A DNA stretch of 64,000 nt from Calidithermus chliarophilus DSM 9957 (GTDB taxonomy: Bacteria; Deinococcota; Deinococci; Deinococcales; Thermaceae). The translations under genes were made by a program, and so were the position numbers. The notes under the pieces are model-generated. The model was not told where the DNA came from. It was given only the letters and a program-made list of their open reading frames with translations, and searched no databases. Below, one piece after another: positions 1 through 64,000 of this stretch (within the stretch, counting starts at the first letter, position 1; each line of letters starts with the position of its first letter). The stretch covers positions 2,348,702-2,412,701 of the forward strand of contig NZ_KE387023.1 in assembly GCF_000430045.1 (NCBI RefSeq), written 5' to 3'.

Positions 1-2
1 GG

Positions 3-290
3 CAGGCGGCGCGCACCGCGGCCGCGATGGGGCTCCCCCTGGAGCACTGGCTGCTCGAGGCCGAGCAGGCGCACTGGTTGTCCCACCTGGGGCGGCCCGA
101 GGAGGCCCAAGCCTGCCTCGAGCGGGCGCGCGGGGTGCTCGCCGGGCTCACCCAGGGCCTGCCCCCCTCCCGGCGCCCAGCCTTCTGGTCAGCAGCCGAG
201 CAGGTGCTCGAGGGCCGCTGGCAACCCCTCGCCCCGCTCGCCGGGGCTGCCCCCGTCCTCCCGCTGACCGAGAGCCCGGCCGGGTCGTGA
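3..290 (+). CDS. C-terminal end of an unidentified protein, open at left edge
   Basis: The frame is open from the first bases of the window to a TGA at 288-290, so only the last 95 or so residues are seen. The segment is Ala/Leu/Glu rich and helical (a stretch reading HLGRPEEAQACLERAR resembles a TPR-type helix pair) and ends in a Pro/Ala-rich tail. This would fit the C-terminal repeats of a TPR or LuxR/MalT-like regulator, but there is too little to assign a function. An internal ATG at 27 could be taken as a start, but the frame continues upstream of it. The gene is followed at once by a strong hairpin terminator. Confidence 0.55.
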   Translation, partial: QAARTAAAMGLPLEHWLLEAEQAHWLSHLGRPEEAQACLERARGVLAGLTQGLPPSRRPAFWSAAEQVLEGRWQPLAPLAGAAPVLPLTESPAGS

Positions 291-297
291 GGGGAAA

Positions 298-323
298 AAC
301 GCCCGCCGGTCCTGGCGGGCGTT
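298..323. terminator. Bidirectional intrinsic terminator
   Basis: A perfect 10-bp stem (AACGCCCGCC / GGCGGGCGTT) with a 6-nt loop lies between the end of the rightward partial gene and the end of the leftward binding-protein gene. It is placed to stop transcription from both sides. Confidence 0.8.
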
Positions 324-348
324 CGTGCGGCGCGCCGGGGCCCCGGGG

Positions 349-1563
349 CTACGGCTGGGCCAGCATCCGCCGGATCTCGGCCGCGAAGTCGTCGAGGGCC
401 TGCTGGGGGGTCTTCTGGCCCACCACCATGCTCTGCCACACCGTCTCCTCCATCAGCCGGATGGCCGGCATGGCCGGGGGGCGGGGGCGGGGGAAGGCCA
501 CCTTGAGCTGCTGGTTGAACAGTTGCCACTGGGGGTTGGTCCGGAAGTGGGCCTGCACCTCGGGGCGCTCGAGGGTGCTTTGGCGCAGGGGCATGAAGTT
601 GCTCTGGGTCACCAGCCTGGCGTTGTTCTCCGGGTGCAGCAGGTAGCGCATGAAGGCCCAGGCGGCCCGTTTCTTCTCGGGCGGGGCGGCCGCGGTCATG
701 CCCATGGCGGTCCCCCCGATGGGCGCGGCGCACTTGACCTGGCAGGGCAGGGCCGCGACCCCCAGCTCGAAGCCGACGTTCTGGGCGTAGAAGCCGTAGT
801 TGCCCGAGGAGTCGAAGGTGACGCCGACCCGCCCGGCGTAGAAGAGCTGCCGCCCCACGTCCTCCTTGAGCGCCGCCTCGCGCGAGGCCGAGCCCTGCCG
901 CACCAGCCGCAGCAGGTACTCGTAGGCCGCGACGCTGGGCGCGGCGTTGATGAGCACCCGGCCCCCCTCGTCGATCCACTCCCCGCCGTTCTGCTTGACG
1001 AAAGCCCAGCGCACCCACTGGCCCGGGATGTTGACGCCCCACTGCCCCTCCCGGCTCAGCCGCCGGGCCGCCGCCTCCAGCTCGCCCCAGGTGCGCGGGG
1101 GCCGCTGGGGGTCGAGCCCGGCCTGTTTGAACAGCGCCTTGTTGTAGTACATCACCGGCACCACCACCACCAGCGGCAGCACGTAGGTGCGGTTGCGGTA
1201 AGTCGAGACCGAGCGGGCCGCGGGCAGCAGGTCGGCTTGCAGCGCGGGGTCGGAGCGCAGGTAGGGCTCGAGCCGCTCCAGCACCCCCCGCTCGGCGAAG
1301 AGCCCGAAGCGGGTGACCTCGAGGAAGACCACCTCCGGCTGCCGCCGCGCCGCCACCGCCGCCTGCAGGCGGGTGACCAGCTCGTTGTGATCGCCGGCGT
1401 ACACCTCCTCGACCCGCACCTCGTCCTGCGCCCGGTTGAAGCCCTGGATCAACTGCCGCAGGGCCGGGTCGTTCACCGAGTGCCAGACGGTGATCTGCAC
1501 CTGCGCCAGCGAAAACGGGATCAGCAGCACCCCCAGACCGACAACGAACTTCCAAACTCGCAT
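349..1563 (-). CDS. ABC transporter sugar-type substrate-binding protein (UgpB/MalE-like)
   Basis: A 404-aa extracytoplasmic solute-binding protein of the family-1 (carbohydrate / glycerol-3-phosphate) type. The first ~20 residues form a signal peptide (basic N-terminus, hydrophobic core, cleavage near SLAQ). The mature start, with ITVWHSV followed by a GFNRAQ helix, is the usual opening of UgpB-like proteins, and a GGTAMGMTAAAP stretch late in the protein is the family's ligand-loop region. The start ATG has a GAGGGAGGGA ribosome site. It is divergent from two permease genes 47 bp away, and together they form one importer. No ATPase gene is adjacent, so a shared ATPase of the MsmX type is likely. 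The exact sugar cannot be read from sequence. Confidence 0.88.
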   Translation of the reverse strand: MRVWKFVVGLGVLLIPFSLAQVQITVWHSVNDPALRQLIQGFNRAQDEVRVEEVYAGDHNELVTRLQAAVAARRQPEVVFLEVTRFGLFAERGVLERLEPYLRSDPALQADLLPAARSVSTYRNRTYVLPLVVVVPVMYYNKALFKQAGLDPQRPPRTWGELEAAARRLSREGQWGVNIPGQWVRWAFVKQNGGEWIDEGGRVLINAAPSVAAYEYLLRLVRQGSASREAALKEDVGRQLFYAGRVGVTFDSSGNYGFYAQNVGFELGVAALPCQVKCAAPIGGTAMGMTAAAPPEKKRAAWAFMRYLLHPENNARLVTQSNFMPLRQSTLERPEVQAHFRTNPQWQLFNQQLKVAFPRPRPPAMPAIRLMEETVWQSMVVGQKTPQQALDDFAAEIRRMLAQP

Positions 1564-1577
1564 GGTCCCTCCCTCAG

Positions 1578-1604
1578 TTGTCTGGCAGTGAGCAATTCTA
1601 GAAT
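1578..1604 (+). promoter_or_regulatory. Promoter of the permease pair
   Basis: A -35-like TTGTCT (1578-1583) and a -10 TAGAAT (1599-1604) with a 15-nt spacer. The -10 ends 6 nt before the GTG at 1611, so the transcript would begin at or very near the start codon, consistent with a leaderless mRNA. No Shine-Dalgarno sequence is present. Confidence 0.5.
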
Positions 1605-1610
1605 ATACCA

Positions 1611-2489
1611 GTGCTTCGCTGGCAACGCCTCGTACCCTACTTGTACCTGCTGCCCAGCGGGCTCTTCCTCGCCCTGTTCGTGCTGTGGCCGGCGCTCCAG
1701 TCCTTCGCGCTGTCCTTCCAGCGCTGGGACTTCCTCGCCGCCGAGCGCCCCTTCGTGGGGGGCGCGAACTACGCCGCCTTGCTGCAGAGCGCGGAGTTCT
1801 GGAACTCGGTGCGGGTGAGCCTGGGCCTGGTCGCGCTCAGCGTCCCCGTGCGGCTGGTGCTGGCCCTGGCCCTGGCCCTGCTGCTGCTGCGCGAGACCCG
1901 CGCCAACCGGCTGGTGCGCGCCGTCCTGATGCTGCCCGGGGTTTCGAGCGCGGTGACGGTGGCGGTGGTCTTTAGCTGGATCTTCAACACCGACTTGGGG
2001 TTCGTCAACTTGCTGCTCGGGCGGTTGGGCCTGGGCCGTCCCGACTGGCTGGGCAGCCTCGAGCTGCCCCTGGTGGTGCTGGCCGTCGTGGTGGTGTGGA
2101 AGCAGTTGGGCTACGACGTGCTGGTGTACATCGTCGCGCTCCAGGCCATCCCGCAGGCCTACCTCGAGGCCGCCCGCGTCGATGGGGCGAGCCGGTGGCA
2201 GAGCTTCCGCCACGTCAGCCTGCCGCTGCTGACGCCGACCACCTTCTTCCTGCTGGTGATGGGTGTCCTCGACGCCTTCCACACCTTCACCCTCGTCAAC
2301 GTGATGACCGGCGGCGGGCCCGCCCTCGCGACCGACGTGCTGGTGAACCTGCTCTACCGCACCTCCTTCGTGTTCTTCGACATCGGCAAGGCCTCGGCGC
2401 TGGCGGTGCTGCTGTTCGGCCTGCTCGGCACCCTCACCGCCTTGCAGTTCTACTGGATCGGGCGGCGCGTCCACTATGAGAACTCCTAG
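1611..2489 (+). CDS. ABC transporter permease, sugar type (UgpA/MalF-like)
   Basis: A 292-aa inner-membrane permease with about six hydrophobic segments. The ATPase-docking EAA loop is clear at roughly residues 185-208 (EAARVDGASRWQSF...LPLLTP). The GTG start is chosen from the -10 box just upstream. It is the first gene of a two-gene operon; its last 14 nt overlap the next permease. It belongs to the carbohydrate uptake family 1 and pairs with the divergent binding protein. Substrate not known. Confidence 0.9.
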   Translation: MLRWQRLVPYLYLLPSGLFLALFVLWPALQSFALSFQRWDFLAAERPFVGGANYAALLQSAEFWNSVRVSLGLVALSVPVRLVLALALALLLLRETRANRLVRAVLMLPGVSSAVTVAVVFSWIFNTDLGFVNLLLGRLGLGRPDWLGSLELPLVVLAVVVVWKQLGYDVLVYIVALQAIPQAYLEAARVDGASRWQSFRHVSLPLLTPTTFFLLVMGVLDAFHTFTLVNVMTGGGPALATDVLVNLLYRTSFVFFDIGKASALAVLLFGLLGTLTALQFYWIGRRVHYENS

Positions 2490-3318
2490 CCGTCTGGCTC
2501 GAGCCCTCTCCGCCCTGCAAGGCCTGGCCGCCCTGGGCGCGGGCTTCGTGGTCCTGCTGCCGCTGGCCTACAGCTTCCTGGTCTCGCTGGCGACCCCTGC
2601 CGAGGCCTTCGTGGGCCGCCTCGTGCCGGCCACCCCCCACTGGGAGAACTACCTCTCGGCCTGGAACGCCGTGCCCTTCGGGCGCTACTACCTCAACACC
2701 CTCGTCTTCGCGCTGGTCTCCACCTTCGCGGCGGTGTTCTCGAGCATCCTCGCCGCCTACGCCTTCGCCCGGCTGCAATTCCCGCTGCAGAACCTCTTCT
2801 TCGCCCTCTTCCTGGCCACGCTGATGATCCCCGGCCACCTCACCCTCATCCCCAACTACCTCACCCTGGCCCGCCTGGACCTCCTCGACACCTTCTGGGC
2901 CCTGATCCTGCCGCTGGTGGGCAACGGCTACGCCGTCTTCCTGCTGCGCCAGCAGTTCCGCGCCCTGCCCCGCGAGATCGACGAGTCGGCCCGCATCGAC
3001 GGCGCGGGCTCGTGGACCATCCTCTGGCGGCTGGTGGTGCCCTTGTCGCTCCCGGCCATCGCCACCACTGCGCTCTTCACCCTGATCTCGAGGTGGAACG
3101 CCTACCTCTGGCCCCTCATCGCCACCGACAGCGACGCCACCCGCACCGTCCAGATCGGCCTCGCCCGCCTCATGGCCCGCAGCGTCGAGGAGAGCGCGGC
3201 CAACTGGCCCGTCATCCTCGCCGGCAGTTGGATCGTCCTGCTCCCCACCCTGACCTTCTTCCTCCTCGCCGACCGCCTCCTGCTGCGCTTCGCACGGCTG
3301 GGGGCGTTGTTGAGGTGA
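2476..3318 (+). CDS. ABC transporter permease, sugar type (UgpE/MalG-like)
   Basis: A 280-aa second permease with about six membrane segments and the EAA loop near residue 168 (DESARIDGAGSW...VVPLSLP). The start codon overlaps the end of the preceding permease by 14 nt, implying translational coupling. The C-terminal pair of helices and the ARLMARSVEESAANW segment before them are as in MalG/UgpE proteins. A repeat element follows downstream rather than an ATPase gene. Confidence 0.9.
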   Translation: MRTPSRLARALSALQGLAALGAGFVVLLPLAYSFLVSLATPAEAFVGRLVPATPHWENYLSAWNAVPFGRYYLNTLVFALVSTFAAVFSSILAAYAFARLQFPLQNLFFALFLATLMIPGHLTLIPNYLTLARLDLLDTFWALILPLVGNGYAVFLLRQQFRALPREIDESARIDGAGSWTILWRLVVPLSLPAIATTALFTLISRWNAYLWPLIATDSDATRTVQIGLARLMARSVEESAANWPVILAGSWIVLLPTLTFFLLADRLLLRFARLGALLR

Positions 3319-3330
3319 GGGGTTCGGGGT

Positions 3331-3545
3331 AGCTGGTGGCGTGTGGCTCGTGGCCTATGAGGAACCCCTCGCCGGCCCTCCCCGCGCGGGGAGGGCTTAT
3401 CCCCCCAGCCCCCCTTGTTAAGGGGGGTGAAGAGAGGGCGTCTTGCGTCTGGCGTTTTGCGTCTTGCGTACGACGCAGGACGTACGACGTACGAGCCGCA
3501 CCCCGCGCCCGGCCATCGGCTATCAGCTATCAGCGTTCAGCGATA
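3331..3545 (+). repeat. Heptamer-period mosaic repeat, full copy 1
   Basis: Order of parts: GTGGCTC-type 7-mers, a TCCCCGCGCGGGGA palindrome, a CCCCCCTTGTTAAGGGGGG palindrome, then GCGTCTT/GCGTCTG-type 7-mers drifting into ACGTACG-type and finally GCTATCA-type 7-mers. The same layout recurs six more times in this window, in both orientations and always between genes. An open frame that runs through it into the next gene is taken to be accidental. Confidence 0.85.
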
Positions 3546-3557
3546 AACTATGTCGAT

Positions 3558-3992
3558 ATGCCACACGTGCAATCCGAAATCTTCATCCCCAAGCCGCCCG
3601 CCTACGTCTACTCCTGCGCCCGCGACCTCGAGGGGCTCAAGCCCTACCTCAAGGACGTGCAGAGCCTGCGGGTCATCGAGGACGACGGCGGCCGCTCCAA
3701 GAGCGAGTGGGTGGCGGTGGCGATGGGCAAGAAGGTGCATTGGATCGAGGAGGAGGAGTGGTTCGACGCCGAGCTGCGCAACCGCTTCCACAGCCCGGAG
3801 GGCGACTTCGACAAGTACGAGGGCACCTGGGCCTTCGAGGCGGCCGACGGGGGCACGAGGGTCACGCTCGAGCTCGAGTACGAGCTCAACATCCCCATCT
3901 TCGGCGGCCTGCTGCAAAAGCTCGTGCTCAAGCTCATGAAGGAGAACTGCGACGGCCTGCTGGCCGGGCTCAAGGAGCGGGCCATGGCCTGA
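3558..3992 (+). CDS. SRPBCC (START/polyketide-cyclase-like) family protein
   Basis: A 144-aa small protein whose opening (VQSEIFIPKPPAYVYSCARD) and closing long helix are typical of the SRPBCC/Coq10-like fold, which binds hydrophobic ligands. An internal stretch with WVAVAMGKKVHWIEEEEW gives the expected antiparallel strands. The start at 3558 is preferred; a longer open frame upstream lies in the intergenic repeat. An AT-rich TAAACTAT motif just upstream could be the -10 of a leaderless transcript. The ligand is unknown. Confidence 0.75.
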   Translation: MPHVQSEIFIPKPPAYVYSCARDLEGLKPYLKDVQSLRVIEDDGGRSKSEWVAVAMGKKVHWIEEEEWFDAELRNRFHSPEGDFDKYEGTWAFEAADGGTRVTLELEYELNIPIFGGLLQKLVLKLMKENCDGLLAGLKERAMA

Positions 3993-4010
3993 GGCGGGGG
4001 CGGCTCGAGG

Positions 4011-4016
4011 TATACT
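4011..4016 (+). promoter_or_regulatory. -10 box of the cysS leader transcript
   Basis: TATACT at 4011-4016 lies 6 nt before the ATG at 4023, the same spacing as the other leaderless starts in this window. This places the transcript start at the leader ORF, about 120 nt upstream of cysS. Confidence 0.55.
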
Positions 4017-4022
4017 CGACCC

Positions 4023-4046
4023 ATGAGCTTCGCCGTGCGATGTTGA
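4023..4046 (+). CDS. Putative cysS leader peptide, 7 codons ending in Cys
   Basis: ATG AGC TTC GCC GTG CGA TGT TGA encodes MSFAVRC. The Cys codon is the last before the stop, it follows an ideally spaced -10 box, and a terminator-like hairpin starts 12 nt after the stop. This is the arrangement expected of a ribosome-mediated attenuator sensing cysteine or Cys-tRNA supply. It is far too short for statistical support; the case rests on position and content. Confidence 0.4.
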   Translation: MSFAVRC

Positions 4047-4057
4047 GCTGAACCGAT

Positions 4058-4098
4058 CGCCGGGTGTCTGGTGCCGTCGTGCCCAGGCCCGGCGTTTT
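4058..4098 (+). terminator. Candidate attenuator terminator upstream of cysS
   Basis: An outer stem CGCCGGG (4058-4064) / CCCGGCG (4088-4094) with an inner CTGG/CCAG pair, followed directly by TTTT and then GAATTT. The loop side GTCGT (4076-4080) can alternatively pair with ACGAC (4112-4116), giving a possible competing structure. It sits between the leader ORF and the cysS ribosome site. Confidence 0.5.
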
Positions 4099-4142
4099 GA
4101 ATTTCAGCCCGACGACCCGTGCCCCTTGGAAAGGAAGCTGCT

Positions 4143-5588
4143 ATGCCCTTACAGATTTACAACACCCTCACCCGCCAGAAAGAACCCTTCGTCCCCGGGA
4201 CTCCCGGCTACGCGGGCATCTACTTCTGCGGGCCCACCGTCTACGGCGACCCCCACCTGGGCCACGCGCGCGGCCCCATCACCTACGACGTGCTGCGGCG
4301 CTGGCTCGAGTACACCGGCCACAAGGTGCGCTTCGTCTCCAACATCACCGACGTGGGCCACCTGGTCGATGACGCCGACGAAGGCGAGGACAAGGTGCAG
4401 AAGCGGGCCAAGCTCGAGCGCCTGGAGCCCATGGAGGTCGCCGAGAAGTACATGTGGGCCTACTTCGACGACATGAAGGACCTCAACGTGCGCCGCCCCG
4501 ACATCGCCCCCCGGGCCGCCGGGCACGTCCCCGAGCAGATCGACCTCACCCAGAGGCTGCTCGAGCGCGGCTACGCCTACGTGCGGGGCGGCTCGGTCTA
4601 CTTCCGGGTGCGCGCGTGGCCCAGCTTCGGCAAGCTGTCCAACCGCCAGGTCGAGGACCAGGAGGCCGGGGCGCGGGTGGAGGTGCGCGAGGAGAAGGAG
4701 GACCCCCGCGACTTCGCCCTTTGGAAGAGCGCCGACCCCGAGCACATCATGCGCTGGAAGAGCCCCTGGGGCGAGGGTTATCCCGGCTGGCACATCGAGT
4801 GCAGCGCCATGAGCCTGAAGTACCTGGGCGAGGGCTTCGACATCCACACCGGCGGCATCGACCTGCAGTTCCCCCACCACGAGGCCGAGATCGCCCAGGC
4901 CGAGGCCGCGGGCTACAAGTTCGCCCGCTACTGGATGCACCACAACCACGTGCTGCTGGGCGGCGAGAAGATGGCCAAAAGCACCGGCAACTTCGTGGTG
5001 CTGCGCGACCTGCTCAGCCGCCACGAGCCCATCACCGTGCGCTTCTACCTGCTGGGCAGCCACTACCGCAGCGTGCTCGACTTCACCTGGGAGGGCCTCG
5101 AGTCGGCCAAGCAGGGCTACATGCGCCTTTTGAACGCCTACCGCGAGATCCGCCGCCAGGTCGCGGAGGCCCCGGCCGGGCGGCACGCCGGGCTCGAGCG
5201 GGCCATCGACGCGCTCGAGGCCCGCTTCGCCGCCGCCCTCGACGACGACCTCAACACCGCCCAGGCCCTCGCCGCCCTCTTCGAGTTCGTCACCGAGTTC
5301 AACAAGGCCCTCCCCGACAAGCCCGGCCGCGACACCCTCGCCCGCGCCGAGGCCGTCTTCGGCCAGCTCGGCGAGGGCGTGCTGGGCCTGTTCCCCAAGC
5401 GCGTGCTCGAGGCCAGCCTGGGCGGCGACCTGCTCGACGGCCTCATCAAACTGCTGCTCGAGATCCGCGAGGAAGCCCGCCGCGAGCGCAACTTCGCCCT
5501 CTCCGACCAGATCCGCAACCGCCTCACGGAACTCGGCCTCACTGTGGAGGACACCCGGGAAGGGCCGAAGTGGAAGGTAGGGGTATAG
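4143..5588 (+). CDS. cysS: Cysteine--tRNA ligase
   Basis: A 481-aa class I aminoacyl-tRNA synthetase that charges tRNA-Cys. The HIGH-type motif is in [15 protein letters not shown] near the N-terminus, the zinc-site segment [13 protein letters not shown] and the [16 protein letters not shown] motif are intact, and the KMSKS equivalent is KMAKSTGNF. The C-terminal helical anticodon-binding part is full length. ATG at 4143 is chosen over an in-frame GTG at 4119 because AAAGGAAG sits at ribosome-site distance from it. Expression may be set by the attenuator-like leader upstream. Confidence 0.97.
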
Positions 5589-5591
5589 GCG

Positions 5592-5664
5592 GGTAGTCGA
5601 GAGTCGAGGCGTTTTTCGTCTTGCGTTGGGCGTTCGGCGTACGACGTAGGACGCACGGCGGCGC
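5592..5664 (+). repeat. Heptamer-period repeat, partial copy without palindromic core
   Basis: 7-bp steps of the GCGTTTT/GCGTTCG type merging into ACGTAGG, like the downstream arm of the full elements, but lacking the two G/C palindromes. It fills most of the gap between cysS and the peptidase gene. Confidence 0.6.
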
Positions 5665-5688
5665 CCCGAGAGCGCTAGTATGTGTTGC

Positions 5689-6804
5689 GTGACCCCTCTC
5701 GCCTACTTCGAATCCCACCTCCCCGGCATCCTCGCCGACCTCGAGGCCATCGTCTCGCTCGAGTCCCCCTCCCACGACCTCCCGGGGCTCGAGGCGGTGG
5801 CGACCTGGCTCGACACGCGCTTCGGGCACTTCGGGAAGCTCAGCCGGGAGGAGACCAAGAACGGGCCCATCCTCAGCCTGAAGTTCGGCCAGGGCGGCCC
5901 CAAGGTGCTGGTGCTGTGCCACTACGACACGGTGCACCCGCGCGGGGTCTTCGGCTGGCGGGTCGAAGGCGAGCGGGCCTACGGGCCTGGCGTCTACGAC
6001 ATGAAAGGCAACATCGTGCAGCTCTTGTGGGCGCTGCGCACCAACGACGAGATGGGCCTGGGGCTGCCGCAGCTCGAGCTGCTCTTCACCCCCGACGAGG
6101 AGGTGGGTTCGCTGGCTTCGCGCGAGTCCATCGAGGCGGCGGCGCGGTGCAACGAGATCGCGCTGGTGCTCGAGGCCCCCATGGGCAACGGCGACCTCAA
6201 GGTCGCGCGCAAGGGCACGGGCATGTACACCCTCACCGCCCACGGCAAGCCCGCCCACCAGGGCGTCGAGCCCGAGAAGGGCGTCAACGCCGTGGTCGAG
6301 CTCGCCCACCACATCCTCGAAATCGTCGGCCTGCAAGACTGGGAGAAGGGCACCACGCTGGGGCCCAACAAGATGCACGGGGGCACCGCCGTCAACGTGG
6401 TGGCCGCCGAGGCCTCGGTCACGGTGGACTTCCGGGTGTGGACCATGGCCGAGTACGAGCGCCTCGAGGCCGCCTTCAAGGCCCTCAAGCCCGTCCTGCC
6501 CGGCGCCCGGCTGAGCCTGAGCGGTGGCCTCAACCGCCCGCCCATGGAGCCGAGCCCGGCCTCGATGGAGCTCTTCGAGCGGGCCAGGCGCATCGGGGTC
6601 GAGCTGGGCCTCGAGCTAGGCGCCGGCCGCGTGGGGGGCGGCTCCGACGGCAACTTCACCGCCGCCCTGGGCGTGCCCACCCTCGACGGCCTGGGCCTCT
6701 TCGGCGCCGACGCCCACCAGCTCTCCGAGCACGTCGTCATCCCCGAGATCCCCCGCCGCGTCGCGCTGCTGTCGGGCCTGCTGGCCGACCTGGCGGCCCG
6801 CTGA
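5689..6804 (+). CDS. M20 family metallopeptidase (carboxypeptidase G2 / ArgE-like)
   Basis: A 371-aa two-zinc amidohydrolase. Metal ligands and catalytic residues appear in order: CHYDTVHP (His and the following Asp), DMKGN (bridging Asp), TPDEEVGS (catalytic Glu pair), LEAPMG (Glu) and a C-terminal HQLSEHV (His). A dimerisation domain is inserted after ARKGTGMYTLTAHGKPAHQG. GTG at 5689 is preferred because a TAGTAT -10 box (5676-5681) lies 7 nt before it; an ATG at 5680 overlaps that box. The substrate is likely a peptide or acylated amino acid. The next gene begins 9 nt later. Confidence 0.87.
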   Translation: MTPLAYFESHLPGILADLEAIVSLESPSHDLPGLEAVATWLDTRFGHFGKLSREETKNGPILSLKFGQGGPKVLVLCHYDTVHPRGVFGWRVEGERAYGPGVYDMKGNIVQLLWALRTNDEMGLGLPQLELLFTPDEEVGSLASRESIEAAARCNEIALVLEAPMGNGDLKVARKGTGMYTLTAHGKPAHQGVEPEKGVNAVVELAHHILEIVGLQDWEKGTTLGPNKMHGGTAVNVVAAEASVTVDFRVWTMAEYERLEAAFKALKPVLPGARLSLSGGLNRPPMEPSPASMELFERARRIGVELGLELGAGRVGGGSDGNFTAALGVPTLDGLGLFGADAHQLSEHVVIPEIPRRVALLSGLLADLAAR

Positions 6805-6813
6805 GGAGCCCAC

Positions 6814-7287
6814 GTGCTCAGCCCGAGCGCCCAAAAGGTCCAGGACGCCCTGCACGAGCGGGGCTTCGGCGAGCTCCGGGTCGTCGAGATGCCCGCCTCC
6901 ACCCGCACCGCCCAGGAAGCCGCCGACGCGGTGGGGTGCAGCGTGGGCCAGATCGTCAAGTCCCTCATCTTCCGCGGGGCCGCTTCGGGCAAGCCCTATC
7001 TGCTGCTGGTCAGCGGCCCCAACCGCGTGGACGAGGCCAAGGTGGGGGAGAGGCTGGGGGAGGGCCTCGAGCGCGCCAAGCCCGACTGGGTGCGCGAGGT
7101 GACCGGCTTCGCCATCGGCGGGGTGCCCCCGGTGGGCCACGCTACCCCCCTCGAGGCCCTCATCGACCCCGACCTGCTGCAATACGAGCAGGTGTGGGCC
7201 GCCGCGGGCACCCCCAACGCGGTCTTCGCCCTCACCCCCCAGCAACTCGTAGCCCTGACCGGGGGCCGCGTGATGGCGGTAAATTAG
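6814..7287 (+). CDS. YbaK/EbsC-type aminoacyl-tRNA deacylase
   Basis: A 157-aa single-domain protein of the YbaK/ProX-like editing family, which hydrolyses mischarged tRNAs in trans. The family marks are the IVKSLIFR strand with the conserved lysine near residue 50, the GPNRVDEAKV segment, and the GGVPPVGH and AAAGTPNAVF loops near the C-terminus. GTG start, 9 nt after the peptidase gene, so probably co-transcribed. Which mischarged tRNA it clears is not visible; its position two genes from cysS is suggestive of Cys-tRNA-Pro but does not prove it. Confidence 0.85.
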   Translation: MLSPSAQKVQDALHERGFGELRVVEMPASTRTAQEAADAVGCSVGQIVKSLIFRGAASGKPYLLLVSGPNRVDEAKVGERLGEGLERAKPDWVREVTGFAIGGVPPVGHATPLEALIDPDLLQYEQVWAAAGTPNAVFALTPQQLVALTGGRVMAVN

Positions 7288-7291
7288 GGCC

Positions 7292-7576
7292 ATGTTCAGC
7301 CTGTTCAAGCGCGACGAGCACGTCAAACCCGAGGGCGACCGCGTGCTGTGGGTGCGGGTCCGACTGCTCAAGAGCGGCGAGGTCGTCGAATTACGCCTGA
7401 CCAAGGGCGGCGAAATCTCCGCCGACGAGGGCGGGGGCTACTACGTGCGCAAGCACATCATCGGGCCGAAGAGCCTCGAGCGGGCCACGCTCGAGATCTG
7501 GTTCAACCGGGCCTACAAGCCCACCCGCAAGGTGGTCGAAGGCGGTGAGTTGGTGCCTATCCGTGAGTGGGAGTGA
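7292..7576 (+). CDS. Small protein of unknown function
   Basis: A 94-aa mostly beta-strand protein beginning MFSLFKRDEHVKPEGD, with repeated charged/hydrophobic alternation (VRVRLLKSGEVVELRL). No motif recognised. It begins 4 nt after the deacylase and is followed by a strong terminator, so it closes the operon that starts with the M20 peptidase. Codon use matches its neighbours, which supports it as a real gene. Confidence 0.75.
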   Translation: MFSLFKRDEHVKPEGDRVLWVRVRLLKSGEVVELRLTKGGEISADEGGGYYVRKHIIGPKSLERATLEIWFNRAYKPTRKVVEGGELVPIREWE

Positions 7577-7589
7577 GATTCCTCCCGCA

Positions 7590-7619
7590 AAAAGCCCTTC
7601 CCGACCGGGAAGGGCTTTT
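7590..7619. terminator. Intrinsic terminator
   Basis: Stem AAAAGCCCTTCCC / GGGAAGGGCTTTT (13 bp) with a short GACC loop, flanked by A on the left and T on the right, so it works in both directions. It ends the 5.7-7.6 kb operon. Confidence 0.9.
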
Positions 7620-7873
7620 CTCATCGCTTTTGACTCGCCGGGTGGCCCCCAGGTGATGGCTCACGGCATGATTACCCCGTCTGTGGAATACAGCTAAAGC
7701 GGCTGGATAGCCATACACCACATGCTTTGACATCAACCCGAGCCCAGGCGCTCGTCTGAGGCTGGGCCGCTTCGCGTAGGCGTTTTCCCATCGTCCAAGT
7801 GGGTGGGACGGTGGTGCCACGAAAGCGGCACGCCTCTTTTTCTACCCTCCTCCTCAGGAAGGAGGGATTGATC
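7620..7873 (+). other. Non-coding region upstream of the small-protein cluster
   Basis: No convincing gene. A perfect -35 hexamer TTGACA lies at 7737-7742 without a clear -10 at the usual distance. A CCCTCCT/AGGAGGG inverted repeat near 7845-7866 includes the ribosome site of the next gene, so it may fold over the site rather than terminate. Base composition is lower in GC than the flanks. Confidence 0.35.
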
Positions 7874-8131
7874 ATGCAGATGCCAGAAACGCTGCTACTC
7901 ATCGCCAGGCAACGCCAGCAGGAAATTCTCCAGCAGAGTTCGCGTGAATCGCTCGTGCGCCGCAGCCTGGCCGGCGGTGGCCGGATCGGTTGGCTCGAGC
8001 AGACCAAGCAACTTGTCCGCACCTTAGCCGGTCGCCTCGAGCGGCCCTCGCAAGAGCCGGTGGGGAAGGAGGTGAACCGTGGACATACCCCAAGGCGTCA
8101 TGGCGCTGATGGAACTTCGGCGCAGGACTGA
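7874..8131 (+). CDS. Small basic helical protein, unknown
   Basis: An 85-aa frame beginning MQMPETLLLIARQRQQEIL after an AGGAAGGAGGG ribosome site 8 nt before the ATG. The first ~60 residues are Arg/Gln-rich amphipathic helix; the last part, which overlaps the next gene, looks like unstructured tail. No family recognised. First gene of the cluster that ends with the SARP-type regulator at 11945. Confidence 0.5.
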   Translation: MQMPETLLLIARQRQQEILQQSSRESLVRRSLAGGGRIGWLEQTKQLVRTLAGRLERPSQEPVGKEVNRGHTPRRHGADGTSAQD

Positions 8132-8399
8132 AGCCCAGTGGGCATCCCCGCAATCCGAGCCCAGCGATCCGGTGCCAACCTACCTGGAAGTTTGGTCCTG
8201 GCAGGAGCGCGTTCATCGGTGGCTCAGCCGCCTCAGGCCCAAGAGGCGCGGGCCGTCGGCACAGACCTTCGGCTCCAGCCGAGAAAGGAGGAAACTGACG
8301 CGAAGTTCGCAGCCATCCCTACAATCCAGGCCCCACGACGTTAAGCCGATTGCACTCGAGTGCGATCCAGACCCATCCCGAAAAGGAGTACAACCATGA
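8079..8399 (+). CDS. Small basic protein, unknown
   Basis: A 106-aa frame with a GTG start 4 nt after GGAAGGAGGTGA, one of the best ribosome sites in the window. It overlaps the previous gene by 53 nt in another frame and its stop overlaps the next start (ATGA). It has a Trp-rich helix (EVWSWQERVHRWLSRL) followed by a basic low-complexity tail. No homologue recognised; the ribosome site is the main support. Confidence 0.45.
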   Translation: MDIPQGVMALMELRRRTEAQWASPQSEPSDPVPTYLEVWSWQERVHRWLSRLRPKRRGPSAQTFGSSRERRKLTRSSQPSLQSRPHDVKPIALECDPDPSRKGVQP

Positions 8400-9136
8400 A
8401 AGCTCTCAATTATTCCCTCACCGCAGCCTTTGCAGCCTTGGTCATCTACGGCACCTTCAACTTCAACCACGCCATCGGCCACGGCAGCGAGGCCGCCACC
8501 AACTACAAGATCGAAGTTCCCCTCAAGAATCACCTTCAACTGGGCATGAACGAACAGGACGTGTTCATCGAGAAGGTTGTGGGTTCCGGCCAGGTCTACC
8601 GGGTGACCGCCAACGACAAGGATGCCGCTGCCCCGCTCTACGCCGCTGCCCGTCCGACCGCCCACAACCCCATCGACCCCAAGGATATCGGCCCCTTCCC
8701 CAAGGGCCAGCGCTTGGGGATCACCCAGGGCAGGTGGCTCGAGGGCTCCGGTAAGGCCACGGTGAGCTGTGACAACGGCCAGGGCGCCCTGACGGCCTCG
8801 TTCCAAAAGCTCGTGCCGGGCGGAGTCTACACCTTCTGGTACTTCTTCATGGCCACCCCCTTCAGTGAGCCTTTCTCCACCTACGACCTGCCTATCGGGG
8901 CGCGTTCAGGCACCGAGAATATCTTCGTCGCCGACAGGAACGGCACCGCTTCCTACAGCGTGAAGTTCAAGCCCTGCCTGCAGCTTTCGGGCGAGCAACT
9001 GACTGCTGGGCTGGCTATCGCCTACCACTCCGACGGCAAGACCTACGCGGGCAGCCCCGGCACCTTCGGCACGGTCTCGCACCTGCACCTCTTCAACTTC
9101 CTGCCCAAGGCCTCCGAACTGGCCGCGAGCAAGTGA
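8396..9136 (+). CDS. Secreted protein of unknown function
   Basis: A 246-aa protein with an N-terminal hydrophobic segment (about residues 5-25) typical of a Sec signal peptide. The rest is rich in beta-strand, Gly and aromatic residues, with two cysteines (SCDNGQ, KPCLQL) that could form a disulfide. An all-beta exported domain is likely. ATG at 8396 has an AAAAGGAGT site; a longer frame to 8360 lacks one. It is coupled to the preceding small gene and followed by a hairpin. Function not recognised. Confidence 0.65.
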   Translation: MKALNYSLTAAFAALVIYGTFNFNHAIGHGSEAATNYKIEVPLKNHLQLGMNEQDVFIEKVVGSGQVYRVTANDKDAAAPLYAAARPTAHNPIDPKDIGPFPKGQRLGITQGRWLEGSGKATVSCDNGQGALTASFQKLVPGGVYTFWYFFMATPFSEPFSTYDLPIGARSGTENIFVADRNGTASYSVKFKPCLQLSGEQLTAGLAIAYHSDGKTYAGSPGTFGTVSHLHLFNFLPKASELAASK

Positions 9137-9143
9137 ACCTACA

Positions 9144-9165
9144 GGGGCGGGCCCACACCCGCCCC
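9144..9165 (+). terminator. Hairpin after the secreted-protein gene
   Basis: Perfect 8-bp stem GGGGCGGG / CCCGCCCC with a 6-nt loop, followed by TT and a C-run. The U-tract is poor, so it may be a partial terminator or an mRNA-stabilising hairpin inside the cluster. Confidence 0.5.
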
Positions 9166-9207
9166 TTCCCCCAAAAGCCCGAGCCTCGAGCGTCATTCGG
9201 AGGGATT

Positions 9208-9432
9208 ATGTGGGACCAGGTCAAGCAATATTCCATGTGGAACATGGAAACTCTCGACGGATTTCTCGACGAACTCGCAGGAAAAACCGATGGGATCTGG
9301 TTCAAAAGTGAGTCGCGGCGGAGCCCGCGCCAACCAGGCCAGATCACTCGAGCACTCCGGCACTTGAAGCAAGCGACCGAGCACTGGCTCGGCAAGCGCT
9401 CCAAACTCCTTCCCCCAAGGAGAAATGCATGA
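9208..9432 (+). CDS. Small protein, unknown
   Basis: A 74-aa frame beginning MWDQVKQYSMWNMETLDGF, with GGAGG 4 nt before the ATG. The N-terminal half is acidic and aromatic, the C-terminal third is very basic (RHLKQATEHWLGKRSK). Its stop overlaps the next start by 4 nt (ATGA). No family recognised. Confidence 0.5.
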   Translation: MWDQVKQYSMWNMETLDGFLDELAGKTDGIWFKSESRRSPRQPGQITRALRHLKQATEHWLGKRSKLLPPRRNA

Positions 9433-9650
9433 ACCCCAACCTCGAGCCCACCCACATCTGCTCCGGCCTCACCTGCAAGGGTCGCCAGTGGCAGGTGGAA
9501 GGACTGGCGAAGGATCTGTTCAACGTGAGCGACCTGGAAGGTTCGACCTTCATCGTGGCCGCCAGCCGGCCAATCTGCCCCAGGTGCGCCTCGGCCCTTG
9601 CGCCCTTGAGCCAGGAGATCACCCAAGCAACGCTGGCCACTCTGGCTTGA
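9429..9650 (+). CDS. Small zinc-ribbon-like protein
   Basis: A 73-aa protein with two cysteine pairs, CSGLTC near residue 12 and CPRC near residue 50, spaced as in a one-zinc ribbon. It starts at an ATG overlapping the previous stop, with AAGGAGA upstream. A role as a small nucleic-acid or protein adaptor is a guess. It is followed 21 nt later by an NTF2-like gene. Confidence 0.55.
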   Translation: MNPNLEPTHICSGLTCKGRQWQVEGLAKDLFNVSDLEGSTFIVAASRPICPRCASALAPLSQEITQATLATLA

Positions 9651-9671
9651 TTACACGAGGAGACATGCTCC

Positions 9672-10151
9672 ATGCAAACCCAAGCCCAACCCCCCACCAC
9701 CCTGCAGCCCCAGCACTGTACTGCGCTGATCCAGAGGGTGTATAGCGCGATCAACCGCTGGGACGGCTCGGAGCGGCCCGCCGAACTCACCGATCTGCTG
9801 ACGCCAGGTTTTGTCCTGCACGAAGTCGATCTGGTCGTGGCTCCCGGCGGCCCCCGGTATCAGGTGCTCACCCTGGACCGTCAGGGCTGGCTGGAGAGGC
9901 TGGTCGCACTTAAGCGCACCTTTCCAGATCTGTACATCACCCTCGAGGACTTCCGCTCCCCCGCCCCCGGCCTGTGGGAAGACCTCGTGACCCTGCGCGG
10001 CACGAGCACGGGTCCCGACGGAATGCACCGGCGCGCCGAGGCGCGGTGGCAGCACTTCTGGCGGGTGGAGGATCACCGCCTGGCCGAAGCCTGGAGCCTC
10101 GGGGTCCTGCCCCACCTGTCTGCCCGGGGCCGGATCCAGTGGGGCTCATAG
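9672..10151 (+). CDS. SnoaL/NTF2-like fold protein
   Basis: A 159-aa protein with the plan of the SnoaL-like polyketide-cyclase/ester-cyclase group: an N-terminal helix (ALIQRVYSAINRW), an ELTDLLTPGFVLHE strand pair, a central RTFPDLYITLEDF segment, and a final WRVEDHRLAEAWSLGV strand, which is very typical of SnoaL-like proteins. It probably binds or isomerises a small hydrophobic molecule. GAGGAGA ribosome site upstream. Located between small cluster proteins and a membrane protein. Confidence 0.7.
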   Translation: MQTQAQPPTTLQPQHCTALIQRVYSAINRWDGSERPAELTDLLTPGFVLHEVDLVVAPGGPRYQVLTLDRQGWLERLVALKRTFPDLYITLEDFRSPAPGLWEDLVTLRGTSTGPDGMHRRAEARWQHFWRVEDHRLAEAWSLGVLPHLSARGRIQWGS

Positions 10152-10165
10152 CAAAGGAGAAAGCC

Positions 10166-10705
10166 ATGCAACCCCTGGTTTCCAAATTCCTCGACAGCCT
10201 CAACGGCAAGCATCACCGCCTGGCCCTGGTGTTATTCATGGTCGTCGCCACCGCTCACTTCCTCGAGCACGTGTGCCAGATCACCCAGATCCACGTCCTG
10301 GGCTGGCCTGCCAAGCAGGCAGGCGGAATCCTCGGCCTGCTGTTGCCGCAACTCGCCGCCTCGGAAGTGCTGCACAGTAGCTGGAACACCCTTCAACTCG
10401 CAGGCTTATTGCTCCTCCAGCCAGGTTTCCGTGGACGGGGCCGCGCCTTCACCTTTTGGACAGCGGCGATCGCCGTCCAAATCTGGCACTGGCTCGAGCA
10501 CGCCTTGCTGCAGGCGCAGTACCTGAGCGGCTACTACCTGTTCGGCAAAGCCAAGCAAACCAGCGTCCTCGAGCTCTTCTTCCCCCGCGCCGACCTGCAC
10601 TTCACCTACAACCTGCTGGTGTTCACCCCTACCGTCATCGCCCTGGTGCTCTACCTGCTCGAGCGCCGCAGAGCCGCCAAAGCCCGGCAAAGCTCATGGG
10701 GTTGA
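10166..10705 (+). CDS. Multipass membrane protein with His-rich helices, unknown
   Basis: A 179-aa protein with about four membrane segments. Several helices carry histidines in TAHFLEHVCQ and WHWLEHALL patterns and a further conserved-looking HFTYNLLVF, which could bind haem or metal within the membrane. ATG at 10166 has AAAGGAGA 6 nt upstream; a longer frame starting in the previous gene has none. No family name recognised. Confidence 0.65.
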   Translation: MQPLVSKFLDSLNGKHHRLALVLFMVVATAHFLEHVCQITQIHVLGWPAKQAGGILGLLLPQLAASEVLHSSWNTLQLAGLLLLQPGFRGRGRAFTFWTAAIAVQIWHWLEHALLQAQYLSGYYLFGKAKQTSVLELFFPRADLHFTYNLLVFTPTVIALVLYLLERRRAAKARQSSWG

Positions 10706-10738
10706 GACCGAAGGAACTGGAGGAATCCGTGAGATTAG

Positions 10739-10909
10739 CTGAACTTACTCGAGACCCTGGCTCGGCTGTGGGCCGACCACCTGGGGTTGGGGGTTCAGGC
10801 CCGGCGCAAGTGGTCGCCTGCGGCAACAGGAGCAGCAGCGTTCCTGAAGCTATGGGCCGAGCGCAAAGTACCCCAGCGTGGCCTGCTGCGCGGAATGAGG
10901 GCGATGTGA
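10739..10909 (+). CDS. Possible small gene, start unclear or frameshifted
   Basis: A 56-codon open frame with coding-like content (LLETLARLWADHLGLGVQ...) but no ATG/GTG/TTG at its head. A GGAGG site at 10719-10723 with GTG at 10729 lies in another frame, so either a CTG at 10739 is used or one base has been gained or lost near 10740-10750. It fills the gap between the membrane protein and the exporter. Confidence 0.3.
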   Translation: MNLLETLARLWADHLGLGVQARRKWSPAATGAAAFLKLWAERKVPQRGLLRGMRAM

Positions 10910-10979
10910 CTTGTCCGCTCCGTAAGGAAAGATTCGAAGGACCCGGCCTTCCTGGGCCCTTGAATTCGTGGAGGATACT

Positions 10980-11894
10980 GTGAATACCCCTAATTCGCAC
11001 CCTCGAGACTTGGTCTCACTCCTGCTGGCGAGCGCGCTGCTCGGTTCTGCCTTCCTCTTCATCAAGCTGGCTGCCCCAGTGGTGGGCCCGGTGCTGCTCA
11101 TGACCTCGAGGGTGCTCCTGGCCGCACTCGCCCTGCTGGGCCTGGCCCTGATCCTCCAGCAGCCCCTCGTCTTCTCCCGCCCCTTGGGGACTTGGCTGGT
11201 CCTGGGAGCGCTCAACGCCGCCCTGCCCTTTACTCTGGTTGCCTGGAGCGAACTCCACATTACCTCCTCCCTGGCATCGATCCTCATTGCCTCGCTGCCC
11301 TTGTTCACCGCCCTCGTGTCCAGGCTCGGCCTCGGGGAAAAGCTGGACCCCAGAACCGGCCTCGGCCTGGGGCTGGGCCTGGTGGGCGTGGTGATCCTGA
11401 GCGGCTGGAGTCCCCTGGAGCTGACCCCCAAGACCCTCCTAGCAGTAGCGGCTACCCTCCTGGCTTCGCTGTGTTACGCCCTGGCAGCTATTTACACCAA
11501 GCGGCGCTTTCAGGGGGTCTCTCGCATGTCCCTGACCATCGGCAACTTCGCCTCGGCAGGAGTGCTGCTGTTGCCCTTCAGCCTCTTCGCTCCCGCCCCC
11601 CAACTTCCTCCGGCGTCCGCTTTGGGCGTGATCCTGGCGCTGACCCTGGTCGCTACGGTGGTCCCTTACCTGCTGTACTTCCGTCTGCTCGAGCGCCTGC
11701 CGGCCACCACCGCGACCAGTGTGGGCTATCTGATCCCGGCGTTTGGGGCCTTGTGGGGCGTGGTATTCCTGGCCGAGCCCATCAACGCGGCGATGCTCGT
11801 CGGGTTCGGCGTGGTGCTGCTCAGCGTGGCCCTGGTGTCCGGCCTTCGCCTGCGGATGCCTCGTTCGGGGTTGCGGCTGTCGAGGAAGGGATGA
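10980..11894 (+). CDS. EamA/DMT-family exporter
   Basis: A 304-aa membrane protein with ten hydrophobic segments in two repeated halves, as in drug/metabolite transporters. Family marks include GSAFLFIKLA near the start, the WSELHITSSLASILIASLPLFTALVS stretch (quoted in part) and LLERLPATTATSVGYLIP in the second half. GTG at 10980 is chosen for GGAGG 5 nt upstream; an in-frame GTG at 10968 is the alternative. Likely exports a small metabolite; position next to a SARP regulator suggests a product or signal made by this cluster. Confidence 0.85.
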   Translation: MNTPNSHPRDLVSLLLASALLGSAFLFIKLAAPVVGPVLLMTSRVLLAALALLGLALILQQPLVFSRPLGTWLVLGALNAALPFTLVAWSELHITSSLASILIASLPLFTALVSRLGLGEKLDPRTGLGLGLGLVGVVILSGWSPLELTPKTLLAVAATLLASLCYALAAIYTKRRFQGVSRMSLTIGNFASAGVLLLPFSLFAPAPQLPPASALGVILALTLVATVVPYLLYFRLLERLPATTATSVGYLIPAFGALWGVVFLAEPINAAMLVGFGVVLLSVALVSGLRLRMPRSGLRLSRKG

Positions 11895-11944
11895 GGGGCC
11901 TCGAGACCGCTTGATTTGAAGGACACCCCACAGGTAGAGCACAA

Positions 11945-14900
11945 GTGCCAGAATGGGACATGGCGACTTATGTTCAGCTCCTGGGGACGCCAGCGATCCG
12001 GTTTGGGGAAGAGTGGTTCGTTCCCCCACCTGGCCGAATTTCCGCGCTGCTGTATTACCTGGCCTACCAGCGGGGTTGGGTAGGCCGCGACGAGCTGGCC
12101 CACCTGTTCTGGCCCGACGTCTACGAGGAGAATGCTCGCACCAACCTGCGCAAAATCCTCAACCGGGCCAGGGAATTGAGCTATGCTCAGGATCTCGAGG
12201 CCGAGCGTACCCGCCTGCGCTGGCCGGTGGACACCGATGTCGAGGAGCTAAAGCAAGCCCTCGAGAACAGAAACTTCCCAAGCATCAACCGGCTGTACCG
12301 GGGGAAGTTCTTGCAGGGCTTCAACCTCGATGACGCCCTGGAGTTTGAGGACTGGCTCGAGCTCACCCGCGAGCAACTTCATAAAGGCTGGCGTAAAGCT
12401 GTTTTGAACCATGCCACCGAGCTGGAAGGGATGCAACGCTATGCCGAGGGCGCAGAGGCGCTCGAGCTGCTGCTGAGTACCGACCCACTGGACGAGGAAG
12501 CCCTGCAACGCCAGCTCAGCCTCCTGCTCTGGGCAGGCCAGCTCACCCGGGCCCTCGGCGCTTTCGAGGCGTTCAAGGGCCGCCTCGAGCAGGAGTTGGA
12601 GGTCGAACCTGGCCCCATCACCCTCAAGCTGGTCGAGCAGATCCGTCGCGCCGAGCCGGTGGTGGAGCGCCCTGTCGTCCCGGTTCCGGGGATAACGGTA
12701 AAAGAACCCCCCAAGGTAGCCCGGCGGCATAACCTGCCGGTGCAGGCCACCCCTTTCGTGGGCCGGGAAGCCGAGAAAGCCCGCATCACCGAGCAACTGG
12801 CCGATCCGGCTTGCCGTCTCCTCACCGTCGTGGCCCAAGGAGGCTTCGGCAAGACCCGCCTGGCCCTGAGCGCAGCCGAGGCCCAGCTTGGAGCCTTCGA
12901 GGATGGGGTCTGGTTCGTCTCCTTTGCCGCTACCCCGTCTCCCGACTTCATGCTCTATACCCTGGCCGATGCCCTCAGCCTCGAGTTCGTGCGCCAGCAG
13001 GAGCCCAGGGAGCAGCTTCTGCGCTACCTTGCGGACAAGGAGATGCTGCTGGTGCTGGACAACCTCGAGCACCTCACCGCGGGCATAACCCTGCTCAGCG
13101 AGCTGCTCGAGGCCGCCCCCCGTCTGAAGATCCTCGCCACCTCGCGCGAACGACTGAACCTGCGCTTTGAATGGCTGCTCGAGCTGCGCGGCCTGGATTT
13201 TCCCACCCGATCGGGGGAAGACCCGCAGGCCTTTGACGCGGTGCAGCTCTTCGCGCAGAGTGCCCGCAGAAGCCTGCCGGGATTCAGCCTCGACGAAAGC
13301 ACCCTTCCGCTCGTCGCCCGCGTCTGCCAGGTCGTCGAGGGGATGCCGCTGGCCATTGAACTGGCCGCGAGTTGGTTGCGGGTGCTCACGTTGCAAAACA
13401 TCGTGGACGAGCTGGGGGCGGTCCTGGACCTGCTGGAATCCCCCTTGAGGGACGCCCCCGTGCGCCACCGGAGCATCCGGGCGGTCTTCGAGACTTCCTG
13501 GAAGCTCCTCAGCCCGCAAGAGCGCTCGGTCATGCAGATGCTGGCGATCTTCAACGGGAGTTTCTGGCGTGGCGCGGCGGCGGAGATCACCGGAGCCCCC
13601 TTGAGCGTTCTAGCGGCCCTGGTGGATAAATCTTTCCTGCAGCTAACCCCTCAAGGGCGCTACCGCTGGCATCCCCTGGTGTACCAGTACAGCCGCGAGC
13701 GTTTGCAAGAGGTTCCCGAACTCCTCGCTCAGGTGCAGCAAAAGCACACGAGCTATTACGCGCGCTTGGTCGAGGAATGGTATGGGGAACTCTACCGGGG
13801 CCGACAGAGAAAATTGCTCGAGGTAATCCAGGAAGAGCTGGAAAATATCCGCACGGCCTGGCAATGGATGTTTGCTGAAAATCGCATGAACGAGTTCATG
13901 CGCACCGCGGGCCTGCTCGAGCGCTACTACCAGCAGCGCAGCCGCTACCAGGAAGGTATCGAGGTCCTGCACCAGGGGGCCCGAAGCCTCAACCCTGGCA
14001 ACCCCAATCACCGTGCCGCCCTGGGGGGCGTATATGTGCGCCAGGCCTGGCTGTATTACTGGCTGGGGAAGCTGCCAGAAGGCACCGAGGTCGGGCAGCG
14101 GGCTGTGGACTTGCTGCGCCCTCTGGGCCCCAGCGCTGAACTGATGGAAGGGCTGAACGTGCTGGGGGCTTTTGCCGCGATGTCCGGGGATAACACCCGG
14201 GCTGAGGCGTACTTCGTTGAATCGCTGGAGCTGGCTCGAGGCAAGCAGGATTCGGTTCATATGGGCTATGCCCTCAATAACCTCGCGGTCCTCGCCCGCA
14301 ACCGCGAGGACTACCCCCAGGCCGAACGTTTTTTTCGAGAAGCCCTCAGCTTCGCGCGGGAAGCTCAAGACTACGTCGGAATCACCCGATACCTCGGTGC
14401 CCTGGGTTCGATCCTTTCTGCGACGGGAGACTTCAATCAGGCCGAGGCCCTGCTCTCGGAGGGACTGGGCATCGCCAGGGAGAAGGGCCTCCTGATGCTG
14501 CTTCCCTACCTTTTGGAACACATGGGGAAAGTGGCCTTTCAGAAGCGAGAGTATCCGCGTGCTCAGACGCTGTGGCAGGAAGCGCTGTCCTTGGCGCGGG
14601 AGTCGGGAGCCCGGCTCCACGAGGCGGAATTCCTCTATCACCTGGGTACGGCGGCCCTGGCCCTGTACCAAGACGCACAGGCGCTGAGCCATTTCCGGGC
14701 TTCCCTGGAGATTTCCTGGAGCGTGCGCTACGACACCCAGGTGATTTCCAACCTGGTCGGCCTGGCCCAGCTCTGGAGCCGCACCGGGCAACCCGAGCGG
14801 GCGGTTCCCCTTTTGCGGGCAGTTCTCGGCAACCCGGCTACTCAGCCCAGCGCGAGAGAAGAAGCTCAACGCCTCCTCGAGAGCCTCGACATTCAAGCCA

Positions 14901-14971
14901 TTAGCCCACATGAGACGTGGGTTTCAGACCCGCCGCTGGAGAATGTCGTGCGGGCCATTCTGACGGCTTAG
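11945..14971 (+). CDS. SARP-type regulator with NTPase and TPR domains (AfsR-like)
   Basis: A 1,008-aa protein. Residues ~1-90 form an OmpR-like winged helix (VQLLGTPAIRFG opening), ~100-240 a bacterial transcriptional activation (BTAD) helical domain, ~260-550 a STAND/NB-ARC NTPase with Walker A AQGGFGKT (about 297-304), Walker B MLLVLDNLEHL and the ATSRERL sensor, and ~600-990 tetratricopeptide repeats. This is the architecture of AfsR/DnrI-like signal-responsive activators. Start is GTG 11945 or ATG 11960. A weak promoter (TTGATT 11911, TAGAGC 11935) precedes it. It most likely controls the 7.9-11.9 kb cluster. Confidence 0.88.
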   Translation: MPEWDMATYVQLLGTPAIRFGEEWFVPPPGRISALLYYLAYQRGWVGRDELAHLFWPDVYEENARTNLRKILNRARELSYAQDLEAERTRLRWPVDTDVEELKQALENRNFPSINRLYRGKFLQGFNLDDALEFEDWLELTREQLHKGWRKAVLNHATELEGMQRYAEGAEALELLLSTDPLDEEALQRQLSLLLWAGQLTRALGAFEAFKGRLEQELEVEPGPITLKLVEQIRRAEPVVERPVVPVPGITVKEPPKVARRHNLPVQATPFVGREAEKARITEQLADPACRLLTVVAQGGFGKTRLALSAAEAQLGAFEDGVWFVSFAATPSPDFMLYTLADALSLEFVRQQEPREQLLRYLADKEMLLVLDNLEHLTAGITLLSELLEAAPRLKILATSRERLNLRFEWLLELRGLDFPTRSGEDPQAFDAVQLFAQSARRSLPGFSLDESTLPLVARVCQVVEGMPLAIELAASWLRVLTLQNIVDELGAVLDLLESPLRDAPVRHRSIRAVFETSWKLLSPQERSVMQMLAIFNGSFWRGAAAEITGAPLSVLAALVDKSFLQLTPQGRYRWHPLVYQYSRERLQEVPELLAQVQQKHTSYYARLVEEWYGELYRGRQRKLLEVIQEELENIRTAWQWMFAENRMNEFMRTAGLLERYYQQRSRYQEGIEVLHQGARSLNPGNPNHRAALGGVYVRQAWLYYWLGKLPEGTEVGQRAVDLLRPLGPSAELMEGLNVLGAFAAMSGDNTRAEAYFVESLELARGKQDSVHMGYALNNLAVLARNREDYPQAERFFREALSFAREAQDYVGITRYLGALGSILSATGDFNQAEALLSEGLGIAREKGLLMLLPYLLEHMGKVAFQKREYPRAQTLWQEALSLARESGARLHEAEFLYHLGTAALALYQDAQALSHFRASLEISWSVRYDTQVISNLVGLAQLWSRTGQPERAVPLLRAVLGNPATQPSAREEAQRLLESLDIQAISPHETWVSDPPLENVVRAILTA

Positions 14972-15128
14972 AGCGCTCTTTACATTCTCTGAGCCAGATA
15001 TCAGGACCAAGAACGGCGTTGGGGCAGTTGCGTCCGGGGTGGGACAGGACGCTAGCGGCACGCTGGAGGTACGGTTGTCTGCCTAACCTCGAGGTAGGCA
15101 TGATCCACGGATGCCGGAGGAGGAGAAG

Positions 15129-15569
15129 ATGAACGAACCGGACTCCTCGAGTCCTCCACGAATTTCGGAGCATCGCTTTCCAGAGCCGTCCAAACCGCCG
15201 CCTGGGTTCGAGCCAATCTCGAGCCCGAGTGCTCTCAAGGTCAGCCTGACCACCTTTTTCGACCCATGTTCATTTGCTGATGCTGAGTTTCTTATGGGCC
15301 TGGCCCACCGTCAGATGGCCCGAGACCTGGGATCGAGGCTACTGGACGCCTATCTGGCTGCTGTCTCGCCCGCGGAGAGCATGCGACTGCGCTCGAGCCC
15401 GATCTGCTTGACCCACCAGGGTATAAAAAGCCGCTTTGACCACGTTGTGGCATATCTATGCCTGGACGCGGCGGGTTCGGGTTATCTCAAGCTGTATACC
15501 GTTTTTTATCGTAAGAACCGAATCGTGGCCACGGCGATCCAAGGCGTCAGGCTGCTCGAGGGAGCCTAG
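15129..15569 (+). CDS. Protein of unknown function
   Basis: A 146-aa protein with a Pro/Ser-rich N-terminus (~35 residues) and a folded C-terminal part ending GYLKLYTVFYRKNRIVATAIQ. No motif recognised. ATG at 15129 is preferred to the in-frame ATG at 15111 because GGAGGAGGAG lies just before it. An imperfect palindrome GCCTAACCTCGAGGTAGGC lies upstream near 15080-15100 and might be an operator. Between 14972 and 15128 nothing else was seen. Confidence 0.55.
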   Translation: MNEPDSSSPPRISEHRFPEPSKPPPGFEPISSPSALKVSLTTFFDPCSFADAEFLMGLAHRQMARDLGSRLLDAYLAAVSPAESMRLRSSPICLTHQGIKSRFDHVVAYLCLDAAGSGYLKLYTVFYRKNRIVATAIQGVRLLEGA

Positions 15570-15649
15570 CCCAGGCTTCCTGGGGGCAGAGCTGTTGGAT
15601 GACAGCATAAGCGAAGGACCCGCATCCTATCCAGCTGGGGTTGCTTTGT

Positions 15650-15726
15650 TGGCGCGCCCGGGAGGACTCGAACCCCCGACCTACCGCTTAGAAGGCGGCT
15701 GCTCTATCCGGCTGAGCTACGGGCGC
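15650..15726 (-). tRNA. tRNA-Arg (anticodon TCT)
   Basis: 77 nt including an encoded CCA. Acceptor stem GCGCCCG / CGGGCGC, D-arm TAGCTCAG, anticodon loop CTTCTAA and T-arm GGTTCGAGTCC are all intact. Last of the tRNA row on this strand. Confidence 0.95.
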
Positions 15727-15732
15727 ATCCGC

Positions 15733-15755
15733 GCGATAGTCTAGCAGACTATCGC
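15733..15755 (-). promoter_or_regulatory. 10-bp palindrome over the tRNA-Arg promoter
   Basis: Perfect inverted repeat GCGATAGTCT-AGC-AGACTATCGC. On the minus strand it contains TAGACT, a plausible -10 about 11 nt before the tRNA. It may be an operator or simply an RNA hairpin after the upstream terminator. Confidence 0.4.
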
Positions 15756-15761
15756 CAGAGG

Positions 15762-15785
15762 AAAAACCCCGCTAGGGCGGGGTTT
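15762..15785 (-). terminator. Terminator between tRNA-Gly and tRNA-Arg
   Basis: On the minus strand AAACCCCGC / GCGGGGTTTTT with a short loop ends in a T-run, directly after the tRNA-Gly 3' end. tRNA-Arg would then need its own promoter. Confidence 0.75.
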
Positions 15786-15787
15786 GG

Positions 15788-15863
15788 TGGAGCGGGAGAC
15801 GGGATTCGAACCCGCGACATTCAGCTTGGAAGGCTGACGCTCTGCCAACTGAGCTACTCCCGC
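15788..15863 (-). tRNA. tRNA-Gly (anticodon TCC)
   Basis: 76 nt with encoded CCA. Acceptor GCGGGAG / CTCCCGC, D-arm TAGCTCAGTTGG, anticodon loop CTTCCAA, T-arm GGGTTCGAATCCC. All stems pair. Confidence 0.95.
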
Positions 15864-15956
15864 GTTCCCGTGAACAGGTGCGCCTGCGGCGCGACGCAGA
15901 GCAAAGGGCTGAGGGCAGCGGGGCTCTCGGCGCTCGGCATCCGGCGCACCGCGTCG

Positions 15957-16043
<87 letters not shown>

Positions 16044-16097
16044 CTCCAGGACGGAGTTTCCTCGTACCCCCTACTCGGAAAGCGCTTCTGCCTCCGG

Positions 16098-16133
16098 CTT
16101 GTCATTTTGACAGCAAAACGCCGTAATGACAAG
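16098..16133. promoter_or_regulatory. 9-bp inverted repeat near the left end of the island
   Basis: CTTGTCATT (16098-16106) and AATGACAAG (16125-16133) separated by 18 nt, about 60 bp inside the left att repeat. It could be an arm-type recombinase/excisionase site or an operator. The rest of 16044-16212 shows no gene. Confidence 0.35.
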
Positions 16134-16212
16134 GCCTACACCCGTACCCTGTCGGCCCTGCAACCTTCCGAGCAGCCGGGGGCGACTGCCCGATAGCGGC
16201 ACCCAGGTAGGC

Positions 16213-17380
16213 TCACCCCTCCGCGGCGTGCACCGTCTTCGCCAGGGACTCCTCGTTGAGCTCGAGCAGCTCCACCGGTACCCTCCGTACGCCGATGCCG
16301 TGCTGGATGAGCAGGTCCAGCAGCCTGTCGCCGTCGATGAGCGTGATGGGGGCGGCCCCCGGGTAGAGCACCGCCTCCTTACAGCCGGGGCTGAAACCCC
16401 CGAGCGTGATGATGGTGCCACGGATGGCCTTGAAGTAGTGGAGGGAGCCGCGCAACTGGTCGAGCACGGGTCGGTTGATGGAGCCCTGGTGGCGCTTGAC
16501 CTGCACCACCTCGGTCACGGCGGTGATGCCGACCTGCACCGTGCCCGCTACGTCGATGCCCTTGTCGCCGCTGGCGCGCGTGACCTCCACGTCCTCGTAG
16601 CCCATGGCCTCCAGCAGGTCCTTGACCAGGTGTTCGAAGGCGTAGGGGTTCATCTTCCCCAGCTTCTGCCTGAGCTGTGCCCTGACGCCGTCGTTATACT
16701 CGCGGATGGCCCGTTCGACCCTACGCCGCTGCTTCAGCTCCTCTGTCTTGTCTATGGAGGCGGCGTTCAGGTAGTCCAGGCCCGCTTCGGTGATGCGGTA
16801 GGTGATGCCCTCGCGCTCGACAAAGCCCCGGTCCTCGAGCACCCTCAGCCGTTTCAGCAGGGTCGCCTCGATGGAGCTCGGGGTGCGCCACCCCGAGTGG
16901 GCCCTGACGAATCCCCCCACTCCTCTAGCAGGTCGCCCCGCCGGGCCTGCTCCTTCTGGGCGACCAGCTTGAGGAGCTCGAGCACGCCCTCGGCGTCGTC
17001 AATCTCCCGCAACACCTGGGGGCCTCGCGCATGAAGGCCTTCCCGCGCGCGGCGAGGCGATAAACACCCTTGGCGTTGGTCTCTAGTAACTGGTGCAGGT
17101 CAATGAAGTGGAGGTGCCCGTTGACGTACCTGGGGTTTATCTGCCTGCCGCTGCCCTCCCATACGCGCATGGCCAGGGCCTGCTGCTTCCCCCTGAGCCA
17201 TTGGGGTATCCAGACCTCGGGCTCTGACCAGTCCGCTGGCTCCTGCGGCGTTCCCCTGTGGTCGTAGATGGCTTTGTACATCGCCAGAAGCTCGGCCCTG
17301 CTCAGCCCCTCCAGCAACGGGATGACCAGGCGAACTTCGGAGTACGGCAGGCAGTGGGCGGCCTTGGCCTTGTTCTGCAT
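16213..17380 (-). pseudogene. Mrr-type restriction endonuclease, split by two frameshifts
   Basis: An N-terminal frame from ATG 17380 (helical domain, with SRAELLAMYKAIYDHRG) runs until about 17020, a middle frame encodes QVLREIDDAEGVLELLKLV, and a third frame from about 16916 to 16213 carries the winged-helix and Mrr catalytic domains. The catalytic part has MNPYAFEHLVKDLLEAMGY, GDKGIDVAG and VVQVKRH, the D...QxK nuclease signature. Joined, it would be about 390 aa. Both shifts lie in homopolymers (G5 at 17018-17022, C6 at 16913-16918). It may be a true pseudogene, a phase-variable gene, or assembly error. Mrr proteins cut methylated foreign DNA. Confidence 0.75.
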
Positions 17381-17576
17381 GTTTCGGCTTCCTTGTATTC
17401 AAGCCTAGCAGGTGGACGTGCCGCAGGGGTACCTGCCTGGGCCTGGGCTCCTTACGGCATAGTCAGGGTTCAGGGCCTGAAGGCCCTGTCACTGACGCTT
17501 TCCCGGGACCACGCCGTCCCCGGAATAGCAGCGGGACTGGGGGAGGAGCTGCAGGTATACTTGGAGGAGCGCCAGT

Positions 17577-18848
17577 ATGGGACCAAAAATTTACTACCAC
17601 GTCGTTGGCAAAGCAAACGCCCAGAGGGACTTCCCCCGCACCCTCTTCAACCAGCGTGGCATCGATGAGGTGGTTTGCCACGTCCCGGAAAAAATCCTGC
17701 GTGAACACCGGATTATTGAAACCTTGCAGGCCAAGTTCCCAAGCGGAGCCTTTAACGCCTGGGGCGTGCCTGAAGGGGCCAGGGACGTGGTGCAAGCCCT
17801 TTCCCCTGGCGACGCAGTCTTTATCATCGAAAGCACCTCCCCGAAGAGCCGCACCACCGTGCTGGGAGTTGTGGAGGCCTTCTGGCCTGTGGAGTTGTAC
17901 GGCCTGTCTAAAGCGTTCTGGACTGAGAGCCGCTTTCCTTACATCTTCTTCTTCAGCTCCCAGCCGCTTAACCTAAGCTGGGAGGATTTCCGCGAGCTCA
18001 TAGGCTACTCGTCGAGGTACCGAGCGCCAGCCCTTTTTCTCAGGGTCCGTGAGGATAAGATTGCTTCAAAGGGCGGCCTCCGGGCCCTGCTTACAGCCCT
18101 GGGGGTGAACAGCGGGACGGCGCACCCGCGCAAGAGCACTGCCTGGACCCGGGACGCGCTAATCCTTGTGCTCGACCAGTACTTTCGCGGGGGTGTGCCC
18201 GAAGACCTGTCCCATTCGGCCATATCCGACTTGCACGAACTACTCAGGCAGTTACTAGAAACACACGGAGTGAAGCCCCTCTCTCCGCGCGACGTACACC
18301 GCAAGCTAGCCGACTTTGCGGGCCTGGACTCGTCTGGGGGGCCCACGGCATTCCCTCAACCTGGACGGGTGGGGGATGCAGAAATTGAGCTGTGGGGCGA
18401 CTTCGTAGGCAGACGGGGCGAGCTGGAGTCTATCGCAGAGGCAATCCGCTCGCAGCTTCAAGTCCGAGAAAAGGCGCCCGGCGAGGGGGAACTGCTGGAC
18501 GAGGCTGGCGAGGACTACCAGGCTCCTGAGGGCAGGTTGCTGCTTGCCACCCACAAGCGGCGCGAACGTAACCGCAACCTTGTCGAGGCCAAGAAGCAGC
18601 GCGTACTCGCTCTACGTGGGACCCTGCAGTGTGAGGTCTGCGGCTTCGACTTCCAGGAGGTGTACGGCGAGCTGGGCAGCGGCTTCATCGAGTGCCACCA
18701 CAACGTGCCGCTCGCCAGCCTGCCTGGGCCTAGGGAGAACTCGCTGGAGGACCTGGCACTCGTATGCTCTAACTGCCACCGCATGCTGCACAGGAGCCGG
18801 GAACACACGCTGACGGTGGAGGAGCTCAGGGCGATGCTCAGGGGCTAA
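17577..18848 (+). CDS. HNH endonuclease, McrA-like
   Basis: A 423-aa protein. The C-terminal ~90 residues are an HNH nuclease: CEVC (352-355), ECHHNVPLA (~371) and CSNCHRMLHR (~398), giving the metal site and two zinc-binding cysteine pairs. The N-terminal 150 residues (GDAVFIIESTSPKSRTTVLG) have the strand pattern of a PUA/EVE-like reader of modified bases, which is an inference. GGAGGAG precedes the ATG. Sits between the Mrr remnant and the core defence operon, and is a probable modification-dependent or restriction nuclease. Confidence 0.8.
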   Translation: MGPKIYYHVVGKANAQRDFPRTLFNQRGIDEVVCHVPEKILREHRIIETLQAKFPSGAFNAWGVPEGARDVVQALSPGDAVFIIESTSPKSRTTVLGVVEAFWPVELYGLSKAFWTESRFPYIFFFSSQPLNLSWEDFRELIGYSSRYRAPALFLRVREDKIASKGGLRALLTALGVNSGTAHPRKSTAWTRDALILVLDQYFRGGVPEDLSHSAISDLHELLRQLLETHGVKPLSPRDVHRKLADFAGLDSSGGPTAFPQPGRVGDAEIELWGDFVGRRGELESIAEAIRSQLQVREKAPGEGELLDEAGEDYQAPEGRLLLATHKRRERNRNLVEAKKQRVLALRGTLQCEVCGFDFQEVYGELGSGFIECHHNVPLASLPGPRENSLEDLALVCSNCHRMLHRSREHTLTVEELRAMLRG

Positions 18849-18880
18849 CCCGTCGGCGGGCATTTGCTCCTCCAGACTCC

Positions 18881-19894
18881 TCAGGCGTAGTGCCCCGGCC
18901 AGACGGCCTCGAGCGCCCACCAGGCCACGAAGGCCTGAGCCCCCTCGGGGTAGCGGCTGTCGTCCAGCAGGAGCACCACCTCGCTGGACAGGTATCCGCC
19001 GGTCCACACGCTCCACAAGGCCCCGCCGGGGAAGGGGATGGCGTCGCCCACGTCGCGGCCCTCGAAGTACTCCGGCGGGTCGAAGGCCATGCGGCACCAG
19101 TCGCTTTCCTTGATGCCCGGCCTCCCGGCGAAGCCCAGCCACTCCAAAAGCTCCCCGTCGGTGAAGTGGGGGTGCACCGGCAGGGGGGTGAGGATGCCGC
19201 TCTCGGTGACCCGCTTGTGGAAGATGGAAGCGCCGTCGTACTGCGAGTCCAGGTCGCTCAGGTACTCGGGCAGCAGGTGGGCGTACCGCACGAGGGTCTC
19301 GGGGGTCGCCTCGAGGTCCCGCGGGGCCTCCTCGTGCTCCATCACCTCGCCCAGGGCCGAGCTGACCCAGCCACCGTCCAGGGCCTCTACGAAGCGGACG
19401 GCCTCCTCCATGGCCACCTCGCCCGCCTGCACCCGGCGCTGCAGCCTTTGCAGGGCCTCCACCCAGGGCCGGTCGCCCTCGCCAACGTCCATGGCGGGCT
19501 CCCCGGTCTGGTTCATCACCAGCTCCACCGGCTCGGGCAGGGGGCTGGCCGCGGTCGCCAGCCGCTTCTGGCACAGGCGGGCGATGAAGTCCACCGGGTC
19601 GTGGGCAAGGCGCTCCAGCAGCTCCCGCGGGGTGCGTGGCTCGAGGGCCACCGCCCAGCGCTCGGGCCAGGTGCCTGCCGCCCACTGCCGCAGCTCATCG
19701 GGCTGGGGCGCGGTCTTGCGGTCCTCGAAGGCGTGCCAGCGGGGGTCCGCCGCGCTCCTGCGGGACTCGGCCACGGCCCACAGCTCGAGCATTCGCCTGT
19801 CGAGTTCCTGGGCCAGTTCGGCCCGGTCGGGGTCCTCAACGGCTAGCCATCGGAGAAAGCCGCTAAGCTCACCATCACCGCTTGACCACATCAC
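18881..19894 (-). CDS. Protein of unknown function, island
   Basis: A 337-aa acidic cytoplasmic protein, Trp-rich (LRQWAAGTWPERWAVAL), helical in the first two thirds and probably beta-rich after a PEYFEGRDVGDAIPFPGG segment. No signal peptide, membrane segment or motif recognised. It is divergent from the DUF499 ATPase gene with 118 bp between the starts, so it may share control with the operon. An internal ATG at 19891 is an alternative start. Confidence 0.7.
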   Translation of the reverse strand: MMWSSGDGELSGFLRWLAVEDPDRAELAQELDRRMLELWAVAESRRSAADPRWHAFEDRKTAPQPDELRQWAAGTWPERWAVALEPRTPRELLERLAHDPVDFIARLCQKRLATAASPLPEPVELVMNQTGEPAMDVGEGDRPWVEALQRLQRRVQAGEVAMEEAVRFVEALDGGWVSSALGEVMEHEEAPRDLEATPETLVRYAHLLPEYLSDLDSQYDGASIFHKRVTESGILTPLPVHPHFTDGELLEWLGFAGRPGIKESDWCRMAFDPPEYFEGRDVGDAIPFPGGALWSVWTGGYLSSEVVLLLDDSRYPEGAQAFVAWWALEAVWPGHYA

Positions 19895-19978
19895 CCACCT
19901 CCGGGCCTTAGCTTATTGGCGTGCTTACTTCCGACGGTCAGAAAGCCACGGGGTCTGTGGAGGTCGGGTTATTTGCGG

Positions 19979-20006
19979 TTACAGCATTTTCCAGCGCCGA
20001 TAGAAT
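19979..20006 (+). promoter_or_regulatory. Promoter of the defence operon
   Basis: -35-like TTACAG (19979-19984), 16-nt spacer, -10 TAGAAT (20001-20006), then 6 nt to the ATG at 20013. No ribosome site, so the operon is probably led by a leaderless message. Confidence 0.55.
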
Positions 20007-20012
20007 AGAACT

Positions 20013-23000
20013 ATGAAAGCTGAGAGTTATATGAGCACCGCATTGAGGCTTTACGCCGAGGCAGTGCGGTCATATTTCGTGCGCGAACTGACACGGGTCC
20101 ACGGCAGCGGGCGCGGGTGGGTCGAGGCCTACCTGGGTTCCCTGAGCGAGTCACGGCGGGCCCTGGTTTTAGAGGACATGAAGCGCGGCAGGACCGCCGA
20201 GGAGGTGCTCGACATCAACCACTTCAAGGACATCCTGCTCGGCCAGCGTGAGGTGTTCCGTGAGGCCTTCGGACGCAGCTACAACCGCGCCGTGACCTGG
20301 GCCGACGAAATCAGCGAGGTGCGAAACGCCTGGGCACACCAGCAGCAGCTCCCGGAGGAGGACGTCAACCGCACCCTCGACACCATCGCCCGCTTCCTGC
20401 GCCTCATCGGCGCGGAGGATTCGGCGACCGAAGTGCGCAAGCTCATGGAGCGTGACCTTCCCAGTTCTCCCAAGGGCAGCCTGCCGCCCTGGTGGCGTCT
20501 GGCCGAGCCCGATGAGGCCATCCGTAGGGGCGACTTCGACGAGAACACCTTCGCGGCCAAGCTCGACGACGTGGTGGCGGGGAGGGCCACGTCCGAGTAC
20601 CGCTACGCCGACGAGTTCTTCAAGAAAACGTACCTCACCAAGGAACTTGCCTCCATCCTCAAGGACACCGTGCGGCGTCTGGCTGGCCTTGGCGGGGAGG
20701 CGGTGGTGCAACTGCGCACGCCCTTTGGCGGCGGCAAGACCCACGCGCTGATTGCCCTGTACCACCTGGTCAAGGCCTACTCCGAGCTCACTGACTTGCC
20801 CGAGGTCAAGTCCCTGTTACAGGAGGCCGGGGTTGGCAGCATGCCGAGGGCCCGCGTGGCCGTCCTGGTCGGCACCGACCTCTCGGCCCAAGGACGCACG
20901 GCCGACGGCCTGCGCATCCGCACCCTGTGGGGCGAGTTGGCCTACCAACTCGGCGATAGGGCGGGCTACGAGACGCTGCGCTCCGCGGACGAGGCCATGA
21001 CCCCGCCCGGCAAGCAGGCCCTGGCCGCGCTCCTCCAGGCCTACAGCCCCGCCCTCATCCTGATGGACGAGCTCTTGGTCTACCAGGTCAAGGCCGCCTC
21101 GGTCTCCGTCGGCAGCACCAGCCTGCAGGCCCAGACCTTCGCCTTCCTCCAGGAGCTCACCGAAGTGGTCGGCAGCCAGAGCAACGCCGCCCTAGTCACC
21201 ACCTTCCCCGAGTCGCACATCGAGTACTACGACCATAAGGACTCGCCGGAGGTCTTCGCCCGCCTGGAGAAGATATTCGGACGGGTGCAGGCCGTGCGCA
21301 TGCCGGTGCAGGGGGAGGAAATCTACGAGGTGCTGCGGCGCCGCCTGTTCGAGCGCATCGACGGCGAGGGGGCCAAGCAGGTGGTGGCCGCCTACATGAA
21401 GGCCTACGAGGAGCTGAAGAACGAGCTGCCCAGCGAGGTGCGCAGCGGCGAGTACGGGCGCAAGATGCTCAAGGCCTTCCCCTTCCACCCCGAGCTGGTC
21501 AACGTCCTCTACGAGCGGTGGGGCACTATGCAGACCTTTCAGAAGACCCGGGGCGTGCTGCGCCTGCTGGCGCGGGTGGTCGAGGCCGGGTACCTTACGG
21601 CCTCGGCCCGTCCCCTCATCGGGCTCGGCGACGTGGCCCTGGAGTCCGCTGACCTGCGGGCCACTGTTACGAGCGTGCTCGAGGACGCCAACTGGGAGGC
21701 GGTGCTGGCCTCGGATATCATCCCCCCGGAAGGGAAGGCCTACCTGCTCGACCGTGAGCTCGGGGGCGACTACGCGCGCTACCGACTGGGCCAGTCGCTG
21801 GCCACGTCCGTGTTCTTCTACTCCCACTCCGGCGGTGGGGTGGAGCGGGGGGCCACCCGCCCGCAGCTCAACCTGGCTCTGGTGTACCCTGAGGGCATCT
21901 CGCCGCTGCTCATCGGCGACGCGCTCGACAACCTCAAGGGGCGGCTGCACTACCTGTACTCCAACGGGAGTTGGGCCTTCAAGGCCCAGCCCAACCTCAA
22001 CGCGGTGCTGGCCGACCGGATGGCCCACGTCAAGGCTGCCGACGTGGAGGAGTTGCTCAGGCAGCAGGTGGAGAAGGCCGTGGGGTCGGGGGTCTTCAGG
22101 GCCTACGTATGGCCCTCCAGCCACCGGGACGTGCCGGATAGCCACGGCCTCAAGCTCGTCGTGCTCGGACCCGACGCCCCGCACGACGACAAAGACGCCC
22201 TGGAGCGCGGCTACCGTGTCGTGCAGGACAACCACGCCTCCGGGCCACGGGTCTACAAGAACACCACCCTGTTCCTGGCGATGTCCCGTGCGGCCTACCT
22301 GCGGGCTCAGGAGGCGGCCCGTAAGCTGCTGGCGCTGGAGGACATCCGGTCAGACCGTGGGCTCGTGCTCTCGGACGAGCAGAAGCAGGACCTGGAACGC
22401 CTCCTCCGCGAGGCGCGGGAGTCCCTGCCCGCGGTGGTCAAGGGCTGCTACACGGGGATGCTCGAGCCCATGGACGCTAAAGGTGCCTACCGCTACCACG
22501 ACGTCACGGCTCACGCCAAGACCCAGGCCAACTTCCAGGCGATTGCCGTCGAGGTGCTGCGCTCGGAGGACCGCCTGCTGTCGGCCATCGACCCGGCCTA
22601 CCTGGTGCAGGGGCCGTGGGGCTTGTGGCCTACCGACGAGGCCTACTTGAGCCTGCGCGACCTGCGCGAGCACTTCCTGCGCCTGCCGCACCTGCCCTTC
22701 CTCGAACGCGACGAGGCGCTCAAGGAGGCGGTGGTCCGGGGCGTGCACATCCGCCTCTTCGAGCTGGGGGTCAAGGGTAGCGACGGCTTCGCCCAGGTGT
22801 GGCACGCCGGGAAGGCCCCCCGGCCGGAGGACGTGTTCTTCACCGAGGCCTACGTGCTGGCCCGCCCCGGCACCCTGCCGCGTCCCGATGAAGGAGGCGT
22901 CGTTACGGACCCTCCACCGCCTCCGCCGCCGGGTCCAAAAAACTCGGCGCCTGACCCCACGCCTGGGGGTAAGCCCGAGCCTAAGCAGGCCAAGACCCGG

Positions 23001-23210
23001 GTTAGGGTGACCCTGGAGCAGGTCGAGCTGGCCCGCATCCCGGCGCTGGTGGACCTGGCCAAGGCCCTGCGCGACGCCGGGGGCACCGTGCGCCTTCGGG
23101 TCGAGGTCGAGGCCTTCAACCCCCAGGGGCTCGACGAGGCGGTGCTGCGTACCTCGGCCCTGGAGATTCTCGACCAGTACAACCTCAAGGCCGACTGGCA
23201 GGAGGAGTAG
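20013..23210 (+). CDS. DUF499-type P-loop ATPase of the defence operon
   Basis: A 1,065-aa protein. The first ~130 residues look like a Swt1-type HEPN domain (TALRLYAEAVRSYFVRELT, then EVRNAWAHQQ with the RNase-type R...H pattern). A DUF499 ATPase follows, with Walker A TPFGGGKTHA near residue 236 and Walker B LILMDELLVY near 350. Late in the protein there is a PPPPPPPG linker (~965) and a C-terminal ~75-residue domain with alternating strands. The stop is 3 nt before the helicase ATG. DUF499 proteins recur beside DUF1156 methylases and helicases in putative anti-phage loci; here it is the first gene. Confidence 0.85.
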   Translation: MKAESYMSTALRLYAEAVRSYFVRELTRVHGSGRGWVEAYLGSLSESRRALVLEDMKRGRTAEEVLDINHFKDILLGQREVFREAFGRSYNRAVTWADEISEVRNAWAHQQQLPEEDVNRTLDTIARFLRLIGAEDSATEVRKLMERDLPSSPKGSLPPWWRLAEPDEAIRRGDFDENTFAAKLDDVVAGRATSEYRYADEFFKKTYLTKELASILKDTVRRLAGLGGEAVVQLRTPFGGGKTHALIALYHLVKAYSELTDLPEVKSLLQEAGVGSMPRARVAVLVGTDLSAQGRTADGLRIRTLWGELAYQLGDRAGYETLRSADEAMTPPGKQALAALLQAYSPALILMDELLVYQVKAASVSVGSTSLQAQTFAFLQELTEVVGSQSNAALVTTFPESHIEYYDHKDSPEVFARLEKIFGRVQAVRMPVQGEEIYEVLRRRLFERIDGEGAKQVVAAYMKAYEELKNELPSEVRSGEYGRKMLKAFPFHPELVNVLYERWGTMQTFQKTRGVLRLLARVVEAGYLTASARPLIGLGDVALESADLRATVTSVLEDANWEAVLASDIIPPEGKAYLLDRELGGDYARYRLGQSLATSVFFYSHSGGGVERGATRPQLNLALVYPEGISPLLIGDALDNLKGRLHYLYSNGSWAFKAQPNLNAVLADRMAHVKAADVEELLRQQVEKAVGSGVFRAYVWPSSHRDVPDSHGLKLVVLGPDAPHDDKDALERGYRVVQDNHASGPRVYKNTTLFLAMSRAAYLRAQEAARKLLALEDIRSDRGLVLSDEQKQDLERLLREARESLPAVVKGCYTGMLEPMDAKGAYRYHDVTAHAKTQANFQAIAVEVLRSEDRLLSAIDPAYLVQGPWGLWPTDEAYLSLRDLREHFLRLPHLPFLERDEALKEAVVRGVHIRLFELGVKGSDGFAQVWHAGKAPRPEDVFFTEAYVLARPGTLPRPDEGGVVTDPPPPPPPGPKNSAPDPTPGGKPEPKQAKTRVRVTLEQVELARIPALVDLAKALRDAGGTVRLRVEVEAFNPQGLDEAVLRTSALEILDQYNLKADWQEE

Positions 23211-23213
23211 CCC

Positions 23214-26200
23214 ATGCGTTGGGACTCCCTCGTGGACCGGGTCCTGCAGGCCCCCTTCTGGCCCGAGCCGGTGCGGGTTTTGCGGGTAGCGCCCGCCGGG
23301 GGGCGGTATGCCGTGGTGGCGGAGGGCCTCTCCAGCCGCCAGACCCACCACCGCCTCCTCGGAGAGGCTGACGTGGCTGACCTGCTGCGCTCGGGCCAGT
23401 CCGAGGAGCGGCCCTTCGGCGGGGACGGCGAGCTGTTCGCCCTAGGGGTCGAGGCCAGGCGCATCCAGCTCGGCTACGCCTTCGACCCCTTTTTCGCGGT
23501 CTCAGCCAGCCGCATTGACCCGCTGCCGCACCAGCTCGAGGCCGTCTACGGCGTGCTCCTGAAGAAGTCACGTGTGCGCTTTCTGCTCGCGGACGACCCC
23601 GGGGCTGGGAAGACGGTAATGGCTGGACTTTTTCTCAAGGAGCTCAAGTACCGGGGGGTGCTGGAGCGCGCTCTCATCGTCACTCCGGCCAACCTCACCG
23701 ACCAGTGGCAGCGCGAGCTGAAGGAGAAGTTCGGCGAGACCTTCGAGGTCATGAACCGTGACTCGGCCACCGCCGCCTATCAGGACAACCCCTGGGAGAA
23801 GCGCTCCCAACTCATCACCAGCATCGACTTTGCCAAGCGGGAGGAGAACCTGAGCCTCCTGGAGCGGGTGCAGTGGGACCTGGTGATTGTGGACGAGTCC
23901 CACAAGCTCTCGGCCACCCGCTACGGGGCCGAGGTCAAGAAGTCGCAGCGCTACCGCCTGGGCGAGGTGCTCGCCAGGAGCAGCACCCACCTGCTGTTCC
24001 TCACCGCCACGCCCCACCAGGGAGACGACGAGAAGTTCCGGCTGCTCCTCGACCTGCTCGAGCCCGACCTCTTCGCCAACACGGCCCTGCTGCAGGAGGC
24101 TGCTCGGAAGAACGAGAACCCCATTCTGCTGCGCCGCCTCAAAGAGGACATGACCGACTTCGAGGGCAAGCCCCTCTTCCCGCCGCGCTACGTGCACAGC
24201 CTGTCCTTCAAGCTCTCGCCCAGCGAGCGCGAGCTCTATGCCAAGGTCAGCGATTACGTGGGCAAGCACTTCAAGCGGGCCTGGGACGAGCGGCGGCGCA
24301 ACGTGGGGCTGGCGATGACGGTCCTGCAGCGGCGCCTGGCCAGCAGCACCTACGCCATCGCGCAGAGCCTGGAGAACCGCCAGCGGCGGCTGGAGTCGCT
24401 GCGGCAGCAGGTGGCCGCGCTGCAGGAGAACCCCTACGGCGAGTACACCGAGGAGGAGCTGGAGGAGATGGCCGAGGACGAGCGTTGGCGGGTGGAGAAC
24501 GCCATCGCCGAACGCCTGACCCTCGCCCGCAACCTGCCCGAGCTGGAGGCCGAGCTGGGCGAGCTGGAGGTTCTGGTGAAACAGGCCCGCACCCTGGCTC
24601 GTCTGGAGGACGACCGCAAGCTGAAGGAGCTGCTGTCGGTGCTGGAGAAGCTGGGGGACGAGAAGCTGCTCATCTTCACCGAGCACAAGGACACCCTGCG
24701 CTTCCTGGTCGAGGTGCTGCGCAAGCGCGGCTACGCCGTGACCTCTATCGACGGCTCGATGACGCTGGAGGAGAGGGTCATGCGCGAGCGGGAGTTCCGC
24801 GACAGCGCCCAGGTGATGGTCGCCACTGAGGCCGCGGGCGAGGGCATCAACCTGCAGTTCTGTGCGGTGATGGTCAACTACGACCTGCCCTGGAACCCCA
24901 CCCGCCTCGAGCAGCGCATGGGCCGCATCCACCGCTACGGGCAGCGCTACGACGTACACATCTACAACCTGGTGGCCGAGGGCACCCGTGAGGGCGAGGT
25001 GCTGAAGGTGGTGCTGGACAAGCTCGAGGTCATGCGGGCGCAGATGGGCTCCGACCGGGTCTACGACGTGGTGGGCGAGCTGCTTTCCGACGTCAACCTC
25101 GAGGCCCTCATCCTGGAGCACCTCACCGGACGCAAGACCCTGGCGGAAATCCGTGCCGTGGTCGAGGCCCGCCTGTCGCCCGAGCGGGTCGAGTTCATCC
25201 GGGAGGTCACCCTGGAGGCGCTGGCAAAGCGCGAGCTGGACCTGTCCCGCCTGCGAGAAGAGCGGGAGCGCTCCGAACACTACCGCCTGCAGCCCGAGTA
25301 CACCCAGCGCTTTTTCGTGCGGGCCCTGACTCGCCTGGGTGGGGGTGTGGAGCGGCGTGGTGACGGTCTTTTCCGGGTCACAGTGCCCTACGACCTCACT
25401 CGCAGGCGGCCTGGGGTACTGGCTCGCGAGTATGGGAAGGTCACCTTCGACCCCAAAGTGCGCCAGGAGGCCGAACTCATCGCGCCGGGTCACCCCCTCT
25501 TCGACCTGGTTCTGGAGGAGACACTGGCTCAGGCCGCACCCGTGCTGCGCCAGGGAGCTGCCTTCCAGACCGACCAGGGCACCGAAGGGGTGCTGGGATA
25601 CCTGGAAATGAGCGTGGTGGACGGGCTGGGGCAGACCGTGTCCCGCAGGCTGTACGCCGCCGTGGCCGCAGACACGGTGCAGGCAGTCCCCGCCGAGTTC
25701 ATCGTGGACACCGAGCCAGCCCCTTCCCATGAGCTCCCGAGCGTGGACGCGGCAGCAGCGAAGGAGAAGCTGCTGGCCTGGGCCTACGACCAGGTGCTCG
25801 ACAGCTTCTTCGAAGAGGTGGTAAGCGAGCGCAGGCGCGAGGTCCACATCCGCCGCAAGTACGCCCGCCGGAGCCTGGAGTACCTGATTGAGGAGTCGGT
25901 CAGGAAGCTCACCCAGTACAAGCTCAAGTCCGATGAGGGAGAGGCCATGCGGCTGGCCATCCTGCAGGAGGAGCGCAAGCTGAAGGACTTGGAGGAGCGG
26001 CTGAAGTCCCTCGACGATGTGCTGGCGCGGGCCGAGGCCCTTCACCCCCAGCCTGCGGAGGTGTTCGCCCAGGCCTACCTGCGTCCGCGCCCGCTGGGCG
26101 TCCCCAGCGAGGATGACCCTGCAGTCCGCAAGGCGGTGGAGGAGGCCGCCATGCGGGTCAGCATGGCTTACGAGGCAGCTCAGGGGCGCCAGCCGCGCGA

Positions 26201-26492
26201 CGTCAGCCTGGAGAACCTGGGTTACGACATCCGCTCGGGAGACCGCCACATCGAGGTCAAGGGGCGGGCAGGGGTGGGGCCGGTGGTGCTGACCCCGAAC
26301 GAGTGGATTTCCGCCCGCCGCATCGGTGGGCAGTACTGGCTCTACATCGTGACCGAGGCCCTCACCAGACCGCGCCTTCACCTCATCCAGGACCCCGCGG
26401 CCAAGCTGACCCCCGGCGAAGAGGTGAGCGTGGTGCGCTACGTATTGCCTTTGGAGGAGTGGCAGCAGCATGCCGAGGCTGCAGCAAAATGA
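23214..26492 (+). CDS. SNF2-family helicase with C-terminal DUF3883-like domain
   Basis: A 1,092-aa superfamily 2 motor. Walker A DDPGAGKT (127-134), DESH (227-230), LTATPHQG (~263-270), and in the second RecA-like domain ATEAAGEGINLQ and QRMGRIHRYGQ (~566-576), which identify a SNF2/RapA-like enzyme. A long coiled region follows the helicase core. The C-terminal ~100 residues (ENLGYDIRSG, HIEVKGRAG) resemble DUF3883, found at the ends of restriction and defence helicases, with an ExK-like pair. GGAGGAG precedes the ATG, and its stop overlaps the darT start. Similar to DrmD-like helicases in role. Confidence 0.9.
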   Translation: MRWDSLVDRVLQAPFWPEPVRVLRVAPAGGRYAVVAEGLSSRQTHHRLLGEADVADLLRSGQSEERPFGGDGELFALGVEARRIQLGYAFDPFFAVSASRIDPLPHQLEAVYGVLLKKSRVRFLLADDPGAGKTVMAGLFLKELKYRGVLERALIVTPANLTDQWQRELKEKFGETFEVMNRDSATAAYQDNPWEKRSQLITSIDFAKREENLSLLERVQWDLVIVDESHKLSATRYGAEVKKSQRYRLGEVLARSSTHLLFLTATPHQGDDEKFRLLLDLLEPDLFANTALLQEAARKNENPILLRRLKEDMTDFEGKPLFPPRYVHSLSFKLSPSERELYAKVSDYVGKHFKRAWDERRRNVGLAMTVLQRRLASSTYAIAQSLENRQRRLESLRQQVAALQENPYGEYTEEELEEMAEDERWRVENAIAERLTLARNLPELEAELGELEVLVKQARTLARLEDDRKLKELLSVLEKLGDEKLLIFTEHKDTLRFLVEVLRKRGYAVTSIDGSMTLEERVMREREFRDSAQVMVATEAAGEGINLQFCAVMVNYDLPWNPTRLEQRMGRIHRYGQRYDVHIYNLVAEGTREGEVLKVVLDKLEVMRAQMGSDRVYDVVGELLSDVNLEALILEHLTGRKTLAEIRAVVEARLSPERVEFIREVTLEALAKRELDLSRLREERERSEHYRLQPEYTQRFFVRALTRLGGGVERRGDGLFRVTVPYDLTRRRPGVLAREYGKVTFDPKVRQEAELIAPGHPLFDLVLEETLAQAAPVLRQGAAFQTDQGTEGVLGYLEMSVVDGLGQTVSRRLYAAVAADTVQAVPAEFIVDTEPAPSHELPSVDAAAAKEKLLAWAYDQVLDSFFEEVVSERRREVHIRRKYARRSLEYLIEESVRKLTQYKLKSDEGEAMRLAILQEERKLKDLEERLKSLDDVLARAEALHPQPAEVFAQAYLRPRPLGVPSEDDPAVRKAVEEAAMRVSMAYEAAQGRQPRDVSLENLGYDIRSGDRHIEVKGRAGVGPVVLTPNEWISARRIGGQYWLYIVTEALTRPRLHLIQDPAAKLTPGEEVSVVRYVLPLEEWQQHAEAAAK

Positions 26493-27124
26493 AGCCGCCC
26501 GTGCTTATCTACCACATCACGCACATAGAAAACCTTAGAGGCATCCTGGAAGAAGGGCGCCTCTGGGCGAAAAACCTGTTGCCGAGGCTATGCACCAGCA
26601 TTGCCTACGAACATATTCAGGAGGAGCGGGCCCAGCGAACGGTGCCGGTAGGCCCTGGAGGGGTCCTGCACGACTACGTGCCTTTTTACTTTTGTCCCCG
26701 TTCGCCCATGCTCTATGCCCTACACAACCCCGTGGAAGGGCAGATGCACTACAGGGGAGGCCAAAGGCCCATCCTGCACATCGTCTCGAGCGTCGAACGG
26801 GTCGAGCAGGCTGGCTTACCTTTTGTTTTCACAGACCGACATGCCAAGAAAAAATACGCGGATTTCTTCACCCAAAAAGCCGACTTTGCCCGGCTGGACT
26901 GGCAGGCTATCCGAGCCCGGCGTTGGTTCGACACGCCCGAACAGCCCTACCGTAAGGAAAAGAAGCAGGCTGAGCTCCTGGTTCACCGTTTTTTCCCATG
27001 GGAACTGGTCGAGGGCATCGGGGTCTTGGATTCGGGCATGGCTAGGGGGGTTCGACAAGTCCTCGAGGCCTTCCCCAAGGCAATGTGGCGAACTGTCTGG
27101 GTTAAACGCGATTGGTACTATTGA
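26489..27124 (+). CDS. darT: DarT-type DNA ADP-ribosyltransferase toxin
   Basis: A 211-aa DUF4433/DarT protein. The NAD-pocket opening VLIYHITHIENLRGIL, an HDYVPFYFCPRSPMLY segment, and KKQAELLVHRFFPW near residue 160, where Glu162 is the likely catalytic residue, match the family. DarT enzymes ADP-ribosylate thymidine in single-stranded DNA and block replication. The start ATG overlaps the helicase stop (ATGA), so translation is coupled to the defence operon. A longer frame beginning at 26303 overlaps the helicase and is rejected. Neutralised by darG downstream. Confidence 0.88.
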   Translation: MKPPVLIYHITHIENLRGILEEGRLWAKNLLPRLCTSIAYEHIQEERAQRTVPVGPGGVLHDYVPFYFCPRSPMLYALHNPVEGQMHYRGGQRPILHIVSSVERVEQAGLPFVFTDRHAKKKYADFFTQKADFARLDWQAIRARRWFDTPEQPYRKEKKQAELLVHRFFPWELVEGIGVLDSGMARGVRQVLEAFPKAMWRTVWVKRDWYY

Positions 27125-27139
27125 GCTATGGGGGGGGCG

Positions 27140-28189
27140 ATGGTCCAGTACAAACAGGGTGACCTCTTGCAGGCTCCTGTAGAGGCTCTGGTCAACACGG
27201 TCAACACCGTGGGGGTGATGGGTAAGGGGGTGGCTCTACAATTCAAGCGGGCCTATCCCGAGAACTACCGGGCCTACGAAGCTGCCTGCCGCAAGGCACA
27301 GGTGCAGATTGGTCGTATTTTCGTGTTCGACCGTGGGCCTTTGTCTCGTCCCCGCTACATCCTTAACTTTCCCACCAAGAAGCACTGGCGACAGCCCTCG
27401 CGCCTCGAGTACGTTCGGGAGGGCCTGGCCGACCTGGTGCGACAGGTGGCGGAGCTTGGCATCCGCTCGCTGGCCCTACCGCCTTTGGGCGTGGGCAACG
27501 GCGGCCTGGACTGGGCTGTGGTGCGGCCCCTGATTGAGGAGGCTTTTGCTGGCTTGCCGGAGGTGGAGGTCTGGGTTTTCGAGCCCCAGCCTGGGTTTCA
27601 GGCCGACCTGGCTCCGGCCTCGAGCAAACCCCACCTCACCCCAGCCAGGGCTGCTCTGCTCAAGTTGTTTGCCCTTTACAGCGCCCTAGGCGAACCGGTG
27701 GGCAGACTCGAGGCCCAAAAGCTGGCCTACTTCCTCCAGGAAGCCGCCATGCCCCTCAAGCTGAACTTCGTGAAGCAACAGTACGGCCCTTATGCTGAAA
27801 ACCTCAACCCAGTGTTGCAGCGCCTCGAGGGCCACTACCTCCGGGGATACGGCGACCGCAACACCCCTTCGGCCATGCAACTGGCTCCCGGAGCCCTGGA
27901 CGAGGCGGTAGCCTTCCTGGCCGACCACCCGGAGGCCGACGAGGCAGTAAGCCGTGCTGCCGAGCTTATCGAGGGCTTCGACTCGCCGTATGGTCTAGAG
28001 TTGCTGGCTACGGTACACTGGGCTTTCACCCGTGAAGGAGCCCAGGACTGGGCCTCGCTGCTGAAGGTGGTTCGCGCTTGGAGCCCCCGCAAAGAGCGCT
28101 TCCTCGAAGCCCACCTGCGGGTAGCGGTAGAGCACCTGGCCCAGAAGGGCTGGCTCCCTCAGCCTGTAGCCGATTCAGCACAGTCGTAG
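27140..28189 (+). CDS. darG: DarG macrodomain antitoxin
   Basis: A ~349-aa protein. The first ~155 residues are a macrodomain: QGDLLQAPVEALVNTVNTVG, GKGVALQFK and PPLGVGNGGLDW line the ADP-ribose pocket; the enzyme removes ADP-ribose from DNA. The remaining ~190 residues match the C-terminal DarG part that binds and blocks DarT (EAQKLAYFLQE, KQQYGPYAENLNPVL). ATG 27140 gives the usual N-terminus; an in-frame ATG at 27128 is separated from it by a run of eight G. Starts just after darT. Confidence 0.88.
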   Translation: MVQYKQGDLLQAPVEALVNTVNTVGVMGKGVALQFKRAYPENYRAYEAACRKAQVQIGRIFVFDRGPLSRPRYILNFPTKKHWRQPSRLEYVREGLADLVRQVAELGIRSLALPPLGVGNGGLDWAVVRPLIEEAFAGLPEVEVWVFEPQPGFQADLAPASSKPHLTPARAALLKLFALYSALGEPVGRLEAQKLAYFLQEAAMPLKLNFVKQQYGPYAENLNPVLQRLEGHYLRGYGDRNTPSAMQLAPGALDEAVAFLADHPEADEAVSRAAELIEGFDSPYGLELLATVHWAFTREGAQDWASLLKVVRAWSPRKERFLEAHLRVAVEHLAQKGWLPQPVADSAQS

Positions 28190-28202
28190 CTGGCCGTATC
28201 TA

Positions 28203-28240
28203 AACTCTGAAAGCTGAGTTCTTAACTCTGATTCAGAGTT
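28203..28240 (+). promoter_or_regulatory. Operator-like inverted repeats before the methylase gene
   Basis: Two adjacent inverted repeats share AACTC/GAGTT half-sites: AACTC...GAGTT at 28203-28220 and a perfect AACTCTG-ATT-CAGAGTT at 28224-28240; another GAGTT lies at 28254-28258. They occupy the only sizeable gap (74 bp) of the operon, so separate control of the methylase is plausible. Confidence 0.5.
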
Positions 28241-28263
28241 GTTGCCGAAATTGGGAGTTCAAT

Positions 28264-30993
28264 ATGAAGCAGAAACGCCGCCTTATCGAGCACCGTTTAC
28301 CCCTCAAGGAAATCTCGGAAGCCTCCGCCAGGGAGAAATCCATCCGCCACGGCCACATCTCCACCCTGCACATCTGGTGGGCGAGGCGTCCCCTGGCCGC
28401 CAGCCGCGCCGCCGTGTTCGGCACGCTGGTGCCCGACACCGACGAGAACTACGAGCTGGTGAAGCAAATCGTCCCCTGGGAGGCCGTGAAGGACGGCAAC
28501 AACGGGGCCATCCTCGAGGCCCGCCGCCGCGTCCTGGAAGCCAACGGGGGCAAGCCGCCCAAGGTGCTCGACCCCTTCGGCGGGGGCGGGGCGATTCCGC
28601 TGGAGGCCCTGCGCCTGGGCTGCGAGGTCTACAGCCTCGACCTCAACCCGGTGGCCCACCTCATCCAGCGGGCCACGCTGGAGTACCCCCAAAAGTACGG
28701 CCAGCCCGGCAGCCGCCCGGTTCCTGAGCACATCCGGGCCAAGGACACCGCCAAGGGCAAGGGCCGCCAGTCGCTGGACTTTGGCGACGGGGAATGGACC
28801 AGCAGCTACCAGCAGAACCCCCTGGCCGCCGAGGTGCGCTACTGGGGCGAGTGGGTGCTCGAGCGGGCCAAGGCCGAGCTTTCCGAGTTCTACCCGCCCG
28901 ATGCCGACGGCAAAACCCCGGTGGCCTACCTGTGGGCCCGCACCGTGACCTGCACCAACCCCACCTGCCGCGCCGAGGTGCCCCTGGTGCGCCAGTGGTG
29001 GCTGGCCAAGAAGGACAAAAAGCGCATCGCCCTGAGGCCCAAAGTAGATGCGGAGGCCAAGACTGTTTCGTTTGAGGTGGTGGAGGTGGGCAGGGGCGAG
29101 GAGTGGCCCGACAAGGGAACCATCGAGCGGGGAAACGCCACCTGCTTGGTCTGCGGCACGGCCATTCCCTCGTCTGAGACACAAAATCAGGCTAGGGCGG
29201 GAAAGTGGGGGGAGCGTCTTTTGGCGGTTGTGCTGAGTGACAAAGGCGAAAGCGGAAAAGTCTATCGCGCCCCCACCTCAAACGACGAGGCAGTCTTAGA
29301 GCGGGCCAAGTCAAGGTTGGAGGAGCTGAAGCAGGGCGAGAGTCCGTTTGGTGAGCTTCCCCTAATCCCCGATGAACCCATTCCTTACGAGCCTCGAGCA
29401 TTCACCCCTTGCATCTACGGCTTCAAGGAATGGGGCCAGCTTTTCAACCCCCGCCAGGCCCTGGCCCTGGTCACCTTTGCCAAGTGGGTGCGCGAGGCCC
29501 ACGCCGAGATGCTGAAGGTGGGGATGGATGAGGAGTGGGCTCGAGGGGTGGCGACATATTTAGCGCTTGCACTAGATAAGCTTGCAGACTATACCTCAAC
29601 GCTTTGCACCTGGCATTTCCATAATCGTGAAAAAGTGAGTCACACATTCACTCGTCAGGCCCTACCTATGGTTTGGGATTATGTTGAAATAAACCCTTGC
29701 GAAAGAGCCTCGGGTGACTGGCAAGGCTCGTTCGAATGGTTTGAAATCACCCTGAAGACCCAGGGATTTTCGACTGTATCAGACAGCCATATACTGCGCG
29801 GCACCGCTACCCGCCTCCCCTTCGAAGACAACTTCTTCGACGCCATCATCACCGACCCGCCCTACTACGACGCCGTGCCCTACGCCGACCTCTCGGACTT
29901 CTTCTACGTCTGGCTCAAGCGCACCATCGGCCACCTCTACCCCGAGCACTTCCGCACCCCCCTTACGCCCAAGCGCGAGGAGGCGGTGCAGAACCCGGTG
30001 CGCCACGGGGGCGACAACCAGCGGGCCAAGCAGTTCTTCGAGGAGATGATGGGCCAGGCCTTCCGCGAGATGCACCGGGTGCTCAAGCCCCATGGCGAGG
30101 CCACCATCGTCTTCGCCCACAAGAGCACCGAGGCCTGGGAGACCCTCATCGGCGCGCTGATTCGGGCGGGGTTCCAGGTGGAGGCCTCCTGGCCCCTGCA
30201 CACCGAGATGCAGACCCGGCTCAGGGCCAGGGACTCAGCGGCGCTGGCCTCCTCCACCTTCCTCAACTGCACCAAGCGCGAGGGGGGGAGCATGGGCTTC
30301 TTCGCCGAGGTGCGCCGGGAGATGCAAGAGGCCATCCGCCCACAGCTTGAAGAGTTCTGGGAGGCGGGGATTCGCGGGGCCGATTTCTTCATGTCGGCCA
30401 TCGGGCCGGGGCTGGAGGCCTATAGCCGCTACGACGTGGTCAAGCGGGCCGACGGGCGCGAGGTTACGGTGGGGGATTTCCTGGACGAGGTGCGGAAAAT
30501 CGTGCTGGAGTTCGCCCTTAGCCGGGTGCTGGGGGCGAAGGCCATGGGCGCAGTGGATGGGCCTACCCAGTTCGCCCTGCTGGCGCTTTGGGCTTACGGA
30601 GCCGAGCTGCCCTCTGATGAGGCCCGCAAGCTGGCCCAGAGCACGGGGGTGGAGCTGCGCGAGCTGGGCACGCTGGTGCAGGAGAAGGGGGAGAAAACCA
30701 CCCTCCGGCTGTCGAAGGACCGCGCGAAGGACAAGAACTTAGGCATCCCCAGCACCACCGGGTCGGTGCCCATGATAGACGCGTTGCACCATACGCTCCT
30801 GAAGATGCGCGAGGGCAAGCAGGCCATCGCGGATTACCTGAGCGAGGTGGGATACCTGGAGCAGGAGGCCTTCTGGCAGAGTGCCCAGGCCCTGTCCGAG
30901 GTGCTGGGAGACAGTGACGAGGGGCGTTCAATACATGAACTGTTGTCGGTACGCGGCGGGTTGCCGAAGGCGGCTGCGGCTCGCCTGCTCTAG
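28264..30993 (+). CDS. DUF1156-family DNA methyltransferase of the defence operon
   Basis: A 909-aa methylase. The N-terminal DUF1156 part has IEHRLPLKEIS and HIWWARRPLAASRA. AdoMet motif I is VLDPFGGGGAIP (from residue ~101) and catalytic motif IV is ITDPPYYDAVPY (D531-Y534), as in N4-cytosine/N6-adenine enzymes. Between them are CTNPTC and CLVCG pairs, likely a zinc finger. Motif I before IV with a very large insert is typical of this group. GGGAG lies 7 nt before the ATG. Its likely role is to mark host DNA as self; target sequence unknown. Confidence 0.9.
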   Translation: MKQKRRLIEHRLPLKEISEASAREKSIRHGHISTLHIWWARRPLAASRAAVFGTLVPDTDENYELVKQIVPWEAVKDGNNGAILEARRRVLEANGGKPPKVLDPFGGGGAIPLEALRLGCEVYSLDLNPVAHLIQRATLEYPQKYGQPGSRPVPEHIRAKDTAKGKGRQSLDFGDGEWTSSYQQNPLAAEVRYWGEWVLERAKAELSEFYPPDADGKTPVAYLWARTVTCTNPTCRAEVPLVRQWWLAKKDKKRIALRPKVDAEAKTVSFEVVEVGRGEEWPDKGTIERGNATCLVCGTAIPSSETQNQARAGKWGERLLAVVLSDKGESGKVYRAPTSNDEAVLERAKSRLEELKQGESPFGELPLIPDEPIPYEPRAFTPCIYGFKEWGQLFNPRQALALVTFAKWVREAHAEMLKVGMDEEWARGVATYLALALDKLADYTSTLCTWHFHNREKVSHTFTRQALPMVWDYVEINPCERASGDWQGSFEWFEITLKTQGFSTVSDSHILRGTATRLPFEDNFFDAIITDPPYYDAVPYADLSDFFYVWLKRTIGHLYPEHFRTPLTPKREEAVQNPVRHGGDNQRAKQFFEEMMGQAFREMHRVLKPHGEATIVFAHKSTEAWETLIGALIRAGFQVEASWPLHTEMQTRLRARDSAALASSTFLNCTKREGGSMGFFAEVRREMQEAIRPQLEEFWEAGIRGADFFMSAIGPGLEAYSRYDVVKRADGREVTVGDFLDEVRKIVLEFALSRVLGAKAMGAVDGPTQFALLALWAYGAELPSDEARKLAQSTGVELRELGTLVQEKGEKTTLRLSKDRAKDKNLGIPSTTGSVPMIDALHHTLLKMREGKQAIADYLSEVGYLEQEAFWQSAQALSEVLGDSDEGRSIHELLSVRGGLPKAAAARLL

Positions 30994-31038
30994 GAAGCCT
31001 GGCGGCTTGGCGTGCTGAACAAACTGCCTGGTTAATAC

Positions 31039-32238
31039 ATGTGGTCCAGAGGAAAGCGCATCTTCACAGTAAAGAACGAGGTCGCTGTCCCGAACCCGCC
31101 GCCCGTGCGGATTCTGAGGTCGAGGGGCTTCACCCCGGTGGACTTAGAAACCACCCCGGGCGAGGTGTTCATATTGATGGCTCAGGGCTCCCTTGTCTCA
31201 AACATCCCCGACGTGATTGTTGCGGACGCGGCGGCGGGCTTCGTCAGGTACTCCCACATGCTGAGCGGGACGGGCACCATGCTCGACCTAGCGAAGAGCC
31301 CGGCCGATGTGTACAAGGACTTCGTGAAAACCTCGTTCGCGGGCCAGTGGGGCATCCCGTTTAGCCTTAAGCGTCTCAACGAGATGGGGTACCACTGGTT
31401 CGCCCACTTTGAGCACGGCACACCGTCAGCAGCTTCTAGGGGGCCGGACTACGTGATGATGCACGAAAGTGGCATCCCTGCCCTACTGGAGTCCAAGGGA
31501 ACGCTCGAAACCGACGAATCTAGAGCGTGGGAAACGACGACCGGGGCTTACCGCTCCCAGGTGCAGCCCTGGCTCGGAAAGTCCAGAGACTACAACGGCG
31601 TGAGCGTGCACTTCGGATGCGGGTTCGCTGTAACCACGCTCACCGACGCGGCAGGGACGGGTGTTTACGTCGTGCACACCCAGGGCGCCCCCACGGCCCC
31701 GGTAGCGGTTCCCTTCGCCCGCCCGCGTTCGATGAGTGTGCCGCTCTCGAGCCCTATCGTGGTGCTTCACTACGCGCGTTGGCTGCGCCTGATGGGTCTT
31801 AGACCCCAAGCACTGGCTTTAGAGCAGGGAATGTATAGAAATGGAGCGTTTGAACCACCAACTGGATTGGACTTGCCGCCAATCCGTTTATTTCGTTACC
31901 GCTACCGTGGACAGGAGTACCATTTCAGCGAGGAGCTTTTCCTTTGGTTCATCCTGGAGCCCGGCTTCTATCTCAGGTACCCACTCTTTAAGCTCGGCTT
32001 AAGGTGTGAACTATCTAGCAGGTTGCTACGTGCTGTATACCGCCGAGCTGGCAGGTCTGATGACGTGGAAAATAGGCTGGTTGACATTGAGCTGGAGTTT
32101 GGAACGCGCAATAATGAACAGCTCGATGGCGTCCTGATGTTCGCTGATGGGGCGATAGCAGTCTTCTACGATGACACCCCGGCCCAATGGGATGAATCAT
32201 TTGACCCCATAAGCACTGATTTATTCGACATGTTGTAG
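31039..32238 (+). CDS. Unknown protein with PD-(D/E)XK-like nuclease motif
   Basis: A 399-aa protein not recognised as a named family. Residues 136-137 are PD, followed after 13 residues by ESK (151-153) in GPDYVM...PALLESKGT, the arrangement of a PD-(D/E)XK nuclease core; a hydrophobic strand precedes the ExK. A VTTLTDAAGTGVYVVHT strand pair and a Leu/Arg-rich C-terminal half follow. It lies 45 bp downstream of the methylase on the same strand and could be the DNA-cutting effector. A TAATAC box abuts the ATG. Lower GC than neighbours. Confidence 0.6.
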   Translation: MWSRGKRIFTVKNEVAVPNPPPVRILRSRGFTPVDLETTPGEVFILMAQGSLVSNIPDVIVADAAAGFVRYSHMLSGTGTMLDLAKSPADVYKDFVKTSFAGQWGIPFSLKRLNEMGYHWFAHFEHGTPSAASRGPDYVMMHESGIPALLESKGTLETDESRAWETTTGAYRSQVQPWLGKSRDYNGVSVHFGCGFAVTTLTDAAGTGVYVVHTQGAPTAPVAVPFARPRSMSVPLSSPIVVLHYARWLRLMGLRPQALALEQGMYRNGAFEPPTGLDLPPIRLFRYRYRGQEYHFSEELFLWFILEPGFYLRYPLFKLGLRCELSSRLLRAVYRRAGRSDDVENRLVDIELEFGTRNNEQLDGVLMFADGAIAVFYDDTPAQWDESFDPISTDLFDML

Positions 32239-32292
32239 CTTTTGGCAAGTCGATGGCGGATGCCTTTATGGTCATCCGCCGTCACGTTTGCA

Positions 32293-32655
32293 CTACTTCC
32301 TAAGCAACCTTCGAATAAGAACGGGAATGTCTTGGAGAGCTTCAACGACCTCCCCGAGCCCCTCAACGCTGCTCACCGACCAGCCGCCCCACGGCAAAGC
32401 CTTCACCAGCCACCACTGCCCCTCGAGCCTCACGCGGTAGAGGCTGCCGAACCCGTCCCTGTCCCGTGCCCTGGCCGTCGCGCCTTTGGGGGGGAGGAGG
32501 GGGACCCGGTTCCAGTGGCTGGGCAGGTCATGGGGGTCCTGCTCCTCCCTCGGGGTGAGGGGCACCCACCGTTGCTCAGGCGGTTCGACGTTTTGTGCCT
32601 TATCGCTGGGGGTTGGGGACGGCATCATGGCGAGCAGGTCAGCTAGGTGCGACAT
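32293..32655 (-). CDS. Protein of unknown function, island
   Basis: A 120-aa protein with a Pro-rich N-terminal half and a basic C-terminus (GLGEVVEALQDIPVLIRRLLRK). GAGGGGGT lies 6 nt before the ATG. It is the most distal gene of the leftward run that includes the primase/helicase. No motif recognised; it converges with the nuclease-like gene. Confidence 0.5.
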   Translation of the reverse strand: MSHLADLLAMMPSPTPSDKAQNVEPPEQRWVPLTPREEQDPHDLPSHWNRVPLLPPKGATARARDRDGFGSLYRVRLEGQWWLVKALPWGGWSVSSVEGLGEVVEALQDIPVLIRRLLRK

Positions 32656-32980
32656 GCCGAACCCCCTCAGGTGTGGCGGTGTGTAGCCGGATGTAACCCG
32701 AGGTGTACCCGCGGGAGTCGCGTTTCGGGCGCTGTGCCTTGGACTCGGTTACACCTTCTACACCTCTACTCGCTACTGGGCACGCGCGGGCCCTCAAGTC
32801 AGACCCTGGGTTTGAACAGCGAAAGGCATCAGCGCCCCTGAGGTCGGATAGGTGTAACCGGCCTCGGTTATTGCTGTCTGGGGCGAAGCTCTTGCCCGCT
32901 GCACCTGGGGTGTAACGGCTACACCCCAGGTGAAAACCCGCCACTTTACCGTTCATGGCGTGGGTCTTCCGCTTATTCAT
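32639..32980 (-). CDS. Doubtful 113-codon ORF after the primase gene
   Basis: ATG at 32980 overlaps the primase stop and has GAGGAG 5 nt upstream, which argues for translation. Against it, third-position GC is clearly lower than in neighbours, the product is Ser/Arg/Gly-rich with no motif, and the frame runs through the GTGTAAC repeats and the 13-bp palindrome. Either a real small gene overlapping a regulatory region or chance. Confidence 0.28.
   Translation of the reverse strand: MNKRKTHAMNGKVAGFHLGCSRYTPGAAGKSFAPDSNNRGRLHLSDLRGADAFRCSNPGSDLRARACPVASRGVEGVTESKAQRPKRDSRGYTSGYIRLHTATPEGVRHVAPS
32671..32932. other. Candidate replication origin / iteron-like region
   Basis: A 260-bp stretch with repeated GTGTA(A)C elements on both strands: around 32681-32697, GGTTACACC at 32747-32755, GGTGTAACC at 32851-32859, and GGTGTAAC at 32909-32916 inside a perfect 13-bp palindrome CACCTGGGGTGTA / TACACCCCAGGTG (32902-32914, 32920-32932). 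It lies beside the primase/helicase gene. Repeats plus palindrome next to a replication gene suggest an origin, but an operator is also possible. Confidence 0.45.
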
Positions 32981-35315
32981 CGTAGCTCCTCTGCACCACG
33001 GCCAGCACGCGCACTGAGAGGCCATCTCGCTTGCGGGGGATGGTGGCTTTCCCGTCGCTGCCGGGCAGAATCAACCCGCGCTCTGCCCATCTCTGGCCGT
33101 GTAGCTGCACCGCCGTCTTTCCCATGCGCTCGGTGAACGCGCCGGTACCGGTGGGCACGAACCAGACCTTCTGCCCCTGATACTCACCTTCCCACGCCAC
33201 CACCTCCCCCTTCAGGCGCCGCCCGCCCGAACCGTCAGGACCGGCGGCAGCGATGAGGCCGCTAAGGTCTTCCCAGGCCTCCGAGGAGGGGTCCCTCAGG
33301 CTGGCGGCACTGCTGAGGAGCCCCTGCCACTGCACCGGCAGGTCGCGAAAGGAGTCAGGATAGGGCAGCTCAAGAGCCCCACAGGCGTACCCAAGGGTCA
33401 CCATCACGTGAGCGAACACGTCGTTCCAGGGCGCGGGCAGGTAGGTGAAGCTCTGAGCGAACTGAGGTTGGCTGCCGCGGTAGTCCTCCCAGTTCAGCCA
33501 CACCCGCTCGGACACTAGCCGCCCCAGGGTGCCAGCCCCTGCGCCCCACGCCGCTTCGAGGAGGGCGGCCCTCTCCCCGGCGTCCCGTCGCCCCAGCGGC
33601 ATCCAGTGAGGGCCCTCGAGCCACAGCACCCTGCGGTGGGCGCCGTGGTGGCGGAAGGCGGGGAGGGCCTCCCCGGCCAGCAGGAGGGCACCGCCGATGG
33701 AGGTACCGCCGCGCGCCCTGCCGTCCGCCCCGCCGCGGGTGTAGCTCTCGCCGTTGGCGAACTGGTAGACCAGCTTTTCGAGCGGGTTGTCCTGCTCCCG
33801 CGCGGTGTGGGCCTCGTCGATGAAGAGGGGTAGGCCGCCGAGGCGCTCAAGGGTCTGTAGGTAACCCGCCAGCGTGGTCCGCCCGGCCTCCAGCCGCAGG
33901 GGGCTGTGGGTCGGGTCACCCCACACCCCGACGGCGAACTGGGCCAGGGTGCTCTTGCCGGTTCCCGAGTCCCCCGCCAGGTAGAGCACCGGGTTTCGCC
34001 GCACGCCCGCGCGAACAATCGCGGGGGCCGCGAGGGCAAGACCCAGGGCCGTCCAGAAGGCACCGGCATCCTCCCAGCCGCTAGCTTCCTCCAGCACCCG
34101 GCGGTAGGCACCGAGGTCCTTGCCGACCCGTACGGCAGGTTCGGGTTTGACGGCGGTGTGGATGTCCCCCACGGCCCCGTCGGGCAGCACCAGGGTGCTC
34201 CCGCGGCGGTAGAGGCCCAGGCGGCTGGCGCGTGATTCGTGTGGGAGGGCGGTGCGGTTATGGTGGGCGAAGGCGACGAGGTAAGCAGCCACCTCCTTCG
34301 CGTTGACCTCCGACACGGCGGCCCCTCGAGCGGCAAGGTACTCGAGTACGCCCTTGGCCTTGGCCAGTTCGGCGCGCGGCGCTGTCACTGTGGTGCGGCT
34401 GTCGAGCCCCCTGTCGAAGGCCACGGTAAGGGTTTCGTCGCCCGTGTCGAGGTCGCTTCCCAGGGCGGTCACCGCCAGGTGGCCCGGGTATACGGGGCGC
34501 GGCTTGTCGCCGACCATGCGGTAGAGGCCCCCCTGCTCGAGGGAGTAGCCCTCCGGCAGGAATAGCTTCTGACCCGTCAACGGGTGGGTGCCGAGCGGGC
34601 CACGGGCTTCGTGTCCCTGCGGGGTCTGAAGGTATTCGAGGGGGTTGTAGCCCGCGGCCAGCGCGTCGTCCACCCCGAGTTTGCGCCCCCCGGGCTCTGG
34701 CAGGTACAGCACCCGCACGTGGGCCCCCCGGCTAGCCAGGAAAGCCGCGAGGCGCTCGAGGGCCAGCTTGACCTGCTCCTTGCGCACCACGTCGGAGTCG
34801 AAGGCCAGGACCACTTCGCGCCCGTTGAAGGCGATTTCCTCGAAGTCGGGCAGGCTCGTCTTGCCGCCCTGACCGTTCTTGCCGCGCCAGCCCCAGACCC
34901 CGTTGAGGTTGACGGGCATCACCGCGTCGCCGAAGTGGCTCGCCAGGGCGTCTGCCTTCTTGGCACCCTCGGTGAACCAGAGGGGCACCGAGGGGTCGCC
35001 CAGCGCGCTGCGGTAGCGCGGCAGCACGTCGAGCACCAGGTTGACGCTCATGGGCCACTCGTACTTGATGGTTTTGCCGCCAGGTTGGCGCGGTCTGTCG
35101 GGGCGCAGCATATGAGTGTAGGGTTCAGGCCTGCCCAGACGGTAGACAGGGATGAGCAGCCCGGGCACCCTCATCTGCTGGCTCTCGAAGCCCTGCAGGT
35201 CCTCCTTGCGGGTGACCGTGCGGTAGCCCCGCTCGGCAATGACTGGCTCGCTGATGGCGCTCGCCGCGAGCTGCTCCCGGTGTTCTTCGCTGATGTATAT
35301 TGGTTTTGTCATCAT
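32973..35315 (-). CDS. Primase/helicase-type replication protein (DUF3854 plus DUF927-like)
   Basis: A 780-aa protein. The N-terminal third has a TOPRIM-like DUF3854 domain (LWFTEGAKKADAL about 113-124, VVLAFDSD about 168-175). The C-terminal half is a DUF927-like P-loop ATPase with GDSGTGKST near residue 450 and LPLFIDEAH near 500. Such proteins start replication of plasmids, satellites and integrative elements. Start at ATG 35315 with a GAGGTG site and a TATACC -10 upstream on the minus strand. It follows the excisionase gene, from which a terminator separates it. Confidence 0.83.
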   Translation of the reverse strand: MMTKPIYISEEHREQLAASAISEPVIAERGYRTVTRKEDLQGFESQQMRVPGLLIPVYRLGRPEPYTHMLRPDRPRQPGGKTIKYEWPMSVNLVLDVLPRYRSALGDPSVPLWFTEGAKKADALASHFGDAVMPVNLNGVWGWRGKNGQGGKTSLPDFEEIAFNGREVVLAFDSDVVRKEQVKLALERLAAFLASRGAHVRVLYLPEPGGRKLGVDDALAAGYNPLEYLQTPQGHEARGPLGTHPLTGQKLFLPEGYSLEQGGLYRMVGDKPRPVYPGHLAVTALGSDLDTGDETLTVAFDRGLDSRTTVTAPRAELAKAKGVLEYLAARGAAVSEVNAKEVAAYLVAFAHHNRTALPHESRASRLGLYRRGSTLVLPDGAVGDIHTAVKPEPAVRVGKDLGAYRRVLEEASGWEDAGAFWTALGLALAAPAIVRAGVRRNPVLYLAGDSGTGKSTLAQFAVGVWGDPTHSPLRLEAGRTTLAGYLQTLERLGGLPLFIDEAHTAREQDNPLEKLVYQFANGESYTRGGADGRARGGTSIGGALLLAGEALPAFRHHGAHRRVLWLEGPHWMPLGRRDAGERAALLEAAWGAGAGTLGRLVSERVWLNWEDYRGSQPQFAQSFTYLPAPWNDVFAHVMVTLGYACGALELPYPDSFRDLPVQWQGLLSSAASLRDPSSEAWEDLSGLIAAAGPDGSGGRRLKGEVVAWEGEYQGQKVWFVPTGTGAFTERMGKTAVQLHGQRWAERGLILPGSDGKATIPRKRDGLSVRVLAVVQRSYDE

Positions 35316-35336
35316 CTACACCTCGTAGTGGTATAG

Positions 35337-35364
35337 AAAGCCCGAGTTGCCGGACTCGGGCTTT
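35337..35364 (-). terminator. Terminator between excisionase-like and primase genes
   Basis: Stem AAAGCCCGAGT / ACTCGGGCTTT (11 bp) with a 6-nt loop, directly after the stop of the excisionase-like gene. It can act on either strand and would separate that gene from the primase transcript. Confidence 0.8.
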
Positions 35365-35541
35365 CTAGTTGTTCTCGAGCTCCCGCTCAACGAAGCGCTC
35401 GAGTTCTTGCCGGGGCACGCGGTAGTGTGCGCCGACGCGGATGGCGCGCAGTTTGCCCTTGCGGATGAGGCGGTAGGTCTCGTCCCGCCCTATTCCGAGG
35501 GCGTGGGCCACTTCTTTGGGTCGTAGGAGTAGTCTATCCAT
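35365..35541 (-). CDS. Excisionase-like helix-turn-helix DNA-binding protein
   Basis: A 58-aa protein found by reading the minus strand: it begins MDRLLLRPKEVAHALGIGRD and continues with YRLIRKGKLRAIRVGAHYRV. This is the complete HTH_17/excisionase (MerR-like winged helix) pattern, with the basic recognition helix and the wing GKLRAIRVG. Such proteins direct excision by tyrosine recombinases or regulate the element. Upstream of the primase on the same strand, divergent from the zinc-finger gene at 35640. Confidence 0.85.
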   Translation of the reverse strand: MDRLLLRPKEVAHALGIGRDETYRLIRKGKLRAIRVGAHYRVPRQELERFVERELENN

Positions 35542-35639
35542 ATATCACCCTGTCCACGGCGCGAGAACTCGCTGCAGACTCCTTCAGGATGGGGCGGTAT
35601 GGCGTAGAATGCAAAACGGGTTTCGTTTCGTTTTCCGTT

Positions 35640-36584
35640 ATGAAAGAAAAAAGAGAGTTTTCACTAATACTCCATTGGTACCCTCCCCGGTATAGAGTCA
35701 AGTGGGCTTACTCCCGTGAGGAGGTGCCGCGCTGGGACCGCACACGCGGCTTTGACCCCTATGCGGAGGGGCCCTGCGACGGGGATAAACCTACGTGGTC
35801 TGTAGAAAGCTCCGAGCCTACCCCGGAAACCCCGGAAGACCTGGAGTACCCGAGGCTTGTGAGGCTAGACCCTTGTATTCGACAGGGCCCCCTACCTGAG
35901 ACGCCTGTCTGGCAGGAGCTTGCCAAGCTCGCAGATGTGTTCCACGACACACAAAGCTTCACCGTGAACATCGTGAGGGTGGTGGAAGCGTTTGGGCCAT
36001 TGGACCCCTGGGACCAGAAGTTCTCGAAGGATACCCTGTACTACTGGCAAGAGATGGTAGCCCATGTATGGGCGTTCGCGAGGCTTTACGGGCGCATTGT
36101 TGACAACCCTTTTGGGGCTGATGAAACCGACAAGGCCCTGTTGCTGGCAAGAGGGGAGGTCGTGGACGAGTGGGAAGGGAGGCGCCCGTTGCGTCCCGAC
36201 CACCACGAGTCTGAGCAGACACGGTATGACGGTCTTATCAGCTACCCCATTAGCGTGCTGGACGACGTGCTGAAGACTGCTCGCTCACTGGCCGACGCCC
36301 GGCAACAAATCGCCAACAGGCTCATGCACAAGTTCACCTACCAGATGCAGGGCAACCTCGTGTACACCCCCGATGGCCTTCTTGCGCGCGTTGGCGTTGA
36401 GGGATGGGCGCACTACGAGCTTGCTACCCTGTACCAGGGAGGTAGAGCCTTAGCGTCGTGCCCCGGGTGTGGTGCCCTGTTCCTTCCTCAGCATGGGAGT
36501 CAGAAGTACTGCAGGCCCGATGACTCCAAATGCCGTGGCCGGGCATTCAGGCGGGCTAGAGGGGCCAGCCCCCGCCGAACGTAA
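35640..36584 (+). CDS. Unknown protein with C-terminal zinc finger
   Basis: A 314-aa protein; the last ~40 residues contain CPGC, then YC and C spaced as in CGNR-like zinc fingers (CPGCGALFLPQHGSQKYC), followed by a basic tail. The body is unassigned. ATG 35640 is preferred to 35589 because a TAGAAT -10 (35605-35610, with TTCAGG 16 nt upstream) lies inside the longer frame. AT-richer than the core genes. Possibly a regulator of the element; divergent from the excisionase-like gene. Confidence 0.6.
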   Translation: MKEKREFSLILHWYPPRYRVKWAYSREEVPRWDRTRGFDPYAEGPCDGDKPTWSVESSEPTPETPEDLEYPRLVRLDPCIRQGPLPETPVWQELAKLADVFHDTQSFTVNIVRVVEAFGPLDPWDQKFSKDTLYYWQEMVAHVWAFARLYGRIVDNPFGADETDKALLLARGEVVDEWEGRRPLRPDHHESEQTRYDGLISYPISVLDDVLKTARSLADARQQIANRLMHKFTYQMQGNLVYTPDGLLARVGVEGWAHYELATLYQGGRALASCPGCGALFLPQHGSQKYCRPDDSKCRGRAFRRARGASPRRT

Positions 36585-36844
36585 AGTTCTACCACCAGCC
36601 GTACGCAGCATCAGAGGCTGCTCCTGCAGGCATCTTCATCCAAAGTCAGTAGGTGGGCCTCTGCCCGGTCCCTGCCCCCTCAAACTCAGGATGCCTGTCC
36701 TGCACTTTCAACAGTTGCATATGCTTGCAAAAGAGCTCCAAATGCACAAACGCCTGGGCAACCAATAATCCGCTCTACAAAGGCATTTATCGCTTCTGAG
36801 CCGGTGTGCTAAGTTTGGCAAATAGCCCTCCAGCTTCGCGCACG
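36585..36844. other. Non-coding stretch without recognised features
   Basis: About 260 bp of relatively AT-rich sequence between the zinc-finger gene and the terminator at 36845. No coding frame with a ribosome site on either strand and no clear repeat was seen. Confidence 0.4.
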
Positions 36845-36875
36845 CGAGGGGCCCGGCTCATTGCCGGGCCCCTCG
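36845..36875. terminator. Strong bidirectional terminator
   Basis: A perfect 13-bp GC stem CGAGGGGCCCGGC / GCCGGGCCCCTCG with loop TCATT, between the convergent zinc-finger and VWA genes. T-tracts are weak, but stem strength is high. Confidence 0.75.
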
Positions 36876-36892
36876 CTAACCGGGACTCCCGG

Positions 36893-38053
36893 TTACCTCC
36901 GTTCCACGTCGGAGGTGACCCCCACCGACCAGACCATGGCCGCGTTGTTGACCCGGGCCAGTTGAGCGGGTTCGAAGTGCTGGCCGAGGGCGGCGAGCTG
37001 GTCGGCCAGTTGCCGCAGGCGGTCCCGGAGACGGGGGAGGCGGGGGTCCTCGAGGCCCTCCAACCCCCCGCACAGGCGCTCGGCCTCGTGGGACAGGGCT
37101 TTGGCCTCCTCCTGGCCTGACACCTCAGGCAGGCGCCGCAGCAGGTGGTAGACCTGGGCCACGCGGTACTCCAGCAGCACCCTGCGGTGCCCTGGCGTGC
37201 CCTCGGGGTGGGGGGCGGGCAGGGTCAGGCGGTGCCTTTCGGGGCCATGGGCCTGAACGTCTACCTCCAGGACTGCGCCGCTGCCCCCGAGGTCGTTCAG
37301 CCCCAGCAGCCAGGTGCGCCGCTCGCCGGGGGCCATGGCCCCGCAGAAGCCCTGCCGCCCCTGCCGCCAGGCCCCCAGCCAGGGCGTAGCCGCCGCACCC
37401 GAGAGCTTCAGGTGCACGCCGCCCAGCACCGCCCGCCGCAGGAAGGCCAGCTCGGCCAGTAGGGCGGCGCGCAGGTCCTCGGCCCGCTCCTCGCCCACGT
37501 AGTGGTGCCCCCCACCCCCCTCGACGGCCATGTCGGCCAGGAGCAGTGCGTCGTAATCCTCGCCGAAGCCCACGGTGCTGGTCTGCACGCCCTCGGCGGC
37601 CTGCTGCCTGACGGCGGCCAGGATGTGCCGCGGGTCGGTGACCCCACAGTTGGCCAGCCCGTCGCTCAACAGCACCACCGCTTTGGGCTCCTTGTCTCCC
37701 CCCACCAGCTCCGCGCCCCGCCGCCAGCCGCCCAGGAGGTCGGTGCTGCCGCGGGCCCCGAGCGAGGCGATGAAGCGCCGGGCCTCCTCGTAGCCGCGGG
37801 GGGAGCAGTGGAGGACCTCGGTGTCGTAGGCCACCAGGTGCAGTTCGCTACCCTCCGCGAAGCTCTGCTCGGCCAGGGCCAGCGCGGCCTCCTGGGCGGC
37901 GCGCAGCTTCTCCCCGGCCATCGAGCCGGAGCGGTCGAGCACCAGGGACAGGGTGGGCGGGGGCAGGCGCGGGGACTCCTTGGGGGCGATGACCTCCACC
38001 AGCAGCAGGTCGTTGTCCTCGACGAGCGAGCGCTTGAGCTTGACGATGGCCAT
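36893..38053 (-). CDS. von Willebrand factor A domain protein
   Basis: A 386-aa protein. A VWA domain covers residues ~30-210 with a full metal-ion-dependent adhesion site: DRSGSM (40-45), GSTD (~101) and LSDG (~128). The C-terminal half is Leu/Arg-rich and helical. No signal peptide, so cytoplasmic; resembles stand-alone VWA proteins of bacterial ternary complexes. It is inside the island, on the same strand as the methylase-like and integrase genes. Function unknown. Confidence 0.82.
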   Translation of the reverse strand: MAIVKLKRSLVEDNDLLLVEVIAPKESPRLPPPTLSLVLDRSGSMAGEKLRAAQEAALALAEQSFAEGSELHLVAYDTEVLHCSPRGYEEARRFIASLGARGSTDLLGGWRRGAELVGGDKEPKAVVLLSDGLANCGVTDPRHILAAVRQQAAEGVQTSTVGFGEDYDALLLADMAVEGGGGHHYVGEERAEDLRAALLAELAFLRRAVLGGVHLKLSGAAATPWLGAWRQGRQGFCGAMAPGERRTWLLGLNDLGGSGAVLEVDVQAHGPERHRLTLPAPHPEGTPGHRRVLLEYRVAQVYHLLRRLPEVSGQEEAKALSHEAERLCGGLEGLEDPRLPRLRDRLRQLADQLAALGQHFEPAQLARVNNAAMVWSVGVTSDVERR

Positions 38054-38142
38054 GCGTTACCTCCGGGCCATGAGTCTAGCCACCGCCCCTCTTCCGACCG
38101 TCGGAAGGGGCCTCCAGGGCTAGCCTGGGCGGGCCATGGAAG

Positions 38143-38318
38143 GTGGAAATCGCCCTGGAGCGCCACGGCGCCCGGCACATGACCGAGTTCTTGGACCCCG
38201 ACTTTACCCGGCTGCTGCTGGAGTGCCCCAAGAGCCCCCACGGCTTCTACAAGAACCTGGAGCAGCTAATCCTCTACCGCCGCTCCCTGGGCCATTGGAC
38301 CCTCCACCAGAACCCCGT
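38143..38318 (+). pseudogene. Remnant of a truncated gene
   Basis: A coding-like frame from GTG 38143 (ALERHGARHMTEFLDPDF, then KNLEQLILYRRSLGHW) loses sense at about 38318, after which it is only the antisense of the methylase-like gene. The overlap with that gene's last 50 bp suggests a junction where an earlier gene was cut off. Family not recognised. Confidence 0.35.
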
Positions 38319-39354
38319 TGGTCGTCTTCTGCCCGATAAAGATGGCCCAGTGCTCGCTCCCGTCCTCCGCCACCGCCAGGTGGTAGGCGTGGGGCAGCAG
38401 CACCGGGCGGGCCCGACCATCCTCCTCCGCGGGCACATACTGGCCGGGGAACTCGGCGATGGCCCGCTCGAAGGGCGCCACGAAGATGCGCTCCAAGGGC
38501 GCGGTGGTGCCGGTGGGCAGGTGCTGGCGCGGCCTGGCGACGAGGGCCAGGTAGCCGCCGGGCTTGAGCGCCCCGACCGCGGGCGCCATCAGGTCGTGAA
38601 CGATGTGCTCCAGGTAGTCCACGTAGGGGTCCACGTAAGGGGCGTCGGGTGGGCGTACCCAGTTCCTCACCCACCAGCGCGTGAATACGGGCGGGTGCAG
38701 CACCAGCAGGTCGGCCACCGGCTCGGGGTAGTCCTGGGGGAGAGAGGCGACGGGGGCCTCGAGGATGCCCTCCCCCGTGGGCCGGATGTCGCGCCCCTCC
38801 GCCCGGCGGCCCAGGCGCAAGGCGGCCCGCACCACCGCGCCGGTGCCCGCCATGGGGTCGAGCACGAACTGCCCTGGCCGGGTGTACATCTCCACCAGCG
38901 CCTCCGCCACGTAGGGGTGCAGCGCCTCCGCGCCTTGGAGACCGGGGTCGGAGGGGTAAATCCACACGGGGCTGTGGCGGGGCGAGAACCGGCGCTCGGG
39001 CCTGGCCAGCAGCTCCTTCAGGGCCTGACGCGGCCCGGGGCTGGCGAGGGCCGTCTCGAGCTGCTCCTGGCTTAGCTCCCCCTGGTCCAACCGGCGCTTG
39101 AGCCGTTGAACCTGGCGCATGGGCATCCCCAGGGCCAAAGCCCGCCGGAGGGTGTCCGGGTAAAGCGCCAGCGGCAGCACCTCGTAGCGCAGGTACTTCT
39201 CCCTCAGGCCGGTGCGCTCGGCCAGGGCCCCGAGGTGCCCGTCGCCCGCCCCCAGCAGGGCCTGGGCCACCTCGGCTTCAGGAAGGTCGGGGGCGACCAG
39301 GAGGCGTCGGGCCTCCTGGAGGACGCGGTTGAGGACGGCGGTGGCGTTGGGCAT
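38266..39354 (-). CDS. DNA methyltransferase-like protein
   Basis: A 362-aa protein. The first ~110 residues are helical, with an HTH-like segment (GMPMRQVQRLKRRLDQG). A class I AdoMet domain follows with motif I FVLDPMAGTGAVV (D166 onward) and motif IV as LHPPVF (220-224) in place of DPPY, a common variant among N4/N6 DNA methylases. PGGYLALVARPR is the usual strand after motif IV. It could be the modification partner of one of the nuclease genes on the island. Starts 28 bp after the integrase stop in the leftward run. Confidence 0.75.
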   Translation of the reverse strand: MPNATAVLNRVLQEARRLLVAPDLPEAEVAQALLGAGDGHLGALAERTGLREKYLRYEVLPLALYPDTLRRALALGMPMRQVQRLKRRLDQGELSQEQLETALASPGPRQALKELLARPERRFSPRHSPVWIYPSDPGLQGAEALHPYVAEALVEMYTRPGQFVLDPMAGTGAVVRAALRLGRRAEGRDIRPTGEGILEAPVASLPQDYPEPVADLLVLHPPVFTRWWVRNWVRPPDAPYVDPYVDYLEHIVHDLMAPAVGALKPGGYLALVARPRQHLPTGTTAPLERIFVAPFERAIAEFPGQYVPAEEDGRARPVLLPHAYHLAVAEDGSEHWAIFIGQKTTNGVLVEGPMAQGAAVED

Positions 39355-39382
39355 GCTTGGTTCCCCGTATCAGGATTTTGCC

Positions 39383-40288
39383 CTATTTTTTCCGCCCAAG
39401 TAGCCAGTCGCCGGGGCTCACGCGGTCGTGCTCGGCGGCCAGGTCCTCGACCGACATCGAGACGTAGCGGTCCACCATCTCCATGGTGGAGTGCCCGAGG
39501 CGGCGCCGCAGGCCCAGGGCGGTGCCCCCGTGCAGCAGGTAGCGCACCGCGAAGGTGTGGCGGAAGGCGTGGGGGTGGACGTTGACCTTGGCCGGGTCGA
39601 GCCCGGCCCGCCGGGCCACCCGCCGCAGCATGTCCCGCACCCGCAACCGGCTGAAGGGCTCGCCCTCGTCGGTGGTGAAGAGGTAGCCCACCCCCGGCTG
39701 GGCCCTGCGCTCCTTGGCGACGTAGGCGTTGAGGAAGCGGGCCACCCGGTAGCCGTAGAAGGCCGGTCGGTCCTTGTCGCCCTTGCCCCGCACCCACACG
39801 CAGCGGGTCTCGGTGTTGACGTCCTCCAGCCGGATGCTGAGGGCTTCGGAGACGCGCAGGCCGGTGTCCACCAGCAGCAGGATGAGGGCGCGGTCGCGCC
39901 AGGGGTTGCGCCCCTTGGCTGCTGCTCTAAGCATGGCCTCGAGCGCCTCCGGCGGGATGGGCTTGATGGGGCGGTCGGCCTGCTTGGGGACGCCCGCCTG
40001 CTTGACCGGGTTCTCCCGCCCCCATAAGCCCTCCTCCTTGAGGAAGGAGAAGAAGCGGTGCAGGTCCCTGGCGTACCCGCCGACCGCGAGGCCCCGCTCC
40101 AACAGGTACAGCCAGTACTCCCGCACCAGCCAGTGGGTGACCTCCTCGACCTCCGCCACCTGCTTGCCCTCGCAGAAGCGCCGGAAGTGCCCCATGGTGT
40201 GCTCGAAGTGCTCCAGCGTCCCCGGCTTGGCCCCCTGGCTGCGCAGGTATATGAACAACAGCTTCACGGCTGCTTCCACCCTCACCAT
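39383..40288 (-). CDS. Tyrosine recombinase / integrase
   Basis: A 301-aa XerC/D-like integrase. N-terminal SAM-like core-binding domain (~1-95), then the catalytic domain with Arg145 (DTGLRVSEAL), His240-x-x-Arg243 (HPHAFRHTF), His266 (RLGHST) and the nucleophile Tyr275 (DRYVSM). AAGGAGGTC sits just before the ATG. It lies 124 bp from the right att repeat and is transcribed away from it, the standard arrangement for an element integrated in a tRNA gene. Confidence 0.93.
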   Translation of the reverse strand: MVRVEAAVKLLFIYLRSQGAKPGTLEHFEHTMGHFRRFCEGKQVAEVEEVTHWLVREYWLYLLERGLAVGGYARDLHRFFSFLKEEGLWGRENPVKQAGVPKQADRPIKPIPPEALEAMLRAAAKGRNPWRDRALILLLVDTGLRVSEALSIRLEDVNTETRCVWVRGKGDKDRPAFYGYRVARFLNAYVAKERRAQPGVGYLFTTDEGEPFSRLRVRDMLRRVARRAGLDPAKVNVHPHAFRHTFAVRYLLHGGTALGLRRRLGHSTMEMVDRYVSMSVEDLAAEHDRVSPGDWLLGRKK

Positions 40289-40411
40289 GACCTCCTTGGT
40301 GGGGCAGTTAAGCGCTCCTGTGCCGGCGATGTCTCACCCGAGGATGAGAACAGCCTCAGCTTTTTAGGGGGGCTTGGATTGTCGTGTGTAGGACGAGGTT
40401 CGCCTGACTCC

Positions 40412-40498
<87 letters not shown>

Positions 40499-40633
40499 TT
40501 GCACCTATGGGACTTCCGGCGCACCTCGGGTCATGCGAGACCCGTCCTCAAAGATAGCACGCACCATCGCGCGGGTAAAGCCTCGGTGAGCTGGTCGATG
40601 GTTCGATTCGCGGCCTGCCGTCACACTGTCTCC

Positions 40634-41791
40634 ATGAAGCCCAGCCTGTGGACCGTTTTGTTGCTCAGCTTCAGCGCGCTCGCCTTCGCGCCCGAGCGGG
40701 CTAAGGCCGACCTGGACTACCTCGTAGGGATCGGGCCCCGGGTGGCGGGAAGCCCGGCAGCGGCCCAGGCGGCCGAGTACCTGGCGGCGCAGGCCAGGGC
40801 GGCGGGTTATGCGGCGGAGTTCCAGCCCTTCAGCTACACCCGCAGCCGCGACACCGGCAGCAGCCTGAGCCTGGGGCCGACCCGCCTCGAGGCCCTCGCG
40901 CTCTCGGGCAGCCCCGGTGGGACCTTCGAGGCCCCTCTCCAGGCGGTGCCCGGGATCGGCGCGGCGAGCGACTACGCCGGGCTGGACGCGCGGGGCAAGA
41001 TCGTGGTGGTGCGGCGCGGGGTGATCCCTTTCCTGGAGAAGGCCCGCCAGGCCGCGGCCCAGGGCGCGGTGGCGGTCGTGGTGGTGAACAACGAGCCCGG
41101 GGCGGTGCGCGGCACCTACGGGGGCGTGGGCCCCATCCCGGGCGTCACCGTGTCCGGCAGCGAGGGGGAGGCCCTGTTCGCCCGCAGCGGGGAGCGGGCA
41201 CGGCTGGTGGTCGGGGCGGTGCTCGAGCAGGCCCAGGCCCGTAACGTGATCGCCCGCTGGCCCGACAGCCGCGCACCCAGCGTGGTGGTGGGTGGGCACT
41301 ACGACTCGGTGCAGGGGGCCCCGGGGGCCAACGACAACGCCTCGGGCACGGTGACGGTGCTCGAGCTCGCCCGCAGCCTGGCGGGGGAGGGCTGGGCTAA
41401 GGACGTGTGGTACGTGTGGTTCGACGGGGAGGAGGACGGCTTGTGGGGCTCGCGCAACTTCGTGCAGGCCTTCCCCGAGCGGGTGCGGGGGCTCAAGGCC
41501 ATGTTCAACCTCGACATGGTGGGGGTGCGGGCCAGCCCGGCGCTGGGGGTGGGCGGCGACCCGGCGCTGCTGCGGCTGCTCCAGCAGAGCGGGGCGCAGT
41601 TCAACGACATCGGCGGCTCCGGCGGCAGCGACCACACGCCCTTCGCCCAGGCCGGGGTGCCGGTGCTGTTCTTCCACTGGGGCATCGACCCCAATTACCA
41701 CCAGCCCACCGACACCACGGCCGACCCCGCGCTCATGGCCGAGACCGCGGCGGTGGTGCGGGCGGCGCTCGAGCGCATCCTCAAGCAGTGA
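40634..41791 (+). CDS. Secreted M28-family aminopeptidase with PA domain
   Basis: A 385-aa exported two-zinc peptidase. The signal peptide covers ~20 residues (LWTVLLLSFSALAFA). A PA insert lies around residues 85-190 (ARGKIVVVRRGVIPFLEKA). Metal ligands and catalytic groups: GGHYDSVQGAPGANDNASG (His, Asp), WFDGEEDGLWGS (Glu-Glu), FNLDMVG (Asp) and NYHQPTDT (His). ATG 40634 begins a proper signal peptide; a much longer upstream frame runs through the tRNA and island end and is rejected. Likely a nutritional peptidase. Confidence 0.88.
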   Translation: MKPSLWTVLLLSFSALAFAPERAKADLDYLVGIGPRVAGSPAAAQAAEYLAAQARAAGYAAEFQPFSYTRSRDTGSSLSLGPTRLEALALSGSPGGTFEAPLQAVPGIGAASDYAGLDARGKIVVVRRGVIPFLEKARQAAAQGAVAVVVVNNEPGAVRGTYGGVGPIPGVTVSGSEGEALFARSGERARLVVGAVLEQAQARNVIARWPDSRAPSVVVGGHYDSVQGAPGANDNASGTVTVLELARSLAGEGWAKDVWYVWFDGEEDGLWGSRNFVQAFPERVRGLKAMFNLDMVGVRASPALGVGGDPALLRLLQQSGAQFNDIGGSGGSDHTPFAQAGVPVLFFHWGIDPNYHQPTDTTADPALMAETAAVVRAALERILKQ

Positions 41792-41830
41792 GCGCCCGGC
41801 GGCTGCGGGGCGCTCGTCCCCGGGCAGGGG

Positions 41831-43498
41831 TCACGACAGCCCGAGGGTCTGCCCCTGTTCGTCCAGGTCGATGCGCTGGGCGGCGGGCGCTTTGGGCAGG
41901 CCGGGCATGGTCATGATCTCGCCCATGTAGGCCACCACGAAGCCCGCGCCGCAGCGGGCCTTGAGGTCGGTGACGGTGACGCCGAAGCCCTCGGGGCGCC
42001 CGCGCAGGCGGGGGTTGTCGGAGAGGGAGTTGGCGGTCTTGGCGACCACCACGGGCAGGTGCTCGCAGCCCTCCTTGGCTAGCTGCTTGAGGGCCTTGCG
42101 GGCCTCGCGGGTGTACTCGACCCGGGCCGCGCCGTAGACCTGGGCGGCGATGGCCTCGATCTTCTGGGGGAGGGTGGCCTCGAGCGGGTAGGCGAAGCGC
42201 AGGGTGCCGGGGGTCTGGAGGGACTCGAGCACCGCCTCGGCCAGCTCCAGTCCCCCCTCACCGCCGCGGGCGTGGACCTCGGCGAGGGCCAGCCGCAGGC
42301 CGTGTTGCCGGGCGAAGGCCTCCATCAGCGCCAGCTCCGCCGGGGTGTCGTCGGGGAAGCGGTTGAGGGCCAGCACCGGGTCGAAGCCGTGCAGCCGCAC
42401 GTTCTCCACGTGCTTGAGCAGGTTGGGCAGGCCCCGGCGGGCGGCCTCGAGGTCGGGGCGGGCGAACTCGTCCGAGCCGCCGTGGAAGCGCAGGGCCCGC
42501 AGCGTCGCCACCAGCACCACTGCCTGCGGGCGCAGCCCCGACTGCCGGCACACCAGGTTGAAGTACTTCTCGGCCCCCAGGTCGGAGCCGAAGCCGGCCT
42601 CGGTGACCACGCAGTCGGCGTAGCCCAGCGCCAGGCGGGTGGCCCGCACCGAGTTGGTGCCGTGGGCGATGTTGCCGAAGGGGCCCATGTGGACGAAGGC
42701 GGGCTGGCCCTCGAGGGTCTGCACCAGGTTGGGGTGCAGCGCGTGCTTGAGCAGCACCGCCATGGCCCCGGCGGCCCCCACCTCCTCGGCGGTCACCGGC
42801 GTCCCGGCGTGGGTGTAGCCCACCCGGATGCGCCCCAGCCGCTCGCGCAGGTCGGGGAGGTCGCGGGCGAGGCTCATCACCGCCATCACCTCGCTGGCGA
42901 CGGTGATCTCGAAGCCGCTCTCGCGCGGCACGCCCTGCTGGGGGCCGCCCAGCCCCACGACCACCTGCCGCAGGGCGCGGTCGTTGAGGTCGAGCACGCG
43001 CTTGACCTCGAGCCGCCTCGAGTCGAGCCCCAGCGCGTTGCCCTGGTGGAGGTGGTTGTCGGCCATGGCGGCCAGCAGGTTGACCGCGCTGCTCACCGCG
43101 TGGAAGTCGCCGGTGAAGTGCAGGTTGATCTCCTCCATGGGGATCACCTGGGAAAAGCCCCCTCCCGTCGCCCCCCCCTTGATGCCGAACACCGGCCCCA
43201 GCGAGGGCTCGCGCAGGGCCACCGCCACCTTGTGCCCCAGCCTCCCCAGCGCCTGGGTCAGGCCGATGGCGACCGTGGTCTTGCCCTCCCCGGCGGGCGT
43301 GGGGGTCATGGCCGTGACCAGAATCAGCTTGCCCCGCGGGGGCGGGGGCTCGAGCCGGACCTTCGCCATGTGCTCCCCGTAGAGAAACAGGGCCTCACGG
43401 GGAATGCCCAGCTCGGTGGCGACTTCACGGATGGGTCTGGGGCTGGCGCTACGGGCGATCTCGAGGTCGGAGGGCACCTCAGGCTGGGTTGTGATCAT
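41831..43498 (-). CDS. fhs: Formate--tetrahydrofolate ligase
   Basis: A 555-aa enzyme, the normal length, that makes 10-formyl-THF from formate and ATP. The P-loop TPAGEGKTTVAIGL lies near residue 64, with LREPSLGPVFGIKGGATGGG, HFTGDFHAV and the C-terminal GAGFVVAYMGEIMTMPGLPK typical of the family. Monocistronic; GAGGA lies just before the ATG on the minus strand. Supplies one-carbon units for purine and Met/fMet synthesis. Confidence 0.97.
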   Translation of the reverse strand: MITTQPEVPSDLEIARSASPRPIREVATELGIPREALFLYGEHMAKVRLEPPPPRGKLILVTAMTPTPAGEGKTTVAIGLTQALGRLGHKVAVALREPSLGPVFGIKGGATGGGFSQVIPMEEINLHFTGDFHAVSSAVNLLAAMADNHLHQGNALGLDSRRLEVKRVLDLNDRALRQVVVGLGGPQQGVPRESGFEITVASEVMAVMSLARDLPDLRERLGRIRVGYTHAGTPVTAEEVGAAGAMAVLLKHALHPNLVQTLEGQPAFVHMGPFGNIAHGTNSVRATRLALGYADCVVTEAGFGSDLGAEKYFNLVCRQSGLRPQAVVLVATLRALRFHGGSDEFARPDLEAARRGLPNLLKHVENVRLHGFDPVLALNRFPDDTPAELALMEAFARQHGLRLALAEVHARGGEGGLELAEAVLESLQTPGTLRFAYPLEATLPQKIEAIAAQVYGAARVEYTREARKALKQLAKEGCEHLPVVVAKTANSLSDNPRLRGRPEGFGVTVTDLKARCGAGFVVAYMGEIMTMPGLPKAPAAQRIDLDEQGQTLGLS

Positions 43499-43539
43499 GT
43501 CCTCAAGCTAATCCCGTACAGCGGTTACAAACGTCCTTG

Positions 43540-43758
43540 GCGGACATCGGGGAGCGGTCAGCCGTCAGCTATCAGCTTTCAGCCATCAGCTAGTGGCCCG
43601 TGGTTACCTCACCCCGTCTCTCCCCGCGCGCGGGGAGGGGTATCCCCCCGCCCCCCCTTGCTAAGAGGGGTAAACAAAGGGCGTTCTGCATTTAGCTATC
43701 GGCTATCAGCTATAGGCTATCGACCATCGACTATCGACCATCGACTATCGACACCCAC
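43540..43758 (+). repeat. Heptamer-period mosaic repeat, full copy 2
   Basis: GGTCAGC/CGTCAGC/TATCAGC 7-mers, the TCCCCGCGCGCGGGGA palindrome, a decayed CCCCCCCTTGCTAAGAGGGG, then GCTATCG and ACTATCG 7-mers. Fills the gap between fhs and the dehydratase. Confidence 0.85.
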
Positions 43759-43761
43759 CCC

Positions 43762-44676
43762 CTAGGGCATCCAGTTCCCCCCACAGACGATCACGGCGAT
43801 GCGCTTGGGCAGCTCGTAATCCATCAGCACCGGGCCTAAGGCCAGCCCGGCGGTGGGCTCGACGACCTGCTTGAGGCGGCTCATCATCAGGCGCTGGGCC
43901 TCGAGCGTCACCGCGTCGGGTACGGTGAGGATGCGGTCGACGTGGTTTTGCATCACCGGAAAGGTGCGCTCTCCCACCACCAGGGTGCGAACCCCGTCGG
44001 CTACGGTCTTGGGAGCGCCCATCAGCTTGATGCGGGTGCCCACTTGCAGGCTCTGCTGGGCGTCGTTGGCGTTTTCCGGCTCGACCCCGATCACCTCGCA
44101 CTCGGGCCGCAGGTGCTTGACCACGGTGGCGATGCCCGAGATCAATCCCCCGCCGCCCACCGCGACCAGCACGGCCTCGAGGCCCTCGACCTGCTCGAGC
44201 AGCTCGAGCGCCTGGGTGCCCTGACCCGCCATCACCGCGTAGTCGTCGAAGGGGTGGATCAGCGAGTAGCCCAGCTCGGCCGCCTTCTGCCGCACGACCT
44301 CCTCGCGGTTCTCCACCGTCACGCCTTCGTCGAAGACCTCCGCCCCGTAGGCCCGCGTGGCCGCCTTCTTTGTTTCCGAGGCGTCCTGCGGCATCACCAC
44401 CAGCGCCGGGACCCCGATCACCCGCGCCGCGTAGGCCGCCCCCTGGGCGTGGTTGCCCGAGGAAACGGCGATGATGCCCTTGGGGTTTTGCAGTTGCAGC
44501 GCGGCGTTCACCGCTCCCCGCGCTTTGAAGCTCCCGGTTTTCTGCAGGTGCTCGGCCTTGAAGAAAAGCTCCTTGCCGAACATCCGGTCGAGGTCGCGGC
44601 TGGTGAGCACCGGCGTGCGGTGAACGTACGGGGCGATGCGGCGGGCCGCGGCTTGGACGTGCTCGAGGGAGATCAC
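43762..44676 (-). CDS. Threonine/serine dehydratase, PLP-dependent
   Basis: A 304-aa fold type II PLP enzyme. The cofactor lysine is in KTGSFKARGA (~residue 51), the substrate loop is SSGNHAQG, and the phosphate-binding glycine loop is VGGGGLISG. There is no C-terminal ACT regulatory domain, so it matches the short catabolic/biodegradative type rather than full IlvA. Produces 2-oxobutyrate from Thr or pyruvate from Ser. GTG start 6 nt after a TACAAT -10. Confidence 0.9.
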   Translation of the reverse strand: MISLEHVQAAARRIAPYVHRTPVLTSRDLDRMFGKELFFKAEHLQKTGSFKARGAVNAALQLQNPKGIIAVSSGNHAQGAAYAARVIGVPALVVMPQDASETKKAATRAYGAEVFDEGVTVENREEVVRQKAAELGYSLIHPFDDYAVMAGQGTQALELLEQVEGLEAVLVAVGGGGLISGIATVVKHLRPECEVIGVEPENANDAQQSLQVGTRIKLMGAPKTVADGVRTLVVGERTFPVMQNHVDRILTVPDAVTLEAQRLMMSRLKQVVEPTAGLALGPVLMDYELPKRIAVIVCGGNWMP

Positions 44677-44682
44677 CTCGCC

Positions 44683-44688
44683 ATTGTA
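44683..44688 (-). promoter_or_regulatory. -10 box of the dehydratase gene
   Basis: TACAAT on the minus strand, 6 nt before the GTG start; leaderless arrangement with no ribosome site needed. Confidence 0.55.
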
Positions 44689-44705
44689 AGAGGGGGTGGG
44701 GGATA

Positions 44706-44830
44706 GGAGGTAAGAGATGGGAAGGCAAAGGCCTGTGGCTCGTGGCCTGGCGAGGGGGTGTAGCTGAAGGCTTACAGCTTATCGCCTTCCGCTTCTTCGG
44801 CCCTTGACCCCCGCCCCCCGACCCTCGACA
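44706..44830 (+). repeat. Heptamer-period repeat, degenerate partial copy
   Basis: GTGGCTC/GTGGCCT and GCTGAAG/GCTTACA/GCTTATC-type 7-mers without the palindromic core, between the divergent dehydratase and mtaB genes. Confidence 0.5.
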
Positions 44831-44841
44831 ATGGTTCAGCT

Positions 44842-46149
44842 ATGCGGTTGGCGGTGCGAACCCTGGGTTGCAAGGTCAATCAGGTCGAGTCGGACGCGCT
44901 GGTCGGGCTGCTGCGGGCGCTCGAGCCCGAGGTGGTGCGGCTGGAGGAGGGGGCCGACCTGGTGGTGATCAACACCTGCGCCGTGACCACCAGCGCCGAG
45001 GCCGACGCCCGCAAGGAGGTGCGCCGGGCGCGGCGGGCCAACCCCGAGGCCTTCATCGTCGTGACCGGCTGCTACGCCGAACTCGCCCCCGACCAACTGG
45101 CCGAGCTGGGCGCCGACGCCGTGGTGCCCAACGCCCGCAAGGCCGAGCTGCCCAGGGTGATCCTCGAGCACTTCGGCTTCCCCTCCGACCCCCTCACCAC
45201 CCCGCCCAACGAGTTCTGGGGGGCCGGGGAGCGGGGCCTGCTCAACAACTGGGTGCGGGCCTTCGTCAAGGTGCAGGATGGCTGCAACGTGGGCTGCGCC
45301 TACTGCATCATCCCCCGGCTGCGCGGGCGCGAGCGCCACCGCGAGAGCGCCGACGCGCTGGGCGAGGCGCGGGGGCTGCTCGAGGCCGGCGTGCAGGAGA
45401 TCGTGCTGACGGGGGTGCGGCTGGGCTCCTACAAGGGCCACCCGCGCGGGGTGGCGGGCTTGGTCGAGGAACTCGCCCTCATGGGGGCCAAGGTGCGCCT
45501 GAGCTCCATCGAGCCCGAGGACACCGACGAGGCCCTGCTCCGCACCATCGCCCGCTACGCGCCCCAGGTGCGCCCCCACCTGCACCTGAGCCTCCAGTCG
45601 GGCTCCCAGCGCCTGCTGCGCCTGATGGGCCGCCGCTACGACAAGGACTACTACCGCGAGCTGGTGCTGCGGGCCTACGAGCTCATCCCCGGCTTCGCCC
45701 TCACCACCGACGTGATCGCGGGCCTGCCCACCGAGACCGAGGAAGAGCACCAGGAGACGCTCGAGTTCCTGCGCGAACTGCGCCCCAGCCGCGTCCACGC
45801 CTTCACCTACACCCCCCGCCCCAAGACCCGCGCCGCCTCCTTGCCCCAGGTGCCCGTCGAGGTCCGCAAGCGCCGCACCCGCGAGGTCATCGCCCTGGCC
45901 CAACAACTCGCCGCCCAGCGCATCGCCCCCAAGCTCGGCAGCCGCGTGGAGGTGCTGCTCGAGTCCCGCCGCGGCGGGCAGTGGGTGGGCCACACCCCCG
46001 ACTACTACGAGGTCCTGGCCGACGGCCCCGCCTCCAAACAGGGCCAGACCGTGTGGGTGCGGGTCGAGCGCCTCGAGGGCTACACCCTCATCGGGCCGGT
46101 AGAGGCCGTAAAGGAAGAACCTCAGCGCATGCTTTTGCCGATGGCGTGA
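44842..46149 (+). CDS. mtaB: tRNA (t6A37) methylthiotransferase MtaB
   Basis: A 435-aa radical-SAM enzyme that adds a methylthio group to t6A37 of tRNAs. The N-terminal UPF0004 domain carries TLGCKVNQVE (Cys10) and NTCAVT. The radical-SAM cluster is C148-x3-C152-x2-C155 in DGCNVGCAYC. A C-terminal TRAM domain (~370-430, LLESRRGGQWVGHTPDYYEV) is present. The opening with C-K-V-N and the single TRAM domain fit MtaB rather than MiaB or RimO. A GACAAT box lies 9 nt before the ATG. Confidence 0.93.
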   Translation: MRLAVRTLGCKVNQVESDALVGLLRALEPEVVRLEEGADLVVINTCAVTTSAEADARKEVRRARRANPEAFIVVTGCYAELAPDQLAELGADAVVPNARKAELPRVILEHFGFPSDPLTTPPNEFWGAGERGLLNNWVRAFVKVQDGCNVGCAYCIIPRLRGRERHRESADALGEARGLLEAGVQEIVLTGVRLGSYKGHPRGVAGLVEELALMGAKVRLSSIEPEDTDEALLRTIARYAPQVRPHLHLSLQSGSQRLLRLMGRRYDKDYYRELVLRAYELIPGFALTTDVIAGLPTETEEEHQETLEFLRELRPSRVHAFTYTPRPKTRAASLPQVPVEVRKRRTREVIALAQQLAAQRIAPKLGSRVEVLLESRRGGQWVGHTPDYYEVLADGPASKQGQTVWVRVERLEGYTLIGPVEAVKEEPQRMLLPMA

Positions 46150-46151
46150 GG

Positions 46152-46285
46152 GTTTTTAGCCGTCAGCTCGTGGTTTGTCGAGGGTCTAGGGCCAGGGCGT
46201 CTTGCGTTTCGCGTTTAGCGTTTAGCTATCGTCGTACGACGTACGACGTAAGACCCACCCCCAGCGCCCCGCTATCGGCCACCGA
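46152..46285 (+). repeat. Heptamer-period repeat, partial copy without core
   Basis: GTCAGCT, GCGTCTT/GCGTTTC/GCGTTTA and ACGTACG 7-mers, ending CTATCGG. Lacks the two palindromes. Lies between the convergent mtaB and membrane-protein genes. Confidence 0.6.
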
Positions 46286-46657
46286 CTACCCCAACCGGTC
46301 CCGCCGCGCCTCGAGAAAACCCTGCACCCACCGCACCACGAAGCCCAGGCAGATGAAGATGGTGGCGAACTGGGCCATGGTCGCTACCGGGCGCTCGACG
46401 CTGCCCCCGCCCAGCAGGGTGAGGAAGTCGGGGACGCCGCGCAGTGAGCCCAGGATGCCGAGCACCGCCAGGCCCAGCGCGGCGTTCATGGCAGGGCGTT
46501 GCAGGGCGGGGGTCTTGTCGCCCACGATGCCCATCAGGGCGATCAGCAGGCCCAGGGCGCCGGGGATGAAGGCGGTGGGGGTGGGCTTGGCCGCGGTCAC
46601 GGCCACGGTGCTCACCAGGATCAGCAGGATGCCCGTCCAGAGGGCTCGAGCGGTCAT
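46286..46657 (-). CDS. Small membrane protein, unknown
   Basis: A 123-aa protein with about four hydrophobic segments (LWTGILLILVSTVAVTAA, FIPGALGLLIALMGIVG, and two more) and a basic C-terminus. The pattern suggests a small integral membrane protein; no family recognised. Its start is 45 bp from the end of the AlkD-like gene on the same strand. Confidence 0.65.
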   Translation of the reverse strand: MTARALWTGILLILVSTVAVTAAKPTPTAFIPGALGLLIALMGIVGDKTPALQRPAMNAALGLAVLGILGSLRGVPDFLTLLGGGSVERPVATMAQFATIFICLGFVVRWVQGFLEARRDRLG

Positions 46658-46702
46658 GGCTTCACCCTAAGGAAGCGGGGAGGAAAAATCTGTGAGGCTG
46701 CC

Positions 46703-47389
46703 TCATTTCCCGCCCTTTTGGTGCTTGAGGGCCTCGCGGAGCGAGAGGGGAGACAGCCGCGCCCGGTGGACCTCCACGAAGGCGTGAACGGCTTTGGGGT
46801 CGGTGTAGGCGTATTGCCGCAGGGCCCAGCCGATGGCCTTGCGGATGAAGAACTCCTTGTCGGGGGCGTTCTCGAGGCAGTAGCGGAACAGCCGCTCGGG
46901 GTCGGTCTGGCCCTTGTAGCCGAGCTGGTGCAGGATGGCCGAGCGCCGCACCCAGAAATCGGGGTGCCGGCTCCAGCGGTCCATCTCGGACCCCAGTTCC
47001 GGAAGCCGCAGCACCAGCGGCCCCACCACGCTGCTGGTGAGGGCGTCCACGCTGTCCCACCACGGCTTTGCCTGCAGGAGGGCTTCGGCCAGCTCGAGGC
47101 TCCGCCCGCTCAAGGTTTTGCGGTTGGCATGCAGCACGGCGACGGCGGCGTACTGGAACTCCCGCTCGGGCAGTTCCCACAGGCCCAGCGCCGCCGCGTG
47201 CAGCCAGGCTTCGTCGTGCCCCTTGCTCCGGGCGAGCAGCGGCTTGACCAGGGGCTCGAGCTGGGGCCGCTTGAGCCCGAGGAAGGGGAAGCGGTTCTTC
47301 ATGTAGCGGGCCATGGGCTCGGCCTGGGAGGGGTCGCGGTGGGGCTCGAGGGCGGCCCGGACCTGGCGTACGAATTCCGTGGGGGTCAT
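46703..47389 (-). CDS. AlkD-like DNA alkylation repair protein
   Basis: A 228-aa HEAT-repeat-type DNA glycosylase. Typical marks are YMKNRFPFLGLKRPQL at the start, the WWDSVDALTSSVVGPL segment with the conserved Trp-Asp, FWVRRSAILHQLGYKG, and DKEFFIRKAIGWALRQYAYTDP at the end. These enzymes remove bulky alkylated purines without base flipping. ATG 5 nt after a TACTCT -10 that overlaps the opposite promoter. Confidence 0.9.
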   Translation of the reverse strand: MTPTEFVRQVRAALEPHRDPSQAEPMARYMKNRFPFLGLKRPQLEPLVKPLLARSKGHDEAWLHAAALGLWELPEREFQYAAVAVLHANRKTLSGRSLELAEALLQAKPWWDSVDALTSSVVGPLVLRLPELGSEMDRWSRHPDFWVRRSAILHQLGYKGQTDPERLFRYCLENAPDKEFFIRKAIGWALRQYAYTDPKAVHAFVEVHRARLSPLSLREALKHQKGGK

Positions 47390-47393
47390 GCTT

Positions 47394-47400
47394 TAGAGTA
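47394..47400. promoter_or_regulatory. Overlapping divergent -10 boxes
   Basis: TAGAGT (plus, 47394-47399) and TACTCT (minus, 47400-47395) share five bases. They lie 7 nt before the HIT-protein ATG and 5 nt before the AlkD-like ATG. Both genes would have leaderless messages from mutually exclusive start sites, 17 bp apart. Confidence 0.55.
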
Positions 47401-47406
47401 TTCCGC

Positions 47407-47733
47407 ATGGACAACCCCACCGTCTTCGGCAAGATCATCCGCCGTGAAATCCCTGCCAGCATCGTCTACGAGGACGAGGAGTTCATCGCCTTCAAGGACA
47501 TCCACCCCCGCTCGAAGGTCCACGTATTGGTGTGCCCCAAGGAGTACATCCCCACCCTGGCCGACTATCCCGACACCGAAGAGGGCGCGCTCAAGCTGGG
47601 CAAGCTGATGCTCACCGCCAACCGCATCGCCCGGCAGATGGGCCTCGAGGGCTACTTCATCCGCGTCCACGTGGGCGAGAAGGGCGGCCAGGAGGTGTTC
47701 CACGTGCACGTGCACCTGCGGTCGGATGCTTGA
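47407..47733 (+). CDS. HIT-family nucleotide hydrolase (Hint-like)
   Basis: A 108-aa histidine-triad protein. It opens with TVFGKIIRREIPASIVYEDE and ends with the triad HVHVHL preceded by GEKGGQEVF, the form in HinT purine nucleoside phosphoramidases. Full family length. Leaderless start, divergent from the AlkD-like gene. Confidence 0.93.
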   Translation: MDNPTVFGKIIRREIPASIVYEDEEFIAFKDIHPRSKVHVLVCPKEYIPTLADYPDTEEGALKLGKLMLTANRIARQMGLEGYFIRVHVGEKGGQEVFHVHVHLRSDA

Positions 47734-47735
47734 GG

Positions 47736-47970
47736 GGGTCGTACGTCTGATGCGGGTCGTACGTCCTACGTCGTACGTCGTACGCCAAACGCCAAACGCA
47801 AGACGCAAGACGCCCTTTCTTTGCCCCCCTTAACAAGGGGGGGCTGGGGGGATACCCCCTCCCCGCTCGCGGGGAGGGTTGGGGAGAGGTAACCACGAGC
47901 CACAGGCCACGGGCCACGAGCCTCCGGCTGACCGCTGAAGGCTGAAAGCTGACGGTTGAGGGCTTACCGC
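47736..47970 (-). repeat. Heptamer-period mosaic repeat, full copy 3 (reverse)
   Basis: Reverse orientation: TCGTACG, CCAAACG/CAAGACG 7-mers, CCCCCCTTAACAAGGGGGG, TCCCCGCTCGCGGGGA, then CACGAGC/CACAGGC/CACGGGC and TGAAAGC/TTACCGC 7-mers. Lies between convergent genes. Confidence 0.87.
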
Positions 47971-48738
47971 TTACCGCTTGAGCGTAAAAGTGTCGAGCAC
48001 CTTGTTCCCCGGTGCTACTGCCGTGAAGGTCAGCCGCTCCTCGGAGGCCTCGAGCACCCCGAAGTGGGCTTCCACGGCCCGCACCAGGCTTTGTGGGACT
48101 GCCTTGAGGAATCCGCGCAGGTAGGCTCCGCCACCGCCTGCGACGACGTGGGTGATGCCCTTGGCTTCCAGGCGCTCGTAGTCGTGGTCGTGGCCGGCCA
48201 GCACCAGCCGGACGCCGTACTTCAGCAGCAGGGGCTCGAGCGTGCTGCGTAGGCTGCGGCTGCCCCCGTGCAGGCCCGAGCTGTAGAGGGGGCGGTGCAG
48301 GGTGAGCACCTTCCAGGGGGCCTCCGAGGCGCGCAGGGCGGCCTCGAGCCAGCTTCGCTGGGCCGCGTCGAAGACCTCGGAGTAGACCACGAAGACCTCG
48401 AGGGCCCCCAGCCGGAAGCTGTAGTAGGGCCGCTCGACCTGGAAGAGCCGGAGCTGCGCCCCCAGCGCGGGCACGTCGTGGTTGCCGAAGGCGGGGTAAA
48501 CGCGGACCTCCGGCAGGTCGTCGAGAAAGGCCTGGATGGGCTTGCCCCGAGGATAAAAGTTGTCGCCTAGCGTCAGCAGCCCGTCGAAAGGCCGCTTCTC
48601 GTGGGCTTCGCGCATCGCCTGGGCCACCTTGGGACGGTGAGGGCTGTTAGCCCCCCAATCCCCGATCACCGCCAACCGCTGGGCCAGCCCCGACGCACCC
48701 AGCAGCAAAAGCAGGAGAACGAGCGTTCGCAGCAGCAT
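47971..48738 (-). CDS. Secreted metallophosphoesterase (purple acid phosphatase-like)
   Basis: A 255-aa exported protein: signal peptide of ~19 residues (LVLLLLLLGASGLAQ). Binuclear metal motifs in order: GDWG, GDNFYPRG, GNHDVP, HRPLYS and GHDHDYER. This set fits the tartrate-resistant/purple acid phosphatase group of calcineurin-like enzymes. Starts 50 bp from a repeat element; no operon partner. Confidence 0.9.
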   Translation of the reverse strand: MLLRTLVLLLLLLGASGLAQRLAVIGDWGANSPHRPKVAQAMREAHEKRPFDGLLTLGDNFYPRGKPIQAFLDDLPEVRVYPAFGNHDVPALGAQLRLFQVERPYYSFRLGALEVFVVYSEVFDAAQRSWLEAALRASEAPWKVLTLHRPLYSSGLHGGSRSLRSTLEPLLLKYGVRLVLAGHDHDYERLEAKGITHVVAGGGGAYLRGFLKAVPQSLVRAVEAHFGVLEASEERLTFTAVAPGNKVLDTFTLKR

Positions 48739-48789
48739 CCCGCCTAGCGTACCGGGTCCGCTCAGGGGATGCCGGTAATTGGTGCTGAG

Positions 48790-49016
48790 TGGGCAGCTAT
48801 CAGCCGTCAGCGGTCAGCCATCAGCAAAAGGCGTGTGGCCCGTGGCTCGTGGTTCACCCCACCCCTTCCCTCCCCGCACGCGGGGAGGGGGTATCCCCCC
48901 AGCCCCCCTTGCTAAGGGGGGTAAAGAATAGTCGTTTGGCGTCTCGCGTACGACGTACGACCCGCGTTCGGCGTTCGGCGTTCGGCTATCGGCTATGGGC
49001 TATCGACCATCGACAT
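48790..49016 (+). repeat. Heptamer-period mosaic repeat, full copy 4
   Basis: GCTATCA/GCCGTCA, GTGGCCC/GTGGCTC 7-mers, TCCCCGCACGCGGGGA, CCCCCCTTGCTAAGGGGGG, GCGTCTC/ACGTACG and GCGTTCG x3, CTATCGG 7-mers. It ends 4 bp before the next stop codon. Confidence 0.87.
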
Positions 49017-49019
49017 GCC

Positions 49020-49448
49020 TCACGCCTGCGCCGTGCTCCCCCCCGGCATCTTGAACTCGTCCACGCCGGCCTGCTTGAGCACCTCCTCGGCGACGAGGAT
49101 CTCGGCCCCCGTGCGCAGGGCCAGCGCCAGGCTGTCGGAGGGGCGGGCGTCGACCTCGTACTCCACGCCGCGCTGCTCGAGCATCAGCCGCGCGTAGAAG
49201 GTGCCCTCCTTCAGCTCGATGATCTCGACCCGGTGCAGCTTGATGCTCAGCAGGTCGAGCACCGAGGCGAAGAGGTCGGGCAGCAGGGGCCGGGGAGGCT
49301 TCTCCTCGGAAAAGGCCGCGAGGATGTGCTGGGCCTCGAGGTGCCCGATGACGATGGGCAGGATGGGGCCGTTCTCGGCCCGCAGGAGCACGATGACGCT
49401 GCCGGAGTTGGGTTCCAAGCCCAAATTTTCGACTTTGGCCCTTACCAT
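49020..49448 (-). CDS. Bifunctional nuclease family protein (DUF151)
   Basis: A 142-aa protein of the BFN/DUF151 family: GSVIVLLRAENGPILPIVIGH with the Glu-Ala-x-x-Ile helix (EAQHILAAF), then a KLHRVEIIELKEGTFYARL strand pair and ARPSDSLALALRTGAEI. The ATG follows GGGAGGAAGCA. Known members have nuclease activity or act in stress responses; the local role is unclear. Confidence 0.88.
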   Translation of the reverse strand: MVRAKVENLGLEPNSGSVIVLLRAENGPILPIVIGHLEAQHILAAFSEEKPPRPLLPDLFASVLDLLSIKLHRVEIIELKEGTFYARLMLEQRGVEYEVDARPSDSLALALRTGAEILVAEEVLKQAGVDEFKMPGGSTAQA

Positions 49449-49653
49449 TGCTTCCTCCCAATGAGCTCACGAATCCGTAGCTCAGTATAGGCACCCCTCC
49501 CTGAACGCAGATGTGTAGCTTTGGGAGGTGAAGGACAGGGCAGCGCTGCAAAGCCTGCCGGGGGCCCGGGTGAAGGTGTCGTGGCCGGGGTTTGCCCTCT
49601 CGAGCTTCTGGGCCGCTTGGTACGAAACGTCAGGGGTACGATAAACTTTGGGG

Positions 49654-50193
49654 GTGAAAACGTACCCAGTCAACATCGGAGGGGTCACCCGCGAGTTGCC
49701 GGTCGTGCAGGTAGGGCCGGGCGTCGCGGTCGCCCTCCTCAACCTGTTGGGTGACACCGAGCTCGTCGAGGCCGCTGCCCAGGCGCTCGCCGAGAAGATG
49801 CCCGCCGACGTTGAAACCCTCATCACCCCCGAGGTCAAGGCGGTCCCGCTGGCCCACGCGCTCTCCCGCCTCACCGGCAAGCCCTACGTGGTCGCCCGCA
49901 AGACCGAGAAGCCCTACATGATCAACCCCGTGACCCGCACGGTGATCTCCATCACCACCGGCAAGCCCCAGCTCCTCGTGCTCGACGGCACCGACATCCC
50001 CCTCATCAAGGGCAAGAAGGTCGCCATCGTCGACGACGTGGTCTCGACGGGCAGCACCCTCAAGGGCCTGCGCGAGCTGATCGAGGACGTGGGCGGCCGG
50101 ATGAGCGCGGTGCTGGCGGTCTTTACCGAGGGCAACCACCGCGACGACGTGCTGGCTCTGGGGCACCTGCCCTTGTTCGAGCCGGAGCAATAG
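49654..50193 (+). CDS. Phosphoribosyltransferase family protein, copy 1 (PRPP motif intact)
   Basis: A 179-aa type I phosphoribosyltransferase, closest in plan to adenine/xanthine PRTs. The PRPP-binding loop [14 protein letters not shown] is canonical. GTG 49654 is chosen because it aligns with the start of the next paralogue and a TAAACT -10 lies 6 nt before it. A paralogue starts 31 bp downstream. The purine or pyrimidine base used is not visible. Confidence 0.85.
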
Positions 50194-50224
50194 ACTAGAG
50201 TTCGCTGGAGTAACGAGGTCAACG

Positions 50225-50767
50225 ATGAGTATGGACACCTACCCCATCACGGTAGGCCGTGTCACCCGGCACGTGCCCCTGGTCGAAACCCTTCCCGGCG
50301 TCCGCATCCCCCTGATCGAGCTGATGGGCGACGTCGAGCTCGTCAACGCAGCGGCGGAGGCCCTCCTCAAGCACCTGCCCCCCGAGACCGACTACCTGCT
50401 GACCATGGAGACCTCGCCCATCGTGCTGGCCCACGCCATGAGCCAGATGTCGGGCAAGCCCTACGTGGTCGTGCGCCGCCGCCGCCGCCCCTACATGCAA
50501 GACCCCATCATCCAGGAGGTCCAGTCCCTCACCCTGGGCGTGAGCGAGACCCTGTGGCTCGACAGCCGCATGGCCGAGAAGCTCATGGGCCAGAACGTGA
50601 GCCTGGTGGTGGACGTGGTCTCCTCGGGCGGGACCATCGCGGCGCTCGAGCGGGTCGCGGTGCGCGCCGGGGCCAAGGTGGTGGCCCGCCTCGCCGCCTT
50701 CCACCAGGGCACCAACAAGCTGCCCATCACCTTCCTCTCCGAGATCCCCATCCTGCAGACCGCCTGA
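50225..50767 (+). CDS. Phosphoribosyltransferase paralogue, copy 2 (altered PRPP motif)
   Basis: A 180-aa paralogue of the preceding gene, alignable from TYPI at the start through GKPYVV and KPYM-like segments. The PRPP loop reads VSLVVDVVSSGGTI: the first acidic residue of the DD pair is Val and TG is SG, so catalysis is likely reduced or lost. GAGGT ribosome site 6 nt before the ATG; same operon, followed by a terminator. It may be a regulatory or heterodimer partner. Confidence 0.82.
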   Translation: MSMDTYPITVGRVTRHVPLVETLPGVRIPLIELMGDVELVNAAAEALLKHLPPETDYLLTMETSPIVLAHAMSQMSGKPYVVVRRRRRPYMQDPIIQEVQSLTLGVSETLWLDSRMAEKLMGQNVSLVVDVVSSGGTIAALERVAVRAGAKVVARLAAFHQGTNKLPITFLSEIPILQTA

Positions 50768-50781
50768 AGCTCACGAAGCGG

Positions 50782-50806
50782 AGCCGGGGGCCTGACCCCC
50801 GGCTTT
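50782..50806 (+). terminator. Terminator of the phosphoribosyltransferase operon
   Basis: Stem AGCCGGGGG / CCCCCGGCT (9 bp), loop CCTGA, followed by TTTG. Confidence 0.82.
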
Positions 50807-50829
50807 GTCGTTGCCGCCCTGGGGAGCGA

Positions 50830-51177
50830 TTACCACAGCAGCAAGCAGCGCTGGAAGGTCTGGCAGCGCCAGCTCCCGTTCTCGCGCAGGCACAGCTCGC
50901 CGCTCACCAGCACGGCCCTCGAGTCGAAGTCGGCCTCGAGCTCCAGCCGCACCTTCACCCAGTCGTTGCCCACGCTCCCCGGCACCCGGGCGTGCTCGGT
51001 GCTGAGGGCGCCGCTGCTGACGGGGACGCCCACCAGCGTGACCTGATACTGCACGCCGGCCCCGTCGGGGTCGAAGAGGTCGAGGGTGACCATCAGCGGG
51101 CCGAGGGCCCAGCGTACCGACTGGCTCGAGGCGAAGGCGAGGGTGGTGTTGGAGACTTGCGGGGGCCATTTGAACAT
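50830..51177 (-). CDS. Protein of unknown function
   Basis: A 115-aa mainly beta-strand protein (VTLDLFDPDGAGVQYQVTLVG) with two cysteines near the C-terminus (LCLRENGSWRC). No signal peptide seen from the ATG at 51177, which has AAAGGAG upstream; an upstream ATG at 51204 is in frame. Converges on the phosphoribosyltransferase operon. No family recognised. Confidence 0.55.
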   Translation of the reverse strand: MFKWPPQVSNTTLAFASSQSVRWALGPLMVTLDLFDPDGAGVQYQVTLVGVPVSSGALSTEHARVPGSVGNDWVKVRLELEADFDSRAVLVSGELCLRENGSWRCQTFQRCLLLW

Positions 51178-51373
51178 AGCTTCGCCAACTCCTTTCTGTG
51201 GCAAGCCGCGAAACCGTCGCCGCCACGGACCTCATGCGAGAGCGTAGACGAGAGGCGTGAAATTTCCGGGAAATGCGCAGCCGCCGTCCGCACCTGCGGT
51301 GCTGGCACAAGCCTCCATGCCCGGATCGCGGTTCCCGCAAGCACCTGCCGAGGACGAGGTGCCGGAGCTGCTT
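51178..51373. other. Non-coding stretch next to the MITE-like element
   Basis: About 200 bp with no gene found on either strand; lower GC than the flanks. It may hold the promoter of the leftward 115-aa gene. Confidence 0.35.
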
Positions 51374-51501
51374 ATACCGGATTCAAAAAGATAGTCGTCC
51401 AATCCAAAGAGCCCCGGAGGCCATCTTTTTGAATCCTAGAGCACTCCCTTCGGCCCTGTCAGTCCGGCGCCGAACGGCGCCGGACTGACCGAATCTGGTA
51501 T
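51374..51501. mobile_element. 128-bp MITE-like element with terminal inverted repeats
   Basis: Ends ATACCGGATTC (51374-51384) and GAATCTGGTAT (51491-51501) are inverted repeats with one mismatch. Inside are a perfect 14-bp inverted repeat (GGATTCAAAAAGAT 51379-51392 / ATCTTTTTGAATCC 51423-51436) and a perfect 15-bp palindrome (51458-51472 / 51475-51489). No coding capacity. The right end touches the stop codon of the esterase gene. No clear target duplication. Confidence 0.55.
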
Positions 51502-52157
51502 TAGCGCTTGCGTCGCTGGGCGAAGATCCAGCGGGGGAGTTCCTCGTTGGCGTAGCCTTTATCCCAGACGGCGTGGCCCACCTCGTCGTACTCGGTGAAG
51601 CGGTGGGTTTTGTTGCCGCCCTTCTCGAGCGCCTGCCGCAGCACCCGGCTGAACTCCACGGGCACTACGCCGTCGTCGGTGCCGTGGAAGTTCCACACCG
51701 GCAGGTGTTGCAGGCTGAACATCACCCGGAAGGGGTCGGCGGCGCCGCACATGGGGGCGATGGCGGCGAAGCGGTCGGGGTAGAGGCAGGCCATGGTCCA
51801 GGTGCCGTGGCCGCCCATGGAGAGCCCGGTGAGGTAGAGCCGGTCGGGGTCGGTGCGAAATTCCCGCTCGAGCCGCCCGATCAGGCGGTAGACGGACTCG
51901 AGGACGAAGCCCTCCCAGCGCAGCCCCTCGGGGCACTGCGGCATCGCCACCACGCCCGGCCAGCGCTCGGGGTGCTGCTTGAGGTGCTTCGGAAGGCCCA
52001 CGGTGGTCTGCTTCCGGCCGTCGCTGCCGCGCTCCCCTGAGCCGTGCAGGAAGACCACCAGCGGCCAGCCCTCTCTGGGGGCTTTGCCGTCCGGCACGTA
52101 CAGTGCGTAGGGGAGGGTGTCGAAGGCGGCCTTGCGGTAGCGGAAGCGCACGCTCAT
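51501..52157 (-). CDS. Alpha/beta-hydrolase, esterase/phospholipase type
   Basis: A 218-aa cytoplasmic hydrolase of the PHB-depolymerase/prolyl-oligopeptidase-like group. VFLHGSGERGSDG gives the oxyanion region, GLSMGGHG the nucleophile Ser elbow, HGTDDGVVPV the Asp and DEVGHAVWDKGY the His. Last gene of a leftward run after the TPR and thioesterase genes, and its stop abuts a MITE-like element. Confidence 0.87.
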   Translation of the reverse strand: MSVRFRYRKAAFDTLPYALYVPDGKAPREGWPLVVFLHGSGERGSDGRKQTTVGLPKHLKQHPERWPGVVAMPQCPEGLRWEGFVLESVYRLIGRLEREFRTDPDRLYLTGLSMGGHGTWTMACLYPDRFAAIAPMCGAADPFRVMFSLQHLPVWNFHGTDDGVVPVEFSRVLRQALEKGGNKTHRFTEYDEVGHAVWDKGYANEELPRWIFAQRRKR

Positions 52158-52167
52158 GGCCCTAAGT

Positions 52168-52604
52168 TTAGGGCTTTTCCAGCACCGCCACCGTCACCGT
52201 GGCCTTCGACACCAGCTTTTGCGTGTACACCTCTGACTCGACGACGATCAGGCTCTTCCCCGGCTTGAGCACCTGGACCCGGCAGTTCAGGCGCTCGCCC
52301 CGCGCCGGGCGCAGCAGGTTGATCTTGAACTCGACCGTCAGGACGTACTGGCCCGGCCCGATCAGCGTGGCGGCGGTCCCGGCGCTGTGGTCGGCCATCG
52401 TCGCCTGCACGCCCGCGTGGACGAAGCCGTCCTGCTGCTGGTGCTGCTCGCCGACCTCGAGCTCGGTTTGGCACCAGCCCTCGCCTAGGGGGTCGGCGTA
52501 GCCGATACTCGCGGTGCGAGTAACCTGGCGTCCACCAGCCGCATCCCGAGGTGGCGGATGAAGTGGGCGGTCTGGTAGAGGCGCTGGATTTCCTCGAGGT
52601 TCAT
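52168..52604 (-). pseudogene. PaaI-like hotdog thioesterase with a frameshift
   Basis: ATG 52604 overlaps the TPR gene stop and begins MNLEEIQRLYQTAHFIRHLG, but the frame ends after ~39 codons. In the next frame the protein continues from about 52525 with IGYADPLGEGWCQTELEVGE, the catalytic region VHAGVQATMADHSAGTAA and the rest of the hotdog fold to 52168. A one-base change near 52522-52530 separates the two. True pseudogene or sequence error. Confidence 0.75.
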
Positions 52605-53743
52605 TTGGCTTGGTTTAGGTTAACAAAGAGGCGAAAAATCCCGATAGCCAGCAGAACTAGCACTACTCGGGCTGCAATCCTAACTGTCCACCCGCCAATA
52701 CTTCTTGGATTTTCTAGATAGCGAGATAGTTTGTTGAAACCTATGCCGATGGGCATCAAGATCTTGAATCGAGGATCGCTGTTGAGCGCATTATGCATCT
52801 GAACTGCGTACCATTCTCCCCAATCCATAGCTTCCCGCAGCATTTTGAGTGCTCGCTCTGAATTCCTTATATCTTGAATTATTAGCGCTCGAGCGAGGTC
52901 GCTTTTGGCAATGTCGTTTTCGGGCTCTAGTTCCATAGCTCGCTCGAGGTAACTGACTGCTTCGTCAATGCGCTTAGTATCCTGAGCCAAGTAAGCACCA
53001 TACTTGGCTAGGTTGAAGCCTAGCTCCTTGATGCTGAGTGACTTCTGATATGCCCTTTCAGCTTCTGCCATATTGCTTTCGAAATACTCGAACCAATGCC
53101 CCCTAGCTTCATGGTATTTGGCTTGCATCCAGAGCTTGTCTTCGTCCTTTAGGTCTCGGTGCTCATTAGACTCAACGTAGTCCTTGAGAGAATCTAAAGA
53201 ACCACCCCATTCCTGTCGAAGCCGCCACATCTTCATACGACGGGCTTCCATACTCATGGGATGGACTGCTATTGCTTGCTCGTATTGACTCTCGAAATCA
53301 CCTCCGCCAATGATGCTCATGTGCATGAGGGTGGTAAAACTGAGGATTGGTTTGGTGGTCAACTCTAGACTTCGGTACAGGTCTTCTGCCGCCCGTTGAT
53401 AACACGCGCTTATAATGTCCCAGTCCTCTTGCTTGACATCCCTGGCACGAGTGTACCCCCTGTGAAATCCTGCCTTTGCTACGAGATGTTTTGCCCTTGC
53501 AAGTCGTGCTACGTAAGAACCGGGCTTGGCCTCTACCCAATCCTCGAGGGTGGTCGAGATACTAGGTAAGTATTGATCAAAGACAGCGTAGGCCCTGTTC
53601 AGCGATACGTCACTCAGGCTGCCTTGCTCAAAGGCAGCCTGCAAAAGCAAGAGACTTTGATCAGCTTCTCTCCAGTTGCCTTGCTCTAGCAATGCACGCA
53701 TGGAGGCACGACTGGGAAATTCCACCAGAAAGGAGGAAGACAT
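52601..53743 (-). CDS. TPR-like protein with C-terminal membrane anchor, AT-rich
   Basis: A 380-aa protein of helical repeats (AVSYLERAMELEPENDIAKS is a clear TPR; others near residues 120 and 230), possibly DUF4034-like. A hydrophobic segment near the C-terminus (VVLVLLAIGIFRLF) would anchor it in the membrane, N-terminus inside. Base composition is far lower in GC than all neighbours, a sign of recent acquisition. Its stop overlaps the thioesterase start. Confidence 0.75.
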   Translation of the reverse strand: MSSSFLVEFPSRASMRALLEQGNWREADQSLLLLQAAFEQGSLSDVSLNRAYAVFDQYLPSISTTLEDWVEAKPGSYVARLARAKHLVAKAGFHRGYTRARDVKQEDWDIISACYQRAAEDLYRSLELTTKPILSFTTLMHMSIIGGGDFESQYEQAIAVHPMSMEARRMKMWRLRQEWGGSLDSLKDYVESNEHRDLKDEDKLWMQAKYHEARGHWFEYFESNMAEAERAYQKSLSIKELGFNLAKYGAYLAQDTKRIDEAVSYLERAMELEPENDIAKSDLARALIIQDIRNSERALKMLREAMDWGEWYAVQMHNALNSDPRFKILMPIGIGFNKLSRYLENPRSIGGWTVRIAARVVLVLLAIGIFRLFVNLNQAK

Positions 53744-53785
53744 GTCATTTTCTAGACTACATAAGGGAAAGCAATTCGCAAGTGC

Positions 53786-55441
<1,656 letters not shown>

Positions 55442-55447
55442 AGCCGG

Positions 55448-55453
55448 ATTATA
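55448..55453 (-). promoter_or_regulatory. -10 box of the mutase gene
   Basis: TATAAT on the minus strand, 6 nt before the ATG; a perfect consensus with leaderless spacing. Confidence 0.65.
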
Positions 55454-55533
55454 TAACGGTTTTGGGGCAGTAGAATGCCAATCCGTCAGACGATGAGTGA
55501 AAAGCCCGACAGTCGGGGCAGGGGAGGGCTGGC

Positions 55534-55539
55534 TATGAT
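55534..55539 (+). promoter_or_regulatory. -10 box of the DUF1684 gene
   Basis: TATGAT 6 nt before the GTG start, divergent from the mutase promoter 80 bp away. Confidence 0.55.
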
Positions 55540-55545
55540 CGGGCG

Positions 55546-56382
55546 GTGGACTTCTCCGAGACCGAGTACGTCGCCTCCGTCGAGCGCTGGCGGGCCGAGC
55601 GCGAAGCGCGCCTGCGGGCCGAGGACGGCTGGCTCAGCCTGGCCGGGCTGTTCTGGCTCGAGCCCGGCGAAAACCGCGTGGGCAGTGACCCCTCGAGCCC
55701 GGTGCGCCTCCCCGGTGAGCCCGGCGAGGTGGGGGTGCTGGAGCTTCTCGAGGACGGCGTGCGCTTCACGGCCCACCCTGGCGCCGGGGTCACGCTGAAC
55801 GGCGCGCCCGTGCGGGAGGCCTGGCTCGAGGCCGACCTCAGCGGCCACGCCGACACCCTGGTGCTGGGGAGCGTCAAGTTCTACGTGATCCGCCGGGGGG
55901 AGCGCTGGGGCGTCCGGGTGATCGACAACGCCGCGCCCGCGCGCCGCGAATTCCAAGGCCTGTCCTGGTTCCCCGTCGAGCCGCGCTTGCGGGTGCGCGC
56001 GCGGCTGGTGCCCCACCTCGAGCCCACCACCATCCCCATCGTGAACGTGCTGGGGATGGTGAGCGAGTCGCCCTCGCCGGGCTACGCGGTCTTCGAGCTC
56101 GAGGGCCGGGAATACCGCCTGCTGGCCGAGTCCAGCGACCCCGAGCGCTACCTCTTCTTCAACTTCCGCGACGCGACCAGCGGCCGCAGCACCTACCCGG
56201 CCGGGCGCTACCTGAGCACCGAGGGCGTGCGGGAGGGGGAGTTCGTCCTGGACTTCAACAAGGCCATCAACCCGCCCTGCGCCTTCACCCCTTACGCCAC
56301 CTGCCCCCTGGCCCCGCTCGTCAACCGCCTGGACGTCGCCGTCGAGGCGGGGGAAAAACGCTATTCTATCCCGCGCGGATGA
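55546..56382 (+). CDS. DUF1684 domain protein
   Basis: A 278-aa beta-rich cytoplasmic protein. The signature is the opening [20 protein letters not shown] with [14 protein letters not shown], and the late [21 protein letters not shown] and [19 protein letters not shown] (Cys-containing) segments. The reaction is not known. Leaderless start. Its stop lies about 90 bp before the DoxX-like gene. Confidence 0.88.
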
Positions 56383-56474
56383 GCCCCGATAGGGACATTT
56401 GCTTGGGTACGAATCCACCTACTGCTGCTATGCCCTTTACCGTACTTTGGATTTCGAAGGAGAAGGAGGTAGGT

Positions 56475-57038
56475 ATGGCAGCAGCAAGAATCAACACTAA
56501 CGTGCAAATCCCCGAGCCCAACATCACGAAGTTCCTCTTCGCGGATGCGCGGCTCTCGCCCATCTGGCTCGTCCTGAGGATTTACCTGGGCTGGCAGTGG
56601 CTCGAGGCGGGCTGGGGCAAGCTCAACAACCCGGCGTGGGTGGGCGACAAGGCGGGCGTGGCGGTGGGCGGCTTCCTCGAGCGGGCCCTGGGCAAGACCA
56701 CCGGCGACCACCCCGACGTGACCGGCTGGTACGCCTGGTTCATCCAGAACGTGGCCCTGCCCAACAAGGTGCTCTTCAGCTATCTGGTCACCTTCGGCGA
56801 GATCCTGGTGGGCATCGCGCTCATCGTCGGGCTCTTCGCCGGCTTCGCGGCCTTCTTCGCCGGCCTCATGAACGCGGCCTTCCTGCTGGCGGGCACCGTG
56901 AGCTCGAACCCCTGGATGTTCATCGTCGCCACCTGGCTCGTCCTCGCCTGGCGCACCGCCGGCTACCTGGGCCTCGACTACTACCTGCTCCCCCGGCTGG
57001 GCGTGATCTTCAGGAGAAAGGCGGAGGCAACGTCGTAG
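56475..57038 (+). CDS. DoxX-like membrane protein
   Basis: A 187-aa protein with four membrane helices, including LVLRIYLGWQWLEAGWGKL, the DoxX/DoxD hallmark, and LVTFGEILVGIALIVGLF. Such proteins act in quinone-linked thiosulfate oxidation or as membrane redox subunits. AAGGAGGT precedes the ATG; the upstream open frame begins in the DUF1684 gene and is rejected. Confidence 0.83.
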   Translation: MAAARINTNVQIPEPNITKFLFADARLSPIWLVLRIYLGWQWLEAGWGKLNNPAWVGDKAGVAVGGFLERALGKTTGDHPDVTGWYAWFIQNVALPNKVLFSYLVTFGEILVGIALIVGLFAGFAAFFAGLMNAAFLLAGTVSSNPWMFIVATWLVLAWRTAGYLGLDYYLLPRLGVIFRRKAEATS

Positions 57039-57062
57039 GAGCTTAGCAGGCTCTCCCTCCTG

Positions 57063-57089
57063 ACCCCACGGTGATTCCGTGGGGTTTTT
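57063..57089 (+). terminator. Terminator of the DoxX-like gene
   Basis: Stem ACCCCACGG / CCGTGGGGT, loop TGATT, then TTTTG. Confidence 0.85.
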
Positions 57090-57091
57090 GC

Positions 57092-57312
57092 TGGTGGGGG
57101 TCGTACGTCGTACGTCCTACGTCGTACGCGAGACGCCGAACGCCAAACGCAATACGCAAGACGCAAGACGCCAAACGCAAAACGCCAAACGCCAGACGCC
57201 TTGTCACCCCCCTTAACAAGGGGGGCGGGGGGGATACCCCTCCCCGCACGCGGGGAGGACGGGCGGGGCAACCACGAGCCACAGGCTGACGGTTGACGGC
57301 TGAAAGCGCTTC
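57092..57312 (-). repeat. Heptamer-period mosaic repeat, full copy 5 (reverse)
   Basis: TCGTACG/TCCTACG, CAAACGC/AAGACGC 7-mers, CCCCCCTTAACAAGGGGGG, TCCCCGCACGCGGGGA, then CACGAGC and TGACGGT/TGACGGC 7-mers. Between convergent genes. Confidence 0.87.
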
Positions 57313-57314
57313 AC

Positions 57315-58817
57315 TTACCGCTTGCTTCCCGGGCTCAACACCGTCAGCGCTGTGCCGGGGTAGAAGTGCTCGAGGATCTCCCGGTGGGTCTTGCCGGCCT
57401 TGGCGAGGCCGAGGGCGCCGTACTGGCTCATGCCGACGCCGTGGCCGTAACCGCCGCCCCAGAAGGTCAGGCGTTGGAGGTTGTTCCCCTCGCGCTCTTC
57501 CTCCCAGGCGAAGGCGGCGCTGGGGAGGGCGGGGAAGTTGGGGCTCAGCACGCCGTTGAAGCGCTCGAGCATGACGTCGGGGCCGCCGGTGTAGCGCTTG
57601 TCGGGGCGGATGAGGTTGCGCACGTTGGACTCGCGGCCCACCCAGTAGCGGCCGGTGCTGGTGCGGACCTCGAGCTCGGTGATGAAGCCGCCGCGGGTGC
57701 GCTTGAGCACCTTCAGGCCCTGCAGGGTGCCCAGCTCGAACTCGGGGCGGTCGGGGGTGTAGCGGCCCTCGACGGTGCGCACGAACTCCGGCGAGGCCCG
57801 GCGCAGGGCGGGGAGGGTGCGGGCGAGGACGGCCTCGAGCTCGCTTCGGCTGAGGCTCACGCGCCAGCGGAACAGCGAGGATTCGCCGTCGTAGAAGCCT
57901 TCGGGGGCCCAGTTCCGGAAGAACTCGAGGGCCTGGCGCTCGCTGGAGATGTTTACGGTGACGGGGTTGGTCTGGGTCCTGGCTCGCAGGTAGGCCAGCC
58001 GCTCGCGGTCGGGCCAGACCTCCTCGATGCTGGCGGTGGAGCCCGGCGAGGTGGAGAAGTAGAAGGCCTGGACGAGTGCGCCGCGGTAGGTCAGGACCTG
58101 GCCCAGGGTCTCGGCCACGGCCTGGTCGGTGCTGGGCTGGGGGGGCTGGCCGTTGTAGACCTGTTCGTTGGTGCTGTCGTCCACGTCGGCGCCCAGCGAC
58201 TTCCAGTAGTTGCGCTCGGGGGGTGCGGTCATGCGGCTGTAGGCGTAGGTGCGCGCCGCGACGGCCTGGGCTTTGAGGGCCTCGAGCGGGAAGTTCGGCG
58301 GCATCTCGCTGGGGAGCACGCGGCGCAGGTACTCCTGGAGGTCGAGGACGTTGACCACGCTCAGCCTGCCCTCGCGCACGCCGAGCAGGAGGCGGCCCGG
58401 GTACTCCGGGTAGAAGTCGCCGCGCTGCTTGCCGCCGATGAGGAAGCGGGGGGCGCCCGGGGCCTCGGGGTCGGCGGCCACCTCCGCGAAGGGGCCGAGG
58501 TCGTAGGCCTTGCCCAGCACGCTCACCCGGATTCGCCCCTCCTGCGCCGTGAAGCGCAGCGGGCCGTCGCCCAGGCTGCTGAAGGCCGGCTGGAGGCGCT
58601 GGGGGTCGGGCCCGCCCCGCACCTGGGCGCGGGCGTAGAGGGGGGTGACCTCGAGGCTCTCGAAGAGGTACTGGCCCGGCTTCGCGCTCAGGAGGACCCG
58701 GATGTTCTGGCCGCTGGAGGGCAGCGGCGGGGGTGCGGGCTCGCCCTGCCGCAGGGCGAACAGGGCGAGCAGGAGGGCGGCGGAGCTGAGCAGTGCGGTG
58801 AGGTACATCCGCCTCAT
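57315..58817 (-). CDS. SpoIID/LytB-domain protein
   Basis: A 500-aa exported protein: N-terminal hydrophobic signal (YLTALLSSAALLLALFAL). The SpoIID domain shows YLRRVLPSEMPPNFPLEALK, AQAVAARTYAYSRM, and a C-terminal GGGYGHGVGMSQYGALGLAK. SpoIID proteins are lytic transglycosylases of peptidoglycan; non-sporulating bacteria use relatives in wall remodelling. Its ATG overlaps the recO stop (ATGA). Confidence 0.9.
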   Translation of the reverse strand: MRRMYLTALLSSAALLLALFALRQGEPAPPPLPSSGQNIRVLLSAKPGQYLFESLEVTPLYARAQVRGGPDPQRLQPAFSSLGDGPLRFTAQEGRIRVSVLGKAYDLGPFAEVAADPEAPGAPRFLIGGKQRGDFYPEYPGRLLLGVREGRLSVVNVLDLQEYLRRVLPSEMPPNFPLEALKAQAVAARTYAYSRMTAPPERNYWKSLGADVDDSTNEQVYNGQPPQPSTDQAVAETLGQVLTYRGALVQAFYFSTSPGSTASIEEVWPDRERLAYLRARTQTNPVTVNISSERQALEFFRNWAPEGFYDGESSLFRWRVSLSRSELEAVLARTLPALRRASPEFVRTVEGRYTPDRPEFELGTLQGLKVLKRTRGGFITELEVRTSTGRYWVGRESNVRNLIRPDKRYTGGPDVMLERFNGVLSPNFPALPSAAFAWEEEREGNNLQRLTFWGGGYGHGVGMSQYGALGLAKAGKTHREILEHFYPGTALTVLSPGSKR

Positions 58818-59506
58818 TCTCGCCGCACCGCGTTAGAGTTGCTGAGCAGCACCGCCGAGCCCAGTTCACCCACCGTGTAGCGCGTGTGGGCCAGCAAGGC
58901 CTGCATCAAGCGGTCGAGGGGGGCTCCCTCGAGCGCGTCGATGGCCTCGCTGCCGGGCAGCCGCAGCACCGCGGCGAGCGCCTCGAGGCCCTCGAGCCCC
59001 AGATAGACCCCGCCCCGCGGGGCCAGGTCGCCGTCGAGCAGGTTGGTGCCCTCGCCGTGCAGGTTGGGGGCCAGCCCGGCCGCCTTGAGGATGCGCCAGC
59101 CGCCCCAGATCGCGACCAGGCGGGGGTTGGCGTGCTTGGCGACGCCCTTTAGCGCCGAGACCAGCAGCGGCCACACCCGCGCCGCCACCTCGGGCGAGGC
59201 CACGCGGAAGGCCAGCTCGGCCAGGAAGGCGGCGAAGGGGAAGCGCTGGGGGTGCTCGAGGCCGTGCAACCGTCCCACCAGCTCGGCCTGCGTCAGGGTG
59301 GGCAGGTCGGAGCCGGGCTTCTGATACACCTGAAAGCGCAGGTGGTGGAACAGCGAAAGCCGCCCACTGCGCCCCGAAGGGCGCATGGCCTTGCGGGCCA
59401 CCGCCTGGCTGGCCCCCTCCGGCCCCACGAACGACAGGATCACGTCCCCGCCCGGCATCGCCTTACGGCCCACGACCAGGGCCTCGAGGGTGTGGTAGCG
59501 CTCCAC
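58814..59506 (-). CDS. recO: DNA repair protein RecO
   Basis: A 230-aa protein of normal RecO length. N-terminal OB fold with ALVVGRKAMPGGDVILSF, a LSLFHHLRFQVYQK strand, and a C-terminal helical domain; the zinc cysteines of many RecO are absent. RecO loads RecA with RecR in recombination repair. First gene of a pair with the SpoIID-like gene. Confidence 0.82.
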   Translation of the reverse strand: MERYHTLEALVVGRKAMPGGDVILSFVGPEGASQAVARKAMRPSGRSGRLSLFHHLRFQVYQKPGSDLPTLTQAELVGRLHGLEHPQRFPFAAFLAELAFRVASPEVAARVWPLLVSALKGVAKHANPRLVAIWGGWRILKAAGLAPNLHGEGTNLLDGDLAPRGGVYLGLEGLEALAAVLRLPGSEAIDALEGAPLDRLMQALLAHTRYTVGELGSAVLLSNSNAVRRE

Positions 59507-59557
59507 CCCCCCATGCTACCCAAGCGCGGCGCTTTTGCCGTCACCTGGGTTGCGATG

Positions 59558-59775
59558 AGGTGTCAGCCGTCAGCCATCAGCCTGTGGCTCGTGGTTGCCC
59601 CGCCCGTCCCTCCCCGGGCGCGGGGAGGGTTTATCCCCCCTGCCCCCCTTGCTAAGGGGGGTGACAAGGCGTCTGGCGTCTCGCATCTCGCGTTCGGCTA
59701 TCAGCTATCGGCTATGGGCTATCGGCGTTCGACGTTCGGCGCCCAGCGTGCCTTAGCCCCCCGACCCTCGACCTT
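59558..59775 (+). repeat. Heptamer-period mosaic repeat, full copy 6
   Basis: GTCAGCC and GTGGCTC 7-mers, a TCCCCGGGCGCGGGGA palindrome, CCCCCCTTGCTAAGGGGGG, GCGTCTG/GCGTCTC, and CTATCAG/CTATCGG 7-mers. Lies between divergent recO and the ABC operon. Confidence 0.85.
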
Positions 59776-59806
59776 CAGGTAAGATGCACCCCAAGAGGGA
59801 AAAGCC

Positions 59807-61330
59807 GTGGCGTCAACCATTCTCCAACTTTCCGGTATCACCAAGCGCTTCCCGGGGGTCGTCGCCAACGACCGGGTGGACCTCGAGCTAAAGGAGGGCG
59901 AGGTGCTGGCCCTGCTGGGCGAGAACGGGGCGGGGAAGTCCACCCTCGTCAGCATCCTCTACGGGCTCTACCGGCCCGACGAGGGCGAGATCCGCATCGA
60001 GGGGCAGCCGGTGCAGATCGCCTCGCCGGCGCACGCGCTGCGGCTGGGCATCGGGCTGGTGCCGCAGCACCCGCTGCTGGTGGGCCGTCACACCGTGGCC
60101 GAGAACCTGGCGCTGGGGGTGGGGCGTTTCTGGTTCCCGGCCCAGCGCATGGTGCCCCTGATCGAGCAACTCGCGCGGAGCTACGGCCTCGAGGTCGATC
60201 CCCACGCCCGCGTGCACCAGCTCTCGCCGGGCGAGAAGCAGCGCATCGAGATCCTGCGGGCGCTGCTGCGCGGGGCGCGGGTGCTGATCCTCGACGAGCC
60301 CACCAGCGTGCTCACCCCGCTCGAGGCCGAAGCACTCTTCCGGGTCATGCGCGAGCTGCGCTCGGCGGGCAAGTCCCTGATCTTCATCAGCCACAAGCTC
60401 GACGAGGTGCTCGCCATCGCCGACCGCGTCAGCGTGCTGCGGCGCGGCAAGGTGGTGGGCGAGCTGCCCGTGGCCGAGGCCACCAAGCCCCGCCTGGCCG
60501 AGCTGATGGTGGGGCGCAGCGTGAGCTTCGAGCGCAAGCGGGCCGAGCCCAGGCTGGGCCCGGCGCTGCTCGAGGTCCGGGGCTTGCAGGCGCGCTCGAG
60601 CCGAGGCCTCCCCGCGCTGCGCGACGTGAGCTTCAGCCTGCGCCAGGGCGAGGTGCTGGGCGTGGCGGGGGTGGCGGGCAACGGCCAGAGCGAGCTGGTG
60701 GAGGTGCTGTCGGGCCTGCGCCGGGCCGAGGCGGGCACGCTGAGCCTCGAGGGTAAGCCGCTGGTGCCCGACCCCGCCCGCCTCTTCGAGATGGGCGTGG
60801 CCCACATCCCCGAAGACCGCATCCGCATGGGCACGGTCCCGCCGATGCCGGTGAGCGAGAACCTGGCCTTGCGCGAGTACCGCAAGCCGCCGCTGGCGCG
60901 GGGCTTCTTCCGCGACCTCGCCGCCTACGAGCAGCGGGCTAAGGCCCAGGTGCAGCAGTACGCCATCGCCACCCCCAGCCCCTCCACGCCCACCCGCCTG
61001 CTCTCGGGCGGCAACATCCAGAAGGTGATCCTGGCCCGCGAACTCGCCGGTTCGGCCCGGCTGATCCTGGCCGTGCACCCCACCTACGGCCTCGACGTGG
61101 GCGCCACCGAGCAAGTTCACCAGATCCTGCTCGAGAAGACCTACCAGGGCGCCGGGGTGCTGCTGGTCTCCGAGGACCTCGACGAGATCCTGGCCCTGGC
61201 CGACCGGGTGGCCGTGCTCTACCAGGGCCGCTTGCAGGGCCCCTTCGAGGTGGGGAGCCTGACGCGGGAGGAGATCGGGCTGCTGATGACGGGCTCGAGC
61301 CTCCCCACCGGGCAGGGGGGTGCGGCGTGA
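59807..61330 (+). CDS. Nucleoside/simple-sugar ABC transporter ATPase (double domain)
   Basis: A 507-aa protein with two ABC domains. The first has GENGAGKST, LSPGEKQRIEI signature and VLILDEPTSVLT; the second has a shortened Walker A (GVAGNGQSELV) and signature LSGGNIQKVILAREL, as usual in RbsA/NupO-like proteins. The final Asp-type Walker B is LAVHPTYGLDVG. GTG start. Its stop overlaps the permease start; part of the four-gene importer at 59.8-64 kb. Confidence 0.93.
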   Translation: MASTILQLSGITKRFPGVVANDRVDLELKEGEVLALLGENGAGKSTLVSILYGLYRPDEGEIRIEGQPVQIASPAHALRLGIGLVPQHPLLVGRHTVAENLALGVGRFWFPAQRMVPLIEQLARSYGLEVDPHARVHQLSPGEKQRIEILRALLRGARVLILDEPTSVLTPLEAEALFRVMRELRSAGKSLIFISHKLDEVLAIADRVSVLRRGKVVGELPVAEATKPRLAELMVGRSVSFERKRAEPRLGPALLEVRGLQARSSRGLPALRDVSFSLRQGEVLGVAGVAGNGQSELVEVLSGLRRAEAGTLSLEGKPLVPDPARLFEMGVAHIPEDRIRMGTVPPMPVSENLALREYRKPPLARGFFRDLAAYEQRAKAQVQQYAIATPSPSTPTRLLSGGNIQKVILARELAGSARLILAVHPTYGLDVGATEQVHQILLEKTYQGAGVLLVSEDLDEILALADRVAVLYQGRLQGPFEVGSLTREEIGLLMTGSSLPTGQGGAA

Positions 61331-62385
61331 GGCTGGTCCCCGACCCCAACCCGCCGCGCCTGCGCGTGCTGTGGGTGTCGCTGGGGGCCATCGCCGTGGC
61401 CCTGCTGATCGCGGGGGCGGTGTTCGCCGCCTACGGCCTGAGCCCGCTCGAGGCCTACCGCACCATGCTCCAGGGCACCCTCACCGACTGGAAGGGCCTC
61501 TCGGAGGTACTGCGCCGCACCATCCCGCTGCTGCTGGTGGGCGCGGGGCTCACCCTGGCCTTCCGGGCGCAGTTCTTCAACATCGGCGCCGAGGGGCAAC
61601 TCCTGATGGGCGCCATCGCCGGGGGCGGGGTGGCGCTGTTCCTCCCCCTGCCGCCCCTGCTGAGCCTGCCGGCGATGTTCCTGGCGGGCGTGCTGCTGGG
61701 CGGGGCCTGGGCGCTGCTGGCGGCGTGGCTGCGCTCGAGGCTCGGCGTCAACGAGATCCTGAGCACCCTGATGCTCAACTACGTCGCGCAGTACGTGCTC
61801 ATCTACCTGATCAACGGCCCCTGGAAGGGCCAGAACGTGCGCGGCTTCCTCTACTCCGACGAGTTCGCCCCCTACGAGCAATTGCCCACCCTGCCCGGCA
61901 CGCTGGTCCACTGGCCCACGCTGCTGCTGGGGGTCGTGCTGGCGCTGGCCCTGCAGGTGCTCCTCACCCGCACCACGCTGGGCTACGAGCTGCGGGTGGT
62001 GGGGGAGAACCCCGGCGCGGCCCGCTACGCGGGGATCTCGGTCCCCAGAGTCGTGCTGGTCATGGCCATCATCACCGGCGGCCTGGCGGGGCTGGCCGGG
62101 GTGGGGGAGGTGGCGGGGATTCACCACCGGCTGCTCGAGCCCGCCCAGATCTCGCTGGGCTACGGCTTCACCGCCGTCATCGTGGCCTGGCTGGCGCGGG
62201 GCAACCCGGCCTTGGTGCTGGTCACGGCGCCCCTGATGGGCATCATCCTGGCCGGGGGCGACCTGCTCAAGATCAGCCTCAACATGCCCTTCCGGGTCAT
62301 CGACGTGTTCAGCGGGGTGATGCTCTTGTGCCTGATCGCTTCGGAGATTTTCGTGCGCAACCGCGTGCGGTGGGGGAGGCGCTGA
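61327..62385 (+). CDS. Nucleoside/simple-sugar ABC permease 1
   Basis: A 352-aa membrane protein of the BPD_transp_2 family with ~9 helices. Family marks: GLTLAFRAQFFNIGAEGQLLMGA and VVGENPGAARYAGISV. The gene overlaps the ATPase stop by 4 nt and its stop overlaps the next start (TGATG). Pairs with the following permease as a heterodimer. Confidence 0.92.
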   Translation: MRLVPDPNPPRLRVLWVSLGAIAVALLIAGAVFAAYGLSPLEAYRTMLQGTLTDWKGLSEVLRRTIPLLLVGAGLTLAFRAQFFNIGAEGQLLMGAIAGGGVALFLPLPPLLSLPAMFLAGVLLGGAWALLAAWLRSRLGVNEILSTLMLNYVAQYVLIYLINGPWKGQNVRGFLYSDEFAPYEQLPTLPGTLVHWPTLLLGVVLALALQVLLTRTTLGYELRVVGENPGAARYAGISVPRVVLVMAIITGGLAGLAGVGEVAGIHHRLLEPAQISLGYGFTAVIVAWLARGNPALVLVTAPLMGIILAGGDLLKISLNMPFRVIDVFSGVMLLCLIASEIFVRNRVRWGRR

Positions 62386-63257
62386 TGGAAGAGATCTGGA
62401 ACGCCTTAGGGCGGGCTCTCTCGTTCGGCACGCCGCTGCTGCTGGCGAGCCTGGGGGCCGTCATCAACGAGCGGGCCGGGGTGGTGAACCTGGGCGTCGA
62501 GGGCATGATGGCGGTGGGGGCGCTGGCCGGTTTCGCCGTGGCCTACGGCAGCGGGGCGGGCGACGGCAACCTCTACTTTGCCGTCGCGGCCGCCGCGGGA
62601 GCGGGCGTCCTGGCCTCGCTGCTGCACGCCTTCGCCGCCATCACCCTGCGGGCCAACCAGTTCGTCTCCGGCCTGGCCCTCACCATGATCGGGCTGGGGG
62701 TGGCCGGGCTCTTGGGCAAGCGCTTCGAGGGCTTCCCGCTGTTCAACCAGGCCCCGGAGTGGCCCTTCACCGTGGGCGTGGTGCTCCTGGCGCTGGGGCT
62801 GGCCTTCGTGCTGGCCTACACCCGACTGGGCCTGGTGCTGCGCTCGGTGGGCGAGAACCCCGCCGCCGCCGACGCCCTGGGCATCGACGTGGTGCGCGTG
62901 CGCTACCTGGCGGTGGCCTTCGGCGGCGCGCTGGCCGGGTTGGCCGGGGCCTTCCTCTCCCTGGCCTACCGCCCCTCCTGGACCGACGGCATGACCGTGG
63001 GCTTGGGCTGGATCGCGGTCGCGCTGGTGATCTTCGTGGGCTGGAGCCCCCTGCGCGCCATCGGCGGCGCGGTCTTCTTCGGCCTGCTCTACTACCTCCA
63101 GTTCCGCCTGCAGGGCCAGAGCGGCATCCCCACCGAGTTCTTCGCCGCCATGCCCTACCTGCTCGTCATCGTGGTGCTGGCCCTCGCCGGCCTGCGCCGG
63201 GTGCAGGGCGCGGCGCCGGAGGCGTTGGGGCAGCCGTATCAGCGGGGGGAGAGGTAG
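62385..63257 (+). CDS. Nucleoside/simple-sugar ABC permease 2
   Basis: A 290-aa partner permease: GAVINERAGVVNLGVEGMM and SVGENPAAADALGIDVVRVR are the conserved segments. ATG 62385 shares one base with the previous TGA. A longer frame starting at 61320 is the wrong frame of permease 1 and is rejected up to this ATG. A repeat lies between it and the binding protein. Confidence 0.92.
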   Translation: MEEIWNALGRALSFGTPLLLASLGAVINERAGVVNLGVEGMMAVGALAGFAVAYGSGAGDGNLYFAVAAAAGAGVLASLLHAFAAITLRANQFVSGLALTMIGLGVAGLLGKRFEGFPLFNQAPEWPFTVGVVLLALGLAFVLAYTRLGLVLRSVGENPAAADALGIDVVRVRYLAVAFGGALAGLAGAFLSLAYRPSWTDGMTVGLGWIAVALVIFVGWSPLRAIGGAVFFGLLYYLQFRLQGQSGIPTEFFAAMPYLLVIVVLALAGLRRVQGAAPEALGQPYQRGER

Positions 63258-63492
63258 AGGTGGGTCGATGGTCGATAGCCAAACGCCCAACGCCGCAAGC
63301 GGGTCGTACGTCCTGCGTCGTACGTCGTACGCCAAACGCAATACGCTAAACGCCAAACGCCAAACGCAAAACGCAAGACGCAAAACGTCTTGTCACCCCC
63401 CTTAACAAGGGGGGCCGGGGGGGATAAACCCTCCCCGCGTGCGGGGAGGGACGGGGTGGGGTAACCACGAGCTGATGGCTGACGGCTTATCG
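63258..63492 (-). repeat. Heptamer-period mosaic repeat, full copy 7 (reverse)
   Basis: CGATAGC, TCGTACG/TCCTGCG, CAAACGC/AATACGC/AAGACGC 7-mers, CCCCCCTTAACAAGGGGGG, TCCCCGCGTGCGGGGA, then CACGAGC, TGATGGC and TGACGGC 7-mers. It splits the operon from its binding-protein gene. Confidence 0.87.
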
Positions 63493-63601
63493 CTTTCCGC
63501 TCTCATCCCCCTGCTGGTGATGAGCCTCTTCAAAAGTGTATATTCGCGTCAGCAAGCGGCCTCGAGGTCCGTGGGCCGCGAGCGAGGAGGGAGATAGGGT
63601 T

Positions 63602-64000
63602 ATGAGAACGCGTTGGCTGCTCGCGCTGGTTGCCCTGCTCCTGGGGTTGGGGACCACTACCGCCCAGGACAAGAAGCTCAAAGCCTGTTTCATCTACGTG
63701 GGTCCCATCGGGGACGTGGGCTGGACCTTCGCCCACAACGAGGCCCGGTTGGCTGCCGAGAAGGCCATCCCGGGGCTCGAGACCAAGTACGTCGAGTCGG
63801 TGCCGGAGGGCCAGGCCATGCCGGTCATCGACCGCCTGGTGGCCGATGGCTGCAACGTGATCTTCACGACCAGCTTCGGCTTCATGGACCAGACCCTCGA
63901 GGCCGCCAAGAAGTACCCCGACGTGATCTTCGCCCACGCCTCCGGCTTCAAGCGGGCCCCTAACATGGCCACCTACATGGCCGACTTCTACCAGGTCTAC
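63602..64000 (+). CDS. BMP-family ABC substrate-binding lipoprotein/protein, cut by right edge
   Basis: The first 133 residues are present. Signal peptide of ~22 residues (RTRWLLALVALLLGLGTTTAQ), then KACFIYVGPIGDVGWTFAHN and AMPVIDRLVADGCNVIFTTSFGFMDQ, as in PnrA/BmpA-like binding proteins for nucleosides. GAGGAGGGAGA precedes the ATG. No lipobox Cys was seen in the signal. It completes the importer encoded upstream. Confidence 0.9.
   Translation, partial: MRTRWLLALVALLLGLGTTTAQDKKLKACFIYVGPIGDVGWTFAHNEARLAAEKAIPGLETKYVESVPEGQAMPVIDRLVADGCNVIFTTSFGFMDQTLEAAKKYPDVIFAHASGFKRAPNMATYMADFYQVY

Follow-up and report, generated by a model that had tools for sequence, protein, structure and literature searches.

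Why should an open reading frame (ORF) of seven codons, the last of them for Cys, stand between a promoter-like box and a terminator-like hairpin just upstream of cysS, the gene for cysteinyl-tRNA synthetase? The locus lies in a 64,000-nt stretch of the Calidithermus chliarophilus DSM 9957 genome (the window), from whose first letter all positions are counted. An initial annotation had described a TATACT box 6 nt before an ORF of seven codons ending in Cys, followed by a stem-loop with TTTT and then the cysS ribosome site, and this description is confirmed at the positions collected in Table 1. It had also suggested that the ORF encodes a leader peptide for attenuation, read from a leaderless start and carrying one Cys codon at its end. 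This reading is supported by the kept spacing of promoter and ATG, the kept Cys codon, and the kept terminator. We consider it highly probable that the element is a cysteine-responsive attenuator of cysS. The fuller statement, that transcription is attenuated through the ribosome and that the stalled ribosome blocks the hairpin directly, we favor with more reserve, as rather probable.

Table 1. Features of the cysS leader region and their positions in the window
Feature	Position	Strand	Remarks
−10 box TATACT	4011–4016	+	6 nt 5′ of the leader ATG; TA...T box conserved in relatives, no −35 match
Leader ORF, MSFAVRC-stop	4023–4046	+	ATG AGC TTC GCC GTG CGA TGT TGA; predicted transcription start at 4023
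CGA-TGT (Arg-Cys) dicodon, predicted stall site	4038–4043	+	Cys codon 4041–4043; CGA in P site, UGU in A site
Spacer, stop codon to GCCGGG	4047–4058	+	12 nt; length fixed, letters variable
Intrinsic terminator	4058–4098	+	hairpin 4058–4094, lower stem CGCCGGG/CCCGGCG; TTTT 4095–4098
AAGGA ribosome-binding site of cysS	4131–4135	+	from sequence
cysS, cysteinyl-tRNA synthetase, 481 aa, proposed regulated gene	4143–5588	+	Pfam tRNA-synt_1e, E 7.7e-108

In the window, the end of the terminator and the cysS ATG are 44 nt apart. A generic consensus scan of the leader region found no −35/−10 pair and recovered just a short form of the terminator stem, so that the leader promoter is assigned from the conserved −10 box and the distance that separates it from the ATG. 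An Rfam scan of the leader stretch at E values up to 10 matched no family, and the T-box riboswitch model of Rfam matched neither a T-box sequence nor a specifier structure in it.

The initial annotation had proposed aligning the upstream regions of cysS in Thermaceae and had named lack of conservation of the ORF or the hairpin as the outcome that would count against it. We sampled cysS loci from 50 genomes of this family, 22 from groups g1 to g3 (g3 is Meiothermus, with G006 being Meiothermus hypogaeus) and 28 from g4 and g5 (g4 is presumably Thermus). The −10 box, the ORF, and the hairpin all recur upstream of cysS in g1 to g3. An RNA model of the aligned leaders finds one match per genome in 19 of the 22 g1 to g3 genomes, each 5′ of cysS and none elsewhere in the genomes, and no match in the 28 g4 and g5 genomes. 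An ORF with in-frame CGA-TGT behind a −10-like box is present within 260 nt of cysS at 18 of the 22 g1 to g3 loci (19 with the more distant L009), compared with 0.07% of the dinucleotide shuffles that served as their control. The alignment of the 19 leaders has 88 columns, in which CGATGTT and the stem GCCGGG/CCCGGC are invariant. Every one of these ORFs terminates with CGA-TGT-stop, three are one codon shorter, and the TA...T box lies 6 to 7 nt 5′ of the ATG in all 19 relatives; between hairpin and cysS there are 48 to 160 nt. Throughout the alignment, then, both the Cys codon and the terminator stem are kept, contrary to the adverse outcome that the initial annotation had named, and on sequence grounds the leader element is more than chance.

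Three g1 to g3 loci are exceptions. L016 and L022 have no such ORF, and L017, from a Meiothermus relative, has a GTG-start leader (VASPRQC-stop) in which CAA replaces CGA and a remodelled hairpin lies much closer to the Cys codon. No leader ORF is present in the eight g4 and g5 cysS loci that we read. In the Thermus-like g4 loci L025 to L031, which have no leader, a TATAAT box stands immediately 5′ of the cysS ATG, and cysS itself may be leaderless there.

Beyond Thermaceae, 29 cysS loci from other families of the order were usable, 23 from f4 and f5 and six from f2 and f3 (L091, whose match starts at residue 69, was excluded); no locus sampled in this phylum-wide comparison was identified as genus Deinococcus. 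A Cys-containing, leaderless-looking ORF behind a −10-like box is found at 24 of the 29. In-frame CGA-TGT occurs at 17 of the 23 f4/f5 loci versus 0.04% of shuffles, in leaders that include MNRPARRC, MMRTGRRCRR, and MFGFAFAPRRCSR (each closed by a stop codon), and Cys-Cys at four of the six f2/f3 loci versus 0.17% of shuffles, rates that overstate the evidence because sequences within one clade are not independent. The f2/f3 leaders with tandem Cys codons read MTALRNAVCCRSS, MNLTTPSSLCCRP, MNLHRSSLCCCCT, and MVFTPRVILHGCCDRL, again each up to a stop codon; they do not contain CGA-TGT, and their tandem Cys codons point to cysteine sensing. The CGA-TGT hexamer is kept between families whose flanks look unrelated, and the Cys leader remains with cysS in f5, f2, and f3, where the upstream sequence is unlike that of Thermaceae. 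We recognized no intrinsic terminator in the f4/f5 leaders, so the mechanism cannot be identical there. Among cysS loci outside the phylum, 4 of 75 have a short ORF with Cys-Cys or an RC/CGATG motif behind a −10-like box. A search of 111 genomes for the pattern GCTA...T-ATG-CGATGTT returned the cysS leaders and scattered matches, and the same design was not seen before the Trp and Tyr synthetase genes of the window's genome.

Several of these loci carry features of their own. Two metagenome-assembled genomes have candidate leaders before cysS, MKPSALCCCPRVRVA-stop in one from Deinococcales (L093:1150-1530) and MAQVLPTRCWFCSDHP-stop in one from Truepera (L094:1150-1530), and these predicted leaders extend the pattern to named relatives. 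Upstream of cysS at four f2/f3 loci (L069, L071, L075, and L078), Cys codons in tandem or in pairs are accompanied by CTCGAG repeats and strong terminators; judging from their letters, the repeats and terminators could form a classical antiterminator/terminator switch. Four genomes of genus g14 (L240 to L243) share a hairpin, CGGGG...CCCCG, directly 3′ of the leader stop, which is followed by AAAA, not T, and is therefore no terminator on this strand.

How the Thermaceae leader might act is constrained by its spacing and its folds. A distance of 18 nt separates the Cys codon from the GCCGGG stem in 17 leaders, the other two of the 19 having 19 nt, and the spacer from stop codon to stem is correspondingly 12 or 13 nt (17 and 2 leaders); its letters vary, the first G excepted. 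All 19 have a conserved hairpin and T tract between the ORF and cysS, with 90.4% of the cells of the stem able to pair versus 31 to 50% in slid versions. Three pairs of the upper stem show changes on both sides; the lower stem is without variation and so gives no covariation evidence. When the ORF and the ribosome footprint were masked, the terminator remained the favored structure in 17 of the 19 leaders (L017 stands apart, and the masked fold of L023 covered a partial hairpin, the full one being present in the alignment), and an RNA rearrangement is therefore not needed to explain antitermination. Neither the alignment nor the masked folds of the 19 leaders contained a conserved antiterminator in the spacer, and no conserved stem covers the Cys codon in the window or in the Thermaceae leaders. 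These observations weigh on classical attenuation, in which a stall would let a spacer segment pair with the 5′ arm of the terminator (UGAUCCC-GCC-GGGGUCA in L004, for example) or, as the initial annotation had it, would let GTCGT pair with ACGAC. L004 and L010 do favor a competing fold once the footprint is masked, and the strong f2/f3 terminators have complementary CTCGAG repeats upstream, a possible switch set; against this stand the masked folds of the other 17 leaders and the unconserved spacer, and we regard an RNA antiterminator as unlikely. The letters of GTCGT and ACGAC are present in the window (4076–4080 and 4112–4116), but ACGAC is absent from the sister species L003 of the same genus, and we reject that pairing.

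Control at a later step would suit the f4/f5 loci, which retain the CGA-TGT leader with no evident intrinsic terminator: the leader could affect how accessible the ribosome site of cysS is, or the untranslated RNA from leader to cysS could be a target for Rho, the hairpin being secondary. The leaderless polycysteine ORFs of mycobacteria are described as acting on translation (PMC9031893, PMC13236596), and at L072, L081, and L086 the pairing of leader and ribosome site exceeds that of most shuffles. Over the 19 f4/f5-type loci, however, this pairing has a mean rank of 0.43 against shuffles, which is chance, so that sequestration of the ribosome site is unsupported overall; the terminator of Thermaceae, moreover, is strictly conserved and held at a fixed distance. 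Translational or Rho-dependent control is, in our judgment, quite improbable. A programmed frameshift, or an overlapping start at the AUG inside CGATGT, could instead take the ribosome over the terminator or into cysS under cysteine starvation. A P-site CGA promotes +1 slips in yeast (PMC6301793), and in 15 of the 19 leaders the +1 frame stays open across the hairpin, while at 7 of 18 f4/f5 loci it is in frame with cysS, yet each of the two shifted frames is closed in some of the 19 genomes (4 and 6 of them), one genus has one genome in five that would join cysS in frame, and the poly-Cys leaders of f2/f3 do without CGA-TGT. We rejected reading in a shifted frame, whether across the terminator or on into cysS, as not conserved among genomes, and we give a frameshift very little credence. 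The hairpin could also be the terminator of the upstream neighbor, a gene for a polyketide-cyclase-like protein whose stop codon lies about 70 nt before it on the same strand, with the mini-ORF incidental. Against this, the stretch separating that stop codon from the hairpin contains a conserved promoter and ORF, and the Cys ORF stays before cysS in f5, f2, and f3 despite different preceding sequence; we find this explanation scarcely credible.

The fixed distance between Cys codon and stem suggests instead that the ribosome itself is the antiterminator. The course of events that we infer, from the leaderless start and the stall to the steric block, the read-through, and the direction of the response, would be as follows. 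Transcription would start at the A of the leader ATG, and a ribosome would load on the bare 5′ end once it has emerged. With charged tRNA-Cys plentiful, the ribosome would read the seven codons and exit at the stop, and the terminator would fold and halt RNA polymerase. With charged tRNA-Cys scarce, it would wait at a UGU in its A site, CGA occupying the P site, 14 to 15 nt before the stem. Once RNA polymerase has reached the T tract that follows the hairpin, too little free RNA would be left between it and this ribosome for the stem to close, and transcription would continue into cysS. We note that 14 to 15 nt from A site to stem lies near the upper limit of the range thought to matter, and for this reason the steric step, in which the ribosome stalled at UGU itself blocks the hairpin, could in our view go either way. 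On reaching the stop codon a ribosome stands nearer still to the stem than one at UGU, so only dwell time would separate the fed from the starved state.

Precedents exist for the way of working. In the tlrB (yxjB) leader of Bacillus subtilis, a ribosome stalled before the last codon of a 9-aa leader blocks a nearby terminator by keeping its base from closing, and there is no conserved antiterminator (PMC6851288). The same arrangement, in which a stall codon precedes the stem by a short and constant interval and no antiterminator is present, recurs at 18 to 19 nt in all 19 Thermaceae leaders, the stall there being predicted. tlrB differs in that its trigger is tylosin acting with an RYR motif, in its Shine-Dalgarno site, and in its need for a NusG pause (PMC6851288), whereas the proposed trigger in the window is a shortage of charged tRNA-Cys; the likeness concerns mechanism, and no kinship is claimed. 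In Escherichia coli, the terminator tR2 is repressed when close behind a stop codon, with termination of 0.12 at 17 nt in one series and maximal termination beyond about 27 nt; counting against the steric step, one series gave 0.8 at a stop-to-stem distance of 18 nt (PMC4824070). The same study holds 10 to 15 nt to be sufficient for full terminator folding and describes terminators within 100 bp of a gene's start as effective, the ribosome being not yet near (PMC4824070), so that in the leader the race between ribosome and RNA polymerase may call for a pause. In vitro, a coupled ribosome reduces termination (PMC10135430). Since relatives across the Thermus-Deinococcus phylum keep the tiny ORF before cysS, our reading is that it probably registers a lack of cysteine through a stalled ribosome and thereby switches the enzyme on.

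In classical attenuators of the trp and his type, a leader ORF carries codons of the regulated amino acid before an intrinsic terminator. The window shares these features: a short ORF with the codon of the regulated gene's amino acid is present in each of the 19 aligned leaders and, more widely, in other families of the phylum, and an intrinsic terminator follows in the 19 from Thermaceae (none was found in f4/f5). The Thermaceae leader differs in its single regulatory codon, in its predicted leaderless start, and in the lack, throughout the 19 leaders, of a conserved antiterminator or 1:2 stem that would be mutually exclusive with the terminator. Another near counterpart is uORFC-8-2 of Rhodobacterales, a short Cys ORF with a terminator-like stem and U run directly 5′ of cysS for which ribosome-mediated attenuation has been proposed (PMC8632094). 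Codons 14 and 15 of the alphaproteobacterial ORF, which lie inside the first of two stems, are a tandem pair for Cys, mostly UGC; this is not found in the window or in Thermaceae, where a putatively leaderless ORF of six to seven codons has one UGU after CGA, no stem over the Cys, and the fixed 18-nt distance. In mycobacteria, leaderless polycysteine short ORFs (Canestrari et al. 2020, as cited in PMC9031893 and PMC13236596) are described as giving cysteine-responsive attenuation of downstream genes. A leaderless short Cys ORF and a cysteine response, proposed in our case, are shared; the mycobacterial ORFs have contiguous Cys codons, precede cysteine biosynthesis operons, and act on translation, whereas the window has one Cys codon, cysS, and an intrinsic terminator. 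Contiguous Cys codons are absent from the Thermaceae leaders and occur just in the f2/f3 relatives, whose tandem-Cys leaders are closer to the mycobacterial ORFs than the window's leader is.

Cys leader peptides before cysS and leaderless polycysteine leaders are thus known, and what is new here is the predicted design that joins a leaderless start, a single Cys, CGA-UGU, and fixed spacing. A literature search that left out most subscription journals and the D. deserti transcriptome returned no earlier report of the element in the Thermus-Deinococcus phylum. If our reading is correct, few switches that respond to an amino acid would be simpler: this one would make do with an AUG at the very 5′ end, a single Cys among six or seven codons, and a terminator at a set distance, and with no RNA rearrangement. 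The CGA-Cys families, the poly-Cys families, and Thermus, where the leader is absent, would then form a natural series for the evolution of such switches.

Within the coding sequences of cysS in these genomes, TGT accounts for 8% of the Cys codons and CGA for 3.9% of the Arg codons. All 39 leaders of Arg-Cys type use TGT as the Cys codon of the pair, and CGA precedes it in 36 (19 from g1 to g3 and 17 from f4/f5), the other three having CAA, AGA, and CGG. The tRNA-Arg anticodons of the window's genome are ACG, CCG, CCT, and TCT, plus a GCG copy in a tRNA array, a set from which CGA should be read by the inosine tRNA; the tRNA-Cys anticodon is GCA only. We infer that CGA sharpens the cysteine response. 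Tentatively, CGA-UGU may be a built-in slow pair, in which CGA, read solely by the inosine tRNA through I-A wobble, would when in the P site weaken decoding of the next codon, a Cys codon read by G-U wobble. This would make one Cys as charging-sensitive as the tandem Cys of the sister families and would work with a purely steric terminator block, although we think it doubtful that all of this holds. If it does, the CGA-UGU leader would sense an amino acid with no more than six to seven codons, a minimal design kept across the phylum. The tRNA array (L202, G000:C3:780600-784600) packs 17 tRNA genes of the same strand into 4 kb, among them a second tRNA-Cys and the unusual tRNA-Arg GCG, and looks like a mobile-element or phage tRNA cluster.

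Follow-up and report, generated by a model that had tools for sequence, protein, structure and literature searches.

DUF499-centred BREX-related Type-1 systems, also called Hma, combine a helicase (HmaA), a methylase (HmaB) and an ATPase (HmaC), usually in the order A-B-C. Their gene neighbourhood was first described in PMC3710099, and PMC12839542 reports the HEPN fusion for 1370 of 2446 taxa and fusion of the helicase to the nuclease for 79%. Cargo between Hma genes has a precedent in the Hma-embedded candidates (HEC) of the Payne et al. 2024 preprint, as cited in PMC12988326. The toxin-antitoxin pair DarTG, in its DarTG2 form, lies inside a type I restriction-modification (RM) operon of E. 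coli as part of the EPEC RRDM island (RptR, type I RM, DarTG2 and M48), which protects against phage (PMC12255303). DarTG is also carried by the Thermus phage phiMa and is absent from its near relative Cumys (PMC11437467). Here we describe an operon in a 64,000-nucleotide stretch of the 4.69 Mb genome of Calidithermus chliarophilus DSM 9957 (Deinococcota, Thermaceae), hereafter the window, in which a DarTG pair sits among Hma genes.

Results

Organization of the operon

Five intact open reading frames (ORFs) on the + strand span positions 20013-30993 in the order hmaC, hmaA, darT, darG and hmaB (Table 1), with spacings of +3, -4, +3 and +74 bp. Profile searches of the operon proteins in Pfam, PADLOC and NCBIfam gave scores of 85 to 700 bits, with Pfam domains found for every gene; the gene order on one strand given in the initial annotation holds. 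Because of these scores and of dN/dS ratios of 0.13-0.27 in all five genes, chance is excluded. The darT ORF opens at a GTG at 26303; homology and the alignment to Thermus DarT begin at ATG 26489, which overlaps the TGA of hmaA as ATGA, and the same overlap is found in L036, a locus with the same five genes in a second genus. The proposal of a leaderless promoter is borne out by comparison: read by eye, the window and four relatives (L035, L036, L037 and L040) have a TANNNT hexamer that is separated by exactly 6 nt from the ATG of hmaC, and apart from this hexamer the upstream DNA of the relatives is unrelated.

Table 1. Coordinates of the features of the operon and of the compared loci (window positions unless a locus is given)
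Feature	Position	Strand	Description
-10-like hexamer TAGAAT	20001..20006	+	6 nt 5' of hmaC ATG; putative leaderless promoter, TANNNT-N6-ATG
hmaC	20013..23210	+	Swt1-like HEPN and DUF499 AAA ATPase, 1065 aa
hmaA	23214..26492	+	SNF2 helicase with C-terminal NOV_C/DUF3883 PD-(D/E)XK nuclease, 1092 aa
darT	26489..27124	+	predicted ssDNA thymidine ADP-ribosyltransferase toxin, 211 aa; start overlaps hmaA stop
darG	27128..28189	+	predicted macrodomain ADP-ribosylglycohydrolase antitoxin, 353 aa
hmaB	28264..30993	+	predicted DUF1156 N6-adenine methyltransferase, 909 aa
Exchangeable cargo segment	26444..28200	+	hmaA end, darT, darG; absent from L035 and L037
Two tandem palindromes	28203..28240	.	28203-28220 and 28224-28240, before hmaB; candidate operator
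PsyrTA-like pair and Schlafen AlbA_2 gene	L038 4730-9425; L040 10208-14915		hmaA-hmaB slot
Hma locus L144	2063-9578		Aquificaceae; hmaB split in two ORFs with ~4.8 kb of cargo between, including a DarT-macrodomain fusion
Hma locus L204			Leptolyngbya plasmid; DarTG and other toxin pairs between the DUF499 and DUF1156 genes
Type I RM locus L191	125-11982		Meiothermus taiwanensis plasmid, family of the window; hsdM, DUF262, hsdS, darT, darG, AAA ATPase, DUF4276, hsdR

Across about 8-36 kb of the window the G+C content is 0.62-0.69, below that of the flanks, and this suggests an island. Upstream of the operon and on the same strand lies a gene for an HNH endonuclease protein (17577-18848) with a weak match to type IV methyl-directed restriction enzymes. 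A + strand ORF 5' of hmaC (19038-20003) was rejected as a gene, being antisense to another long ORF and Ser/Arg-rich. Directly 3' of hmaB, a 399-aa ORF (31039-32238) has no match in Pfam, PADLOC or NCBIfam and is missing from the related Hma loci that were compared first. The - strand encodes, at 32973-35315, a DUF927 and DUF3854 protein, of a type that is frequent in mobile elements.

Assignment of the trio and of the pair

Judged by sequence, the trio is HmaC, HmaA and HmaB of Hma: ATPase, helicase and methylase are all present and correspond domain by domain to the three core proteins of PMC12839542, including the N-terminal HEPN and the C-terminal REase. Pfam detects HEPN_Swt1 and DUF499 in HmaC, SNF2/Helicase_C and NOV_C (69 bits) in HmaA, and DUF1156 and methyltransferase domains in HmaB, and the PADLOC scores are 531, 700 and 524 bits, respectively. 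The catalytic motifs are intact. In HmaC the HEPN domain keeps Rx4-6H as RNAWAH at residue 104, and the Walker A/B motifs are GGGKT at 239 and LILMDE at 348; HmaA has GAGKT, DESH and QRMGRIHR of the helicase and D..EVK of the PD-(D/E)XK nuclease, and HmaB has DPFGGGG at 103 and DPPY at 531. As in Hma / BREX-related Type-1, the operon proteins have no HKD and no DUF3780 match in Pfam; HmaC gave no match to solved structures. The window departs from usual Hma in its order, C-A-B instead of A-B-C, and in the DarTG that fills its A-B slot, and the published evidence on Hma comes from members other than this one. Membership in DISARM or BREX is rejected because the scores stay under the equivalog thresholds of both systems (DrmD 387 bits, cut-off 610) and the partners are missing: neither DrmB nor DrmC is among the matches listed for the operon proteins, and these proteins gave no PglZ or BrxC match in Pfam, PADLOC or NCBIfam. 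The initial annotation had likewise set the locus apart from DISARM and from BREX proper. It was also right to see a defence locus in which a methylase would mark self, next to a helicase (here fused to a nuclease) and a HEPN/ATPase, and right about the position of DarTG inside the operon.

The darT-darG pair can be assigned as a canonical thermophile DarTG2: a DarT of ART fold that has the catalytic Arg and Glu, and next to it a macrodomain DarG, are both present. Pfam detects DarT and Macro domains in the pair, and in NCBIfam DarT scores 242 bits against toxin_DarT (cut-off 150) and DarG 428 bits against antitoxin_DarG (cut-off 250). The match of DarT to Thermus DarT 7omv covers the full length (238 bits), and in our reading of this alignment the catalytic Arg column is kept and Glu stands where the 7omv sequence has Ala, which is taken to be the mutated catalytic Glu position. 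The macrodomain of DarG matches 5m31 and its C-terminal part the DarG chain 7yk3_B. Like the other thermophile DarTG2 (Thermus DarT 7omv, DarG 5m31, phage phiMa), the pair is of full length with its catalytic columns kept; unlike that of phiMa, it sits in an Hma operon, coupled to hmaA, and not in a phage. By analogy to the Thermus homologue with solved structures, DarT would ADP-ribosylate thymidine and DarG would reverse the modification.

Exchange of cargo between hmaA and hmaB

The close hmaA/hmaB clade comprises seven loci (the window and L035 to L040), in which the slot between hmaA and hmaB is exchangeable, its cargo being swapped between conserved flanks. The slot is empty in two loci, with a gap of 31 bp in L035 and a 4-bp overlap in L037, and holds DarTG in the window and L036. 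In L038 and L040 it holds about 4.8 kb with a RecQ-PRTase PsyrT (782 bits in L038) and a DprA-like gene, a PsyrTA-like pair, along with a Schlafen AlbA_2 gene; one of the two hosts appears to be Meiothermus hypogaeus. In L039 an antitoxin-like ORF and a PIN-like toxin ORF occupy it, named as a Phd/PIN pair from their sequences and the Pfam tally of cargo. Nucleotide similarity between the window and L038 ends at 26443 and restarts at 28201, and the replaced segment is therefore that of about 26444-28200. Although their cargo differs, the window, L036 and L038 share the ~64 bp before hmaB, which include two tandem palindromes that look like an operator. L040 has other tandem palindromes at that site and also a different C-terminal end of its Schlafen AlbA_2 protein, and the empty slots of L035 and L037 have no palindromes before hmaB. 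The perfect palindrome of the pair occurs once in the genome, and a genome-wide regulon was rejected, the only exact match being at this site.

Ancestry and selection

Trees of DarT and of DarG both join the sequences of the window and L036 to those of Thermus phage phiMa and of two Thermus-genus loci from the same family (DarG 100/99, DarT 99/97), which places the DarTG of the window, by sequence, as sister to that of phiMa and its prophages. No Hma genes adjoin these close relatives in the phage and prophages. The trees force an origin apart from window/L036 for the DarTG of the Leptolyngbya locus L204. The Aquificaceae fusion of L144 was left out of the trees; a third origin is likely for it because its architecture differs. 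DarT thus entered Hma loci by at least two separate captures, and probably by a third.

Amino-acid identity between the window and L036 is 82-91% over the five genes, and dN/dS is 0.15 for hmaC, 0.16 for hmaA, 0.15 for darT, 0.14 for darG and 0.27 for hmaB. All five genes, toxin included, are therefore under purifying selection between two genera, and the five-gene form has been kept.

Cargo in other Hma loci and DarTG in type I RM operons

Our census covered Deinococcota and the best 80 Hma loci of GTDB. About half of the A-B gaps carry cargo, 47 of 94 being at least 350 bp long; B-C gaps of this size occur in 42 of 85. The Pfam tally of 145 cargo ORFs includes AbiEii-like AAA, Schlafen AlbA_2, NYN, Fic, HicAB, PIN, MNT and Phd, and PADLOC HEC-01A profiles match seven cargo ORFs. 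The window resembles HEC in that its cargo sits between Hma genes and differs in that this cargo is the already known DarTG. With purpose-built profiles, DarT was found in four of the 112 Hma loci examined (window, L036, L144 and L204), in three phyla, a rate that is inflated because DarG led to L204 and because the analysis set out from the window. A single DarG-like macrodomain of 150 aa (L062, 3352-3804) stands between hmaB and hmaC in a locus lacking DarT and is either an orphan antitoxin or a remnant.

Some type I RM operons, too, carry DarTG, placed between their hsdS and hsdR genes: in Meiothermus (L184 and L191), in another locus of the same phylum (L187), in E. coli (L202) and in cyanobacteria (L200, L214 and, with a partial DarG, L218). 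In Myxococcota, the phylum of Hyalangium, none of 13 loci has DarTG beside type I RM. In the window as in the EPEC RRDM island, DarTG2 stands among the genes of a defence operon based on DNA modification; the two differ in that the host system of the window is Hma and not type I RM, and in that its operon has no RptR or M48 gene.

Discussion

The initial annotation had read the five genes as one undescribed system. Against this reading, which we reject, stand the identity of the trio with the named Hma system, found as a rule free of DarTG (108 of 112 loci examined have no DarT), and the varying content of the slot. It had also been considered beforehand that the trio might commonly occur by itself and that DarTG might be a lone insertion in this strain; the former is the case, whereas DarTG reaches beyond one strain, to a second genus with the same five genes and, as independent cases, to other phyla.

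With confidence somewhat above even, we favour a reading in which Hma forms an RM-like first line and DarTG a co-expressed, self-contained abortive second layer. HmaB would methylate host DNA and so mark self, while HmaC, an AAA ATPase with HEPN, and HmaA, a translocating helicase with nuclease, would recognize and destroy unmethylated invading DNA; the HEPN of HmaC is a possible suicide RNase. DarTG would be transcribed together with the Hma genes, with darT translationally coupled to hmaA. Should a phage get past Hma and DarG lose its hold on DarT, the released toxin would ADP-ribosylate thymidines in ssDNA at replication forks, and replication would stop. The activities and the co-transcription assumed here are those expected from the families; DarT would presumably act against phage in this host with a trigger of its own. 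The two-layer reading does not account for the candidate operator before hmaB, and the fact that modification operons have taken up DarTG and other toxins time and again could point to functional coupling rather than to two independent layers.

Such coupling would be closest in a single integrated system, in which Hma, on sensing foreign DNA, would itself set DarT free as its replication-stopping effector, with DarG as a safety lock. The tight operon, its ATGA coupling kept in two genera, and the independent captures of DarTG by Hma and type I RM in several lineages, which suggest selection for the combination, fit this idea. We nevertheless regard it as unlikely, given that DarT is present in so few Hma loci (one of them met through its DarG), that the slot takes unrelated cargo or none, that close DarTG relatives in phage and prophages do without adjoining Hma genes, and that HmaA already has an intact nuclease domain. 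Quite unlikely, too, in our judgement, is a wiring in which engagement of Hma, for instance by a HEPN RNase that halts protein synthesis or by helicase-made single strands, frees or feeds DarT, so that modification-based defence operons would repeatedly recruit DarTG for a two-stage suicide response.

Much of the Hma-slot cargo is toxin-antitoxin-like (Fic, HicAB, PIN, Phd, MNT) and DarTG is also carried by phages and plasmids, as would be expected if the pair stabilized the Hma locus through the death of cells that have lost it and hardly acted against phage directly. Yet DarTG2 is a demonstrated anti-phage module, with the DarTG2-in-RM island protecting E. coli (PMC12255303), and the copy in the window lies on a contig of 3.08 Mb rather than on a small plasmid, which makes such addiction distinctly improbable. 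If the slot were a recombination hotspot, DarTG could be a passenger of no functional consequence; this would agree with cargo exchange between conserved flanks but is very improbable, as purifying selection acts on all five genes, toxin included, and the active-site residues are kept.

Hma, DarTG, cargo in Hma and DarTG in an RM operon are each already known, as is the stacking of defences in one operon, and DarTG as an operon-internal module, which the initial annotation took not to be a standard description, has a published case in a type I RM operon from E. coli (PMC12255303). The details of the combination, DarTG in Hma with a traceable series of slots and cases in three phyla, may be novel; our literature search, which covered papers other than the Payne et al. 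2024 preprint, found no description of DarTG inside Hma. Since DarTG has repeatedly and independently entered Hma and type I RM operons, our data suggest selection for pairing DNA-modification defence with a replication-stopping toxin. Thermaceae and their relatives offer a natural series on one Hma backbone, with the slot empty or filled by DarTG, PsyrTA or Phd/PIN, which would allow measuring what an embedded toxin-antitoxin pair adds to a restriction-like system.
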